Positions 1 to 58,122 of a stretch of 58,122 nt of DNA are shown here, piece by piece. Below the pieces are notes generated by a model. It did no database searches. It had not been told where the DNA came from and was given only the letters and a program-made list of their open reading frames with translations. The stretch is taken from contig JALHPV010000010.1 in NCBI GenBank assembly GCA_022842285.1, forward strand, positions 1 to 58,122, written 5' to 3'. Made by a program: the position numbers and the translations under genes. How positions within the stretch are numbered: position 1 is the stretch's first letter; every line of letters starts with the position of its first letter. This stretch comes from Kofleriaceae bacterium (GTDB lineage Bacteria; Myxococcota_A; Polyangia; Haliangiales; Haliangiaceae).

Positions 1-19
1 GCTGCTCAGCCGGCGAGTA

Positions 20-563
20 GCTTCAATGAGGTCCTCGCTCGGCGAGGAACACGACCGCTGCGTCTCGTCGAGGCGAGCGAGCTGCGCGGGGCTTCAATGA
101 GGTCCTCGCTCGGCGAGGAACACGACGCGCGTCTGATTCACGGGTTACAACTCTGGACATGACGCTTCAATGAGGTCCTCGCTCGGCGAGGAACACGACC
201 CACGGCCGATCTGTGGCTCCGCGTCTCCATTCAGCCGCTTCAATGAGGTCCTCGCTCGGCGAGGAACACGACTCGCGCATCCGCTTCGCGCGCTTCGTCA
301 GCACCTGCTTCAATGAGGTCCTCGCTCGGCGAGGAACACGACTTCGTGGCATCCCCGAGCGCGGGGTTCGTCGGGGCGGTGCTTCAATGAGGTCCTCGCT
401 CGGCGAGGAACACGACGCGCCGATCACCTCCTCGACGTCGCACTCGCGCACCCTGCTTCAATGAGGTCCTCGCTCGGCGAGGAACACGACTTGAAAACCT
501 CGCGATGGTGTCGCGCAGGCTCATAGCGCTTCAATGAGGTCCTCGCTCGGCGAGGAACACGAC
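20..563 (-). CRISPR. CRISPR array of the type I-G system (8 repeats visible)
   Basis: Eight identical 36-bp repeats start at 20, 91, 164, 237, 307, 381, 455 and 528. They are separated by seven unique spacers of 34-38 bp. Bases 1-19 are part of a further spacer, so the array continues beyond the window. On the plus strand each repeat begins GCTTCAATGAGG and contains the palindrome CCTCGC-TCG-GCGAGG, a 6-bp stem with a 3-nt loop. On the minus strand the repeat ends in ATTGAAGC, like the ATTGAAAC ends of many type I repeats. I therefore infer minus-strand transcription, the same as the cas genes, with repeat 528-563 leader-proximal and ATTGAAGC as the likely crRNA 5' handle. No repeat degeneration is seen. 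Confidence 0.98.
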
Positions 564-779
564 GCCCGGGTGATTTTCTCAGGCGAATTCAACACATTAC
601 TGTCGCGCTTTCGAGCTCCGCACTAACAAGCTTGCGCCTCCATCGTTCTCTCAATTCTTGCGCACCACTTCTCCATTATAGTCCATCAGTTGCACGATCG
701 AGCGGCGACCGAGGTTCGCACAGTACCGTGGCGCTCGATCGCCGCTCGACGTGACTATTCGTTTTTCAGAGAGCAACAC
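564..779 (-). promoter_or_regulatory. CRISPR leader between cas2 and the first repeat
   Basis: This 216-bp stretch without a gene separates the cas2 stop from the leader-proximal repeat and is visibly richer in A+T than its surroundings. An 11-bp perfect inverted repeat (698-708 with 739-749, TCGAGCGGCGA in one arm) lies just after cas2. It could be a transcript-processing or termination hairpin, but no T-tract follows. On the minus strand a consensus TATAAT lies at 680-675, about 110 nt before the first repeat, without a clear -35 partner. Leader identity rests on position and composition; the promoter is inference. Confidence 0.6.
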
Positions 780-1070
780 CTACACGATAACGACTACCCG
801 CTCGGGCGCGATGTAGCGCTTGCCGACCGAATCGATGCAGACTGCAGCACGGCCGTCGACTGGGCCGAGGTCGATGATCAGAATCTGATCCTCGCGATGG
901 TCGATGAGCGGGTGGAGTTCTGCCACCATTGAGACCCGCTCGCGGTCGGAGAGATCGCAGCGAAACACGGAGAATTGCAGGTGGTCGCCTCGTCCACGCA
1001 GTGACTTGTAGACACGCGTGCGACGTTCGTCGTCGGCGATGTCGTAGGTGACTACGTAGCGGTTGCGCAC
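780..1070 (-). CDS. cas2: CRISPR-associated endoribonuclease/adaptation protein Cas2
   Basis: This 96-residue protein has the usual Cas2 length. It begins RYVVTYDIADDERR, the beta-1 strand with the conserved aspartate (D10) of the ferredoxin-like Cas2 fold. Further along come RGxGxxLQFSVFRC and DQILIIDLG, both typical of the family. With Cas1 it forms the spacer-integration complex. It is the last gene of the operon, 3 nt after the cas4-cas1 stop, and lies directly beside the leader. Third-position GC is lower than in the housekeeping genes of this window, in line with transfer of the locus. Confidence 0.97.
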   Translation of the reverse strand: MRNRYVVTYDIADDERRTRVYKSLRGRGDHLQFSVFRCDLSDRERVSMVAELHPLIDHREDQILIIDLGPVDGRAAVCIDSVGKRYIAPERVVVIV

Positions 1071-1073
1071 GGG

Positions 1074-2759
1074 CTAGCGGGTTGCGAACGGTGGGTACTC
1101 GTCGAGTTCGCCGGACAGAAAGCGGGCGAGAAGGCGCGCCTGGACATCAAGCGTTCGCCGGTAACTGATCTTGTACGCGAAGACCGGGTGGGTAATCTCT
1201 TCGTCCATCCGACGCTCGTACGAACGGAGGAACTTGCCGCGGCCAGTCGGCGTCAAGGATACGGCGCCACCGCGGCGAACGAAGTTGTGGAGCTTTACCA
1301 CTCCCGTGTTCACGGCCGAGAGGACAACAGAATCAACAACCAGGGGCCGGAACTCCTCCATGAGGTCGAGAGCGAGTGCGGGACGGCCGTAACGGGGCTG
1401 GTGGTAGAAGCCCAGATACGGGTCGAAGCCAATCGAATGGAGCGCGACGGTGACGTCCTTGGCGAGCAGCGCGTATCCCAAGGACAGAAGAGCGTTGATG
1501 GGGTCCCGCGGGGGCCGACGGTTGCGTCCCTGAAAATCGAAGGTCAGGGCGTCGGGTGAAGCGACGAGGCCCTGACCGCGCGTGATCATGTCGCCAAAAG
1601 CCTCGAAGTAGATGCGCGCTGCCGTGCCTTCGATGCCAAGCAATGATTCGAGGCTCGCCGCTTTGTCGACGGACTCCATCGACTCCTTCAGGCGCTCGAG
1701 GCAGCGAGGGGGGGGCGAGTCAAGGTTGCGACGGACAAGCGTACGGCAGTTTCGAATCTTGACGGCTACAAACCGCTTCGCGAGGGCGAGCGAACGCTCA
1801 TCGCTCTCAGCTGCTGCGAATTGCCTGCGGCGCAACTCGACATTCTTGTGCTCCATGCCTCGAGTAAGGCCATACATCCAGCCGCCGCTGGACAGGTAGA
1901 CGACGGGGATTTCGCGCTCGCAGAGGTCTTGAATGGCCTGTGTCGAGATCTGGACGCGACAAAATAGCGCCACATGGGACGTGTCGACGATACGGACCGT
2001 CGTCTTGTCTCCGTCTTGCGTGGTGACGACGAGCTCGGCGCCCAAGCGACCAATCTTCGAGCCCGCCGATTGAACGTAGAGGGGCAAGGCATCGTCACGA
2101 GGCGGCACGAGGCGACGTACTGAGCCTTTTTCAACGTCACCGCGGAGGAGGTTCGTTTCGTCAGGTAAACAGATCCCGACCAGCGAGCAGCGCGGGCACT
2201 TCGGACTGTCCACGAGCGGCGGGGGCGGCTCGGGCCTCACGGCCACGGCGCGCAGCTCAGAGAGAAGCTCGCGCGTCCGCGCCCGTAGCGCTTCATCGAA
2301 TAGGACCTCCACGCGCTGCCGTGACGTCACGAAGTACAGGATGCCCCGCTCCGATCGATACCCATTCTCCTCGAGCACCAGCGCTTGCGCGCACAGCTGG
2401 ACGCGTTCGGGCTCCCACGAGCGCTCGGCGGTGTCAGGCGCGCGGCCTCGCTTGTAGTCGATGGGCGTGACCACCTGCCCGTCCGCTTCGACGAGATCCA
2501 TCCGCGCGACCACGCCCAACTCTGGGGCAGACAGCATCACAGAACGTGCGTGAATCTTGTCCGTGACCTCGTCATCGGGGTCAGGGAGTGCTCCAACCTC
2601 GACGTTGACGTTGCGGTGCTGGAACTGCCCGTCGAGGGTATCGGCGCTTTCCGCGAACACGCCATCGACCCACTCGAAGTAGGCGAGCCGGGGACAGTAC
2701 GCATACTCGTTGAGCATGCGCGCTGGCACGAGCTCCGGTGCACGACGCGGGAATGCCAT
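1074..2759 (-). CDS. cas4-cas1: Cas4-Cas1 fusion protein, spacer acquisition
   Basis: The 561-residue protein joins two adaptation enzymes, a fusion characteristic of type I-G. Residues 1-200 are Cas4, a RecB-type nuclease. C22 and the cluster C188, C191 and C197 would hold an Fe-S centre; D88 and D101-Y-K103 form the PD-(D/E)xK site; Q121 and following fit the QxxxY region. Residues about 225-561 are Cas1, the integrase, with metal ligands E377 (in IEGTAARIYFE), H453 (in FYHQPRYG) and D465/E468 (in ALDLMEEFRP). All key residues are present, so both halves look active. Cas4 would trim prespacers and select the PAM, then hand them to Cas1-Cas2. The start has an AAGG Shine-Dalgarno 8 nt upstream. 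Confidence 0.97.
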   Translation of the reverse strand: MAFPRRAPELVPARMLNEYAYCPRLAYFEWVDGVFAESADTLDGQFQHRNVNVEVGALPDPDDEVTDKIHARSVMLSAPELGVVARMDLVEADGQVVTPIDYKRGRAPDTAERSWEPERVQLCAQALVLEENGYRSERGILYFVTSRQRVEVLFDEALRARTRELLSELRAVAVRPEPPPPLVDSPKCPRCSLVGICLPDETNLLRGDVEKGSVRRLVPPRDDALPLYVQSAGSKIGRLGAELVVTTQDGDKTTVRIVDTSHVALFCRVQISTQAIQDLCEREIPVVYLSSGGWMYGLTRGMEHKNVELRRRQFAAAESDERSLALAKRFVAVKIRNCRTLVRRNLDSPPPRCLERLKESMESVDKAASLESLLGIEGTAARIYFEAFGDMITRGQGLVASPDALTFDFQGRNRRPPRDPINALLSLGYALLAKDVTVALHSIGFDPYLGFYHQPRYGRPALALDLMEEFRPLVVDSVVLSAVNTGVVKLHNFVRRGGAVSLTPTGRGKFLRSYERRMDEEITHPVFAYKISYRRTLDVQARLLARFLSGELDEYPPFATR

Positions 2760-2804
2760 GGCAGCTACCTTCAGAATGGCACGTATTGCTGTGGGACTGG
2801 CAGC

Positions 2805-3755
2805 TTAAGATTTACCACTGCGCGGCAACTCCAACCGTGCGGGAGAGAACGCGCCGTAGCCGCCTTGGTCACTCCGACTGATATCCGAAGCGAGGACCTC
2901 GGAGATGCCCAGCGCGGTCCGCTCCTTCGCGGTCCACCTGCGCGCATCGACGCGTAGGAGGGAAGCGACCGCCGCGAACGACAGTGCCGGCTGCCAGAGT
3001 GACCAGCGAAAGGTCGAGTCCTTCCAGCCGCCACGCACCGCGGTCGTCATGAGCTCGTCGCCACGAGGTGCCGCCGGGAGCGCCTCCAGCGCCTGGACGC
3101 CGAGCCAGTTGGCGGCCGCCACCGACCCTCGCTTCTCACCGGCCGGATCGTTGGCGCGCAACGCGTAGAGCCGCACCGACGACGAGTCCCAAGACAGCGA
3201 CGGGAGCGTCGACGAATTTCGCCACGGTCCGATGAGCGCTTCACGCACGTCTGCGTTGGTGATGCCAGTGCGCAGCTGCTCGACCATCTCGAGGAACAGC
3301 TGCTTGCCGGCAGTGAAGTGGAACGCCGTGGGCTTGGTGTTGCCCTTCGAGCGATCCTGTACAACGTCGGAGAACAGCGCTGCCGCTAGTGCCGCCACGC
3401 GAGGGCGAGCCACTGCACAGCGCTGAAGGTGCGCCCGGGCCGCGACTGGCAACGGCTTGAGATCGCGTACTCCAGCAGCGGGAGCAACGAGCTTGCCCTC
3501 CGATGTGTACGCCAGCTGGAGCGCAAGATTGTCGCTTTGAGCGCGGGCATCCTCGAGGACTAGCGTGACCAGCTCGTCGAAGGTCAACGTGGATTCGAGC
3601 GTTGGCGTCGAATCGCCGGGACTCGGGAAGCTCAACCGCGGACGCGCCCCCCCGCGCACCTCGGCGGCGTCGTCGAGTACTCGCAGGAGCCCCACCGCCG
3701 CGAGCAGCGCAAGCGGATTTCGACCGTCCAGCCCGGTCAAGACATGAGCAGTCAT
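2805..3755 (-). CDS. Type I-G GSU0052-type Cas protein (Cas8u2 / Cas3-extension family)
   Basis: A protein of 316 residues starting MTAHVLTGLDGRNPLALLA. The motif L-x-GL-x3-NPLA-x-LAA-x-GLLR is shared by the GSU0052/Csx17-type proteins of type I-G systems. Its place directly after cas3 fits the GSU0052 slot of the Geobacter sulfurreducens-type operon. The family is regarded as the candidate large-subunit (Cas8-like) or Cas3-associated component; its exact job is not settled. I chose the ATG at 3755 because GGAGG lies 6 nt upstream and the cas3 stop overlaps it as TGATG. A GTG at 3758 is the alternative start (317 aa). Confidence 0.85.
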   Translation of the reverse strand: MTAHVLTGLDGRNPLALLAAVGLLRVLDDAAEVRGGARPRLSFPSPGDSTPTLESTLTFDELVTLVLEDARAQSDNLALQLAYTSEGKLVAPAAGVRDLKPLPVAARAHLQRCAVARPRVAALAAALFSDVVQDRSKGNTKPTAFHFTAGKQLFLEMVEQLRTGITNADVREALIGPWRNSSTLPSLSWDSSSVRLYALRANDPAGEKRGSVAAANWLGVQALEALPAAPRGDELMTTAVRGGWKDSTFRWSLWQPALSFAAVASLLRVDARRWTAKERTALGISEVLASDISRSDQGGYGAFSPARLELPRSGKS

Positions 3756-6580
3756 CACTCACCTCCGTCGGTGCGGTACTCGCTCGCACGGTGATCGGCC
3801 AGCCGCAGGATGGCCTCGAGCCACGCGAGGCCCCACCATCCGTAGCGACGATTCAGGTCCCAGAAGCGATCGATGACGCCGCTGTCGAGGCGCTGCATCT
3901 GATGACGACTCGACGTCGTGAAAGACTGACCACGGTGAGTCAGCTCGACGGCGACCGGTCGCTCGTCATCGACGGGGGCAGCGAGGGGCCGACACCACCC
4001 GTGATGACTGGCCACCAGGTGCTTCACGAGCTCGGCGTCGTTCGCGCCACGGAGTGCCTCCGGCGCGCCTTCGAGCATAGCCAGCGAAAGAAGCTCGTGA
4101 CGGTAGCCCTTGGGGTAACGCGCTCGTTCGCGCGCCGCCTCGCGCCGCTGCGCATTGCCGGGATCGAGCTGCGATTTGGCGAGCGGCTCCGTGAGCACAG
4201 ACGCGCGCAACTCGTCGCCGCCCGCTAGCCAGGCCTGGAAGCGCGGATCGGCCTTCCCGATGTCGTGTAGCCATGCGGCGAGCTTCAAGTCGCTCACCAC
4301 CGTGGCCGGCAACCCGAGGCGTTCACAGAACTCAGCGACGAACGTCTCGACGTCGCCGCTATGGACCCGCAGTGACACGTCCTGCGACTGGAAGGAGCTG
4401 TCGGATGACTCCGTCACACTCTCGAACACGATCGAGTCGGCGATCGGGTCGCGAGGCACAGGCGCGGTCGCCACCCAGAGATCTCCGATGGCCGTCAGCG
4501 CGATCCTGCGCTTGAAGGCGCGGACAAGGCGCTTTGCATCCTCGGGGGCCGGACATCCGGCGCCAGACTGCTCGCCCCACGACTCGATCCACTCCTGCAA
4601 CCGGCGCCGAAAGTCGGCAGTCGACTCGTCCGCCTCGGGCGCGAGTGTGCTGGAGCTCGCCGTGATGCCCCAGTTTGCGAGGCTCGCCGAGGTTAGGCGC
4701 AGCGTAGCGATGCCGCGCCCGCGCAGCTGGGCGATGTCGCCCAGGTCCTCGACGACATCCTTGCTCTCGGGATCGAACGAGCCTGCGCCGAGCCCGCCGG
4801 CGCCGATGTCGACGATGACGATATCGCCCGGTCGCAGCTCGGTCAGTTTCACTTCTTCGAGGCCGTCGCCGGTCCACCGCTGTGCCGTAGCGCCGCTCCG
4901 CTTCCCGCGTCGTACGTCATCGGGGGCATCGCTCGTCTCTACGTCCGCGATCTCATTGACGTCATCGCCAGCGAGCCACTGACGGGCGGCAGACAGCGGA
5001 ATCGTGACGGACTCAAGGGACGAAGGTCGAACGGCTTCGAGCGTCGCCTCCGCGGAGGCCCGATCGAGGTCCGCGATGGCACGCCACACTACCTGCACGT
5101 CCGCGGTCGCGCGGTGGGGGCCGTGGAGCCACAGCGCGATGTCGGGGTCGGCGTCGATCGGCAAGGAGGTCTGCGACCATGCATCGATGTGCGCGGGCAT
5201 GAGGATTGGCGCATCGGGCACTGGCGGAAACAGGTCGTCGGGAGGCGATGCAAGGGCCTCGATCCCCATGTCGACCACACTCGCCGTGGCCTGCTTGCCG
5301 AGCCACGTCCACGTGGCGGCCAGGGCCTCGCCGTACACGGGATCCTTGCCCTTCTCCAGGTCGCTCGGCCCCAGGATTACGGACATCGTGGCTCCGAGCT
5401 CGCCGCGACGATCGACGCGCCCGAAGCGCTGCTTCAGAGCGTCGATGCTCGCGCACTCGGTCACCAGTGCGTCGAGGTCAAGGTCGGCACCAGCCTCGAT
5501 GCACTGGGTGGCGATCACGAGGAACGGCTCGTCACTCGCAGACCGCTTGCGAGAACCGTCGGCGCGTGGGCGCAGCTGCGTCTTCACGATCCGATCGCGG
5601 TCGAGCGGGCGCATCCGTCCCGTGACGAGCACGCCGGCAGCGCCGCACTCGTGGGCATAGCGGTAGGCCAGGCGCGCCGTGTCCACGCGATTCACGACGA
5701 TGCCGACCACCTTGGCGCCCTGCTGCTGCAGCAGCAGCGCTTCATCCACGGCGCGCTTCGCGATGGCGGCCCGCTTGCCCGCTTCATCGTCGGCTGGAAC
5801 CTTGACGCTCACGAGACTCGCCCGCTTGTTCGCTGTCAGCCGGGCCCGGAGACGCGGATCATCGCGATCGGCCGCCGACGTCTCGAAGACCCGCCCCACC
5901 CGACTGCGCGGTGTGGCGGTCATCGGCACGACGTGAAAGCGCGCCGGAAGTGGGGACGCCGTTCGGCCTCGGCGGTCGCGCACCGCAGCGAGCGTCGACT
6001 CGAAGGCGGTCGCCAGGTGCACCTCGTCGAGGAGGACGAGCGTGTCGTTGCCAATAAGGCCTGCATGGATCGATGCACTCCGTGGGTGCACGCCGTAGCC
6101 GCGAAATAGCAGGCGTGAGCCGACCTGGTCGACGGTCGACAGGCCCACCGTCGGCTGATGAGGCCACCGGGCCCAGTCGTTGTCGCGCGGCATGCCGCCG
6201 CGCATGACGGTGACGTGAAACGGGTCGACTGCGGCATCGTCAGACACGAGCTCGCGCAGGGCATCTGCGACGGCTTTGCGTGGACTCGCGTCAGTCGTCC
6301 GCATGCGCTGCAGCAACCGCTTGGCATGTTCGGCAGCTTGATCGACCACAACGCGACGATCGACGACGAGCACGGTACGACGCGGCATCACAGCCGGCTC
6401 ACGCGCCAGACAGTAGAGGGCGACGTCGATCGCGGACGTCTTGCCGGCCCCAGTCGGCAGCGCGAGCGCGAGGTCCGCCCACCCGTTCGCCAGCACGTCG
6501 TCGGCGAGGCGGACCTGCCACGGGAACGGCGGACGCTCGTGCACATCCGTGTAGAAGTCAGCGAATGTCGGCAAGCTCAT
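3755..6580 (-). CDS. cas3: Type I-G Cas3 helicase-nuclease (helicase first, HD domain at the C-terminus)
   Basis: This 941-residue interference enzyme would unwind and degrade target DNA recruited by Cascade. The superfamily 2 helicase is N-terminal: Walker A PTGAGKT at 42-48, DEVH at 185-188, TAT motif near 221-223, and motif VI QRFGRVDRRG at 384-393. The HD nuclease is C-terminal: H740, H772-D773 (in LHDIGKAD), H828, H859-H860 and D929. This reversed order matches the GSU0051-type Cas3 of type I-G. All metal-binding residues are visible. The frame stays open upstream to 6997, but the ATG at 6580 has AGGAGG 7 nt before it and forms TGATG with the csb2 stop, so it is the true start. Confidence 0.96.
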   Translation of the reverse strand: MSLPTFADFYTDVHERPPFPWQVRLADDVLANGWADLALALPTGAGKTSAIDVALYCLAREPAVMPRRTVLVVDRRVVVDQAAEHAKRLLQRMRTTDASPRKAVADALRELVSDDAAVDPFHVTVMRGGMPRDNDWARWPHQPTVGLSTVDQVGSRLLFRGYGVHPRSASIHAGLIGNDTLVLLDEVHLATAFESTLAAVRDRRGRTASPLPARFHVVPMTATPRSRVGRVFETSAADRDDPRLRARLTANKRASLVSVKVPADDEAGKRAAIAKRAVDEALLLQQQGAKVVGIVVNRVDTARLAYRYAHECGAAGVLVTGRMRPLDRDRIVKTQLRPRADGSRKRSASDEPFLVIATQCIEAGADLDLDALVTECASIDALKQRFGRVDRRGELGATMSVILGPSDLEKGKDPVYGEALAATWTWLGKQATASVVDMGIEALASPPDDLFPPVPDAPILMPAHIDAWSQTSLPIDADPDIALWLHGPHRATADVQVVWRAIADLDRASAEATLEAVRPSSLESVTIPLSAARQWLAGDDVNEIADVETSDAPDDVRRGKRSGATAQRWTGDGLEEVKLTELRPGDIVIVDIGAGGLGAGSFDPESKDVVEDLGDIAQLRGRGIATLRLTSASLANWGITASSSTLAPEADESTADFRRRLQEWIESWGEQSGAGCPAPEDAKRLVRAFKRRIALTAIGDLWVATAPVPRDPIADSIVFESVTESSDSSFQSQDVSLRVHSGDVETFVAEFCERLGLPATVVSDLKLAAWLHDIGKADPRFQAWLAGGDELRASVLTEPLAKSQLDPGNAQRREAARERARYPKGYRHELLSLAMLEGAPEALRGANDAELVKHLVASHHGWCRPLAAPVDDERPVAVELTHRGQSFTTSSRHQMQRLDSGVIDRFWDLNRRYGWWGLAWLEAILRLADHRASEYRTDGGE

Positions 6581-8250
6581 CAAGACACCTCCTGCGTGCG
6601 GTCCATCGGAAGGCACAGCCCAAGCCCTTGAAAGCGCCCTGCCCCGAGCACGAGCGGGCCGCGCACCGGCTCTGCGAACACCAACCGGGCATGCACGAGC
6701 ACGCGCTGCAGCTTCGACGGCTCGACGGGGAACCGTGGATACGTGTGGGGCTTCGCGTTGCCCGGCACCACGCAGGACCGCACCACGTCGATCTCGATCG
6801 GCGCAGGCAATCCGATTCGCGCTACCGCCTCGTGCACGCTGGCCGTCGCGTTGGCGAAGGCAGCGGCCCTGCGCTCCGCGTCGAGGTCGTGCAGGTCCCC
6901 GGGATTGCGGTCGAGAGCGATCGGCGTGGCCGTCGCCCAGCGTCGCGAGGGAGCCGACCAGCGCGAGCTCGCCACCGTCGCGCGCTCGGGCTCCCAACCC
7001 AGGCGCCGTAGAATCAGCGGCCGCTCGCCGAGATTCAGCCGGATCTGCGGACTCCCCACCTCGCCCCCGCCGCGATCCTCCATGCTGGTGATCGCGCGCG
7101 CAATCGCCCGCTTCGCGGCCTCGTCGGCACTGCGCGGCAGAATGATCGCGATGCCGAGAATCGCGCCGTCGGCGTGCCGGTGCCCGATGAAGGGCAATGG
7201 CACGTACGCCGCGTGGTCGACATCGTTAGCTCCGTCTCCCCGGTGTCCGGAGATGATGGGTGCGACCGGCTGATCTGCGCACGCCATCATTGCGCGACGG
7301 AACTGGCGCGCGAGCCCGGGCCCCGACGTGATCGGGAGCCGCGGCCCGTCGACGCGCTCGAGCACGATCCAGTCGTCCGAGAACGAGCTAGCGATGGTGC
7401 GCGCAGCTTCCGCCTCGCCCAACTCGGTGTAGCGCACGAGTCTTGCTGGAAGCACGCGCGGTTCGGTCTCTCGATGCAGGTCGTACGCCTGTACGAGGCG
7501 ACCTACCTGGCCAGGGCTCACCCAGCGAATCACGTGCCTGCCCGCCTCGTCGTCGGGACGAAACCGACGGCGGGAATCGCGATGCTTGGCCAGCACGTCG
7601 CCGGTAGCCATGAATGCGCGCACCATGGAGCTGGAGTGACCGAGCCGCACGAGGCGGGCGAGCAAGCGAGAGAGCGCCGCGGCTACGTCAGCGCTCGGCG
7701 TGGCATTCGGCCAAGCGAACGCGACCAGCGGGGTCTCTGGCACGACTACCGGAAACGTACGCGGCTGCTTGCCACGATGTTCCGGCAGGACGCGCAGCCC
7801 GCCCTCCTTCGCGAGCTTCGCGGGGACGGCAATGGCCTTCGCCGTGTCGTCGAGCAGCTTCTTGCGGAGCTTCTCCACCGTCTTGTCCGCCTTCGTGCGA
7901 CCGGGCCCTTCCGCGCTGGCGGCATCCACTTCCGCAGCTTGCAACTTGTCGGTGTCGACGGGTGACACCTCGTACTCGTCGTTCACAGGCACGAACGCCG
8001 GCATTACCGTGCGAACGGCCACACGATCCGTGCGGTCGGCCCAGATCTCTGGGGCCTCCAGTTGCTCGAGCCACTCGAGCGCCGCACGTTCGGATTCTCC
8101 GGCCGACTCGCGCGGCTCGTGCTCGGCCCACGTTGCAACCAACGCGGAGAACAGACGCGCGGGGTGCGGCGGCCACTCCGCCTGCGAGCGGTCGTTGTAG
8201 GCCGCCGCAGCGTAGCGCCCGGCGAGCAACTCGACGACCAGACCGAACAT
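6580..8250 (-). CDS. csb2: Csb2, Cas5-Cas6 fusion of type I-G Cascade (GSU0054 family)
   Basis: The 556-residue RAMP protein begins MFGLVVELLAGRYAAAAYN and soon has EWPPHPARLFSALVA, the standard opening of the GSU0054 family. Its C-terminus ends in a glycine-rich RAMP loop, LGAGRFQGLGLCLP. In type I-G this single protein covers the crRNA 5'-end (Cas5) and repeat-cleaving (Cas6) roles, so it probably cuts the 36-nt repeat of the array at the window start. It shares TGATG junctions with csb1 upstream and cas3 downstream, and GAGGAG lies 5 nt before its start. The middle (about 80-170) is charged and poorly conserved in appearance. I have not assigned the Cas6 catalytic histidine. Confidence 0.93.
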   Translation of the reverse strand: MFGLVVELLAGRYAAAAYNDRSQAEWPPHPARLFSALVATWAEHEPRESAGESERAALEWLEQLEAPEIWADRTDRVAVRTVMPAFVPVNDEYEVSPVDTDKLQAAEVDAASAEGPGRTKADKTVEKLRKKLLDDTAKAIAVPAKLAKEGGLRVLPEHRGKQPRTFPVVVPETPLVAFAWPNATPSADVAAALSRLLARLVRLGHSSSMVRAFMATGDVLAKHRDSRRRFRPDDEAGRHVIRWVSPGQVGRLVQAYDLHRETEPRVLPARLVRYTELGEAEAARTIASSFSDDWIVLERVDGPRLPITSGPGLARQFRRAMMACADQPVAPIISGHRGDGANDVDHAAYVPLPFIGHRHADGAILGIAIILPRSADEAAKRAIARAITSMEDRGGGEVGSPQIRLNLGERPLILRRLGWEPERATVASSRWSAPSRRWATATPIALDRNPGDLHDLDAERRAAAFANATASVHEAVARIGLPAPIEIDVVRSCVVPGNAKPHTYPRFPVEPSKLQRVLVHARLVFAEPVRGPLVLGAGRFQGLGLCLPMDRTQEVS

Positions 8251-9521
8251 CAGGGCTCCTCAGCGCCGGTGGCGGCCGCAGCGCGGCTGCGCTTGATGAG
8301 CGCGACGAGCTTGGGCGCCGGCTTGAGCTTGATGGGCTCTCGCTCCCACCCCAGGCTCACCTTCGCGGCGGCCGCTTGCGCGCTCGCCATGATCTCGTTG
8401 GCGCCGGCCAAGTCGAGCGTCCGCTCCTCGACGCCACCATCTGCCTTCACCACTTCGAGCACCAGTGCGCCGTCCGGCACGAGCAGGCAGCGCGAGCGCA
8501 GATCGTACCCACGCTGGCGTTGATGCACGACCGCCGCGACCGCGATGGCGGCCAGTGCCACCCGGGCCGCGGCTTCGCCCGCTGGTCGGTCCGTGAGTGG
8601 CTTGCCGTCCAGCGTCGTCGCGAACCGCAGCCGGCGCAGCGCAGGCAATGACAGCACCACCGTCTGCAGCGCGTACTCGAACGTCACACCGCCCGAGAAC
8701 GAATCGATGGTCGGCGGGATGTTCGAGTGGTTCACGGCCGACGGCTTGCCCTTGCCCTCGCCGCTCCGGCTGAACAGCACCGGCTTGCCATTCTTCTCCT
8801 TTGCCGCCTCGCTCTCCTCGATCGTCCACTCGTCGTCGTTGTCCTTGTGCCGGTAGACCGCCACGCTGTTTCCGATCGCGAGTGGATCGATCCGGCTGCC
8901 CACCTTGCTGCCGGTCTGCACGCCCACGCCCACGATCTCCGAGGTGAGCGCGCGCTGAAACTTCGTCCCGAGCCCGCCCTTCGGCCCGGTGGAATCCCAC
9001 ACCCCGAAGATGAGCGCCGTCGGGCAGAGCGCGTACACGGCTGTCGCGTTGCGCACACTGGCATCCGTGAATGCCCGTCCCTGCGGGGTGTCTCGGAACA
9101 GCAGCTTGCCGTCCTCCGTCGTCGCGTCGCGCAAGATCGCGTCCGCAATACGATGCGGTGCCTGCAGCGTGGTGACCGAGCCGATGTCGACCAGCTCCTT
9201 GTCGCCCGCGAAATCGACCCCGATGACGGGGAACGTGAGCGTCTGATCCTCCCACGCCGCCAGCAGAGACTCCTCCATGCGATTGGCCTGCGAGGCGACC
9301 GAGTCGAGCAGGACCGTGACCTTGTCCTCGGTACCACCACCCGTGCTCGTCACCCGCCGCGTCTCGGTGGCGTATCGGAGTGCCTTGTCGCCCGTCGCAT
9401 AGGTTGGTGGAAACACCTTGTCTCCCACCCCGCCCGCCGGCTGCAGCCGCTGCCGCACGCGAATTGCGACGCCCTGCTGCGTAACCAGCTCCTTCAGTTC
9501 CTCATAGCTCAGCTTCTTCAT
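8250..9521 (-). CDS. csb1: Csb1, Cas7-type backbone protein of type I-G Cascade (GSU0053 family)
   Basis: A 423-residue protein placed first in the recognised cas operon, as in the GSU0053-GSU0054 arrangement. The segments GVDFAGDKELVDIGSVTTLQ, APHRIADAILRD and ALCPTALIFGVWDSTGPKGG are recognisable as the Csb1 family. It would polymerise along the crRNA spacer as the Cas7 backbone. A good ribosome binding site (ACGGAGA) precedes the ATG. The stop overlaps the csb2 start as TGATG, so both Cascade subunits should be made in a coupled fashion. A short open frame on the same strand overlaps its start by 4 nt. Confidence 0.94.
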   Translation of the reverse strand: MKKLSYEELKELVTQQGVAIRVRQRLQPAGGVGDKVFPPTYATGDKALRYATETRRVTSTGGGTEDKVTVLLDSVASQANRMEESLLAAWEDQTLTFPVIGVDFAGDKELVDIGSVTTLQAPHRIADAILRDATTEDGKLLFRDTPQGRAFTDASVRNATAVYALCPTALIFGVWDSTGPKGGLGTKFQRALTSEIVGVGVQTGSKVGSRIDPLAIGNSVAVYRHKDNDDEWTIEESEAAKEKNGKPVLFSRSGEGKGKPSAVNHSNIPPTIDSFSGGVTFEYALQTVVLSLPALRRLRFATTLDGKPLTDRPAGEAAARVALAAIAVAAVVHQRQRGYDLRSRCLLVPDGALVLEVVKADGGVEERTLDLAGANEIMASAQAAAAKVSLGWEREPIKLKPAPKLVALIKRSRAAAATGAEEP

Positions 9522-9838
9522 GCTTCTCCGTTGCGTTGTTGTAGGTCAAGGCCACGAATCTCTCCGCAGATCGGTAAGTGCACGCAGGCACTGACGGTTT
9601 TCCCGTATGTGGCAACTAGCGCGGATGCATACGCGGCGAGTTGTCTCCAGTAGGTCAGGACTCGCTGGGCCTGTGGCGGCCGGAACTCGCGCCGGAGCAC
9701 CGAGCACCGGCAGTGGTGGCCGATCCATACGTCGCCAACCGTCGCGCTCCGCGCACCTAGAGCGCCTGGCCAACCCCCGCTATCCGGCGACCAATCGAAC
9801 GTGACTCGAAGGCCGTCACGATTGCCAGTTGTCGCCAC
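9518..9838 (-). CDS. Possible small protein or RecB-like nuclease remnant upstream of csb1
   Basis: The frame is open from 9913, just after a TAA at 9916-9914, to its stop at 9518, where the stop overlaps the csb1 ATG as ATGA. The only usual start codon I see is GTG at 9838, giving 106 residues. The C-terminal part (RQLAAYASALVATYGKTV) resembles the QxxxY helix and following strand of PD-(D/E)xK (RecB/Cas4-type) nucleases. An earlier FDWSPD could correspond to the usual DWKxD site with the lysine lost. Most likely it is a decayed nuclease tail, or else a small leader protein coupled to csb1. It has no clear ribosome binding site and its codon bias is weaker than in neighbours. Confidence 0.35.
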   Translation of the reverse strand: MATTGNRDGLRVTFDWSPDSGGWPGALGARSATVGDVWIGHHCRCSVLRREFRPPQAQRVLTYWRQLAAYASALVATYGKTVSACVHLPICGEIRGLDLQQRNGEA

Positions 9839-9951
9839 AGCCCACGAGTCTCGTACACGGGTCTGACGAAAGTAAACGGTCGGCGCGTGAACCGCTGTGC
9901 ACTCCGAAGCGGTTTAGATCGGGAGTGCGACGAAATGCAGCGAACGAGTAC
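9839..9951. other. Spacer between the TPR gene and the cas operon, with a small hairpin
   Basis: A 7-bp inverted repeat (AACCGCT at 9890-9896, AGCGGTT at 9908-9914, 11-nt loop) lies shortly after the stop of the TPR gene on the minus strand. It could end or process that transcript, although no T-run follows on that strand. The promoter of the cas operon should lie here or inside the short frame before csb1. I see no convincing -35/-10 pair. Confidence 0.3.
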
Positions 9952-11901
9952 CTAACGCAGGATGCCGCGCAGGAAGAGCTGGCAGAGGTAGCGGTAGGCC
10001 TCGAGGCGCGGCATGCCGGAGACGTCGAGGATCTCGTCGAGCGTGAGCGTGCCGTCGATGCGCGAGAGGAGGAATGCGGCGCGCGGATTGATGGGCGCCT
10101 TCGCGAGCTCCTGCAGCGGGCGCGCGAGGACGGGCGCGCGATCGAGATCGCCGAGGAAGGCCTGGAAGGTGTTCTGGATGGTCTCGCGGTGCCGCTGGAT
10201 CAGCTTCTGCGCGAGGGCGCTGTTGGGGTCTTCGGAGAGCGCCAGGTCGACGGCCGCGACGGCCTTGTCGAGGTCGTCGGACTTGATCCATTCGAGAGCC
10301 CGGTCGAAGAGCTTGGTGATCCGGCGGCGCGTACGGTCGTCCTTGGACTCATCGAAGGGCTTGCCCTCGTCGAGGTCGTGGAGGATCTGGGCGCTGCGGG
10401 CATCGATGGGATCGAACGGGAGGACGATGTCGGTGCGGGTGCCGCCCTGGGCCGGCTCGACGATGTCGGCTTCCGCTCGCTGTTTGAGGGCGGTCAGGTT
10501 GATCTGGCCGGTGGGCTCGTCCTCGGTGCTCGCGCGCTGCGGCCGGATTCCGAGGTCACGCGTGGGTGCGGAGATGAGGGTCTCGCTGGCCGTGAGCGGC
10601 GCGAGCTTGCTCGTCGGGCGGTCGCGCGTCGCGATCTCGAGGTCCTGGGTGGGCGCCTTCGAGGAGTGCGGCCGGCTCTCGGGCCCGAGCTGCTGCATGA
10701 GGCTGTCGAGGGGGATTTCCTTGCGCGAGCTCGACTTGGTACGCGGAGCTTCGGGCGCCCCGCCGAGAGGAGCCCCGGGGGCCCCGAGCTCGATCGCAGG
10801 GGCCTCGTCGTCGCCGGAGACCTTCGGTGCGTTCGTCGAGCCGGCGGGCACCCGCGAGGGCATCGGCAGGTCACGCGTGATGTGCCGGACGGACGGCGCG
10901 GGGCGTGGCGAGGGGAGCGAGGTCACGAGGTCCATCCCTTCGGCGGTGAGCGGGAGGCCACGCTCGATCGTCGGGCCCTCGGCGTCGTAGGAGAGCGAGA
11001 CGGGTGCGCTCGCGGAGGGCGGCGGGACGGCGACGGACTCGGAGCTGCTCGGAGGGAGCGGCGACGGTGCCGATGGCGGGTGGCCACGCTCGAGGGTGAC
11101 CTCGGGGACATCGTCATCGTCCGTCTCCCCCGGCGTGCGCAGGGTCATCTGCAGCTCGGGCGGTACGACGGAGGGGCGCTTCTTGCGGCGCCCGCCGGCG
11201 TCGGCCGTGTCGACGGGCAGCGTGACGGCCCCGGAGGTCGAGACGGGAACAGAGACGGTCTCGACGACGCCGGTCGCCTTCACGAAGCCCAGCGAGCGCT
11301 CGCGAAGGTTCGTGGCCTGGGTCGAGAACTGGTGGGGCGTCGGCGTCTCGTGCTGGAACCCGCCCGTCGATTCGGGCGCCGCGAACTCGTTGCGGCCGGA
11401 GTCCTCCGCGTCGAGCTCGGCGTCGGGCTCGGGCTTGGCGCGGTACTCGCGCGTGGCGTCCTCGAAGGACACGCCATCGCCGGGCGCCGGGGCCCCGTCG
11501 GGCTCGTCCGCTTCCAGCTCGATGGTCTGCGGCGGCGCGGGCTCGGCGGCGAAGTTGGCGGGCTCCTCGTCGAACATCCAGCCCTCGTCGGCCGGATCCA
11601 TGAAGAGCGGCGGCGAGAAGTCCTTGCCGGGAACGAGCGGGCCATCGAGGATCTCGATCGCGTATTCGTCGTCGTCGCCCGCGATGGCGAACGCAGGAGA
11701 CTCGGCATCGCTGTTCACCTCGGCGGTGAGCAGCTCGTAGTTCAGGCGTACGTAATCGACGTAGCTGTTCGCCTGCGGATTCTCGGGATCGATCGAGAGG
11801 GCTTGCTCCCAGTCGAGGAGCGCGCCATCGAGATCGCCCTGCCCGTACTTGGCGAGGCCCTCGTCGATCAGACGCTCGAGCTCGGTTGCCTCGCGAGCCA
11901 T
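9952..11901 (-). CDS. TPR protein with long disordered middle, co-transcribed with Hsp70
   Basis: The protein has 649 residues. Residues about 6-45 form a TPR unit (ALLDWEQALSIDPENPQA). A long Pro/Ser/Glu-rich, probably disordered stretch follows to about 500, then another TPR-like segment (LDKAVAAVDLALSEDPNSAL). The C-terminal 46 residues, beginning INPRAAFLLSRIDG, form a small helical, possibly winged-helix, domain. The same pattern (F-x3-R-x-DG-x4-V/L-x2-I/V-x4-G-L/M-P) appears near the N-terminus of the J-domain protein on the other side of the Hsp70 gene. It begins the base after the Hsp70 stop codon, so co-translation is likely. It is probably a partner or adaptor of that Hsp70. No signal peptide, so cytoplasmic. 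Confidence 0.85.
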   Translation of the reverse strand: MAREATELERLIDEGLAKYGQGDLDGALLDWEQALSIDPENPQANSYVDYVRLNYELLTAEVNSDAESPAFAIAGDDDEYAIEILDGPLVPGKDFSPPLFMDPADEGWMFDEEPANFAAEPAPPQTIELEADEPDGAPAPGDGVSFEDATREYRAKPEPDAELDAEDSGRNEFAAPESTGGFQHETPTPHQFSTQATNLRERSLGFVKATGVVETVSVPVSTSGAVTLPVDTADAGGRRKKRPSVVPPELQMTLRTPGETDDDDVPEVTLERGHPPSAPSPLPPSSSESVAVPPPSASAPVSLSYDAEGPTIERGLPLTAEGMDLVTSLPSPRPAPSVRHITRDLPMPSRVPAGSTNAPKVSGDDEAPAIELGAPGAPLGGAPEAPRTKSSSRKEIPLDSLMQQLGPESRPHSSKAPTQDLEIATRDRPTSKLAPLTASETLISAPTRDLGIRPQRASTEDEPTGQINLTALKQRAEADIVEPAQGGTRTDIVLPFDPIDARSAQILHDLDEGKPFDESKDDRTRRRITKLFDRALEWIKSDDLDKAVAAVDLALSEDPNSALAQKLIQRHRETIQNTFQAFLGDLDRAPVLARPLQELAKAPINPRAAFLLSRIDGTLTLDEILDVSGMPRLEAYRYLCQLFLRGILR

Positions 11902-13734
<1,833 letters not shown>

Positions 13735-13787
13735 CGGACGGTAGTTTCCCCCCGTTGCCGAGGAATTCGCCAGTGATCAGGAGGACT

Positions 13788-14906
13788 TTATCCACCCTGG
13801 GCGATCAGCCGGCGCACGTCCGCGAGGTCGTTGCGGAGCTCCGCCGCCAGGGTGTCGTTCTCGCTCTTGATGGCCATCGCCATCACGAGAACTTCCTCCG
13901 CGTCCGCGAGCTTCCCGCCGGCCCGGAAGGCACTGGCGAGGATGCGGGCCGCCGACGGGTCGTTGGGGGCGAGGGCGCTGACCTTCTTCGCGTACTCGAG
14001 CGCCGTCTTGGGCTGCTCGGCGGCCAGGGCACAGCTCGCCGCTCTGCGCAGATATCGCACCTGGGGATCCACGCGGACGGCCGCCGCGAAGAGCTGCATC
14101 GCCGCCAGCGCGTCGCCTTTGACCTCGAGGTCGCAGGCCTTGTCGAAGAGCTCGGCCGCATACTCGATGGGCGTCTGCGGCGCCTGCTGCTCCTCGCTCC
14201 GCGCCGCCGGGATGGCCCCGCTCGCCCGCCCCTTGTCGCTGCTGGTCAGGCGCGTATAGGCCCGGGTCGAGGCCTCGAACGTCGCCGCCAGGCGCTCCTT
14301 GAACGTCCCGAGCTGCTTGCCGTAGTAGCGGTCGGGGTGCACGTCCTTCGAAATCTTGAAGTACGCGATCTTCAGCGTCCGAGCGTCGGCGTTGGCCCCG
14401 ACGCCGAGGAGCGCCAGCGGGTCCCGGGCGACGCGCCCCATCGCCAGGATGAGGCGACGCTCCTTGTCGGAGAGGTCGTTGACCTCGGCGAGCGCGGCCA
14501 GCTCGTCGGCGGTTGGATTTGGCAGCGTCAGGTCGTACAGCGACGCGCTCGCGGGGGCGGCGGCGTTCGGTCCGACGGGGCGGGCTGGCGAGGGCCGCAT
14601 CGCCGCGGGCGACACGACGGGCGCGGGTCGGGGCGGCGCGGCGACCTTGATCGGCGGGGGCGAGGCCTCGTTCGGCAACAAGAGGCCGCCGAGGCCGCGT
14701 AGCTTCACGACGGCACTGACGGCTCGCTCGGTCGGCAAGCCCGTCGCGACGATGACATCGCGGACCGAGGTCAGGCCATCCATCCGCGTGAAGACGAAGT
14801 ACTCGTCGGGGCCCAGCGCGGCCTTCAGCGGGTCAAACCCGGGGCTCTGGCGCAGCTTCTGTGCCGTCGACCCGATTCCCGTGATCTCGGCCGGGACCGT
14901 GCTCAC
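13788..14906 (-). CDS. J-domain/TPR co-chaperone
   Basis: The protein has 372 residues from a GTG start 2 nt after the argF stop. Residues 31-77 (DEYFVFTRMDG...GLPTERA...GLGGLL) form a small domain resembling the C-terminus of the TPR protein at 9952-11901. A Pro/Ala linker follows, then a J domain (about 161-222) with the HPD motif at 190-192. Residues about 245-340 hold TPR-like repeats. The J domain would stimulate the ATPase of the Hsp70 encoded 53 bp downstream. The frame runs open upstream through argF to 16277, but that part is a shadow. No signal peptide is present. Confidence 0.88.
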   Translation of the reverse strand: MSTVPAEITGIGSTAQKLRQSPGFDPLKAALGPDEYFVFTRMDGLTSVRDVIVATGLPTERAVSAVVKLRGLGGLLLPNEASPPPIKVAAPPRPAPVVSPAAMRPSPARPVGPNAAAPASASLYDLTLPNPTADELAALAEVNDLSDKERRLILAMGRVARDPLALLGVGANADARTLKIAYFKISKDVHPDRYYGKQLGTFKERLAATFEASTRAYTRLTSSDKGRASGAIPAARSEEQQAPQTPIEYAAELFDKACDLEVKGDALAAMQLFAAAVRVDPQVRYLRRAASCALAAEQPKTALEYAKKVSALAPNDPSAARILASAFRAGGKLADAEEVLVMAMAIKSENDTLAAELRNDLADVRRLIAQGG

Positions 14907-14908
14907 GC

Positions 14909-15825
<917 letters not shown>

Positions 15826-15829
<4 letters not shown>

Positions 15830-17049
15830 TTGCCCACCCCCTCGGAGAGAACCCTTGCGAGGATCGCGATGCCCTCGTCGATCTGTGCGTTGGAGACGAT
15901 GTACGGCGGCGCGAAGCGCACGACCTTGTCACCCGCGATCGAGAGCAGCATGCCGAGCTCGCGGCCGCGCGCCACGACCTGCGCCGGGGCACCACTGACG
16001 GCCACGCCGCGCAGGAGACCGCGCCCCCTCGCCTCCGTGACGTGGCCCGGGAACTGGCGCACCAGGCCCTCCAGCTTCTCGCCGAGGTACGTGCCCGCGC
16101 TCGCCACCTTGGCGAGCAGCCCCTCGCGCTCGATGATGTCGAACACGGCGTTCGCCGCGGCGCACGCGAGCGGATTGCCGCCGAACGTCGACGCGTGGGG
16201 GACCGCCCCGCCCGCCTGGGCCGCGAGCCCGGCCGCCGCCTTCTCGCTGGCCGCGACGGCGCCGATGGGGATGCCACCGCCGAGGCCCTTGGCGAGCGTC
16301 ATGACGTCGGGGGTGACCTGGTCGTGCTCGTGACCGAACCACGTGCCGGTGCGGCCCATGCCCGTCTGCACCTCGTCGAAGATGAGGATGGTCCCGGTGC
16401 GATCGCACAGCTCGCGCAGCCCGGCGAGGTAGCCCGGCGGCGCGACGACGATGCCCCCCTCGGCCTGGATCGGCTCGAGGATCATGGCGCAGATCGTCTT
16501 CGTCTCGATGAGCTTCGCGGCCGCTGCGAGGTCGCCGTAGGTGACGAACTCGATCGGCCCGAAGAGCGGACCAAATCCCTCGCGATACTTCGGCTGCCCG
16601 GTGATCGACACCGTCGCGACCGAGCGGCCATGGAAGCTGCCATGCGTCGAGATGATCGTCGTGCGCTCCGGGGCGTTGTTGACGATCGCCTGGTAGCGGC
16701 GCGCGAGCTTCAGCGCCCCCTCGTTGGCCTCGGCGCCCGAGTTACAGAAGAAGACGCGGTCGGCGAAGCTGCGATCCGTGATCGCCTTCGCGGCGAGGAT
16801 CTGCTGCTCGTTGAAGTAGAGGTTCGAGACGTGGACCAGCGTGCCGAGCTGCTCGGAGACGCGCTGCGTGAAGGTCGGGTGGCAGTGGCCGAGCCCGCAC
16901 ACCGCGATGCCCGCGGTCATGTCGAGGTAGCGCGTGCCCGCCGTGTCCCAGACCTCGCAGCCCGCGCCCCGCTGGAGGACGATGGGCTGCTGGCGGTAGT
17001 TCTTGATGAACGCCTTGTCGGCGGCGGCGAGGAGCTCGGGCTGGTTCAC
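15826..17049 (-). CDS. argD: Acetylornithine aminotransferase
   Basis: A 407-residue class III PLP aminotransferase. NSGAEANEGALKLARR binds the cofactor phosphate, DEVQTGMGRTG carries the PLP-pyridine aspartate, and LAKGLGGGIPIGA holds the Schiff-base lysine. It makes N-acetylornithine from N-acetylglutamate semialdehyde with glutamate, upstream of ArgF, and may also serve in lysine synthesis as succinyldiaminopimelate transaminase. I chose the GTG at 17049, which has AGGGG a few bases before it and leaves 4 nt to the preceding gene. The open frame to 17139 would overlap that gene and adds an unlikely Ser/Arg-rich leader. Confidence 0.94.
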
Positions 17050-17053
17050 GCCC

Positions 17054-18808
17054 CTAGGGATACCATTCGAGACCGACCGTGAATCGGTATTGCGGGTAGT
17101 AGAACGGGAAGCCGACCAGCTCGGGAATCGGGATGGCAATGTCGCCCGGCTTCACGACGAGCTTGAAGTTCGGGCCGAAGGAGAACGCGACACCGAGCGG
17201 ATTCCAGTTCGCGTAGAGCCCGATCGAGCCCTGGTCGGCCTCGACGAGATCGAACATCAGCATCGACGCGCCGAGTCCGAACGTCATCCGGAGCTCCCAG
17301 CTGCCGAACTTGCGCATCTTCCATATGCCCGGGATGTAGACCTGAACGGTGCCGGCCGTGACATCGAGCTCGGAGTACGCGACGTACGGGTTCCATTCGA
17401 CGTCGAGACCGAGCCCGAAGCAGTCGCAGGGATTCCAGCGCAGCCCGACGCTTCCGGCGGCCGCGCCCCGCTGGAACGAAGCGGAGGCGGCGGCGGCGAA
17501 GCCCCACTTCTTGGTGGTGGGATCGGGCAGCGCCTCGATGACCTTGTCCTCGCGCTCGAGGGTGCGCTCCTCGACCTTGTCGGACGTGTTCGCCTGCTCG
17601 GTGCCATCGGCGTTCGGCGCCATGTCGACGGGCGTCAGCACGGGCTTGCCCGTCGCGGGGTCGATCGGCGACGGCTCCGGGGTCGTCGGCGAGCTCTGCG
17701 CCAACGCGGGCGCGGCGAGTCCAAGCAACGCGAACGCGGTCACCAGGCCCGCCCGCTTCCGCTTCGCCTTCCGGCGGCGGCGGCGCAGGAACATCGCGCC
17801 GACCATGAGGCCGGGCACGAGCGACGCCTGCGCGCCCGCCTCGCCGGCGCCACAGCCGCACGCCGTGACCGTCAGCTCAGGCGCGTCGCAGTAGTTGTTC
17901 TCGATGGTGCACCCCGGCGTGATGACGAACGACTCGTCGATGACCGTGGCCGCGCGCGAGAGGCGGCCAGCACGACCACCCGCCGGATCCGCGATCGCCT
18001 CCACGAGGGCGGTGGCGGCCGCGGTCGAGCGGTTCTCGCGGTCCCGCGTCAGATCATCCGCTTTGCTGCAGTCGTCGACCGCCCCGATGTGGGGGTGCCC
18101 ATCGCGGGCCTCGTCGTAGTCGGCGCCGGAGAGATTGCCCTCGATCCAGTTGAGAACGTGGCGAACGTCGTCGGTCGCGCCGTCGCGCAGGATGTGGGTG
18201 TAGCCGTCCTCGAGCGCGTGCAATGCGCGTCCCACGTGGAAGTTCATCCGATTGAGTTGGAGCTTGGTGTTCTGGCGAAACTTGAGGAACACCTCGACCT
18301 CTTCGGTCGCGGCCAGGTCGATGGTGTCGGTGGGGCCGAGCGCCAGCTCGAGCTCGGCGAGGATGAAGGCCTTGCAGCGCATGAGCGCGGCCATGTCGCC
18401 GGCGGGCCCGTCGTCGGGCGCGTGGCGCAGGCAGTGCTCGTCCTGCTTGTCCGGATCGTTGTGAATGGACGCGAGGCGCGGGAGGTCGACCGGGTCGCGA
18501 TTCTCGACATCGTTGAAGCGCACGCCGATGAGGAGCGCGAGGCCCCAGCCGTTCCGCTGCTCGTCGAAGGGGAACGAGAACGGGACGTCGGAAATCGCAC
18601 GGGCCTCGGTCTCGGTCGGGGGCGGCGGCACGGCGTCGTCCGGGAACCCGGCCGATGCCACGGCGCTGGTGGTGATGCGCTCGTGGCAGTTGGTCGTGGC
18701 GAACGACTCGATCTGCCACGCGCGAGCGAGAGACGAACTAACGGTCAGCGCCGCGAGACAGCCCGCGGCAACGAGAGGCAAGCGCATGTATGTGCCAGCC
18801 CTCTGCAC
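17054..18808 (-). CDS. Exported fusion: zinc-phospholipase-C-like domain, MYXO-CTERM-like tail, then outer-membrane beta-barrel-like protein
   Basis: The single open frame has 584 residues and two halves. The first begins with a signal peptide (start at M1 or M8, cleavage near ARAWQ). NFHVGRALHALEDGYTH at about 189-205 resembles the metal-binding helix of zinc-dependent phospholipase C/S1 nuclease proteins. CGCGAGEAG, a hydrophobic stretch and RRRRRKAKRKR follow (317-352), the pattern of a MYXO-CTERM sorting tail. Where such proteins normally stop, this one goes on with a second signal-peptide-like segment (353-371, ending APALAQ), a Pro-rich linker and a beta-rich segment with alternating aromatic strands that ends in W-Y-P. 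An internal start at M340 (17791) or V356 could make the second half separately. It sits between hslU and argD. Confidence 0.7.
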   Translation of the reverse strand: MQRAGTYMRLPLVAAGCLAALTVSSSLARAWQIESFATTNCHERITTSAVASAGFPDDAVPPPPTETEARAISDVPFSFPFDEQRNGWGLALLIGVRFNDVENRDPVDLPRLASIHNDPDKQDEHCLRHAPDDGPAGDMAALMRCKAFILAELELALGPTDTIDLAATEEVEVFLKFRQNTKLQLNRMNFHVGRALHALEDGYTHILRDGATDDVRHVLNWIEGNLSGADYDEARDGHPHIGAVDDCSKADDLTRDRENRSTAAATALVEAIADPAGGRAGRLSRAATVIDESFVITPGCTIENNYCDAPELTVTACGCGAGEAGAQASLVPGLMVGAMFLRRRRRKAKRKRAGLVTAFALLGLAAPALAQSSPTTPEPSPIDPATGKPVLTPVDMAPNADGTEQANTSDKVEERTLEREDKVIEALPDPTTKKWGFAAAASASFQRGAAAGSVGLRWNPCDCFGLGLDVEWNPYVAYSELDVTAGTVQVYIPGIWKMRKFGSWELRMTFGLGASMLMFDLVEADQGSIGLYANWNPLGVAFSFGPNFKLVVKPGDIAIPIPELVGFPFYYPQYRFTVGLEWYP

Positions 18809-18848
18809 GAATGGTTCCTAGTGCGCCTACGCGACGCCTCACGGAGCG

Positions 18849-20201
18849 CTAGAGGATGTAGCGGGTCAAATCCTCGTCGGCGACGAGGCTGCCGAGGCGC
18901 TCGCGCACGTACGCCTGGGTGATCGGAATCGTCTGGGTTCCGATATCGGGGGCGTTGTAGAGCAGATCATCCAGGAGACGTTCGAGCACGGTGTGGAGCC
19001 GGCGCGCACCGATGTCGTGGGTGCGGGTGTTCACGTCCGCCGCGATCTTGGCCAGCTCCGAGATCGCATCCGCGGTCCACTCGATGGTCACCCCATCCGT
19101 CGCGAGCAGGGCGGCGTACTGGCTCGTGAGTGCGTTCTGCGGTTCGGTCAGGATCCGGACGAAGTCATCGGCGGTCAGGGGCGACAGCTCCACCCGGATC
19201 GGGAACCGACCCTGCATCTCGGGGATGAGGTCCGACGGCTTCGAGGTGTGGAAGGCGCCGGCGGCGATGAACAGCACGTGGTCCGTCTTCACCGGGCCGT
19301 ATTTGGTCGTGACGGTCGACCCTTCGACGATCGGCAGGAGGTCGCGCTGCACGCCCTCGCGGGACACATCGGCGCCCATGCGCTCGCGGTTCGTCGCGAT
19401 CTTGTCGATCTCGTCGATGAAGACGATGCCGGCGTTCTCGGCGCGGAACACGGCCTCGCGGGTAGCGGCCTCGTGGTCGATCAACTTGTCGACCTCCTGC
19501 TCCGTCAGCGCGCGCCACGCCTGCGGAACCTTCAGCTTCTGCCGCTTCGTCTTGCGGCCCATCGCACCGAACATGTCCTTCAGGCCCGAGAGGGCGTTCT
19601 CGTCGATGCCGGGCTGGCCGCCGAGCACCGACATGAGCGGGTTCGAGTCATCCGAGAGCTCGACCTCGACCTCACGGTCGTCGAGCCTGCCCTCGCGCAA
19701 CATGGTGCGGAGCTTCTCGCGTGTGGCGTCCGTACCCGACGACTGCTGCTCGTGAGCGCGGTCGGTGAACGAGCGGCCGCCGGCACGTGGCAGCAGGAGA
19801 TCGAGGAGCCGCTCCTCCGCGGACTCCTTGGCGCGCGGCCGCATCTTCTGGGCTTCCTCGTCGCGCACGAGCTTCACGGAGACCTCGACCAGATCGCGCA
19901 CGATCGAATCGACGTCGCGACCGACATAGCCGACCTCGGTGAACTTGCTCGCCTCGACCTTCAGGAACGGGGCCCGAGCGAGGCGGGCGAGGCGCCGCGC
20001 GATCTCCGTCTTTCCCACGCCCGTCGGGCCGATCATGATGATGTTCTTCGGCGAGATCTCGTCGCGCAGATGGCCTTCGACCTGCTGCCGGCGCCACCGA
20101 TTGCGCATCGCCACCGCGACCGCGCGCTTGGCGTCGCGCTGACCCACGATGTACTTGTCGAGCTCCTCGACGATCTTTCCGGGCGTCAATGACGTGCTCA
20201 T
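18849..20201 (-). CDS. hslU: ATP-dependent protease ATPase subunit HslU
   Basis: The 450-residue AAA+ unfoldase feeds substrates into HslV. It starts [21 protein letters not shown]; Walker A GPTGVGKT is at 58-65, Walker B is [10 protein letters not shown], and the C-terminus ends in the usual RYIL. The acidic/charged I-domain (about 130-230) is present. The ATG at 20201 overlaps the hslV stop by 4 nt, so both subunits are made together. Length equals the family standard (about 443 in E. coli). Confidence 0.98.
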
Positions 20202-20740
20202 GCGAGCTCCTCGATGGTGAGGTTTGCATTCGTGTAGATGCAGACCTCGGCGGCGATGGCCATCGCGGACTCGACGATGGCGCGGGCAGAGAGCTCGGTG
20301 TGGCGATACAGCGCCCGGGCGGCCGACAGGGCGTAGCTGCCCCCCGAGCCGATGGCGCACACGCCGTCGTCGGGCTCGATGACGTCGCCGGATCCCGACA
20401 GGATGAACGTGGCCTCGCTGTCGGCGACGACGAGCATCGCCTCGAGGCGACGCAGCGCGCGGTCGGTGCGCCACTCCTTCGCCAGCTCGACGGCGGCGCG
20501 CCGCAAGGGGCTGCGCTGCTCGCGGAGCTTGTCGTCGAGGCGCTCGAACAGCGCGATACCGTCGGCAGCAGAGCCGGCGAACCCGCCGATCGCCCGGCCC
20601 TCGCCCAGGCGCCGCACCTTGCGCGCGCCGCCCTTCACGACCGTGTTGCCGAGGGTCACCTGACCATCGCCGGCGACCACGACGGAACCGCCGCGGCGCA
20701 CGGACAGGATCGTCGTCGAGTGAATCTCGGGTTGCTTCAC
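20198..20740 (-). CDS. hslV: ATP-dependent protease proteolytic subunit HslV
   Basis: The 180-residue peptidase is related to proteasome beta subunits. The expected mature N-terminus [10 protein letters not shown] gives catalytic Thr9, after an eight-residue propeptide that must be removed. [11 protein letters not shown] and the later [14 protein letters not shown] are typical. It starts with GTG 13 nt after the xerC stop, giving the order xerC-hslV-hslU seen in many proteobacteria. Confidence 0.97.
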
Positions 20741-20753
20741 CCTCGAAGGGGTA

Positions 20754-21737
20754 TCACGGCTTCGCTTTCGCGCGAGGATGGGCGTCGTCGTAGACCTTCA
20801 TCAGGTGGTCGAGGGACACCTTGGTATAGATCTGCGTCGAGCTCAGGCTGGCGTGCCCCAGGAGCTCCTGGATGGCCCGCAGGTCGACGCCGCCATCGAG
20901 GAGATGGGTGGCGAACGAGTGCCGCAACGCGTGGGGCGTGGCCGCCGCGTGCACCCCACCGGCGACGGTCCACTTCTTCACCATGCGCTGCACCGACCGC
21001 GGGGTCAGGCGCTCGCCGGTGGCATTGACGAAGAGCGCCTGCCCGGTGGCTCCGAGGGCGCGACGGGCCGGCAGATACTCCTTCAGGGCACGGTCGGCGC
21101 TCCCGCCAACGGGCACCTGGCGTGACTTGTTCCCCTTGCCCCGGCGGACGAGCAGCATCGGGGTGCCGTAGCGGTCGCGATCGATGTCGTCGAGATCGAG
21201 GGCGCAAGCCTCGCTGACACGCAGGCCAGTGCCGTAGACGAGCTCCATGAGCGCGGCATCGCGCAGCCGCAGGAGGCCGTGCCGGACCGCCTCGGCCGAC
21301 GACAGCGCGCGCGCGGTGATCGCGGCCTGGGTGGCCGTCGGCGCCTCGACGAGCCGGAACGCATCGTCGACATCGAGGGCGCGGGGGAGGCCCCGCTTCT
21401 TCTTCGGTCCGCGGACGCCCGTCGCCGGATTGCCGGTGATGACGCCGCGCTTCTCGAGGAAGCGCCCGAACGCGCGGATCGAGGACAGCTTGCGACCGAT
21501 GGTCGCCGGTCCGTTCTCGCCAAACAGGGCGGCGAGCTGACCGCGCACATCGAGGGCCGAGAGGCGGTTCAGCGGCACATCCTGTCCGCGCTTGGCCCTG
21601 GTGAACTCGCGGAGCGCGATCACGTCGCGCAGATAGACCTCGACTGTCTTCGGGGAGTACGCCCGCTCGACCTCGAGGTAGCGCTGGAAGGCCGCGAGGG
21701 CATCGTCCCACTGCACGTCGAGCCGAGGATCGACCAA
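20754..21737 (-). CDS. xerC: Tyrosine recombinase XerC
   Basis: This 327-residue site-specific recombinase resolves chromosome dimers at dif together with XerD. The catalytic set is complete: R173 (GLRVSEA), K201 region (GKGNKSR), H269 and R272 ([10 protein letters not shown]), H295 (LLGHASLSS) and nucleophile Y304 (TQIYTKV). About 20 extra residues (132-152) lie before the catalytic domain's first conserved helix. The start codon is TTG, with GGGG about 8 nt upstream; a GTG at codon 8 is an alternative. It is the first gene of the minus-strand run to hslU. Confidence 0.95.
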
Positions 21738-21940
21738 GAGCCGCCCCGACGCGAGTTTGTTGGTCCCCGACCGCGATCGGTGTCTCCCGGCCGCACCAGG
21801 TCACAGGGCTGGTAGGCCTCCGCGTGAGCGGCGGCGGGCTCGCGGGGACTCCGCGTGGGCACCAACGATTGGCGATCGGCCGTGGTGGCAAGGATCGGTC
21901 ACCAGACAACAGGCCGCGCATTCGTGGTGTCCTAGCCGCG
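21738..21940. promoter_or_regulatory. Divergent intergenic region, xerC operon and lipoprotein gene
   Basis: The 203-bp region separates two divergent genes, so it must hold promoters for both. I see no confident -35/-10 pair, tRNA or repeat. The plus-strand frame is open from 21824, but the residues before 21941 are Arg/Gly-rich and look non-coding. Confidence 0.4.
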
Positions 21941-22693
21941 ATGACGACGTGGGTCCCCACCCTGGGTCTGGCCACGGCGAGCAGCCTTTCGCTGTTCGTC
22001 GGCGCGTGCAGTCGGACGCTGCCGCCGCCCATGATGGCGTTCCACGGCGACACGTCCGCCGAGCCCCGGGGCGCGACGAGCGCGATGCTCGTGGTTGGCC
22101 TCGCCGGTCCGTCGTTCTACGACGCGTACGGTCTGGCGATCCGCGTCGAGCACCAGGACACCACGCGGCGCACGATCGGGGTCGAGCTGTCGGGGGGCAG
22201 CGACGGCGTCGAATGGCTGCTCGGCGTGCGCGGCTACATGCGCCACACCCCCCGCTCACACGACTGGGTCGCGGCGACCTACGGCATCGGCCTCAGCTAC
22301 CTGAGCCCGGGCCTCGTGACTGGTTCGATCCACGCTGGGGCTGCCGTCTCGTACGTGAACGACACCGCGCAGCCGTTCCTCGCGACCGGCCTCGCGCTCG
22401 CCGTCCCCCTGCGTCAAGCGACGCGCGACTGGCATCCCCCGGTCCCGTGCCTGGACCAGATCGACCCGCTCAAGACCATCCTGGATGCCGAAGACAACCC
22501 GGCCGGCTGCATCGAGGAGCCGCGCGAGGTCCCGGTCTTCGACACGGAGCTGTTCTTCGTACTCGAAGGTGGCGTCGCCGTTCCGGTCGGAGCCACGGGC
22601 AACCAGCTCTCCCTCGACATCGGCGTCGCCCGCGGTCTCCTCGGCGACAACAAGGTGCAGCAGGCCAGCATCGCCGACCGCTACACGTTCTAG
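21941..22693 (+). CDS. Putative lipoprotein, unknown function
   Basis: The 250-residue protein starts MTTWVPTLGLATASSLSLF and has a lipobox-like VGAC, so it is probably lipidated at that cysteine and exported. The rest is rich in Gly and alternating hydrophobic residues (LLGVRGYMRH, ATYGIGLSYLSPGL, LEGGVAVPVG), which suggests beta strands and an outer-membrane or barrel-like fold. I do not recognise the family. The stop shares the palindrome CTAG (22690-22693) with the stop of the convergent gene. Confidence 0.75.
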   Translation: MTTWVPTLGLATASSLSLFVGACSRTLPPPMMAFHGDTSAEPRGATSAMLVVGLAGPSFYDAYGLAIRVEHQDTTRRTIGVELSGGSDGVEWLLGVRGYMRHTPRSHDWVAATYGIGLSYLSPGLVTGSIHAGAAVSYVNDTAQPFLATGLALAVPLRQATRDWHPPVPCLDQIDPLKTILDAEDNPAGCIEEPREVPVFDTELFFVLEGGVAVPVGATGNQLSLDIGVARGLLGDNKVQQASIADRYTF

Positions 22694-24507
22694 TCGCGGC
22701 GGTTGATGGTGGTCGCGAGGGCGCCGAGGCCGACCGAGAACAGCAGCGCATGCCCGTTCGCGACCACCACGTCGTTCAGGCTCGCGTCCTCGACCGTGCT
22801 CGGGCCGAACCCGATGTACCGGAACCCGAGGAAGAAGCCGTTCGCCGAGGAGTCGTCGCGCCTGCGCGAGACGAGGAGACGCACCTCGAGCTCGTCGTGG
22901 TCGGCGGCGTCGAGCCCCCACGCCCGCATGCCGCGGACGAGAAGCATGCTCGACTGCGCGGAGTACAGAGCCACCGAGGCTTCGACGGCGACGTCGAGCG
23001 CGGACGCCGGCCCGATGCTGCCCACGCCGCCGCCCCCGAGGATCGAGACATTCGCGATCCCCAGCGGCAGGTTGAGCCCCACCATCGTGCGGACCTCGCC
23101 GATGAGCTCGCCGCCGCCGCGACCGAGCATCACGCCCAGGTCGAACGCGAGCGCGCCCTTGGTGAGGCGAGCGTCGGCCGAGACGAACGGGGCGAGGTAG
23201 CGCTCGCGCGTGGGCGTCGGCTCGAAGGTCGCGAGGCCGCCGCTCAGGTACGCGGCGAAGGGCATCGCGCGGGCGGCACCTGACCGCGGGCCGGCCTCCG
23301 CTCCCGGGGGAGTCGGGGCGGCCGGATCTGTCACGCGCACGCCGAGCGCTGGTTCGATGACGGCCACGAACGCCTTCACCTTCTCGAGCCCGCGCGGCGT
23401 CAGCACCGGCGACCCGTGCGGACCGATCACGATCACCGTGAAGCTGCCGAGCACGGTCTTCACGCACTGGGTGGCAATGAAGCGCGTGTCCGATGACATC
23501 GAGAACGCGCCGTCGCCGGAGGGGGGAAAGATCTGCTCGGGCTCGGCGAGCTTCGTCGTGCCGTTGATGCACTCCTTGGCGACGATGACGGAGTACGGGT
23601 TGTCGAGGCCCATGAAGCCATCGCTCGTGGAGAAGCCGGCCTCGCTGCCATCGAAGTGCTTCCAGGCCCCCACGCCCGGCGCGGCCGGTACGCGCGCGGC
23701 CAGCCGCGGCACGACGAGCTCGGCGGTACCGTCGTAGACGACGGGGCTCCCGAACGTGGCGAGCGCCGTGACGCGCAGGATCTCGAGGAGCAAGGGCATG
23801 CCGGTATCGGCGCCCTTGATGTACTTGGCGACGAGCATCCCCGGGTCGAGGTCGAGGCAGACGGCGCGGCCCTCCTTCCACTCGAAGGCATAGGGCGACC
23901 AGCCCACTGGCGTGATCGTGGACGGCGTCGCGTCCGCGCCGAGGGACGCGACGAGCTCGTCGCTGCAATGCGCGGCCGACGTGCGGATGGTGAGCTGGAT
24001 CCCCGCCGGCGCGCTCGCGTCCGATCGCACGGCGAGGAAGGCTGACGTGTCGGGGCTGTTCGGCTTCGAGGGCTCGAGCTGCGCGACGGTGAAGAACGGA
24101 AAGCGCACGACGAGCGGCCCTACCGTGACCGGCGGAATCACCGCGTCGGCGAGCAGGGCCACGATGGGCTCGGCCGCGTTGTCCCGCACGGTGATCGCGA
24201 GCGAGTCGGTCCCGCGTTGCACGCACAGGGTGACGCCACCCGGCACCGCCTCGGCGACCGGCCAGACGTTGGGCTTGATCCAGACGGGCGTAGCCGAGGT
24301 GGCGGGGCGAGCCGCGCACGCGCGCGGATCGAGGCTCACGTCGACCGGCGACTGCCCGGGCGTGGTGAGCTGATCGACGGCGCCCGCTTGCTGGTACGTC
24401 CAGCCGGCCGGCAGGTCGAGCGCGAGGCCCACGTTCACGAAGGTCGTCTTCGCGTGGGCGGTGGTCGCGCCGACGAGGAGCGCGAGCACAGCTAGGATGA
24501 ACCGCAC
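22690..24507 (-). CDS. Exported protein of unknown function
   Basis: This protein of 605 residues starts at GTG with a clear signal peptide (RFILAVLALLVGATTAHA). Residues 20-410 alternate short hydrophobic strands and Gly/Pro turns, with scattered cysteines that may form disulfides (DPRACAARP, GVTLCVQRG, AHCSDELV, ATQCVKTV). A Pro/Ala-rich linker near 415-435 leads to a C-terminal part (about 440-605) rich in beta-strand patterns such as FDLGVMLGRGGGELIGEV, perhaps membrane-embedded. I do not recognise it. It follows the dehydrogenase gene by 15 nt and is probably co-transcribed. Confidence 0.75.
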   Translation of the reverse strand: MRFILAVLALLVGATTAHAKTTFVNVGLALDLPAGWTYQQAGAVDQLTTPGQSPVDVSLDPRACAARPATSATPVWIKPNVWPVAEAVPGGVTLCVQRGTDSLAITVRDNAAEPIVALLADAVIPPVTVGPLVVRFPFFTVAQLEPSKPNSPDTSAFLAVRSDASAPAGIQLTIRTSAAHCSDELVASLGADATPSTITPVGWSPYAFEWKEGRAVCLDLDPGMLVAKYIKGADTGMPLLLEILRVTALATFGSPVVYDGTAELVVPRLAARVPAAPGVGAWKHFDGSEAGFSTSDGFMGLDNPYSVIVAKECINGTTKLAEPEQIFPPSGDGAFSMSSDTRFIATQCVKTVLGSFTVIVIGPHGSPVLTPRGLEKVKAFVAVIEPALGVRVTDPAAPTPPGAEAGPRSGAARAMPFAAYLSGGLATFEPTPTRERYLAPFVSADARLTKGALAFDLGVMLGRGGGELIGEVRTMVGLNLPLGIANVSILGGGGVGSIGPASALDVAVEASVALYSAQSSMLLVRGMRAWGLDAADHDELEVRLLVSRRRDDSSANGFFLGFRYIGFGPSTVEDASLNDVVVANGHALLFSVGLGALATTINRRD

Positions 24508-24522
24508 GATCGTCTCACCCCG

Positions 24523-25212
24523 TCACAACGCGCCGGCAGGCGGGGTAAGCGTCACTTCCTCGACGGAGATGCCAGGCCGCGCGACGATCGCGACGAGAAA
24601 GCCGGCGACATCCGAGGGCCGCATCATCTTGCTGCGATCGAAGCCCGGCCGGTCATCCCAGATCGGGGTGTCGGTCGCCCCCGGGAGGAGGCTCGTGACC
24701 CGGACATCGAAGGGGCGCGCTTCCTCGGCGAGCACGCGCATGAGCCCGAGCTGGCCGGCCTTGGCCGCGGTGTAGCCACTGCAATCCGAAAACGCGCGGT
24801 GCGCGACGTGCGAGCCGATGGCGACGATGTGCCCTGCGCGCTGGGCGGTCATGCGCTTCATGGCGGCGCGTGCACAGAGGAAGGTGCCGGTGATGTGCGC
24901 ATCGAGCATGCCGCGCACGTCGGTGACGCTCGCGTGGAGCACGGGCGCGAACGTCCCCGTGCCGTGCGAGAGCACCACGATGTCGAGCGCGGGCGTGGCC
25001 GCGAAGACCGCCGCGACCTGTGCCTCGTCCGTGACGTCGAGGTGCGCGGTGACGACCTCGCCGAAGACGGGCGTCGGGACGGGGCCGCCCGGATACCGGC
25101 GCGCGCATGCGATGACGGCGGCTCCTTCCGCGGCCAGCGCCTGCGCACACGCCGCGCCGATACCGCTCGATCCACCCGTAACGATAGCCGTCTTGCCCAC
25201 GAGGCGAGCCAT
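24523..25212 (-). CDS. Short-chain dehydrogenase/reductase
   Basis: The 229-residue Rossmann enzyme has the SDR set: TGGSSGIG at 12-19 for NAD(P) binding, S134 and Y147-x3-K151 (SGYTAAK) as catalytic residues, and LSHGTG in place of the NAG motif. After the active site PGATDTPIW follows, as in classical SDRs. The substrate cannot be told. I chose the start at MARLVGKTAIVTGG; the frame is open upstream but that part is the shadow of the divergent lipoprotein gene, whose start is only 30 bp away. Confidence 0.92.
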   Translation of the reverse strand: MARLVGKTAIVTGGSSGIGAACAQALAAEGAAVIACARRYPGGPVPTPVFGEVVTAHLDVTDEAQVAAVFAATPALDIVVLSHGTGTFAPVLHASVTDVRGMLDAHITGTFLCARAAMKRMTAQRAGHIVAIGSHVAHRAFSDCSGYTAAKAGQLGLMRVLAEEARPFDVRVTSLLPGATDTPIWDDRPGFDRSKMMRPSDVAGFLVAIVARPGISVEEVTLTPPAGAL

Positions 25213-25242
25213 GGCAGCAGAGTACCCGTGATACGAGAGCAC

Positions 25243-26730
25243 ATGGTCAAGCCGCTGCTCGGAACCTGCCTCCTGACGCTCCTGGCCGCGTGCCCCTCGT
25301 CGAAAGGACCCGCCCAGGCGATCCAGCCGACGCAGCCCACGATCGCCGATGCTGACAAGTCGACGGCCCCCCCGAAGGTCGAAGCGTGCGCCACGCCGGC
25401 CCGTCACGACCTGATGGCCGTGGACTGGACGCCGGAGCTTCGCGGCGACCTCGAGGTCGCGATGAAGGAGGGCGTCGCGCTCGTCCACTATGACTGCAAG
25501 ACGCTCACGCTCGAGCCGGCCTGCACGCTCGAAGGCTCGTACGGCTTCATCGGCACGACGCGCCGCGAGAAGCAGATCGAGATGAACACCAACGACGAGG
25601 TGGCAGCGAACCTGCCCATCTCGGGCATCTCGTGGCTCACCGAGGTCGGCGGCAAGCTCGACCGCGAGCGCGGCATGCTGGCGAAGCTCGTCTCGATCGG
25701 GAAGCGATCGTCGGCGAAGAAGGTCGCACAGCGCGCGGAGCTCGCGGGCTCGTGCGACGGCGCCACGCACTTCGTCCGCGCCGCGACCATCGGCGCCTTC
25801 GCGGTCGCGACGGGCTCGCGCGCGGAGCTGGGGGCGACGCTCACCATCATGGGCAAGGGCGCCTCCGGAACGTCCGAGTCCGCGACCAAGATCGCCTCCC
25901 AGGACGGCGATCTCGCCGCGTGTGGCACGGCCACGCCCGACGCGAAGGCGCCGCCGGATCAGTGCGGCGCCCTCGTGCGCATCGAGCTCGAGCCGATCGG
26001 AGGGACGGCGCCGGCGATCACCGAGCCCGGCACGATCGTCGACGTACCGGTGACCGCGTGCGCCCCGGGCTTCGCGTTCGCCGACGGCGCGTGTCGCCGC
26101 CCCGACGTGCCGCACGAATGCGCGCCGAGCGCTCCGGGCGACTGCGCGAAGCAGTGCGACGCGGGCAACGCGACGAGCTGCGCCACGCTGGCGGTCGCCT
26201 ACCGCAACGGCACCGGCGTCGCGAAAGACTGGGCGAAGGCGTCCGAGCTTGCGACGAAGGCTTGCGACGGGGAGAGCACCCTGGGCTGTCGGGTGGCGGG
26301 CCTCGCGAAGGTGGGCGGCGAAGGCACGAAGCAGGATGCCGACGGCGGCCTCGCGCTGCTCGCGAAGGCCTGCTCGGCCGGCGACGGCGCGGCGTGCGTG
26401 GATCTCGGCACGGCGCAGCTCGGCAGCAAGCAGCTCGCGGACCAGGCGCAGTATTCATTCCGCCGCGCCTGCTACGGCGGCGGCGAGTTCGAAGGCTGTG
26501 CGTATCTCGGCATCCTCTACGCCGATGGCAAGGGCGGCGTCAGCAAGAGCGGCAAGCTCGCGGCGTCGTTCTTCGAGAAGGGCTGCAAGGAGGGCTCGCT
26601 GCGCGCATGCACGGGCCTCGCGAAGTTGCTCTCGGCGGGCACGGGGGTGCCGAAGAACAAGGAGCGCGCGAAGGCGCTCTACGAGCAGGCATGCAACGGC
26701 GGCTTCCAGCCGGCCTGCGGGAAGAAGTGA
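25243..26730 (+). CDS. Sel1-repeat lipoprotein
   Basis: A protein of 495 residues. The lipoprotein signal is MVKPLLGTCLLTLLAAC. The middle (about 60-270) is unlike anything I recognise. The C-terminal part (about 290-495) consists of Cys-containing Sel1-type helical repeats, for example ATSCATLAVAYRNGTGVAKD, with Cys pairs spaced as in disulfide-stabilised Hcp-like proteins. Such proteins usually hold protein partners in the periplasm. It starts 30 bp from the divergent dehydrogenase and is followed after 2 nt by another lipoprotein gene. Confidence 0.85.
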   Translation: MVKPLLGTCLLTLLAACPSSKGPAQAIQPTQPTIADADKSTAPPKVEACATPARHDLMAVDWTPELRGDLEVAMKEGVALVHYDCKTLTLEPACTLEGSYGFIGTTRREKQIEMNTNDEVAANLPISGISWLTEVGGKLDRERGMLAKLVSIGKRSSAKKVAQRAELAGSCDGATHFVRAATIGAFAVATGSRAELGATLTIMGKGASGTSESATKIASQDGDLAACGTATPDAKAPPDQCGALVRIELEPIGGTAPAITEPGTIVDVPVTACAPGFAFADGACRRPDVPHECAPSAPGDCAKQCDAGNATSCATLAVAYRNGTGVAKDWAKASELATKACDGESTLGCRVAGLAKVGGEGTKQDADGGLALLAKACSAGDGAACVDLGTAQLGSKQLADQAQYSFRRACYGGGEFEGCAYLGILYADGKGGVSKSGKLAASFFEKGCKEGSLRACTGLAKLLSAGTGVPKNKERAKALYEQACNGGFQPACGKK

Positions 26731-26732
26731 CG

Positions 26733-27644
26733 ATGCGTACCCTCCTCCTGCTCCTCCCGCTCGCGAGCTGCGGTGATGACACCACGCTGACGCCCGACGC
26801 GGCCCCGCCCGATGCAGCCTCGCCGGACGCGTCCTTCGATGCGCCTGGCGCGGTATGCGGCGACGCGGGCGCACCTCCTGTCCGCGTGCGCATCGTGGAT
26901 GCAGCCGGCTCCCCCGTCGCCGCGGATCGCGTCCGGTGGCGCGAGGCCGAGACCGCCGACGGGTTCTGGCTCGAGGCCGCGGAGGCCACGTGTCTCGGCG
27001 CCACCCCGTGTACCGAGTGGGCGATCACCGGCCCCCTGCCCGCGCGCATCCTCGTCACGGCCGACCGCTATCGCGCAGGCGTGGCGGTGCCGGGGCGCCC
27101 GACGTGTATCTACTATGCGACCACCGTCGCGCAGCTCGGCGAGCTCGCTCGCTCGCCGAGCGTCCCGCAGGTCCTCGCGCTGACCCTCGCCGAGGACTCG
27201 CTGTGGTGTGATGACGGCCCGGGGGGCACCGTCTTCGGCCCCGAGGGCAGTGACACGTTCCACGCCATCACCGCCGGCGATTGCGTTGCCGAGCCCGAGC
27301 CCGTGACGGGGGACCTCGCGGTGCGCACGGTCGACGACCGGGGCGAGCCCCTCCCCGCCACGCGCGCGTACTGGTACTACCCGCCGAAGTCTCCGGACTA
27401 TGATGGCGAGCACCCCATGGTCTGCGCCGATACCCGGTGCACGAGCTGGGTGGCACCGGAGTCGCCCCGGCCCGGGATGATCTACATCGCCGCGAACGCG
27501 GCCGGCCCCACGCTGCCCCCGTTCTACGCGGATGACTACGCGCTCGCCGGGTACGGCGCCCGCCCCGTCCAGTTCACCGGCACCGCGGCCACGGAGCAGC
27601 TGTCGATCGAGCTCGTGTACTCGACCACCCCCGACCCCAAGTAG
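26733..27644 (+). CDS. Putative lipoprotein, unknown function
   Basis: The 303-residue protein starts MRTLLLLLPLASCGDD, with lipobox LASC. An Asp/Ala/Pro-rich linker (to about 45) follows, as in many myxobacterial surface lipoproteins. Then come two similar stretches (PPVRVRIVDAAGSPVAADRV and TGDLAVRTVDDRGEPLPATR), each beginning like a carboxypeptidase-regulatory or Ig-like beta sandwich. Cysteines occur in both. Start chosen from the lipobox and the 2-nt gap to the Sel1 gene, which suggests one operon. Confidence 0.78.
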   Translation: MRTLLLLLPLASCGDDTTLTPDAAPPDAASPDASFDAPGAVCGDAGAPPVRVRIVDAAGSPVAADRVRWREAETADGFWLEAAEATCLGATPCTEWAITGPLPARILVTADRYRAGVAVPGRPTCIYYATTVAQLGELARSPSVPQVLALTLAEDSLWCDDGPGGTVFGPEGSDTFHAITAGDCVAEPEPVTGDLAVRTVDDRGEPLPATRAYWYYPPKSPDYDGEHPMVCADTRCTSWVAPESPRPGMIYIAANAAGPTLPPFYADDYALAGYGARPVQFTGTAATEQLSIELVYSTTPDPK

Positions 27645-27659
27645 CGCGCGAGCTGCACG

Positions 27660-30600
27660 ATGGTAGCCCTCGATGATCGCGTGACGTTTCCGGCCGAGCT
27701 GCCCATCTCGGCGCGCGCGCTCGACATCGCGGACGCCATCGCCGCGCATCAGGTGATCATCATCGCGGGCGAGACGGGGTCGGGCAAGACGACCCAGCTG
27801 CCCAAGATCTGCCTCGCGATGGGCTACCAGCGGATCGGGTGCACCCAGCCTCGTCGTATCGCGGCCACGAGCGTGGCGGCCCGAGTCGCCCAGGAGCTGC
27901 AGACGGAGCTGGGCGAGGTCGTCGGGTACAAGGTCCGCTTCAACGACCGCCTGAAGCCGACCTCGAACATCAAGTTCATGACGGACGGCATCCTGCTCGC
28001 GGAGATCCAGAGCGATCCGCTGCTGCGGGCCTACGACGTCATCATCATCGACGAGGCGCACGAGCGGAGCCTCAACATCGACTTCCTCCTCGGCTTCCTG
28101 AAGCGCCTCTTGCCGCGGCGGCGCGACCTGCGCGTGATCGTCAGTTCGGCCACGCTCGAGACGGAGCGCTTCGCGACGTTCTTCGGGGGCGCCCCCGTCG
28201 TCAGCGTATCGGGACGCACCTTCCCCGTCGACGTGCTCTACCGCCCGCCGCGCGAGGACGAACCGGACATCGCCGATGCCGTCGCGAACACGGTCAACGA
28301 GATCACGGAGATGGATCCGCGGAACGACGTACTCGTGTTCTTGCCGGGCGAGCGCGAGATCCGCGAATCGATGGCCGAGCTCGAGCAGCGCGCCCTGCCC
28401 CACACGACGATCCTGCCGCTCTACGCCCGCCTGTCCGCTGCCGAGCAGCAGCGGGTGTTCGCGCGGATGCCCGGCCGCCGCGTCATCCTCGCGACGAACG
28501 TGGCGGAGACCTCGCTGACGATTCCCGGCATCGTCTATGTCGTCGACGCGGGGCTCGCTCGCGTGAATCGGTACAGCGTGCGCACCGGTGTCACGCAGCT
28601 GCACATCGAGCCCATCTCGCGGGCGAGCGCGGATCAGCGCAAGGGCCGCTGCGGCCGCACCGCGAACGGCGTGTGCTTCCGGTTGTTCGAGGAGCAGGAC
28701 TTCCTCGCGCGGCCATCGCATACGGATCCCGAGATCAAGCGCGTCGGCCTCGCGGGCGTGATCCTGCGCATGAAGTCGCTGCGACTCGGCGACCTCGAGG
28801 GATTTCCGTTTCTCGATCCGCCCGCCCAGCGCGCCATCGACGAGGGGTACCGCGTGCTCGAAGAGCTCGGTGCGCTGGATGAACGTGGCGACCTGACGCA
28901 GCTCGGCGTCCAGCTCGGTCGCTTGCCGGTGGACCCGCGACTCGGCCGCATGATCCTCGGCGGGCGTGACGAGAATGCGCTGCGAGAAGTGCTCGTGATC
29001 GCGGCCGCCCTCGGCCTCCAGGATCCACGCGAGCGTCCGCAGGCCGCGCAGCAGAAGGCCGACGAGGCCCATCGGAAGTTCCAGGACGAGGGCAGCGACT
29101 TCGTCGGCTACCTGAAGCTGTGGGACTTCTGGGTCACGAATCGTGCCCGGTCGAAGAACCAGCGCTACAAGCTCTGCCGCGAGAACTTCCTCAACTACAA
29201 CCGCATGCGCGAGTGGGAGGACATCCACGAGCAGTTGAGGCGCGGCGTGAGCGAGCTCGGGTTCTCTCCCTCCGAGCAGCCGGCGAGTGGGGAGGCCATT
29301 CATCGCGCGTTGATGCCCGGCCTCCTGTCGAAGCTCGGGCTGTTCCATCCCGAGTCGCGCATGTACATCGGCGCGCGCGCGATGAAGTTCGCGATCCACC
29401 CGGGCTCGGGCCTCGCCCGCAAGCCCCCGGCCTGGGTGATGGCGGCCGAGCTCGTCGAGACCACGCGCCTCTACGCCCGGACCGTCGCCAAGATCGATCC
29501 GGTGTGGATCGAGCGCGCAGCCGGTTCGCTCGTGCGCCGCAGCTACGGCGACCCGCACTGGGAGATGAAGCCGGCGCAGGTCGTGGCGCGCGAGAACATC
29601 TCGCTCTACGGCCTGCCGATCGCGAATCGCAAGACGAACTACAGCGCCATCGACCCGGTGAGGTCGCGCGAGCTCTTCATCCTGCACGCGCTCGTGCGCG
29701 GCGAATACGTGACGAAGGGCGCGTTCGCGGCGCACAACCAGCAGCTGCTCGCCGACGTGGAGCGCATGCGCGACAAGGCGCGCGTCTCGGGCATGCTCGC
29801 CGACGAGTACACGCTCGTCGAGATCTTCGAGCAGCGCATCCCGCCGAGCGTGGTGAGCGGCAAGACGTTCGAGGACTGGCGCCGCGTCGCCGAGGCCAAG
29901 CAGCCGCGTCTGCTCTTCCTCGAGCTCGCGGATGTCCTGCAGAGCGAGGACGCCGGCCTGTCGCTGGCACGTTTCCCCGACGAGCTGGTGCTCGGCGGGA
30001 CGAAGCTGCCGCTCACGTACAAGTTCGATCCCGGCGAGGACGACGACGGCGTGACGGTCACCGTGCCGCTCGCGATGCTGCCGCAGCTCGATCCGGACGT
30101 GATGCGATGGATGGTCCCGGGCTGGCTCGAGCCGAAGCTCGTGGCGTTGCTGGAGTCGCTGCCGAAGACCCAGCGCAAGGCGCTCGCGCCCCTCCCCGAC
30201 CTCGCGCATGCGCTCGCGGGGGCCCTGAAGCCCTTCGCGGGTGGGCTCCTGCCGATGCTCGAGCGCGCCATCTTCGAGCGTACGGGCGAGCGCATCGGTC
30301 GCGATCAGTGGGATCTGCGCTCGGTCCCGCAACACCTCGGCTTCTGGTTCCGGATCGTCGACGAGCGCGACAAGCCGCTCGCGCAGGGCCGCGACCTCGC
30401 CGATCTCCAGAACGTGCTCGCGCAGCGGGCGAAAGCGCTGTGGACCGGCGCTCCGCGCGAACGCCACGAGCGCATCGGCATGAAGAGCTGGGACTTCGAC
30501 GTGCTCCCCGAGAACGTCTCGATCGAGGTCGCCGGACGGCGCGTCCCCGGCTATCCCGCCCTCGTCGACAACGATCTGACCGTCGACCTGAAGCTCCTCG

Positions 30601-31340
30601 AGTCCGCCGCCGCCGCCGCCGCCGCCATGCGCAACGGCCTCCGCAAGCTCGTGCTCCTCGAGCTGCGCACGACGTACTACCAGCAGGAGCAGCCCCTGCC
30701 CGGCACGATCGCGACGGGCCCGTTCTTCACGCCGAATTACCCGCTCACGCCGCGGCGCCAGATCGTCATGCGTGCGCTGGACGAAGCGTTCGACCTCGCC
30801 GACGTCCCGCGCACGAAGGCGGCCTTCACCGCGCGCCTCGTGGCCGGGCGCGCGCAGTTTCCCAAGGCCCTGACCCAGTGGGGCAAGCTCGCCGTCGATC
30901 TCGGCGTCGACGTCACGAAGGTCCGTACGGCGCTGAAGCCGCTCGCCGGCAAGCCGGGCCCACTCAAGCTCGCCGTCGACGACATCACGTCTCAGCTCGC
31001 CCATCTCCTCCCGCCTGACGTGCTGCTGTCGATGCCCGCCGCCCGGATCCCACACGTCACGCGCTACCTCCGCGGTGTGCAGACCCGCCTCCAGCGGCTG
31101 ACCGTCGACGTCATGAAGGATCAGAACAAGGCCGCGGCCGTCACGCCGCTCTGGCAGCGCTGGCTCAAGCTCCGCGAGGAGCTGCGCGCGAAGGGCCGCA
31201 GCGCCACCGAGCTCGCCGAGCTCGAGGAGCTGGGCTGGCTGCTCGAGGAGCTGCGCGTCGCGACGTTTGCCCCCGAGCTCAAGACGGCGGTGCCGGTCTC
31301 GCCGCAGCGCGTGGCCGATGCGTTCGCCCTGTTTCGCTGA
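27660..31340 (+). CDS. hrpA: ATP-dependent RNA helicase HrpA
   Basis: The protein is a 1226-residue DEAH-box helicase. Walker A GETGSGKTTQ lies at 37-46, DEAH at 131-134, and SAT and the motif VI region (DQRKGRCGRT) follow. The helicase-associated and OB-fold regions follow, and the long C-terminal half matches the DUF3418 region special to HrpA. Length is close to E. coli HrpA (1300 residues). It acts on mRNA and stalled ribosomes; in E. coli it has been linked to fimbrial mRNA processing and ribosome splitting. It begins 15 nt after the lipoprotein gene. Confidence 0.96.
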   Translation: MVALDDRVTFPAELPISARALDIADAIAAHQVIIIAGETGSGKTTQLPKICLAMGYQRIGCTQPRRIAATSVAARVAQELQTELGEVVGYKVRFNDRLKPTSNIKFMTDGILLAEIQSDPLLRAYDVIIIDEAHERSLNIDFLLGFLKRLLPRRRDLRVIVSSATLETERFATFFGGAPVVSVSGRTFPVDVLYRPPREDEPDIADAVANTVNEITEMDPRNDVLVFLPGEREIRESMAELEQRALPHTTILPLYARLSAAEQQRVFARMPGRRVILATNVAETSLTIPGIVYVVDAGLARVNRYSVRTGVTQLHIEPISRASADQRKGRCGRTANGVCFRLFEEQDFLARPSHTDPEIKRVGLAGVILRMKSLRLGDLEGFPFLDPPAQRAIDEGYRVLEELGALDERGDLTQLGVQLGRLPVDPRLGRMILGGRDENALREVLVIAAALGLQDPRERPQAAQQKADEAHRKFQDEGSDFVGYLKLWDFWVTNRARSKNQRYKLCRENFLNYNRMREWEDIHEQLRRGVSELGFSPSEQPASGEAIHRALMPGLLSKLGLFHPESRMYIGARAMKFAIHPGSGLARKPPAWVMAAELVETTRLYARTVAKIDPVWIERAAGSLVRRSYGDPHWEMKPAQVVARENISLYGLPIANRKTNYSAIDPVRSRELFILHALVRGEYVTKGAFAAHNQQLLADVERMRDKARVSGMLADEYTLVEIFEQRIPPSVVSGKTFEDWRRVAEAKQPRLLFLELADVLQSEDAGLSLARFPDELVLGGTKLPLTYKFDPGEDDDGVTVTVPLAMLPQLDPDVMRWMVPGWLEPKLVALLESLPKTQRKALAPLPDLAHALAGALKPFAGGLLPMLERAIFERTGERIGRDQWDLRSVPQHLGFWFRIVDERDKPLAQGRDLADLQNVLAQRAKALWTGAPRERHERIGMKSWDFDVLPENVSIEVAGRRVPGYPALVDNDLTVDLKLLESAAAAAAAMRNGLRKLVLLELRTTYYQQEQPLPGTIATGPFFTPNYPLTPRRQIVMRALDEAFDLADVPRTKAAFTARLVAGRAQFPKALTQWGKLAVDLGVDVTKVRTALKPLAGKPGPLKLAVDDITSQLAHLLPPDVLLSMPAARIPHVTRYLRGVQTRLQRLTVDVMKDQNKAAAVTPLWQRWLKLREELRAKGRSATELAELEELGWLLEELRVATFAPELKTAVPVSPQRVADAFALFR

Positions 31341-31363
31341 CTCCGAGCGTTACACTCGTGCAC

Positions 31364-31849
31364 ATGCCTGCACCGAAGCGCCCGAAGTCCGCGCCGCCGA
31401 AGGCTCGATCCAAGGCCAAGCCCCGGGCGACCTTGCCCGTCGTGAACGGCGTGACGATCCTCGCGGGCGGGAACCCCCAGATCGCGAAGGGCGACGGCGA
31501 TGCGCCGGTGAAGGCGTACCTCGCGGCCATCCCCGACCGCTGGAAGCAGGTCATCGCGAAGCGACTGGATGCGCTCGTCGTGAAGGTAGTCCCCGGCGTG
31601 AAGAAGGCCGTGAAGTGGAACACCCCCTTCTACGGCGTCGATGGCGTGACCTGGTTCATGTCGTTCCACATGTTCGACCAGTACGTGAAGGTCACGTGGT
31701 TCAAGGGCACACAGCTGACGCCGCCGCCGGCGGGCACCTCGAAGGTTCCTGACGTCCGGTACTCGGACATCCGCGAGGGCGAGCTCGACGAGGCGCAGCT
31801 GACGAAGTGGATCGCGCAGGCTGCGGCGCTGCCGGGCGAGAAGCTCTAA
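31364..31849 (+). CDS. DUF1801 (YdhG-like) protein
   Basis: The protein has 161 residues. A basic, Pro/Ala/Lys-rich N-terminus (about 1-30) precedes a DUF1801-type domain: VKAYLAAIPDRWKQVIAKRLDAL, VKKAVKWNTPFYGVDG, FHMFDQYVKVTWFKG. The family has a small alpha/beta fold with no fixed function. A GTG two codons upstream (31358) is an alternative start. Its stop overlaps that of trmFO (convergent, 4 bp). Confidence 0.85.
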   Translation: MPAPKRPKSAPPKARSKAKPRATLPVVNGVTILAGGNPQIAKGDGDAPVKAYLAAIPDRWKQVIAKRLDALVVKVVPGVKKAVKWNTPFYGVDGVTWFMSFHMFDQYVKVTWFKGTQLTPPPAGTSKVPDVRYSDIREGELDEAQLTKWIAQAAALPGEKL

Positions 31850-33192
31850 CCGCGCGCGGCGAGCCAGGTCGCGAGCTGTTCGCGGGCCCGGACGGCCATG
31901 CGCTGCTTGCGGTTGTCCTTGCGCGAGCCGGGGAGCGGCGGCAGGAGGCCATAGTTGACGTTCGTCGGACCGTACTTGTACTTCGGCTCGCGCGGCGCGG
32001 TGACGTGCAGGTACAGGCCGCCGAGCATCGTCTCGGGCGGCGGGGGCGCCTGCGTCGTGCCACGCAGCTCGGCGACGAGGAGCCACGCCACGACGAGGCC
32101 CATCGCGCAGGACTCGATGTAGCCCTCGACGCCGGTGAGCAGGCCGGCGAAGCGAACGTTGGGCCGCGACCGGAGCTCGAAGGACGTACCGAGACGCGAC
32201 GGTGCATCGATGTACGTGTTGCGGTGGATCGAGCCGTAGCGCAGGAACTCGGCCTTCTGCAGGCCGGGGATCATCTGGAAGATGCGCTGTTGCTCGGGGT
32301 ACGCGAGCCGCGTCTGGAAGCCGACGAGGTTGTAGGCCGTGAGGTACTTGTTCTCGGGGCGAAGCTGGACGACGGCCCACGGGCGATGACCGGTACGCGG
32401 ATCGCGCAGGCCGATCGGGCGCATGGGACCGAAGCGGAGGGTCTCGGGCCCGCGCTCGGCCATGACCTCGATGGGCATGCAGCTCTCGAAGTAGCGGGGC
32501 TCCTCGAACTCGTGCGGGAGGACCTTGCGGCCTGCATTCACCGCGGCGACGAACTCCTCGTACTGGATCTTGGTGAGCGGGCAGTTCACGTAGTCGCCGA
32601 CGCCGACATCGCCGCTGCCGCCTTCGTCGCCGGGCTGGGGCTTGCTGTCCTTGTCCCAGCGCGACTGCTTGAAGGCGAAGTCCCAGTCGATCGACTCCGT
32701 CGCCACGATGGGCGCGATGGCATCGTAGAAGTACATGCGATCGCCGCCCAGCTCGGCGCGGATGACCTCGCCCAGCGCCCCTTCGGTGAGCGGGCCCGTG
32801 CAGACGATGACGGGACCGTCGGGGAGCTCGTCGAGCCGGCGCCGCTCGATGCGAATGCGCGGGTGCAGCGCGAGGCGCTCCGTGATGGCGCGCGCGAAGC
32901 CGAAGCGCTCGACGGCGAGGGCCTGGCCCGCGGGCACGCGATGCTGATCGGCGCACGCGATGACCATCGAGCCGCAGGCGCGCAGCTCCTGCTTCAGGAG
33001 CCCCGCCGGCGCATCGGGATCGTCGCTGCGTAGGGAGTTACTGCAGACGAGCTCGCCGAGCAGGGGCGTCTGGTGCGCAGGTGACATCGCGCACGGCTTC
33101 ATCTCGACGAGCGTGACGTCGAAGCCCGCTTCCGCGAGCTGCCACGCCGCCTCGCTGCCGGCCATGCCGCCGCCAACGACCGTGATGCGCAC
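31846..33192 (-). CDS. trmFO: Folate-dependent tRNA (uracil-54-C5) methyltransferase TrmFO
   Basis: The 448-residue flavoenzyme methylates U54 in the T-loop of tRNA using methylene-tetrahydrofolate. It starts with the FAD-binding MRITVVGGGMAGSEAAW; the conserved SPAHQTPLLGELVCSNSL, NCPLTKIQYEEF and GVEGYIESCAMG are present. Length and motifs agree with the family. topA ends 17 nt upstream on the same strand, the order dprA-topA-trmFO being common in several phyla. Confidence 0.97.
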   Translation of the reverse strand: MRITVVGGGMAGSEAAWQLAEAGFDVTLVEMKPCAMSPAHQTPLLGELVCSNSLRSDDPDAPAGLLKQELRACGSMVIACADQHRVPAGQALAVERFGFARAITERLALHPRIRIERRRLDELPDGPVIVCTGPLTEGALGEVIRAELGGDRMYFYDAIAPIVATESIDWDFAFKQSRWDKDSKPQPGDEGGSGDVGVGDYVNCPLTKIQYEEFVAAVNAGRKVLPHEFEEPRYFESCMPIEVMAERGPETLRFGPMRPIGLRDPRTGHRPWAVVQLRPENKYLTAYNLVGFQTRLAYPEQQRIFQMIPGLQKAEFLRYGSIHRNTYIDAPSRLGTSFELRSRPNVRFAGLLTGVEGYIESCAMGLVVAWLLVAELRGTTQAPPPPETMLGGLYLHVTAPREPKYKYGPTNVNYGLLPPLPGSRKDNRKQRMAVRAREQLATWLAARG

Positions 33193-33209
33193 GCCCAGAC
33201 CTTATCAGG

Positions 33210-35810
33210 TCACGCGGCCGGCGCCGCGGGGGTGCCCTCGGCCTCTTCGTCGGCGGCGCCGGACTTCCAGTCGCACTCGAGGCACCGCAGCGTCACGCCG
33301 GACTTGTTCTCCTTGCGGACGACGAACTTCGCGTTGCAGATCGGGCACGGCTGCGGCACGGGCTTGTCCCACGCGACGAAGTCGCACTGCTTCTTCGCCC
33401 AGTTCGAGCAGCCGTAGAACGGCTTGCCACGCCGCGAGCGCTTCTCGGCGAGGAAGCCACCACAGCCGGGCTTCGGGCACTTCACGCCGAGCGAGATGGG
33501 CTTCGTCGTCTTGCAGTCGGGGTACCGCGTGCAGGCGAGGAACGACCCGAAGCGACCGCGCTTGATCGTCATCGGCGCCTGGCACGTCTCGCAGATCTCG
33601 TCGGTCGTCTGCGGCGGGACCTTCTCCCACGTGCCGTCGAGGTTCTTCACGACCTCCATGGTGTTGCGGCACTCCGGGTAGCCCTGGCAGGCCAGGAAGT
33701 TCCCGTTGCGACCCCACTTGATGATCATGGGCTTGCCGCACTTCTCGCAGACCCACTCCGTCGCGATCTCCTCGCGCTTCACGTCGCGCATCTCGGTGCG
33801 CGCCTTCTCGAGCTCGCCCTTGAACGGCTCGTAGAAGCCGCCGAGCAGCTTGCGCCAGTCGACCGAGCCGTCCTCGACCTTGTCGAGGTCGCCTTCCATC
33901 TTGGCCGTGAACTCGCTCGACACGATCTCGGGGAAGCTCTCCACGAGGAGGCTATTCACGAGGATGCCGAGCTCGGTCGGCCAGAACCGCGCGTCCTTCT
34001 TCTCGACGTAGCCGCGGTCGACGATGGTCGACATGATGGCGGCGTAGGTCGACGGACGGCCGATCCCACGCTCCTCGAGCTCCTTCACGAGCGAGGCTTC
34101 CGAGAACCGCGGGGGCGGCTGCGTGAAGTGCTGCTCGGGGCGGACGCTCTCGATCGTGATCGTCTCGCCGACCTCAAGGACCGGCAGCAGGCGATCCGCG
34201 CTGTCAGCGGCCTCGGCCTTCGCATCGTCGGTCTCGGCGACCTCGTAGACCTTCGTGTAGCCCGCGAACTTCATCACCTGGCCGGTGGCGCGCAGGGTGG
34301 CCTCGCCGCGCTCCATGTCGACGGTCGTCGCGTCGTACACGGCCGGCACCATCTGCGACGCCACGAAGCGCTGCCAGATGAGCGTGTAGAGCTTCACGAG
34401 CTCCGGACCTTCCGGATGGTTGGCGAGCGCGAGCGCCACCTTCTCCGGCGGCCATTCCATGAGCGTCGGGCGGATCGCCTCGTGGGCGTCCTGCGCGCGC
34501 TCCTTGTTGCCGTACGTGTTTGGCTGCTCCGGCAGGTAGTCCGGGCCGTACGTCTCGCCGATGTACGTCCGCAGCGCGAGCATCGCGTCGTCGGAGATAC
34601 GGGTCGAGTCCGTACGCATATAGGTGATGAGACCGGTCGGGCCTTCATCCCCCAGCTCGACACCCTCGTAGAGGCGCTGAGCGAGCGCCATCGTGCGCTT
34701 CGCGGAGTAGCGGAGCTTGCGCGCCGCATCCTGCTGCAGACGCGACGTGATGAACGGCGCCTGCGCCTTCTTCCGACGCTCCTTCTTGTCGACGCTGACG
34801 ACGACCGCGGTGCCCGCGTTGAGCTCCGTCGCGATCGCATTCGCCTCGTCGGCCGTCTTCGGCTCGGCCTTCTCGCCCTTGAACCGCCAGATGCGCGCAT
34901 CGAAGGGCGGCGGGTTGGTGCCCCGGACCGTGACCTCGACCGACCAGTACTCCTCGGGCTTGAACGCTTTGATCTCCTCCTCGCGCTCGCACACCATGCG
35001 AACGGCGGGAGACTGCACGCGACCTGCCGAGAGGCCGCGCTGCACCTTGTTCCAGAGGATCGGGCTGATCTCGTAGCCGACGATGCGATCGAGGATGCGG
35101 CGCGACTGCTGCGCGTACATCTTGTCCATGTCGACGGCGCGCGGCGCGGCGATGGCCGCGGCCACGCCCTTCTTCGTGATCTCGTTGATCAACACGCGCT
35201 TCATGTTCGTGTTGACGTCCTTGATCTCCTCGGAGATGTGCCAGGCGATGGCCTCTCCTTCGCGATCCGGATCGCTGGCGAGATACACGATCTCGTTCTC
35301 GCGGGCCGCCTTGCGGATCTCCGCGACGACCTTCTTCTTGCCCTCGATCACCTCGTAGACGGGCTCGAAGCCGTTCTCGAAGTCGACGCCGATCTTGCTC
35401 TTCGGCAGGTCGCGCACGTGACCGACCGAAGCCTTCACGACGTAGCCGCTGCCGAGGTACTTGCCGATGGTCTTCGCCTTGGCGGGCGACTCGACCACGA
35501 CGAGCGCCGAGCCCGGCTTCACCTTCTTGGGCTTCTTCGGAACCTGCTCCTCGATGTCGTCCTCGAGCTCGACCTCGGCCTTCTTCCCCTTCGGCAGCTT
35601 GCCGCCCTTCACCGGCTTCGCCTTCGTCGGCTTGGCCGGGACCTTGGTGGGCGCAGCCTTGGCCTTGCCCTTGGCGGGCTTGACCTCGACCTCGTCGGCG
35701 ACCTTCTTCTTCGCGGCCTTGGCCGCTGCAGCAGGCTTCGGCTCGGCCTTGGTCTCCTTGGAGCCCTTGCCCGACTTGCCCTTGGCCTTCTTCTGGTTCG
35801 ACTTGGTCAC
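33210..35810 (-). CDS. topA: DNA topoisomerase I with Lys-rich N-terminal extension
   Basis: The protein has 866 residues and relaxes negative supercoils. The first 100 residues form a Lys/Ala/Pro-rich basic tail; the Toprim domain then starts SALVVVESPAKAKTIGKYLG, with DPDREGEAIAWH further on. The active-site tyrosine is in GLITYMRTDSTRIS. The C-terminus has four Cys zinc ribbons (CEKCGKP, CETCQAP, CPKPGCGG and CPICNAK, each followed by a second Cys pair). I chose the GTG at 35810: it has GGAGAGG shortly upstream and overlaps the dprA stop as GTGA. The frame is open to 35876, but that part belongs to dprA in another frame. Confidence 0.97.
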   Translation of the reverse strand: MTKSNQKKAKGKSGKGSKETKAEPKPAAAAKAAKKKVADEVEVKPAKGKAKAAPTKVPAKPTKAKPVKGGKLPKGKKAEVELEDDIEEQVPKKPKKVKPGSALVVVESPAKAKTIGKYLGSGYVVKASVGHVRDLPKSKIGVDFENGFEPVYEVIEGKKKVVAEIRKAARENEIVYLASDPDREGEAIAWHISEEIKDVNTNMKRVLINEITKKGVAAAIAAPRAVDMDKMYAQQSRRILDRIVGYEISPILWNKVQRGLSAGRVQSPAVRMVCEREEEIKAFKPEEYWSVEVTVRGTNPPPFDARIWRFKGEKAEPKTADEANAIATELNAGTAVVVSVDKKERRKKAQAPFITSRLQQDAARKLRYSAKRTMALAQRLYEGVELGDEGPTGLITYMRTDSTRISDDAMLALRTYIGETYGPDYLPEQPNTYGNKERAQDAHEAIRPTLMEWPPEKVALALANHPEGPELVKLYTLIWQRFVASQMVPAVYDATTVDMERGEATLRATGQVMKFAGYTKVYEVAETDDAKAEAADSADRLLPVLEVGETITIESVRPEQHFTQPPPRFSEASLVKELEERGIGRPSTYAAIMSTIVDRGYVEKKDARFWPTELGILVNSLLVESFPEIVSSEFTAKMEGDLDKVEDGSVDWRKLLGGFYEPFKGELEKARTEMRDVKREEIATEWVCEKCGKPMIIKWGRNGNFLACQGYPECRNTMEVVKNLDGTWEKVPPQTTDEICETCQAPMTIKRGRFGSFLACTRYPDCKTTKPISLGVKCPKPGCGGFLAEKRSRRGKPFYGCSNWAKKQCDFVAWDKPVPQPCPICNAKFVVRKENKSGVTLRCLECDWKSGAADEEAEGTPAAPAA

Positions 35811-36625
35811 GAATACCTCTCCAGCAAAGGAAGCGCGCGGAGTACCGCACGCACCGGAAGCCCCGTCCGCATACAAATCGCATCCACGTCGCCCGCCCCC
35901 GCCGCCACCGCATCCGCCACCCGCTGCACGTCCGGATCGAACGCGGGGCGGATCGGCATGCGTGCCTGCCCGTCCACGATCCGATCGACGTCCGCGAGCG
36001 ATTCGACGATCGCCGCCCCGCGCGCCAGCAGCCGATCACACCCAGGACTACCCGGCCATGCCGCCACCAACCGCTGCTGGGTCAGTGCCGACGCGGCGGT
36101 CGAGAGCGACCCCGACCGTACGTCGGCTTCGATCACGACGACCGCATCCACCAGTGCCGAGATGAGCTTGTTCCGTTGCGGAAACAGGGCCGGCCGCGGC
36201 TCGACGCCGTCCGGCACGATGCCCATGAGGCCACCGCCGTGTGCGAGTGCTTGTTCGAACAGCGACGCGTGGCGCGCGGGGTACGCGATGTCGAGCCCGT
36301 TGCCGAGCACGATGGTCGTCGTCCCGCCGCCAGCGAGGGCGCCCCGATGGGCCGCACCATCGATGCCGACCGCGCCGCCGGACACGACGTGCACGTGCCG
36401 CTCGGCGAGATGCCGGGCCACGCGCTGGGCCCGCTCCATCCCTTCCGCGCTCGCTGCCCGCGCGCCCACGATCGCCACGGCGGGGCCATCGGGGCAGACC
36501 GCGCCGCGCACGTACACGGGCCGTTGCCATCCCAGCGTCTCCAGACGCCGGGGCAGCCCACCCAGATTCAGCACGACCGAGGTCACGAGGGCGTAGCAAA
36601 TAGCCACCTGGCCCACGTCCGTCAA
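35807..36625 (-). CDS. dprA: DNA processing protein DprA (short form)
   Basis: This 272-residue protein has the DprA Rossmann core: AIVGARAAS, SGGAVGIDGAAHRGAL, PQRNKLISAL and a GSLSTA motif. It loads RecA on incoming single-stranded DNA in transformation. The usual N-terminal SAM-like domain is missing or very short; the C-terminal 50 residues fit the small winged-helix domain. A GTG 13 codons in is an alternative start. It is coupled to topA by a 4-nt overlap. Confidence 0.88.
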   Translation of the reverse strand: MTDVGQVAICYALVTSVVLNLGGLPRRLETLGWQRPVYVRGAVCPDGPAVAIVGARAASAEGMERAQRVARHLAERHVHVVSGGAVGIDGAAHRGALAGGGTTTIVLGNGLDIAYPARHASLFEQALAHGGGLMGIVPDGVEPRPALFPQRNKLISALVDAVVVIEADVRSGSLSTAASALTQQRLVAAWPGSPGCDRLLARGAAIVESLADVDRIVDGQARMPIRPAFDPDVQRVADAVAAGAGDVDAICMRTGLPVRAVLRALPLLERYS

Positions 36626-36736
36626 GTCGGACCCGCGCCGATCGAGCGATTCCAGGGGCTTACATCGCCCCGCGGCCGGCCTCTTCTTTATATATGGTGC
36701 GTGCGCGGGCCTCCCCGAGGGGGCCGGCCCGGTTGG
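36626..36736 (-). promoter_or_regulatory. Spacer with GC hairpin and TATA-like element before dprA-topA
   Basis: On the minus strand, just after the LysM gene stop, a GC-rich hairpin-forming stretch lies at 36732-36707. It is followed by TATATAAAG at 36695-36687, an AT island in otherwise GC-rich DNA. I read this as a transcript end for the LysM gene and a -10-like element for dprA-topA-trmFO. No -35 is evident. Confidence 0.35.
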
Positions 36737-37987
36737 CTACTCGGACGCCTTCTGCATCATCGCCAGGTCGCCCACGCTCATCTCCTGCACGGACAGCGTG
36801 ACGAGCCCGATCGAGACGTTCGCCCCGACCTCGACGATCACGATCTCGCCGAGCGCGCGCGCCGGGAACCGCCGGTCATCGCTCCCGATCTCGTTGCTCA
36901 TGGTGTCGGGCTTCGCGTCGCCGCGGCGCACGATGAACATCCGATTGCCCGCCTTCACGCCCGACTGCTTCCCGAGCGCGATGAACACGATCTCGCCCTC
37001 GCCGATGAGCTGATCCTTGGTGAGCATGCCGACGATCGGCGCCTGGGCATCGACGGTCGGCGCGACGAAGTCGACGTTCTGGAACGCCTTCACGATCGGG
37101 CCGACCTTGGCGCCACGCTCGATCTCGCGATCCGCCTGCGTGATGACCGCACGCGCGAGCTTCTTGTCCTTCACGGACAGGACCTCGACCGTGCCGAGCA
37201 GGCGCACGTACGAGCCGTACTCCTTGCCGCCTTGCTTCACCGGCTGCCCGGGCTCGTAGATCGAATACGTGTTGCCCACCACGGGGGTCTTGTTCTTCGG
37301 ATACGCCAGGTAGACCTGGTCGCCCGTGCCGAGGAGCTCCTTCTCGTCGACGGCGCCGTCGATCACGATCGACTTCTCGAGCTCCGCTTTCTCCACGAAC
37401 GCCATCGTGTGAAGGCCCACATCCGAGCGGCGCGCGGGCGCGGGAACCGGGTCGACCCGGCGGGCGTCCGGATCGGGATCGGGGCCGATGGGGCGCGCGT
37501 TCTGCGAGAACACGCCCCGCGGCAACAAGCGCACGAGGTCACCGGGATAGATCCAGTGCGGGTTCGTGATCTGCGGGTTGTACGACCAGACCTTGGGCCA
37601 CTGCCACGGATCGTTGAAGTAGAACCAGCAGATGTCCCACAGCGTGTCGCCACTGCGCACGACATGCAGATCCGGCGTCGGACCGTTGTAGACGGTGTAG
37701 CCGTTGTCATCGACGATCTGGCCGCTGCTGCCCGTCGGGACGTAATACGTGGTGTCCTGGCCGGGCGCGCGATCGCCGCCGATGATGTTGCCGTCCGGCC
37801 CGACGATGACGATGCCGGGGTTCGACGCCGCCGGCGCGGGCTGGGTCGGCTGCGGCCCTTGCGTCCCTGACGAGGCGGGATCGAGCGTCGTCGGCGCGTT
37901 GGGGACGTTGGGGTACGTCGGGATCTGGGCGAGCGCGCTCGCGGGGGCGAGCAACGACGCGACGAAGACCACGCGGGGGAAGCGCAT
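36737..37987 (-). CDS. Exported LysM peptidoglycan-binding protein
   Basis: The protein has 416 residues. The signal peptide is MRFPRVVFVASLLAPASALA. A Pro/Thr-rich linker follows, then a LysM domain at about 107-160 (LHVVRSGDTLWDICWFYFNDP...NPHWIYPGDLVRLLP), which binds peptidoglycan. The C-terminal 220 residues are beta-rich with repeated G-D-x-V/I-Y/F stretches and are not recognised. The ATG at 37987 forms TGATG with the stop of the upstream CpoB-like gene; a GTG at 37990 is the alternative. Its partner gene also acts at the cell wall. Confidence 0.88.
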   Translation of the reverse strand: MRFPRVVFVASLLAPASALAQIPTYPNVPNAPTTLDPASSGTQGPQPTQPAPAASNPGIVIVGPDGNIIGGDRAPGQDTTYYVPTGSSGQIVDDNGYTVYNGPTPDLHVVRSGDTLWDICWFYFNDPWQWPKVWSYNPQITNPHWIYPGDLVRLLPRGVFSQNARPIGPDPDPDARRVDPVPAPARRSDVGLHTMAFVEKAELEKSIVIDGAVDEKELLGTGDQVYLAYPKNKTPVVGNTYSIYEPGQPVKQGGKEYGSYVRLLGTVEVLSVKDKKLARAVITQADREIERGAKVGPIVKAFQNVDFVAPTVDAQAPIVGMLTKDQLIGEGEIVFIALGKQSGVKAGNRMFIVRRGDAKPDTMSNEIGSDDRRFPARALGEIVIVEVGANVSIGLVTLSVQEMSVGDLAMMQKASE

Positions 37988-38823
37988 CACGACGCCTCCA
38001 GGCGCTTGGCGGCAATGGCCGCCGGTTCGGTCCGGGGATAGAGGTTCACGACTTGCTCGAGCACGGCCCGCGCCTTCTCGCCCTGCCCCATCGCCTGGTA
38101 GCAGAAGCCAACCTTGAGCAGCGCATCGGGCACCTTGTTGCCACGCGGATACGTCTCGATGACGGTCCGGAACTCGGACAGCGCCTGCGGGTAGTTCTTG
38201 TTCGCGTAATGCGCCTCGCCGAGCCAGTACTGCGCGTTGTCTGCGTAGTCGTGACTCGGGTGCGAGCCGATGAACGAGCGCAGCGCCTCGACGGCCTGAT
38301 CGAACAGCCCTGACTTCACGAGCTCGACCGCGAGCCGGTACTCGTTCGCGGCATCGCCGCCCCGATCCGGCGCGACATCGCGCGCGGGCGTGGGCGTGCG
38401 ACGCGCCGCGGCGGGCTTCGCCGTCTCGATACGACGCGGCGGCGGATAGCTCGCGGGCGGTGTCGACTCGATCTCGATCGAGGCGACCTTGCCGGCGGCG
38501 GCGTCGCCCTCGTACACGATCTCGTAACCATCCTCGTCGACCCCGACGACGCGCGCATCACGGGAGGACTCCTGCCCCGGCGGCGGCGCCGCGACCTCGA
38601 CGGGCAGGTTCGGCATCGCGTCCATCGTCGCGGTGACGACCTTCGCGCGCACCAGGTCGAGCTGGCGCTGGAGGTCGCGGATCCGGCGATCCTGCGCCCG
38701 CCGCTCGCTGCGCAGCTGCGTCACCTCGGTGGAGAGCCGCTGGTTGTCATCTCGAACGGACGCGAGCGGCGACGCGCACCCGACGAGCAGCGAGAGGATC
38801 GGGACGAGGCGTACGAGTCGCAT
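37987..38823 (-). CDS. CpoB/YbgF-like TPR lipoprotein
   Basis: A protein of 278 residues. Its lipoprotein signal is MRLVRLVPILSLLVGC. Residues about 25-65 form a coiled coil (DDNQRLSTEVTQLRSERRAQ), as in the trimerising part of YbgF/CpoB. After a Pro/Ala linker, three TPR units (about 165-275) follow, with the family pattern YWLGEAHYANKNYPQALSEF and KVGFCYQAMGQ. CpoB links Tol-Pal to peptidoglycan synthesis; E. coli CpoB is soluble and periplasmic, whereas this one looks lipidated. No tol-pal genes are beside it. Confidence 0.88.
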   Translation of the reverse strand: MRLVRLVPILSLLVGCASPLASVRDDNQRLSTEVTQLRSERRAQDRRIRDLQRQLDLVRAKVVTATMDAMPNLPVEVAAPPPGQESSRDARVVGVDEDGYEIVYEGDAAAGKVASIEIESTPPASYPPPRRIETAKPAAARRTPTPARDVAPDRGGDAANEYRLAVELVKSGLFDQAVEALRSFIGSHPSHDYADNAQYWLGEAHYANKNYPQALSEFRTVIETYPRGNKVPDALLKVGFCYQAMGQGEKARAVLEQVVNLYPRTEPAAIAAKRLEAS

Positions 38824-39092
38824 CACGGGTCCCGAAATCGTAGAGCCCCCCATGCGCCGGGGCAAAGTTTCCGGCGTTCGATGGTCTCCTCGCATGGATC
38901 CGGGGGGCTACCGGGTAGCCGGGTTGGGGGCTAGTCCCATCATCTCGGGTGGTTGCGGCGACGGCCGGGGATGGCTGTACGCTCCGGCGTGTGAAGCTGT
39001 CGCTGATCACGGCCGCCCTGTGCGCCGCTACGGCGGCGGGGCCTTGGCGAGGGAGAGCGTGACAGCCTCGGCGTACGGCTCGATCGAGATTG
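38824..39092. other. Intergenic region between hemC and cpoB-like gene
   Basis: The region carries the promoter of the cpoB-like gene (minus) and the end of the hem transcript. A 23-codon plus-strand frame starting GTG at 38991 would encode a short hydrophobic, signal-peptide-like sequence (KLSLITAALCAATAAG) and stops at 39062. It has no ribosome binding site and may be a remnant or chance. Nothing else is recognisable. Confidence 0.35.
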
Positions 39093-40016
39093 TCAGTCCT
39101 GCGTCGCGGCGAGGATCGCGCCCGCGCCCTGCGCCATCAGCTTGGCCGCCAGCTCGGTCCCGATCGCCTCGGCGTCCGCCGGGGCGCCCGTGACCTCGGC
39201 GCGCAGCATCTTCGTGCCGTCGGGCATGCCGCACAGGCCGAGGAGGCGGAGCTGGCCGTGCTCGCTGAGGGCGTGGGCCGCGAGCGGCGTCTGGCAGGAG
39301 CCGCCCATCTTCAGGAGGAAGGTGCGCTCGGCAGCGATGCGGCGCTCTTCGACCGGATCGTGAATGGCTTTGCGGATGAGGTCGATGACGGCGGTGTCGC
39401 CGGCGCGCGTCTCGAGGCCCAGGACGCCCTGCGCGACGGCGGGGATGGAGAGCTCGAGGGGCAGGAGCTGGGTGATGCGGTCGCCGAGGCCGAGGCGCGT
39501 GAGGCCCGCCGCCGCGAGGACGATGGCGTCGTACTCGCCCTCGTCGAGCTTGCGGAGGCGCGTGGGGACGTTGCCGCGCAGGAGCTTGATCTGGAGGTCG
39601 GGGCGGCGCGCGAGGAGCTGGCACTGGCGGCGCATGCTCGAGGTGCCGACGACCGCGCCCTGGGCGAGGGTGTCGACGGTGACCGGCGCGCGGGCGCAGA
39701 GGGCGTCCCAGGGCACCTCGCGGGTGGAGACGGCGGCGAGCTGGAGGCCCGGGGCGAGCTCGGAGGGGACGTCCTTCATCGAGTGAACGGCGAGATCGGC
39801 GGTGCGATCGATGAGCGCCTGCTCGATCTCCTTCACGAAGAGGCCCTTGCCGCCGACCTTGGCGAGGGCGACGTCGAGGATCTTGTCGCCCTGCGTGGTG
39901 ATGACGTTGAAGTCGACCGTGACCTCGGGGGCCACGGCGGCGAGGCGGGCCTTGGTGTGCTCGGCCTGCCAGAGTGCGAGGGCGCTGCCACGCGTCGCGA
40001 TCGTCAGCTTCGTCAT
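39093..40016 (-). CDS. hemC: Porphobilinogen deaminase (hydroxymethylbilane synthase)
   Basis: The 307-residue enzyme joins four porphobilinogens into hydroxymethylbilane. It starts MTKLTIATRGSALALWQA; VHSMKDVP carries the catalytic aspartate region, TSSMRRQCQ and LRGNVPTRL bind substrate, and C241 in GGSCQTPLAAHA attaches the dipyrromethane cofactor. The ATG at 40016 overlaps the hemA stop as TGATG; ATG at 40019 is equally possible. No hemD (uroporphyrinogen-III synthase) follows, unlike many hem clusters. Confidence 0.97.
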   Translation of the reverse strand: MTKLTIATRGSALALWQAEHTKARLAAVAPEVTVDFNVITTQGDKILDVALAKVGGKGLFVKEIEQALIDRTADLAVHSMKDVPSELAPGLQLAAVSTREVPWDALCARAPVTVDTLAQGAVVGTSSMRRQCQLLARRPDLQIKLLRGNVPTRLRKLDEGEYDAIVLAAAGLTRLGLGDRITQLLPLELSIPAVAQGVLGLETRAGDTAVIDLIRKAIHDPVEERRIAAERTFLLKMGGSCQTPLAAHALSEHGQLRLLGLCGMPDGTKMLRAEVTGAPADAEAIGTELAAKLMAQGAGAILAATQD

Positions 40017-41365
40017 CATGAAGATACCTCGTCGGGACGCTTGGGCTCCGTCGCGCTCTCGATCGCCGGGGGCTGCGAGTCGCGCTCCGTCACGGGCTCC
40101 AGCCCGAACAGCTCGCACAGTACCTGAGCGCGGCGGGCCGCGTCCTCGGGAGACGCCTCGCGGAGCGCGGCCGTCGGGGCGTGGAGGAGCTTGTTGGTGA
40201 CGAGCTGCACCACGCGCTGGAGGAGCTCGCGCTGCTGCGCGGGGGAGTGCTCCTTGCGGGTGAGCTGGTCGAGTGCCTTGGTCACCTCGGTCTCGGCGAC
40301 GGTCGTGAAGCGGTCGCGGAGCGCGCGGATGGTCGGCACCACCGCCTGGCTGCGCAGCCATTGCTCGAACTGCCCCGCCTCGTGCTCGACGATGCGGCCC
40401 GCATGCTCGGCCGCCTTCGCGCGCTCGGCGAGGTTCGAGCTGACGACCCGCTCGAGATCGTCGATGTTGAACAGGAACACGCCCTCGAGCTGCCCGATCG
40501 CGGGCTCGGCGTCACGCGGCACCGCGATGTCGATGATCATCATCGGGCGGTAGCGGCGCGCCTTCGTGACGCCCTTGAACAGCTTCTTCGTGAGGATCGG
40601 TTCGCGCGCGCCCGTCGAGCTGATGACCACATCGGCCTGCGCGAGCAGGGCTTCGAGCTCCGCCCAGGGGCGCGCGACCCCGTCGATCTCCTCCGCGAGG
40701 GCCTCGGCCTTCTCGGGCGAGCGATTGGTGACGACGATGCGCTGGGCGCCCGAGGCGTAGAGGTGGCGGGCCGCGAGCGACGACATCTTGCCCGCGCCGA
40801 CCACGAGCACGCTCTTGCCGCCGAGGTCTCCGAACACGCGGCTCGCGAGCTCGACCGCCACCGACGAGATGTTGGCGGCGCCGCGCGCGATGGCGGTCTC
40901 GGTGCGCACGCGCTTCGCGACGCTGAAGGCGCGCTCGAGCGCCCGGCCCAGAACGGGTCCCGAGGTGCCATTCGTGCCCGCGAGCGAATAAGCGTCCTTC
41001 AGCTGCCCGAGGATCTGCGCCTCGCCAACGACGAGCGAGTCGAGCGCCGAGGCCACGCGAAACACGTGTCGGATCGCCTGATCGCCGCGGTAGTCGTAGA
41101 GCACATCGGCGACGTCCTTCGCCGCGACCCCGCGCTGCTCGGCGAGGTAGCGCCGAACCTCACCGGTCGCGTCGTGGCCCGGCTTGGCGACGCCGTAGAC
41201 CTCGACGCGGTTGCACGTGCTGATGAGCAACGCCTCGGCGACGGGCAGCTTGCCGACGAGTCCACGCAGCGTTGCTGGCAGCTCCTCCTCGCGAAACGCG
41301 AGCTTCTCGCGCACGGCGACCACGGCGGTCCGCCAGCTGATGCCGACGACGAACAGCTCGCTCAC
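40016..41365 (-). CDS. hemA: Glutamyl-tRNA reductase
   Basis: The 449-residue enzyme starts the C5 haem pathway by reducing glutamyl-tRNA to glutamate semialdehyde. The catalytic C51 is in STCNRVEVYG, the family signature; VLVVGAGKMSSLAARHL binds NADPH, and the C-terminal helical dimerisation domain is complete. The GTG start at 41365 leaves 2 nt after the hemX-like stop. The frame is open upstream through that gene but the sequence there is a shadow. Confidence 0.97.
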   Translation of the reverse strand: MSELFVVGISWRTAVVAVREKLAFREEELPATLRGLVGKLPVAEALLISTCNRVEVYGVAKPGHDATGEVRRYLAEQRGVAAKDVADVLYDYRGDQAIRHVFRVASALDSLVVGEAQILGQLKDAYSLAGTNGTSGPVLGRALERAFSVAKRVRTETAIARGAANISSVAVELASRVFGDLGGKSVLVVGAGKMSSLAARHLYASGAQRIVVTNRSPEKAEALAEEIDGVARPWAELEALLAQADVVISSTGAREPILTKKLFKGVTKARRYRPMMIIDIAVPRDAEPAIGQLEGVFLFNIDDLERVVSSNLAERAKAAEHAGRIVEHEAGQFEQWLRSQAVVPTIRALRDRFTTVAETEVTKALDQLTRKEHSPAQQRELLQRVVQLVTNKLLHAPTAALREASPEDAARRAQVLCELFGLEPVTERDSQPPAIESATEPKRPDEVSS

Positions 41366-41367
41366 GC

Positions 41368-42195
41368 CTACTCCACCATCCGGCGCAGGAGGTAGATGCC
41401 CAGCACGAGGATCGCGGCCACGAAGCCCGTCAGGGTGAGCTTCGCCGAGCGCCGACCGCGCCAGCCGTACACCTGCCGGGCGACGAGGAGCCCCGCGAAC
41501 GCGAACCATGTCACGGCGGCGAGCGGGTACTCGAGGCGATCGAGCGACAGCCCGAGGCGGCTCACCCACATCGCCCCGAGAACGATCGCGACGGTGAAGA
41601 TCGGGAAGCCGACCCACACGAGGCGATGGCTCATGCGATCGAGGGCCTCGAGCGGCGCTCCGCGATCCTTGAAGGCGATCGCATCGAACTTCTTCTGCTT
41701 CAGCGCGCGCTCCTCGACGAGATAGATCGCCGACACGGTGCTCGCGAGCGCGAAGATGGCCACGCCGATCGTCGCGAGCGTGATGTGCACGCGCCCGAGC
41801 GCCGACATGTCCGTCGGCTCCCCCTCGGGCGATAGCCGTGCGGCGACAAGCAGCACGAGCGCCACCGGCATCACGACCGCGCCGCCGATGGTCAGTCGGT
41901 ACCGGATGCTCGCCAGCAGGTAGCCGGCAGTGATCATGAAGGCGAGGAACCCGAGGGCCTCGCGCACCGACTGCGCGGGGTGCACGTGATTGACGCCGCG
42001 CCAGCCGATGTCCGTGCCGTGCGCGAGGAGCGCCGCGCCGACGAGCCCGATCGCCAGCGGCCGAAATCGCTGGTGCCCCGCCAGCACCGCGAGCAAGGCG
42101 GCGCCCGCGGCGGCATACAACCCGACAGCCGCCCAGAAGGCCGGCGACGGCGCGACCGAGAGCATGCGGACGGCGTCGGCGGCCGGAGCGCTCAT
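41368..42195 (-). CDS. HemX/CcsA-like integral membrane protein
   Basis: The 275-residue protein has about eight hydrophobic helices (for example AVGLYAAAGAALLAVLAG, ALVLLVAARL, WVGFPIFTVAIVLGAMWVS, FVAAILVLGIYLL), consistent with the cytochrome c assembly (CcsA/ResC) family. The tryptophan-rich WWD haem-handling motif expected of true CcsA is not visible. Its position right before hemA matches hemX, which in Bacillus lowers the level of glutamyl-tRNA reductase. I therefore prefer a HemX role; a cytochrome-maturation role is the alternative. It overlaps the upstream small gene by 4 nt. Confidence 0.82.
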   Translation of the reverse strand: MSAPAADAVRMLSVAPSPAFWAAVGLYAAAGAALLAVLAGHQRFRPLAIGLVGAALLAHGTDIGWRGVNHVHPAQSVREALGFLAFMITAGYLLASIRYRLTIGGAVVMPVALVLLVAARLSPEGEPTDMSALGRVHITLATIGVAIFALASTVSAIYLVEERALKQKKFDAIAFKDRGAPLEALDRMSHRLVWVGFPIFTVAIVLGAMWVSRLGLSLDRLEYPLAAVTWFAFAGLLVARQVYGWRGRRSAKLTLTGFVAAILVLGIYLLRRMVE

Positions 42196-42497
42196 GCGGA
42201 CGGCGGGAGCGGCTCGCCGACGAAGCCGTCGATCACGTCGTACGCCGTGTCCTTGTAGATGACGGAGTTGCCCAGCTGCTCGGCGCCCATCGCATCCAGA
42301 TCCTCTTTGGAGCGCACCCGACCGACGAGGTCATAGGGGTCGTGGTCTTGCCCGTTCGCACGCACGAACGTCACCGCCGCCTTCATGGCAAAGGACCGGC
42401 CAAGCTCCGTGAGCGTCATGCGATCGCCTTCCAGCGTCGCGCGCCCCTCGTTGCTCCAGCTGTCCAGCCGATCCACGGAGATGAAGAGGCGCGACAT
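42192..42497 (-). CDS. Small conserved-looking protein at the head of the hem operon
   Basis: A protein of 101 residues starting MSRLFISVDRLDSWSNEGRA. It has no signal peptide or membrane helix. The sequence is well formed, with good codon bias (VTFVRANGQDHDPYDLVGRV, VIYKDTAYDVIDGFVGEP), so I trust it as a gene although I do not recognise the family. Overlap with the hemX-like gene (ATGA) places it first in the operon and suggests a link to haem synthesis, which is inference from position only. Confidence 0.75.
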   Translation of the reverse strand: MSRLFISVDRLDSWSNEGRATLEGDRMTLTELGRSFAMKAAVTFVRANGQDHDPYDLVGRVRSKEDLDAMGAEQLGNSVIYKDTAYDVIDGFVGEPLPPSA

Positions 42498-42579
42498 CTA
42501 CCTAAAATCATACCACCCACCTGCCCACCTGCCCGAGTCCCCGGTTGCCACCGTCATGGCAGGGCGTTACAAACCGACC

Positions 42580-42909
42580 ATGGCCAGCGCGAACATCAAG
42601 GAGCTCACCGACGCCAACTTCGAGACCGAGGTCCTGAAGGCCGACGTCCCGACCCTCGTCGACTTCTGGGCGGTGTGGTGCGGCCCCTGCAAGCAGATCG
42701 CCCCCACCGTCGATGCCCTCGCCGACGAGTACAAGGGCCGCGTGAAGGTCGCCAAGATGGACGTCGACCATCACCAGATCGTTCCGCAGAACTACGGCAT
42801 CCGCTCCATCCCCACCCTCTTGATCTTCAAGGGCGGCAAGGTCGTGGGCCAGCTCGTCGGCGCCGCCAACCGCGCCAAGATCGAAGCCGAGCTCCAGAAA
42901 CACCTGTAG
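42580..42909 (+). CDS. trxA: Thioredoxin
   Basis: This 109-residue protein has the redox motif WCGPCK (33-38), preceded by PTLVDFWAV and followed by RSIPTLLIFKGGK with the cis-proline. It is a complete classical thioredoxin. I chose the ATG giving MASANIKELTDANF; an upstream ATG at 42556 would add eight residues. It is divergent from the hem operon, with 82 bp between. MDVDHH near residue 60 is a small variation on the usual VDVD. Confidence 0.95.
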   Translation: MASANIKELTDANFETEVLKADVPTLVDFWAVWCGPCKQIAPTVDALADEYKGRVKVAKMDVDHHQIVPQNYGIRSIPTLLIFKGGKVVGQLVGAANRAKIEAELQKHL

Positions 42910-43031
42910 TCAGTCGCTCACGCGATTGTCCGCATCCGGCGACGAAGAAAGACATTAGTTGCCTGGCAGGTCGCGCGCGCTCTGACACCACCGAGAGACA
43001 CGGGGCGGATCTGCCCCACTGGAGTCTCTCG

Positions 43032-43379
43032 ATGAAGAACCTGTCGCTCGCGCTCGCCTCGCTCCTCGCCATCGTCAGCCTCACTGGCTGCCCCAAGAAG
43101 CAGGACGACAACGCGTCGTCCACGACCAAGGTCACCGAGCCGGCCAAGACCGAGCCGGCCAAGACCGAGCCGGCGCCGAACCCGACGCCGGAGCCCGCGA
43201 AGACCGAGCCTGCCCCGACCCCGACGACGGAGCCGGCCAAGGCGGAGCCCGCGAAGGTCGACGGCACGCCGCCGGTCGAGCCGGCCAAGACCGACCCGGC
43301 CAAGGACGGCACCGCTCCGGTCGAGCCGGCGAAGGTCGAGCCCGCGCCCGCCCCCGCCCCCGCCCCCGCGACGAAGTAG
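43032..43379 (+). CDS. Lipoprotein with Pro-Ala-Lys-Thr-Glu repeats
   Basis: The 115-residue protein has a lipoprotein signal ending VSLTGC. The rest is almost entirely low-complexity: repeats of EPAKTEP, EPAPTPT and EPAPAPAP. Such Pro-rich stalks often span the periplasm or tether proteins to the outer membrane. GGAG lies 8 nt before the ATG. No folded domain is seen. Confidence 0.8.
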   Translation: MKNLSLALASLLAIVSLTGCPKKQDDNASSTTKVTEPAKTEPAKTEPAPNPTPEPAKTEPAPTPTTEPAKAEPAKVDGTPPVEPAKTDPAKDGTAPVEPAKVEPAPAPAPAPATK

Positions 43380-43760
43380 CCCAGCGCACTCGAGCGCCTT
43401 CGTGAGGCCCAGTACTCAGCCACGGCAGCGCTCCGCGGCAGGTGAGGATCGAGCCGGCATGAAGCCGGTCCTCGGCCGCACGTGGCCTTGGTTGGGCGAG
43501 GAGTCTAGGGCCCCGACAAAGGGCCGTGTCCCGCGCACTGATGTGCAGGGTCACGCGCCGGCGAGGAACGGTGCGAGGGCGGGCTCCTCGGCGAAGTCCG
43601 CGCGCTCCTCGATCGTGAAGAGGAGGCCGTCATCGCCTGGTAGAGCGCCCGGATCCGGTCGGGCAGCGCGCTGACGTCCAACGTCGACATGCGCGGAGCG
43701 TCGCTCGCGGGGGGACCGTCGTGGACAGTGCCCGCGCGCGCGTGATACGAGGCGCGCCGC
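43380..43760. other. Stretch of 381 bp with only a broken small frame
   Basis: No intact gene is recognisable. Minus-strand bases 43551-43690 hold a frameshifted small reading frame, described separately. The right end must carry the promoter of the esterase gene. No tRNA or repeat is seen. Confidence 0.4.
43551..43690 (-). pseudogene. Frameshifted small gene, unknown function
   Basis: From an ATG at 43690 the minus strand reads STLDVSALPDRIRALYQ in one frame. At about 43637 the sense continues in another frame as DDGLLFTIEERADFAEEPALA and PFLAGA, with a stop at 43551. Both parts look like normal protein and join naturally if one base is missing. The product would be about 46 residues. Either a true frameshift or a sequence error explains it. 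Family not recognised. Confidence 0.35.
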
Positions 43761-44489
43761 ATGCGTCACATGCTCCTCGATAGCCCGGATCTCGGCCGCC
43801 GCGTCCACGTGTGGCAGTACGGGGAGGTCGGTCGCCCCCTGATCGTCTTTCCGTCGAACGCAGGCGTCGCACACGAGTGGCACGCGGGGGGCATGATCGA
43901 TGCGCTCGGGCCGCTCATGGCCGCGGGCCGGCTCAAGATCTACTGCCCGGAGAGCAACGTATCGCGCAGCTTCTCCGGCGAGGGGAGCGTCGATAGCCGC
44001 ATGGCGCACCACGCGGCCTACGAGCGGTTTGTGCTGAACACGCTCGTCCCGTTCATCCGCGCTGACTGCCAGCTACCGGCGGTGCGCATGGTGGCTGCGG
44101 GCTGTAGCGTCGGCGCCCTCTACTCGTCACTGTTCGCCCTGAAGTTCCCGGAGGTGTTCGGGGGCGTGCTCGGTCTGTCGGGCACGTACTCCGGCAGCAA
44201 GCACTTTCACGGCGCGAGCAGCGCCGAGCTCTACTTCAACGACCCGCTCGCGTTCCTGCCGAACCTCCATGGCGCGGCGCTCGAGCGCGTGCGCCGGCTC
44301 ACGCACTTCACGGTCGTCGTCGGTCGCGGAGCGCACGAGCACGGATGCATTCGCGAGACCGTCGGGCTCGCGAGCCTCCTGAAGCAGAAGGGCATCCCGC
44401 ATCACCTCGCGCTCTGGGGCGAGGACTCGAGCCACACGTACCCGTGGTGGCAGAAGCAAGCCCGCCACTACCTCGGCCAGCTGTTCTGA
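43761..44489 (+). CDS. Putative esterase, alpha/beta hydrolase
   Basis: The 242-residue protein fits the bacterial putative-esterase family: PLIVFPSNAG carries the oxyanion-side strand, AAGCSVGALYS carries nucleophile S116 in G-x-S-x-G, and H225 in EDSSHTYPWW is the likely catalytic histidine. Related proteins hydrolyse small esters or act as acyltransferases. No signal peptide, so cytoplasmic. It converges on kptA with 10 bp between. Confidence 0.88.
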   Translation: MRHMLLDSPDLGRRVHVWQYGEVGRPLIVFPSNAGVAHEWHAGGMIDALGPLMAAGRLKIYCPESNVSRSFSGEGSVDSRMAHHAAYERFVLNTLVPFIRADCQLPAVRMVAAGCSVGALYSSLFALKFPEVFGGVLGLSGTYSGSKHFHGASSAELYFNDPLAFLPNLHGAALERVRRLTHFTVVVGRGAHEHGCIRETVGLASLLKQKGIPHHLALWGEDSSHTYPWWQKQARHYLGQLF

Positions 44490-44499
44490 GCACGTTGCT

Positions 44500-45030
44500 C
44501 TACGTATCGATGTACTCGACGGGCACGTGCTCGGTCAGCCACACGTGGTTGTCGGTACGAAAGAACTCGTAGCCGGCGGCGGCCATGACGGCGGCGTGAA
44601 CCACGAGGATCACGGGCGCGCCGCGCCGCGCGCCGACCTTGGTGGCCGTCTCGCGATCGCCGGAGAGATGCACGTGGTGACGCGAGCCTTTGTGGATGCC
44701 GGTCTCGAGGATCGAGGCGGCGGCGGTCTTCGTCGTGCCGTGGAAGAGCAACTCGGGGGGCGCGCTGGCCTGAAGGCCGAGGTCGACGGCGACGGTGTGG
44801 CCCTGGTTCGCGCGGATCCTCGACTTGTCGGCGGTGAACGCGTAGCGCTGCTTGTCGGAGGCCGCGACGAGGGCTTCGAGCTCGGGGCGCGTGATGGCCA
44901 CACCGTGCTTGGCGCAGGCGGCGAGGAGATCGACGACGCTGGTCCAGCCCGCCTTGTCGAGCGTGATGCCGATCCGGTCGGGCTGGTGCCGGAGCACCAG
45001 CGACAGGAACTTCGAGAGGCGGACGCTCAC
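44500..45030 (-). CDS. kptA: RNA 2'-phosphotransferase, KptA/Tpt1 family
   Basis: This 176-residue enzyme would transfer the 2'-phosphate from RNA to NAD+. It starts SVRLSKFLSLVLRHQPDRIG, with the conserved R14-H15. Further signature parts are RIRANQGH (71-78), FHGT (96-99), HVHLS and ATKVGARRG. All known active-site positions appear intact. The start is a GTG overlapping the stop of the upstream lipoprotein gene (GTGA). Its role in bacteria is unclear, because the yeast-type splicing substrate is not known there. Confidence 0.93.
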   Translation of the reverse strand: MSVRLSKFLSLVLRHQPDRIGITLDKAGWTSVVDLLAACAKHGVAITRPELEALVAASDKQRYAFTADKSRIRANQGHTVAVDLGLQASAPPELLFHGTTKTAAASILETGIHKGSRHHVHLSGDRETATKVGARRGAPVILVVHAAVMAAAGYEFFRTDNHVWLTEHVPVEYIDT

Positions 45031-45581
45031 TCGGAAGCGGCGCCGACGAAGATCGAGGAGACCTTGTCGTCGGTGATACCGAAGAGGACTCCCCCGTAGA
45101 CCGAGTTGACGACGACGGTGTTCTCCATCGGCTCCTCGGTGTTGATGGCGCCCGCGTACACGCGCTCGACGTCCGCCTTCGTGCTGCCGATGGAGATGCC
45201 ACGCGGCGTGGCCCAGGTGCTCGGGGCCTCGACGGTGATGCTGCTCACCGTGAACGGCCCCGCTTCTTGCGTGCTGCCGAACGTGATGATGAGCCCCTGC
45301 TCGGGATAGCTCGCGACGAAGATCCACTCCCCCGTGGCCTGCATCATCACGGGCGCGACGACATCTGCGGGGAGCGGCCCGACGATCTCGACGGCGCGCT
45401 CCTGTGGCAGGTTGAGCGCGAGGCTACCGATGGCCTCGTCGGCCGCGCCGTAGGGAGCCCCCGCGGCGATCGCCGGCCCCGCGGGCGCGGCGGCACCACC
45501 GGCGGGATCCGTCGGCGTCGTCGGCTTCGTGCCCCCGCCACCGCAGGCGGCGAGACAGAACAGCAGCGCGGCGAGTCTCAT
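45027..45581 (-). CDS. Putative lipoprotein, unknown function
   Basis: A protein of 184 residues. Its signal MRLAALLFCLAACGGGG ends in lipobox LAAC, and a Pro/Ala/Gly linker follows to about 45. The folded part (about 50-184) includes IGSLALNLPQERAVEIVGPL and WATPRGISIGSTKADVERVY, a pattern seen in periplasmic proteins with a SmpA-like or similar alpha/beta fold. I do not recognise it further. It overlaps both neighbours by 4 nt, within a lipoprotein-lipoprotein-kptA operon. Confidence 0.78.
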   Translation of the reverse strand: MRLAALLFCLAACGGGGTKPTTPTDPAGGAAAPAGPAIAAGAPYGAADEAIGSLALNLPQERAVEIVGPLPADVVAPVMMQATGEWIFVASYPEQGLIITFGSTQEAGPFTVSSITVEAPSTWATPRGISIGSTKADVERVYAGAINTEEPMENTVVVNSVYGGVLFGITDDKVSSIFVGAASE

Positions 45582-46198
45582 CGCTTCACCTCGCCGAAGA
45601 AGACGTCACGCGTCGAGCCGCCGGCGAAGAAGCCGCTGCCGCCGACGAGCGCGCCGTCCTTCAGGCACATCGACCAGCCGCCCTCGTCACCGCCCCATGC
45701 GCCGTAGGCGATGCACCAGCCGCCCGCGTGAGCCTCGACCGAGATCATCTCGCCCGACTCCATGTCGGGATCCTGGCCCTTGATCTCCGTCTTGCCCGCG
45801 GCCGGCGTCGCGCCGAGGAGGCGGTACTTCGGATCGAGGGCGGCGGCGGGGTCGTCCAGGTGCCAGAGGCCGTCGGCCGTGCCCACGAAGGTCCCCGACG
45901 GGGACGCCGGCATCTCGAGCTCGCTCGTGCAGTCGAGCTGCGCCGTCTTGCCGCCCTCGGCGCGATCCGCGACGTTCGAGATCACGCACGTCACGGTGCC
46001 GGTCGACTTGTCGGTCTGGCCGTCCATCGACACGACGAGCTCCGCCGGGAACGTCAGCGTCTTCGCCTCGAAGAGGCTCGCGTAGGCCGCCGGGAGCCCG
46101 CCGGACGCGCCGGTCCCAGGGTCCGCCGTGTTGCTGGTTCCGGTCGATGCAGCGCCACCGCCGCACGCCACGAGAAAGAGGAGGAGTCCAGGCTTCAT
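45578..46198 (-). CDS. Putative lipoprotein, paralogue of the one at 46973-47605
   Basis: The 206-residue protein starts MKPGLLLFLVACGGG (lipobox LVAC). The core reads LFEAKTLTFPAEL, TVTCVISNV, TAQLDCTSE, TADGLWHL, GGWCIAYGAWGGDEGGWSMCL and STRDVFFG. Several of these segments recur in the same order in the lipoprotein at 46973-47605, so the two are paralogues. Conserved cysteines suggest two disulfides. Start chosen from the lipobox. Confidence 0.78.
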   Translation of the reverse strand: MKPGLLLFLVACGGGAASTGTSNTADPGTGASGGLPAAYASLFEAKTLTFPAELVVSMDGQTDKSTGTVTCVISNVADRAEGGKTAQLDCTSELEMPASPSGTFVGTADGLWHLDDPAAALDPKYRLLGATPAAGKTEIKGQDPDMESGEMISVEAHAGGWCIAYGAWGGDEGGWSMCLKDGALVGGSGFFAGGSTRDVFFGEVKR

Positions 46199-46412
46199 CG
46201 CGCCCACCCTACTAGATCTTCGCAAGCGCGTCGCAGCTCCGGGGCGTCAGGCGCAACGCCGCGATATGCCAATAGCGACGACCCACTGGCAAGGAGACCC
46301 AACAGCGACCGGCGCGTGTTGCTCGCGACGTGGCGCGGTCGACGCGACAAGCGGCTACTCACGTAGGCGGTGGGCTTTCGAGCTCCCATTCCGGCAGTGG
46401 GTTAGACCCCGA
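46199..46412. other. Intergenic region with atypical composition
   Basis: The 214-bp gap separates a minus-strand lipoprotein gene from a plus-strand gene and should hold both promoters. It is less GC-rich than most of the window. CCCACTG (46280-46286) and CAGTGGG (46395-46401) form a distant inverted repeat, perhaps by chance. No gene is seen. Confidence 0.3.
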
Positions 46413-46922
46413 ATGGCACGCGAGGTAGCTGGCGCAGTCGTTGCTGGATACGTGGCCATGACCGAACCCCTGAAGCTTGACGAGAACGCCATCGCGCTCC
46501 CGACCGCGGACCTTAGCTACCGCTCAGGACTCAAGGTGGTGATCCACAAGGTCGTAGCGGTTTGCACTTCGAACTACCTCTTCGCGTTCCCGACGCAGGT
46601 GACGTCCGCGAGCATGACCGGGCGTGCCCAGCAAAGCTCCGAGGCGTCGATGGCGCCCGCCGTCCAGGAGATCACGTCCAAGGTGGGCCAGACCCTGGAC
46701 GGATTGGAGCGGGAGCTACTCCAGCTCGCGGAGGGGAGAGAGAACGTTGCGTTCAAGCTCAGCGACCTGAAGGCTTATCGGCTCAAGGGTTGGGGGCCGT
46801 TCCGGCAGTTTGGCCTTTGGAAGCAAGGCCAGAGCATTCCCATGTCCTTCGTACCTCGCGGCAAGGGCGAGATGAAGCGCTTCGAGGCGTTCTGCGTGAA
46901 CCGAGGGCTCAGGAGCGCCTGA
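46413..46922 (+). CDS. Unknown protein, probably acquired
   Basis: The gene encodes 169 residues from ATG 46413, or 154 from ATG 46458 (MTEPLKLDENAIALPTADLS). Neither start has a good ribosome binding site. It has no signal peptide or membrane segment. Visible parts are KVVIHKVVAVCTSNYLFAFP, a helix with DGLERELLQLAEGRENV, and a basic aromatic tail YRLKGWGPFRQFGLWKQG. Third-position GC is clearly lower than around it, and it stands between two paralogous lipoprotein genes, so transfer or insertion is likely. Family not recognised. Confidence 0.6.
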   Translation: MAREVAGAVVAGYVAMTEPLKLDENAIALPTADLSYRSGLKVVIHKVVAVCTSNYLFAFPTQVTSASMTGRAQQSSEASMAPAVQEITSKVGQTLDGLERELLQLAEGRENVAFKLSDLKAYRLKGWGPFRQFGLWKQGQSIPMSFVPRGKGEMKRFEAFCVNRGLRSA

Positions 46923-46972
46923 TACCGTGCCGGTTCACCTGCGCGGTACGAGCGCCTGGGTTCCCGATCGGG

Positions 46973-47605
46973 TCACGGCGCGAGGCCGAAGCGTACGTCG
47001 TGCGTGCGGCCGTAGCCCGAGTGCGTGCCCGCGCCGCCGATGATGGCGCCGTGTTCGAAGCAGAGCGTCCAACCGCGGTCCTCGCGGTTGCGCCACCAGC
47101 GCGTACGAATGCACCAGCCGTCGGCGAACCGCTCGAGCGTCACGCGGTCGTCCGACGGGCGCGGCTGCGCGACGGGGCCCTCGAACGGCTTGGTGTCCAT
47201 GAGCTTCATGTCCGAGAGCTCGCCGGACAGGAGTGGAGGACCTCCGCCACGTAGCCACAGACCGTCGGACCGCCAGACCAGCGTCCCCGCCGGGGCGACC
47301 ACGACATCGATCTCGCCCACACATGCGAGCGTCAGCTCCCGGTCGTCGCCTGCCTGCCGGACGCCGTTGACCGTGCAGGTCACGTTCGTCTCTTTCATGT
47401 CCTTGGCGTCGCCCTCGGCCATCGAGAAGAAGGCCCGGAACGTGGTCGCCCGCGGCTCGAACAAGCCGGCGAACACGGGCGCGTCCGGATCCACCACCGG
47501 GGCGTCGGGGATCGCCGCGACCGGCACGGGCACCGGCGGCGGTGGCGGTACGGGCTTGGGGCCACACGCCGCGAGCGCGCCGAGGACGAGTGATCTAGTA
47601 GCCAT
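46973..47605 (-). CDS. Putative lipoprotein downstream of rodA
   Basis: The protein has 210 residues starting MATRSLVLGALAACGPKP (lipobox LAAC), followed by a Pro/Val-rich linker. The core reads LFEPRATTFRAFF, NVTCTVNGV, LTLACVGE, RSDGLWLRG, DGWCIRTRWW, RGWTLCFEHG and RTHDVRFG. These match, in order, the lipoprotein at 45578-46198. It overlaps the end of rodA by 11 nt and so is the last gene of the mre operon, which may link it to the cell wall (inference). Frame open upstream is the rodA shadow. Confidence 0.8.
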   Translation of the reverse strand: MATRSLVLGALAACGPKPVPPPPPVPVPVAAIPDAPVVDPDAPVFAGLFEPRATTFRAFFSMAEGDAKDMKETNVTCTVNGVRQAGDDRELTLACVGEIDVVVAPAGTLVWRSDGLWLRGGGPPLLSGELSDMKLMDTKPFEGPVAQPRPSDDRVTLERFADGWCIRTRWWRNREDRGWTLCFEHGAIIGGAGTHSGYGRTHDVRFGLAP

Positions 47606-48729
47606 GTTTACGTAGCGAGACATTCGCCACCAATCCCATCGCGATGAAGAAGACGCACAACGAGCTGCCACCGTACGAGATGAACGGCAGCGTCACACCG
47701 ACCACCGGCGCGATGCCCAACACCATGCCGATATTCACGACCACGTGCCAGAAGGTCATGGCCGCGACGCCCACGCAGATCACCGCGCCGACGCGATCCC
47801 GCGCCGACAGGGCGATGTTCAAGATCCAGACGATCAGGAACGCGAAGATGATACGAGCAGCACGGAGCCGATGAAGCCCCACTCCTCGGCCCACACCGAG
47901 TACGGGAAGTCCGTCCAGTGCTCGGGGAGGAAGTCGAACTGGTTCTGGGTGCCCTCGCCGTAGCCCTTGCCGAGGATCTTCCCCGAGCCCACCGCGAGGA
48001 TCGACTGACGGGTATGCCAGCCGTTGCCCGTCGGATCGCTCGCCGGATCGATGAACGCGAGGATCCGGTTCTTCTGGTAGTCGTGCATCGTCTCCCAGAG
48101 GATCGGGATGGCGAGTAGTCCGGCGAGCGTGACGTGGATCATCGGCCACACGCTCGGCATCGCGAGGAAGCCAACGGTCAGGCAGATGAGCGTCGTCAGC
48201 GTGGCGGTCCCGAGGTCGGGCTGGATGGCGATGAGCCCCACGGGGATGGCGAGCGCGACGAGGCGGATGAGCAGCGCCTCGGTCGTGTAGCCGGACAGCT
48301 CGCCGTCCTGGAACATCCTCGCGAGGACGAGGATCACGGCGATCTTCGCGACCTCACTGGGCTGGATGCCCATGCCCGCGATGTTGAGCCAGCGATAACT
48401 GCCCTTGCCGTGCGCGGCATCGCCGAGCAGGCGCACCACGATGAGCAAGAAGATCGCGGTACCGAGGCCGATCCAGGCGAGCCGCACGAGCGCGCGGTAG
48501 TCGACTGCGGTGGCGACGATGAAGAGGATGGAGGCGATCACCATCCACTTGAGCTGCGTGTCGAACTTCGCCGAGTGCCGCGTGCCGCGCGTCGCCGAGT
48601 ACAGGTTGAAGAGGCCGATCGCGCACAGCGCGAGCATCGTGAGGATCAACGGCCAGTCGACGGCCGCCCGGAAGCGGCGCCAGCGCGAGACGCCGACGGT
48701 GGCACGTGGCAGGGCGAGTCCAGTGTCCT

Positions 48730-48733
<4 letters not shown>
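47595..48733 (-). pseudogene. rodA: Rod-shape SEDS protein RodA, with one apparent frameshift
   Basis: RodA is the SEDS glycosyltransferase that polymerises glycan for cell elongation with MrdA. From GTG 48733 the frame reads through most helices (LNIAGMGIQPSEVAKIAVIL, IQPDLGTATL, FLPEHWTDFPYSVWAEEWGF) to GSVLLV near 47853. It then runs into a stop at 47834, giving 299 residues. The remainder (IIFAFLIVWI... LPFISYGGSSLCVFFIAMG) is intact in another frame to 47595. Adding one base near 47853 restores 379 residues, the normal RodA length. Either a true mutation or, more likely for so important a gene, a sequence error. GTG overlaps the mrdA stop (GTGA). Confidence 0.88.
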
Positions 48734-50648
<1,915 letters not shown>

Positions 50649-50649
<1 letters not shown>

Positions 50650-51191
50650 CAGGGCGCCAATCCTTCGAGGGCCGCGTCGCGCTCCCGATGCGTGCGGGCG
50701 AACGCCGCATCGATCCGTCGGAACGCCTTCCACACGAGCGGCCCGATGATCGCCGTCGCCAGGGCGCAGAGCGCGATGTGCGAAAGCTCGGTCAGGAACG
50801 ATGCGCCGCCCATGCCGTAGATGCCACGCACCAGCAGCGCCAGCGTGCGGGCGATGATCGCGACGAACCCCGAGAACGCCATCGTCAGCGCGAACCCGCG
50901 CACGAGGATGCGTTGTTGCACGCTGCGCGTGATCAGGCTCGCGAGGCCGAGCACGAGCGCGGCGAGGCCCGCCGGCCCGCCGCTGATGATGTCGACGAGG
51001 TAGCCCAGCACCACCGAGCCGCCGACGGCAGGCGCGACATTGCGGCGCGCGGTGAGGCCGAGGTACGCGGCCGTCAGAGCCCCGACATCGGGCACCGCGT
51101 CGCGCAGAAAGCCAATGGGCAGGAGGCGCCACGCCGCCCCGACGATGACGCACGCGATGTACGCGACGAGCACGAGCGTCGCGGTCCTCAC
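50649..51191 (-). CDS. mreD: Rod shape-determining protein MreD
   Basis: The 180-residue membrane protein has about five hydrophobic segments (LVLVAYIACVIVGAAW, GGSVVLGYLVDIISG, FALTMAFSGFVAIIAR, IALCALATAIIG). It fits the short, poorly conserved MreD family and its position between mreC and mrdA. GTG start at 51191 overlaps the mreC stop. The last 30 residues are charged and cytoplasmic. Identification rests on topology and neighbours more than on motifs. Confidence 0.88.
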
Positions 51192-52087
51192 AGGGCGCGC
51201 GCTCCGAAGGCAGGCTCGCTGCGCTTCTTGGTCTTGGCCTCCGGGTCCGGCGGCGGCGGCGGAGCGAGGAGCACCATCACGGCGCGGACCCGCGACACGT
51301 CGACGTTCGGCGTGACCTCCACCTTCTGGAACATGCCGTCGTCGCCGTCGAGCGAGCTGATCGTCCCCACGGTGAGCCCCGGCGGGAACACCGAGCCGAC
51401 GCCGCTCGTCACGATCTCGTCGCCGATCTTCGCTCGCTGCTCGGGATTCGCCGCGAGCTCGAGGGAGGTGATCGAGCACGCGTACGAGTCGGGCTTGCCG
51501 AGGCCGACCAGCCAGCCGCGCGCGCCGGTGCGCTTGACCACGACGTCGATGCGCGATCGCGAGTCGCTGACGAGCAGCACGTCAGCATAATCGCCGTAGA
51601 CCTTGTCGATCTTCCCGACGGGGCCCGTGCCCGCGATCACGGGCATGTCGGGCTGCACGTCCTTGGCGCCGCGATCGATGCGGAGGCGCAACACGCGAAA
51701 CTGTGGCGAGAGGGGCGCCCCGATCACGCGTGCTCCGACGGTGTCGGCGGGAGTGCGCTGCTTCACGACGGCCAGCTCCTCGAGCGCGGCGACGTCGTAC
51801 GCACGGCGAGTCATCGTCGCGAGCTCCTTGCGCAGACGTTCGTTCTCGGCGCGCAGCTCCTGGTTCTCGTCCTCGACATCCACCACCGCGACGTAGCTGC
51901 CCCACAGGCTGCCGATGCCCTCGACGACCCATGACACGCCCGCCTCGAGGGGCGCGGTGATCCGCAGCAACGCGCGATCGAAGCCCGACGGCTGCTGCCG
52001 GATCAGGCTCGACCGGAGGACGAGCGCGGGCACGAGGATCAGGATGCCCGTGAGCACCCAATCCACGATGCGTCCGCGGAGGGTCAT
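51188..52087 (-). CDS. mreC: Rod shape-determining protein MreC
   Basis: The 299-residue protein has one N-terminal membrane helix (about 9-26). A coiled coil follows (about 72-95, ENQELRAENERLRKELATM), then two beta-barrel domains with VIAGTGPVGKIDKVYGDYADV and IVTSGVGSVFPPGLTVGTI, the usual MreC parts. It scaffolds the elongasome in the periplasm. The C-terminus adds a Pro-rich, Lys-rich tail of about 25 residues. mreB lies 85 bp upstream. Confidence 0.95.
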   Translation of the reverse strand: MTLRGRIVDWVLTGILILVPALVLRSSLIRQQPSGFDRALLRITAPLEAGVSWVVEGIGSLWGSYVAVVDVEDENQELRAENERLRKELATMTRRAYDVAALEELAVVKQRTPADTVGARVIGAPLSPQFRVLRLRIDRGAKDVQPDMPVIAGTGPVGKIDKVYGDYADVLLVSDSRSRIDVVVKRTGARGWLVGLGKPDSYACSITSLELAANPEQRAKIGDEIVTSGVGSVFPPGLTVGTISSLDGDDGMFQKVEVTPNVDVSRVRAVMVLLAPPPPPDPEAKTKKRSEPAFGARAL

Positions 52088-52172
52088 GCCACGGGGCTCC
52101 GCCCCGCCCCATCGGCGGAGTCGCTGGGGGCCCCGCCCCGTCGCTCGGCAAGCCTCACTGGCCTCGCCCCCG

Positions 52173-53346
<1,174 letters not shown>

Positions 53347-55275
53347 ATGCTCGAATCCATGCGCCAGCGGGGCGCCTCCATCTTCATCTACTTGATCTTC
53401 GGCATCCTCATTGCGGTGTTCGTGATCAACTTTGGCCCGTCTGGCGGCCAGGGTGGTGGGTGCTCTTCGAACAGTAACTCCGCGGTCGAGGTGGACGGTA
53501 CGGACGTCAACCTGACTGCCTTCCGCGTCGCCATGGGCGCGCAGAACCAGGGCAACGAGCGCGAGCGCAAGTACCGCGCGATCGACCTCCTCATCCGTCG
53601 CGAGATCCTCGCGCAGGCCGCCGAGGCGCACGGCATCCGCGTCTCCGGCGACATGGTCGACGAGGAGATCAAGCAGGGCTACTTCTTCCTCGGCGGAACG
53701 CGCATTCCGCTCGGCGAGAACATCTTCGATTATCACCCCGACGGCACGCGCACGTGGAGTGGCGCGAAGTTCAAGCGCTGGGTCGCGAACCTCGACGTGC
53801 GCTCGCTCTCGTCGTACCGCGACGAGCAGACCCGCTCGATGCAGGCGACGCTCATGGCCGAGATGCTCGCCGCCTCCGCGCGCGCCTCGCGCGAGGAAGC
53901 ACTCTCCGACTTCCTCTTCGCGTCGTCGACGGTGACCTACAACCTCGTCGAGTTCGCTCCGCAGGCGTTCCGCCAGGCGATGAAGCTCACCGAGGCGGAT
54001 GTCGCGCGCTTCGCGCAGACCCACGAGACCGAGGTGAAGGCGAAGTTCACGGCCGACGAGGTCACGTACAAGGGCACGAAGCCCTCGCTCAAGATCCGCC
54101 AGATCTTCATCGCGAAGGCGGAGTCGCTGCAGATGACGCCCGACGCAGGCTCGGGCTCCGCGGGTACGCCGCCGAAGGCCGAGGAGACCGTCCCCGGCAA
54201 GCCGCAGCCCGTCGCGGCCGCCACCGCGCTTCTCGAGAAGACGCGCGCCGAGTTCATCGCGGGCAAGACGAAGCTCGCGGATGTCGCATCCAAGTGGAAC
54301 ACCGACGAGAACAACCGCTCGATGGGCGGCCTCGTTGGCTGGCGCAGCGCGGAGAACCCCGCCCTCGGCGATCCCAAGGTCAACGATGCGGTGAAGGCGC
54401 TGAAGCCCGGCGAGGTGACGCCGGTCATCGCGACCGACGCGGGCGTCTATCTCGTGACCGTGGAGGAGAAGCGTGAAGGCGACCTCGGCTTCGATGCGGT
54501 GAAGCTGGAGATCGCGGAGAGCCTCGCGCGCGATGTGTGGAGCAAGGAAGGGGCGAAGCGCGCGGCGATCGCGGCGCTGTCGGCGTCGAGCACCACCCCG
54601 CTCGACAAGCAGTTCCCGCCCGACTTCCAGCTCTCGCCGGCGCAGCAGCGCGACCTCCTGAAGAACCTCGACATCCAGATGGCGCCCAAGAGTGGCTCGA
54701 TCGTCTGGGAGAGCGATGACGTCCCGGCGAAGTCCTACGCGCAGGCCGACGGCGCCGGCGGCTCCGGCTCGGCGGCGGCTGGCTCGGCGGCTCCAACCGC
54801 GCCCCCGACCGCGGCGCCCACGGTCCAGAAGATCCCCGAGTCGATGGTCGCGACGACCGATCAGCTGCCCGCGTTCGGTGACGCGAGCAAGCCGCAGCTC
54901 CAGACCATCGGCCCGGAGACGCGCAAGCCCGTCATGCCCGGCCTCGACGTCGAGTCGACGAAGCTCCTGTACGACGTGCTCCAGGTCGGCAAGATCCACC
55001 AGCAGGTCCTCGAGGTGAACGGCAACTACGTCGTCCTCGAGCTCACCGACCGCGGCGACCCGAAGGTGGAGGACTTCGAGAAGAAGGCGGACGCGATGCT
55101 CGCGGCCATGAATGCGGCGCGCGGCCAGCAGCTCGTCGAGGACTTCGTCGTGACGAAGTGCAAGCAGCTCCAGAAGGAGGACAAGCTCCATCCCGCGGAG
55201 AGCCTGATCACCGAGTTCGACGACAAGGGCAACGCGGTTCCGACCACGTTCCGCCCCTGCACCAACATGAAGTAG
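53347..55275 (+). CDS. PpiD-like membrane-anchored periplasmic chaperone
   Basis: The protein has 642 residues. One N-terminal membrane anchor (about 11-29, SIFIYLIFGILIAVFVINF) leaves the rest in the periplasm. The N-terminal chaperone part follows the SurA_N_3/PpiD pattern, and a parvulin-type domain (about 248-377, SLKIRQIFIAK...MGGLVGW...GAYL-like GVYLVTVEEK) is recognisable. Residues 475-500 are a Gly/Ser/Ala/Pro linker. It probably helps folding of exported proteins at the SecYEG exit. It may not have prolyl isomerase activity, as in E. coli PpiD. Confidence 0.9.
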   Translation: MLESMRQRGASIFIYLIFGILIAVFVINFGPSGGQGGGCSSNSNSAVEVDGTDVNLTAFRVAMGAQNQGNERERKYRAIDLLIRREILAQAAEAHGIRVSGDMVDEEIKQGYFFLGGTRIPLGENIFDYHPDGTRTWSGAKFKRWVANLDVRSLSSYRDEQTRSMQATLMAEMLAASARASREEALSDFLFASSTVTYNLVEFAPQAFRQAMKLTEADVARFAQTHETEVKAKFTADEVTYKGTKPSLKIRQIFIAKAESLQMTPDAGSGSAGTPPKAEETVPGKPQPVAAATALLEKTRAEFIAGKTKLADVASKWNTDENNRSMGGLVGWRSAENPALGDPKVNDAVKALKPGEVTPVIATDAGVYLVTVEEKREGDLGFDAVKLEIAESLARDVWSKEGAKRAAIAALSASSTTPLDKQFPPDFQLSPAQQRDLLKNLDIQMAPKSGSIVWESDDVPAKSYAQADGAGGSGSAAAGSAAPTAPPTAAPTVQKIPESMVATTDQLPAFGDASKPQLQTIGPETRKPVMPGLDVESTKLLYDVLQVGKIHQQVLEVNGNYVVLELTDRGDPKVEDFEKKADAMLAAMNAARGQQLVEDFVVTKCKQLQKEDKLHPAESLITEFDDKGNAVPTTFRPCTNMK

Positions 55276-55549
55276 CGAGGCCGGGGCGAGCGGTAGCTCG
55301 GCGCGCTCTTCGGCGACGCAAACCGGGTACATGGGTCAGCAACCGAGGAACTTGGGTGCGGCCCCTCCGCGGAGCCGCGCACGCGCCTCGAGGCCGATCG
55401 TGTACGTGCACGAGCACGTGACACGAGCACGAGTACGAGTACGGCCCCCCGTCGTTCGCTCGCTCGTCGTCTCCTCCGCTTGACCATCTGAACGGATCCC
55501 TGGGCGCTCTGTCCGCATTCGTTCGGTGTTCTGATACCTTAGCTCCCTC
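55276..55549. other. Intergenic region with hexamer-like repeat and hairpin
   Basis: CACGAGCACG occurs at 55409-55418 and 55422-55431 and is followed by GAGTACGAGTACG to 55443, giving a short imperfect hexamer repeat. CGTGC-ACGA-GCACG within it can form a hairpin. GCGGC and GCCGC (about 55357-55377) form another GC stem that may end the ppiD-like transcript. No gene is recognisable here. A promoter for the next gene is expected at the right end. Confidence 0.4.
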
Positions 55550-58122
55550 GTGATCGAGGGGCAGGGCTCGTTGCCGCGCCGGCTACCGTTCGCCTTCCAG
55601 GCGGTGAGCGGTGTGGGTCGTCTCGCGCTGTCCGAGCTCGTCGTGGGCCCGGTCACGGTGGACTCGCTCGAGCTCGAGGTCGCCGAGCTCCCCGCGAGCG
55701 GCGAGCTGACGGCCCTCCATGCCGAGCGGTTCCAGCGCCGGCGCACGCGGCTGCGGTCGCTCGCCGTGCACATGACCCCCGCCGCGCTCGACCTGAGGGT
55801 CGAGCAGGTGCGGCGGCATCTCGCTGGGCTCGGCATCACCCAGCTCGCGGCCCGGCTCGACGATGGCTATATCTCCGTGCGCGCGCGCGCGGCCGACGGG
55901 CTCGCCGCCTCGGACCTGTCGTTCCGCGTGCTCCTCGTCAGCGCCGGTGCCTTGCTGCGCGCCATGGCGAGCACGATCCGGGTCCACGGCCATCTCCCGA
56001 CGCCCGGCCCGCTCGTCGCGGATCGCATCCTGACCGCCCTGTTCTCCGCGACCGATGCGGCCGGCGTGGTCGAGCGACCGCGGGTCCGCGGCCTCTGCGA
56101 TATCGAGGTCGACCTCGTCGGCTCGCTGCTCTGGCATCTGTTGCCACCCTCCGGCTGGCGCTTGCCGGCCGTCGGCGACATCGAGCTCGTCGGCCTCGCA
56201 GTGAAGCGCTCCGGCATCGAGATCGCCTACGGGCCACCGGGGACCCGGGCCGGGGAGCTCGGCCTGCGGCCACAGGCGCATCAGCTCGCGGGCGCGCTCG
56301 ACCTCATGCACTCCGTCGACGCCCAGCTGCGGGACGGGCACCTCGACGAGGCGATGCGGGGCTACCGCGCACTCCTCGCGGCGGGTGGCCCTGACCAGCC
56401 GTACGTGCTCGAGCGCATCCTCGCGCTCGCGGCGGCGCGGGCGACGTGGTTCTTCGACGGGCTCGAGCTCGCGCGGCAGGCCCTCGGTCGGTGGTCGGCG
56501 TTCCCGGCCGCCCACGCGACGCTCGCGTCGATCACGCTCGCGCAAGGCGATGCGCGCGAAGCGGCCACGCACCTGCGACTCCTCGCGCAGCTCGCCTCGG
56601 GTGAGGGCGACGACGTGCAGGCCGCCCTCGCCGCCCTCGCCGGGGCGCGCCTCCTGCGCGTGCTGGATCCCAAGGCGGCGACCCAGCTGTACCAGCTCGC
56701 GCTCGAGCACGACGCCGCGTCCGTCGAGGCCGCCGACTCGCTGGCCGATCGCCTCGCCGACGAGCAGCGCTGGCCGGAGCTGGTCCGCCTCGTGCGCGCG
56801 CGGGCCGCGGTGACGACCGATACCGAGCGCTCGCTCCAGCTACGCCTGCGCCTCGCGGACGTACTCGCCCATCACCTCGGCGAGCCAGAGGCCGCGCAGA
56901 CCGAGCTCGCCCTCGCGCGGTCGCTCGCGCCCGAGGATCCGGCGGTGGCCGAGATGACGGCCACGATCCTCGCGACGACCCAGCCGGCGCAGGCCGTCGA
57001 TGCATGGCGCGACGTGGCGCGGCTCGCAGATGCGCGCGGTGATCACCGCACCAGCTCGCGCGCGTGGGCCGCCCTCGGCAACCTCGTCCATCAGGGCGCG
57101 GAGCTCGACACGGCCGGCATCACCGCTCTGACCGCGTGGGAGCGAGCCCTCGAGCTGGATCCGTTGCAGGCCGATGCCGTCGCCGGACTCGCCCAGCTCG
57201 CTGCCGCCCGGGGTGATCATGCTCGCTCCGCAGAGCTCTACGAGCGGCTGCGGGGCCTCGGCTTGCCGCAGCACACCGCGGCCCAGCACGAGATCGCCCT
57301 CGCCCGGCAGTACCTCGCGCTGCAGCGCACCGACGAGGCTCGCGCCAGCTTGCGCCGGGCCACGCTCGTCTCCGGCGAGACCGCGGCAGAGGCGCACGCG
57401 GTGCTGGCGGAGCTCGCCGAGGCGACCCTCGATCGGGATCACGCGGCCGCCGAGCTCGACACCGCGATCGTGGCGCTCGTCGGACTCGCCCGCGACGAGA
57501 GTCCCGCGACGGGAGGCGATCGCCTGTACACCCGCGCCGCGCAGCTCGCGATCGCTCGGGCCAACCTGCTCGATCGCACCGGGCAGCCTGCCGCGGCGAG
57601 CGCCGACTACCAGCGCGCCCACCAGCTCGCGCAACAGCGGTCGCCCGAGCTCGCGCGCGATGCCGCTCGCACGTTGCTCGCGCGCTCCGGCGACGACGCG
57701 ATGACGGAGCGCCGCTGGCTCGACGCCCTCCTCGCCACGCGGCCTCCTCCGGTGGAGCGCGCGGCGCTGCTCGTCCGGCGTGCGGACGTCCGCCGGCGCG
57801 AGCGCACCCCGGATCTGTCGGCGGCGTTGGCCGACCTCCACGAGGGACTGCAGGTCCTCTACGACTTCGGCGAGCCGGGGGCGGCGATGGCGAGCATGGT
57901 CACCGCGGGCACGGAGGCCGAGGCGGTCCCGCGCGCGACGACCGAGCCGGACACCCTCTCGATCCGCCGCGCGGCGTACCAGCTCGAGGCAGAGCTCCTC
58001 GCGCAGAGCGGCGATCAACGGGCCCGCGCCCAGGCCCTCGCCTCGCTCGCACGGATCGCCCAGCGCTCCACGGACCGCGCGACCGCCGAGACCGCCGCCG
58101 CCGCCGCCTGGCTCGCCGCGGA
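55550..58122 (+). CDS. Large TPR protein, cut by the window end
   Basis: The plus-strand frame starts at GTG 55550 (VIEGQGSLPRRLPFAFQAVS) and is open through base 58122, so at least 857 residues. The first about 250 residues form an uncharacterised alpha/beta domain (LVVGPVTVDSLELEVAELP, DLRVEQVRRHLAGLG). From about 260 it is a solenoid of Ala/Leu/Arg-rich TPR-like helices, such as WERALELDPLQADAVAGLAQL and ADYQRAHQLAQQRSPELA. No signal peptide, so cytoplasmic. Such giant TPR proteins are common in myxobacteria and probably act as scaffolds; function unknown. No ribosome binding site is seen before the GTG. Confidence 0.8.
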   Translation, partial: MIEGQGSLPRRLPFAFQAVSGVGRLALSELVVGPVTVDSLELEVAELPASGELTALHAERFQRRRTRLRSLAVHMTPAALDLRVEQVRRHLAGLGITQLAARLDDGYISVRARAADGLAASDLSFRVLLVSAGALLRAMASTIRVHGHLPTPGPLVADRILTALFSATDAAGVVERPRVRGLCDIEVDLVGSLLWHLLPPSGWRLPAVGDIELVGLAVKRSGIEIAYGPPGTRAGELGLRPQAHQLAGALDLMHSVDAQLRDGHLDEAMRGYRALLAAGGPDQPYVLERILALAAARATWFFDGLELARQALGRWSAFPAAHATLASITLAQGDAREAATHLRLLAQLASGEGDDVQAALAALAGARLLRVLDPKAATQLYQLALEHDAASVEAADSLADRLADEQRWPELVRLVRARAAVTTDTERSLQLRLRLADVLAHHLGEPEAAQTELALARSLAPEDPAVAEMTATILATTQPAQAVDAWRDVARLADARGDHRTSSRAWAALGNLVHQGAELDTAGITALTAWERALELDPLQADAVAGLAQLAAARGDHARSAELYERLRGLGLPQHTAAQHEIALARQYLALQRTDEARASLRRATLVSGETAAEAHAVLAELAEATLDRDHAAAELDTAIVALVGLARDESPATGGDRLYTRAAQLAIARANLLDRTGQPAAASADYQRAHQLAQQRSPELARDAARTLLARSGDDAMTERRWLDALLATRPPPVERAALLVRRADVRRRERTPDLSAALADLHEGLQVLYDFGEPGAAMASMVTAGTEAEAVPRATTEPDTLSIRRAAYQLEAELLAQSGDQRARAQALASLARIAQRSTDRATAETAAAAAWLAA

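What the first reader, a model, noticed from the sequence alone, without database searches (positions are those of the whole stretch)
17054..18808. MYXO-CTERM-like tail followed in frame by a second exported protein
Residues 317-352 look like a complete C-terminal sorting tail (Cys-rich, hydrophobic, Arg cluster), which should end a protein. The frame instead runs into a second signal-peptide-like segment ending APALAQ and a barrel-like domain. Either two proteins are fused and cleaved, or an internal start (M340 or V356) makes the second from the same frame without any stop codon between. An Arg cluster serving both as the end of one sorting signal and the start of another signal peptide would be unusual.
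Basis: partly seen in the sequence, partly recalled or inferred. Interest (0 to 1): 0.58.

Follow-up and report, generated by a model that had tools for sequence, protein, structure and literature searches.

The report
Myxobacterial surface-protein and barrel polyprotein
One unbroken myxobacterial gene encodes a predicted surface enzyme with its complete sorting tail, followed directly by the export signal and body of an outer-membrane barrel, which suggests that this bacterium makes the two proteins as one chain and cuts them apart.

Summary
The 584-codon frame (17054-18808) reads: signal peptide, helical domain D1, a segment like a MYXO-CTERM tail (Cys319, hydrophobic helix, basic cluster), a second signal-peptide-like helix ending ALA|Q, a disordered linker, and an 8-stranded barrel D2. 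It is not a sequencing artefact: 36 distinct ORFs, window included, keep both domains in one open frame, and Cys319 is invariant in 36 of 36. The tail sits at NCBI's curated MYXO-CTERM threshold (18.9-20.4 bits by fragment, cut-off 20). The genome encodes a myxosortase-family protease. Related D1 and D2 genes occur separately elsewhere; one separate D1 ends in a MYXO-CTERM tail over the cut-off. Best reading: a polyprotein cut by myxosortase near Cys319 and by signal peptidase I after Ala370, one basic cluster serving both signals. Cleavage is inferred, not shown. Internal initiation is disfavoured: 7 of 35 homologues lack any start codon there. The layout recurs: 15 of 106 inspected MYXO-CTERM hits in three genomes are internal and run into a second signal peptide. 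One internal case, MXAN_5598, is already in print, so this is a new, recurrent variant.

The parts
17054..18808 (-). whole open frame, 584 codons plus stop (GTG at 18806-18808; ATG at 18785-18787 is the likelier start)
   Evidence: start choice by the position of the signal peptide, by eye
18719..18787 (-). first signal peptide, residues 8-30, ending ARA before Trp31
   Evidence: sequence by eye; conserved in alignment A1
17882..18718 (-). D1, helical domain, residues 31-309, fold resembling zinc-dependent phospholipase C
   Evidence: HMM bounds; AF2 model; 1ca1 Z 9.1 over 157 residues
17843..17860 (-). MYXO-CTERM signature CGCGAG, residues 317-322; invariant Cys319 at 17852-17854
   Evidence: invariant in 36 of 36 junctions; TIGR03901 20.4 bits
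17786..17821 (-). hydrophobic stretch of helix 1 (sorting helix), residues 330-341
17753..17785 (-). basic cluster RRRRRKAKRKR, residues 342-352: proposed cytoplasmic end of the sorting signal and n-region of the second signal peptide
   Evidence: Arg columns at least 90% conserved
17699..17746 (-). second signal-peptide core, residues 355-370; proposed signal peptidase I site ALA|Q after residue 370
   Evidence: AxA-like site in 34 of 35 parsed homologues with a permissive pattern
17513..17698 (-). Pro-rich low-confidence linker, residues 371-432
   Evidence: pLDDT mostly under 60
17057..17512 (-). D2, 8-stranded barrel of the OmpA/NspA/OprF type, residues 433-584
   Evidence: pLDDT 91.8 alone; Z 15-18

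Best explanation
The gene encodes a polyprotein. SHOWN: one stop-free frame, conserved in 36 distinct ORFs, holding signal peptide, D1, internal MYXO-CTERM-like tail, second signal peptide and barrel D2; a myxosortase-family protease in the same genome. INFERRED: SP1 sends D1 through Sec; helix 1 stops transfer, leaving the basic cluster in the cytoplasm; that cluster is at once the n-region of the second signal peptide, which re-opens export and sends D2 to the periplasm; signal peptidase I cuts after Ala370 and frees D2 to fold as an outer-membrane barrel; the tail Cys319 is lipidated and myxosortase cuts beside it, so that D1 can go to the cell surface. A two-helix hairpin of about 50 residues is left behind. 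The result would be a surface enzyme of phospholipase C-like fold and its barrel partner made one to one.
For: Continuous frame in 36 distinct ORFs; 36 fused rows fall in one clade (100/100) of the D1 tree. Cys319 invariant 36 of 36; conserved Cys is what MrtX cleavage needs in TraA (PMC11980579, abstract and discussion). TIGR03901 matched by 27 of 36 junctions at E<=1 and 7 of 36 at E<=6e-4. AxA-like site in 34 of 35 parsed, helix 2 in 34 of 35. Unfused relatives: a D1 with a terminal MYXO-CTERM at 26.9 bits, one residue before the stop (L064); D2 as a neighbouring gene. Myxosortase-family protein L104: Mrt_core 105.7 bits, cut-off 100. AF2: two helices between two confident domains; D2 an OmpA-type barrel, Z 15-18, a fold that needs export. 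Purifying selection in D1, junction, linker and D2 among six close sequences (dN/dS 0.23, 0.39, 0.18, 0.09). Same layout in other proteins of G000, G019 and G054, with alignments running across the junction between genera.
Against: No protein data. The window's tail is borderline by model (18.9-20.4 bits) and 9 of 36 junctions do not match TIGR03901 even at E<=1. L008 has Cys but a single helix, which does not fit the hairpin; an assembly fault was not excluded. L065 has Cys but fails the Cys-spacing, helix-1 and AxA tests of the script. L038, L042, L062 and L066 also have only one segment over the stricter threshold. Helix 1 in the model is short and of low confidence (pLDDT about 55-62). A barrel fold does not by itself show that D2 sits in the outer membrane. 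In most unfused loci D2 is upstream of D1 (7 of 8), so the fusion is not simple loss of a stop in that order.
Confidence: 0.72

Rival explanations
1. Uncut two-domain membrane protein: D1 and D2 stay joined by the two-helix hairpin in the inner membrane, or span inner and outer membrane.
For: Nothing in sequence proves cleavage; the linker is about 60 residues long and Pro-rich in many homologues.
Against: Invariant Cys, which a mere hairpin does not need, AxA-like sites in 34 of 35, and related domains occur as free proteins.
Confidence: 0.12
2. Only the second site is used: signal peptidase frees D2 while D1 stays in the inner membrane by helix 1 (tail not recognised by myxosortase).
For: Tail is borderline by TIGR03901.
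Against: Cys invariant across 36; unfused L064 has a tail over the cut-off.
Confidence: 0.08
3. Two products from one frame by internal initiation at M339 or V356, D2 being made without D1.
For: Start codons exist in the window region; a group of six close homologues shares an ATG, with somewhat lower dS at the junction (0.23 against 0.31-0.34).
Against: 7 of 35 homologues have no ATG/GTG/TTG in the region, 28 of 35 is near the 23.6 expected, SD-like stretch in 3; no stop ends the first product, so a fused chain would be made anyway.
Confidence: 0.06
4. Artefact: a missed stop or frameshift between two ordinary genes.
For: Draft assembly in 550 contigs; GC-rich CGC repeats at the junction.
Against: Same open frame in 36 distinct ORFs, and like layouts conserved between genera in other families.
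Confidence: 0.02

Closest known systems
MXAN_5598 of Myxococcus xanthus (PMC11980579, Discussion part 1 read)
   Same: Internal MYXO-CTERM between an N-terminal exported region and an outer-membrane barrel; the authors suggest fusion of two genes and propose processing of the N-part.
   Different: There the N-part is a large adhesin and the C-part carries OmpA cell-wall domains; here D1 has a phospholipase C-like fold and D2 is a bare 8-stranded barrel. The passage does not mention a second signal peptide. C236, C54 and C261 of this genome are nearer to MXAN_5598 in domains.
TraA/TraB of M. xanthus (same paper)
   Same: MYXO-CTERM surface protein paired with a partner whose combined architecture the paper likens to MXAN_5598.
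   Different: Two overlapping ORFs, not one frame.
Bradyrhizobium FbcH (cytochrome b/c1 precursor cut by signal peptidase; recalled, no call supports it)
   Same: One bacterial precursor split at an internal signal peptide.
   Different: No C-terminal sorting tag; both products belong to one inner-membrane complex.
Zinc-dependent phospholipase C (PF00882; solved structure 1ca1)
   Same: Predicted fold Z 9.1 over 157 residues; shared H...D...H core.
   Different: No PF00882 HMM hit to D1; activity unknown.

Membership tests
MYXO-CTERM sorting domain (TIGR03901) | signature motif with invariant Cys | tested here: met
   Cys319; 36 of 36 homologous junctions
MYXO-CTERM sorting domain (TIGR03901) | hydrophobic helix then Arg cluster | tested here: met
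MYXO-CTERM sorting domain (TIGR03901) | score over curated cut-off of 20 bits | tested here: inconclusive
   20.4, 20.1 with neighbours, 18.9, not reported for the whole protein
MYXO-CTERM sorting domain (TIGR03901) | lies at the C-terminus | tested here: not met
   238 residues follow the match; so it is filed as an internal, MYXO-CTERM-like tail
MYXO-CTERM sorting domain (TIGR03901) | myxosortase in the genome | tested here: met
   L104: Mrt_core 105.7 over cut-off 100; below the cut-offs of MrtP, MrtX and MrtC
MYXO-CTERM sorting domain (TIGR03901) | lipidation, cleavage, surface display | not testable with these tools
   needs experiment
Internal MYXO-CTERM fusion (MXAN_5598 kind) | internal tail followed by an outer-membrane-type barrel | tested here: met
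Internal MYXO-CTERM fusion (MXAN_5598 kind) | adhesin N-part and OmpA cell-wall domain | tested here: not met
   no Pfam domain in the window protein at E<=0.01
OmpA-type 8-stranded barrel | eight-stranded barrel fold | tested here: met
   8 strands; Z 15-18 to NspA, OprF, OmpA, Legionella porin III
OmpA-type 8-stranded barrel | outer-membrane location | not testable with these tools
   inferred from fold and signal peptide
Zinc-dependent phospholipase C (PF00882) | match to the family HMM | tested here: not met
   no hit; own genome has no PF00882 match; profile comparison only finds a 19-residue core
Zinc-dependent phospholipase C (PF00882) | fold | tested here: inconclusive
   1ca1 Z 9.1, rmsd 3.7, 157 aligned; helical folds can reach this by common arrangement

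The most novel reading that the evidence does not exclude
Myxococcota use a general polyprotein strategy: a surface protein and its outer-membrane or lipoprotein partner are translated as one chain, with a single basic cluster acting both as the end of the first protein's sorting tag and as the start of the second's signal peptide, and two unrelated membrane proteases (myxosortase and signal peptidase I or II) cut out the helical hairpin between them. The D1-D2 gene is one of several unrelated families that arrived at this layout.
Probability: 0.6. Interest if true: 0.77.

Novelty: new variant of a known kind. Interest (0 to 1): 0.62.

Why it matters
Bacterial polyproteins that separate into differently sorted products are, to my knowledge, rarely described. 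If right, this shows that C-terminal sorting tags need not be terminal, gives a natural test of whether myxosortase can cut an internal tag, and names many surface-protein/barrel pairs that probably work together. It also means that annotation which expects MYXO-CTERM only at the end of proteins can miss such genes.

Tried and rejected
Sequencing artefact: rejected, 36 distinct fused ORFs. Internal initiation as general mechanism: disfavoured. Pfam and PDB sequence searches gave no family for either domain (DUF3575, DUF6603 and RuvC_III each in 1 of 28 members only). PF00882 membership of D1: HMM search and profile comparison failed. Synteny as support: hslU upstream only in G019's locus besides the window, argD not conserved next to it. 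Searches for bacterial polyprotein precedents found nothing to the point (listings only); Haft 2024 is not held.

Rows dropped or weak: in the tree L053 and L063 are labelled separate only because their contigs end inside D1; L018 and L028 are the same locus. L067 holds a masked stretch inside D1 and was used for D2 only. In one search, L050 was not parsed by the script; by eye it has Cys, helix, Arg cluster, helix and a RAQ-type site. The AxA pattern was permissive and L008's AxA hit there is not meaningful. In one search three of the four unfused tails were given in a wrong frame or place by me (L018, L064, L068); they were repeated correctly. In one search the L031 and L034 pieces were misplaced and say nothing, and the L016 piece stops short of its Arg cluster. 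Of 8 CPBP hits in the genome, 7 were scanned; L109 (frame of mixed content) was left out. Of 72 TIGR03901 hits in G000 at E<=10, the best 51 were inspected; 21 weaker ones were not.

Full report
WHAT IS THERE. The frame 17054-18808 lies on the minus strand and encodes 584 residues without a stop. From the likely ATG (18785-18787) it reads: a signal peptide ending ARA before Trp31; D1 (31-309); the tail CGCGAG...MFLRRRRRKAKRKR (317-352); LVTAFALLGLAAPALA|Q (355-371); a Pro-rich linker; D2 (433-584). The neighbours read as hslU upstream and an argD-like aminotransferase just downstream, named from recall of their sequences.

IS IT CHANCE OR ERROR. In 56 relatives searched with the protein, 19 have a match; no stop lies inside the matches except in one weak one. 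The genome-contig scan gave 42 loci. With HMMs made of D1 and D2, 36 distinct ORFs, window included, hold both domains in one frame; in an alignment of 28 of them the other 27 are 29-41% identical to the window protein. An alignment of the 36 junctions shows the tail Cys invariant, with the Gly before it and three Arg columns at least 90% conserved. Hydrophobic segments are concentrated in the middle. Among six close sequences, D1, junction, linker and D2 are all under purifying selection. A missed stop in the window cannot explain this.

IS THE TAIL A MYXO-CTERM. TIGR03901 gives 20.4 bits for a 50-residue piece, 19.5 alone or 20.1 with neighbours in the genome scan and 18.9 for a 62-residue piece, against a cut-off of 20; TIGR03382 gives 16.5 against 15.85 and 15.0 for the longer piece. 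Full-length scans did not report it. Of the 36 junctions, 27 match at E<=1 and 7 at E<=6e-4. So the model evidence is borderline for the window, and the conservation of the Cys is the stronger argument. The genome has 47 TIGR03901 places over the cut-off, this one among them, and a myxosortase-family protease, L104, with Mrt_core 105.7 bits over a cut-off of 100 but below the cut-offs of the named subfamilies.

THE SECOND SIGNAL. Of 35 parsed junctions, 34 have a second hydrophobic stretch and 34 an AxA-like site by a permissive pattern. L008 is the exception with a single helix. The AF2 model of the whole protein (28 sequences, mean pLDDT 82) puts a helix at 324-338 and another at 345-356 (model numbering; add 7 for P0001), both of low to middling confidence, between confident domains.

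THE TWO DOMAINS. D2 folded alone has mean pLDDT 91.8 and eight strands; the nearest solved structures are outer-membrane barrels, Legionella porin III Z 17.8, NspA 16.0, OprF 15.9, OmpA 15.6. D1 is helical; the best solved match in the whole-protein list is the phospholipase C domain of 1ca1, Z 9.1, 157 aligned, 13% identity, which for a helical fold is suggestive only. D1 has a conserved His/Asp pattern (invariant H35, D93, H118, H190, D194, H198, H233 in model numbering) and an aromatic residue at the proposed mature N-terminus, both recalled to be features of zinc-dependent phospholipase C; no PF00882 match was found and the profile comparison found only a 19-residue core.

SEPARATE HALVES. 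In L016, L017, L018, L064, L068, L069, L070 and L072 D1 and D2 are separate genes; D2 is upstream on the same strand in 7 of these 8 and on the other strand in L072. L064's D1 ends one residue after a TIGR03901 match of 26.9 bits; the tails of L018 and L068 score 9.0 and 7.0, L016 16.4 on a cut piece, L072 and L070 nothing, and L017 has no such helix. In the D1 tree the fused rows form one clade with full support (together with the two truncated rows), while L065, also fused, sits among the separate ones, so fusion may have happened twice.

INTERNAL START. A start codon occurs in the relevant stretch in 28 of 35 junctions (23.6 expected from codon use), an ATG in 13, an SD-like stretch in 3; in 7 there is none. 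Six close sequences share an ATG.

A RECURRENT LAYOUT. In G000, of the 51 best TIGR03901 hits, 43 end within 10 residues of a stop, 7 (this one, C122, C34, C261, C54, C236, C18:12673) run in frame into a second signal-peptide-like segment, and 1 (C55) runs on without one. In G019, of 48 hits, 39 are terminal, 7 run into a second signal peptide, 2 run on without one; in G054, 6 of 7 are terminal and 1 runs into a lipobox-like signal; G042 had no hit at E<=0.01. Together 15 of 106, eight with AxA-like ends and seven with lipobox-like ends, judged by eye. C236, C54 and C261 carry OmpA domains at the end like MXAN_5598. Alignments between G000 and G019 run across the junction for C122, C34, C54 and C261 (39-48% identity). 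L019 of G008 shows an unfused state: a MYXO-CTERM-like tail, a TAA, then a lipoprotein-like start in the same frame.

WHAT IS KNOWN. I read the abstract, introduction and part 1 of the discussion of PMC11980579 and passages. It reports MrtX cleavage of TraA, and one internal MYXO-CTERM, MXAN_5598, thought to be a gene fusion whose N-part is processed; it does not, in the parts I read, speak of a second signal peptide or of a class. Searches for MYXO-CTERM (13 papers listed), myxosortase, MXAN_5598 and related terms were read as listings only. Haft 2024 could not be read.

VERDICT. A real, conserved in-frame fusion; most likely a polyprotein cut by myxosortase and signal peptidase. The genomic part is firm; both cuts are inferred. 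It is a new variant of a barely described kind, and in these genomes the layout is more common than the one published example suggests.

Noticed in passing
G000 C236 (L188), C54 (L187), C261 (L189): Three proteins with internal MYXO-CTERM, second signal peptide and OmpA domain, like MXAN_5598.
   Followed up: partly
G000 C122 (L186), C34 (L190), C18:12673 (L118); G019 L146, L163, L175; G054 L183: Internal MYXO-CTERM followed in frame by a lipobox-like signal, so the second product would be a lipoprotein; C122 and C34 have no Pfam match.
   Followed up: partly
L008 1471-3138 (same gene as L052): Fused homologue with Cys but one helix only in the middle; either a deletion that changes topology or an assembly fault.
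   Followed up: no
L065 4204-6096: Fused D1-D2 inside the clade of separate genes, with another D2 upstream; possible second, independent fusion.
   Followed up: partly
G000 C55:25098-25184 (L097): MYXO-CTERM hit whose frame runs on over 500 residues without a signal peptide; may be a frameshift or non-coding run-on.
   Followed up: no
window 18849-20474 and L012/L048: hslU lies directly upstream of the fused gene in the window and in one genome of another genus.
   Followed up: partly
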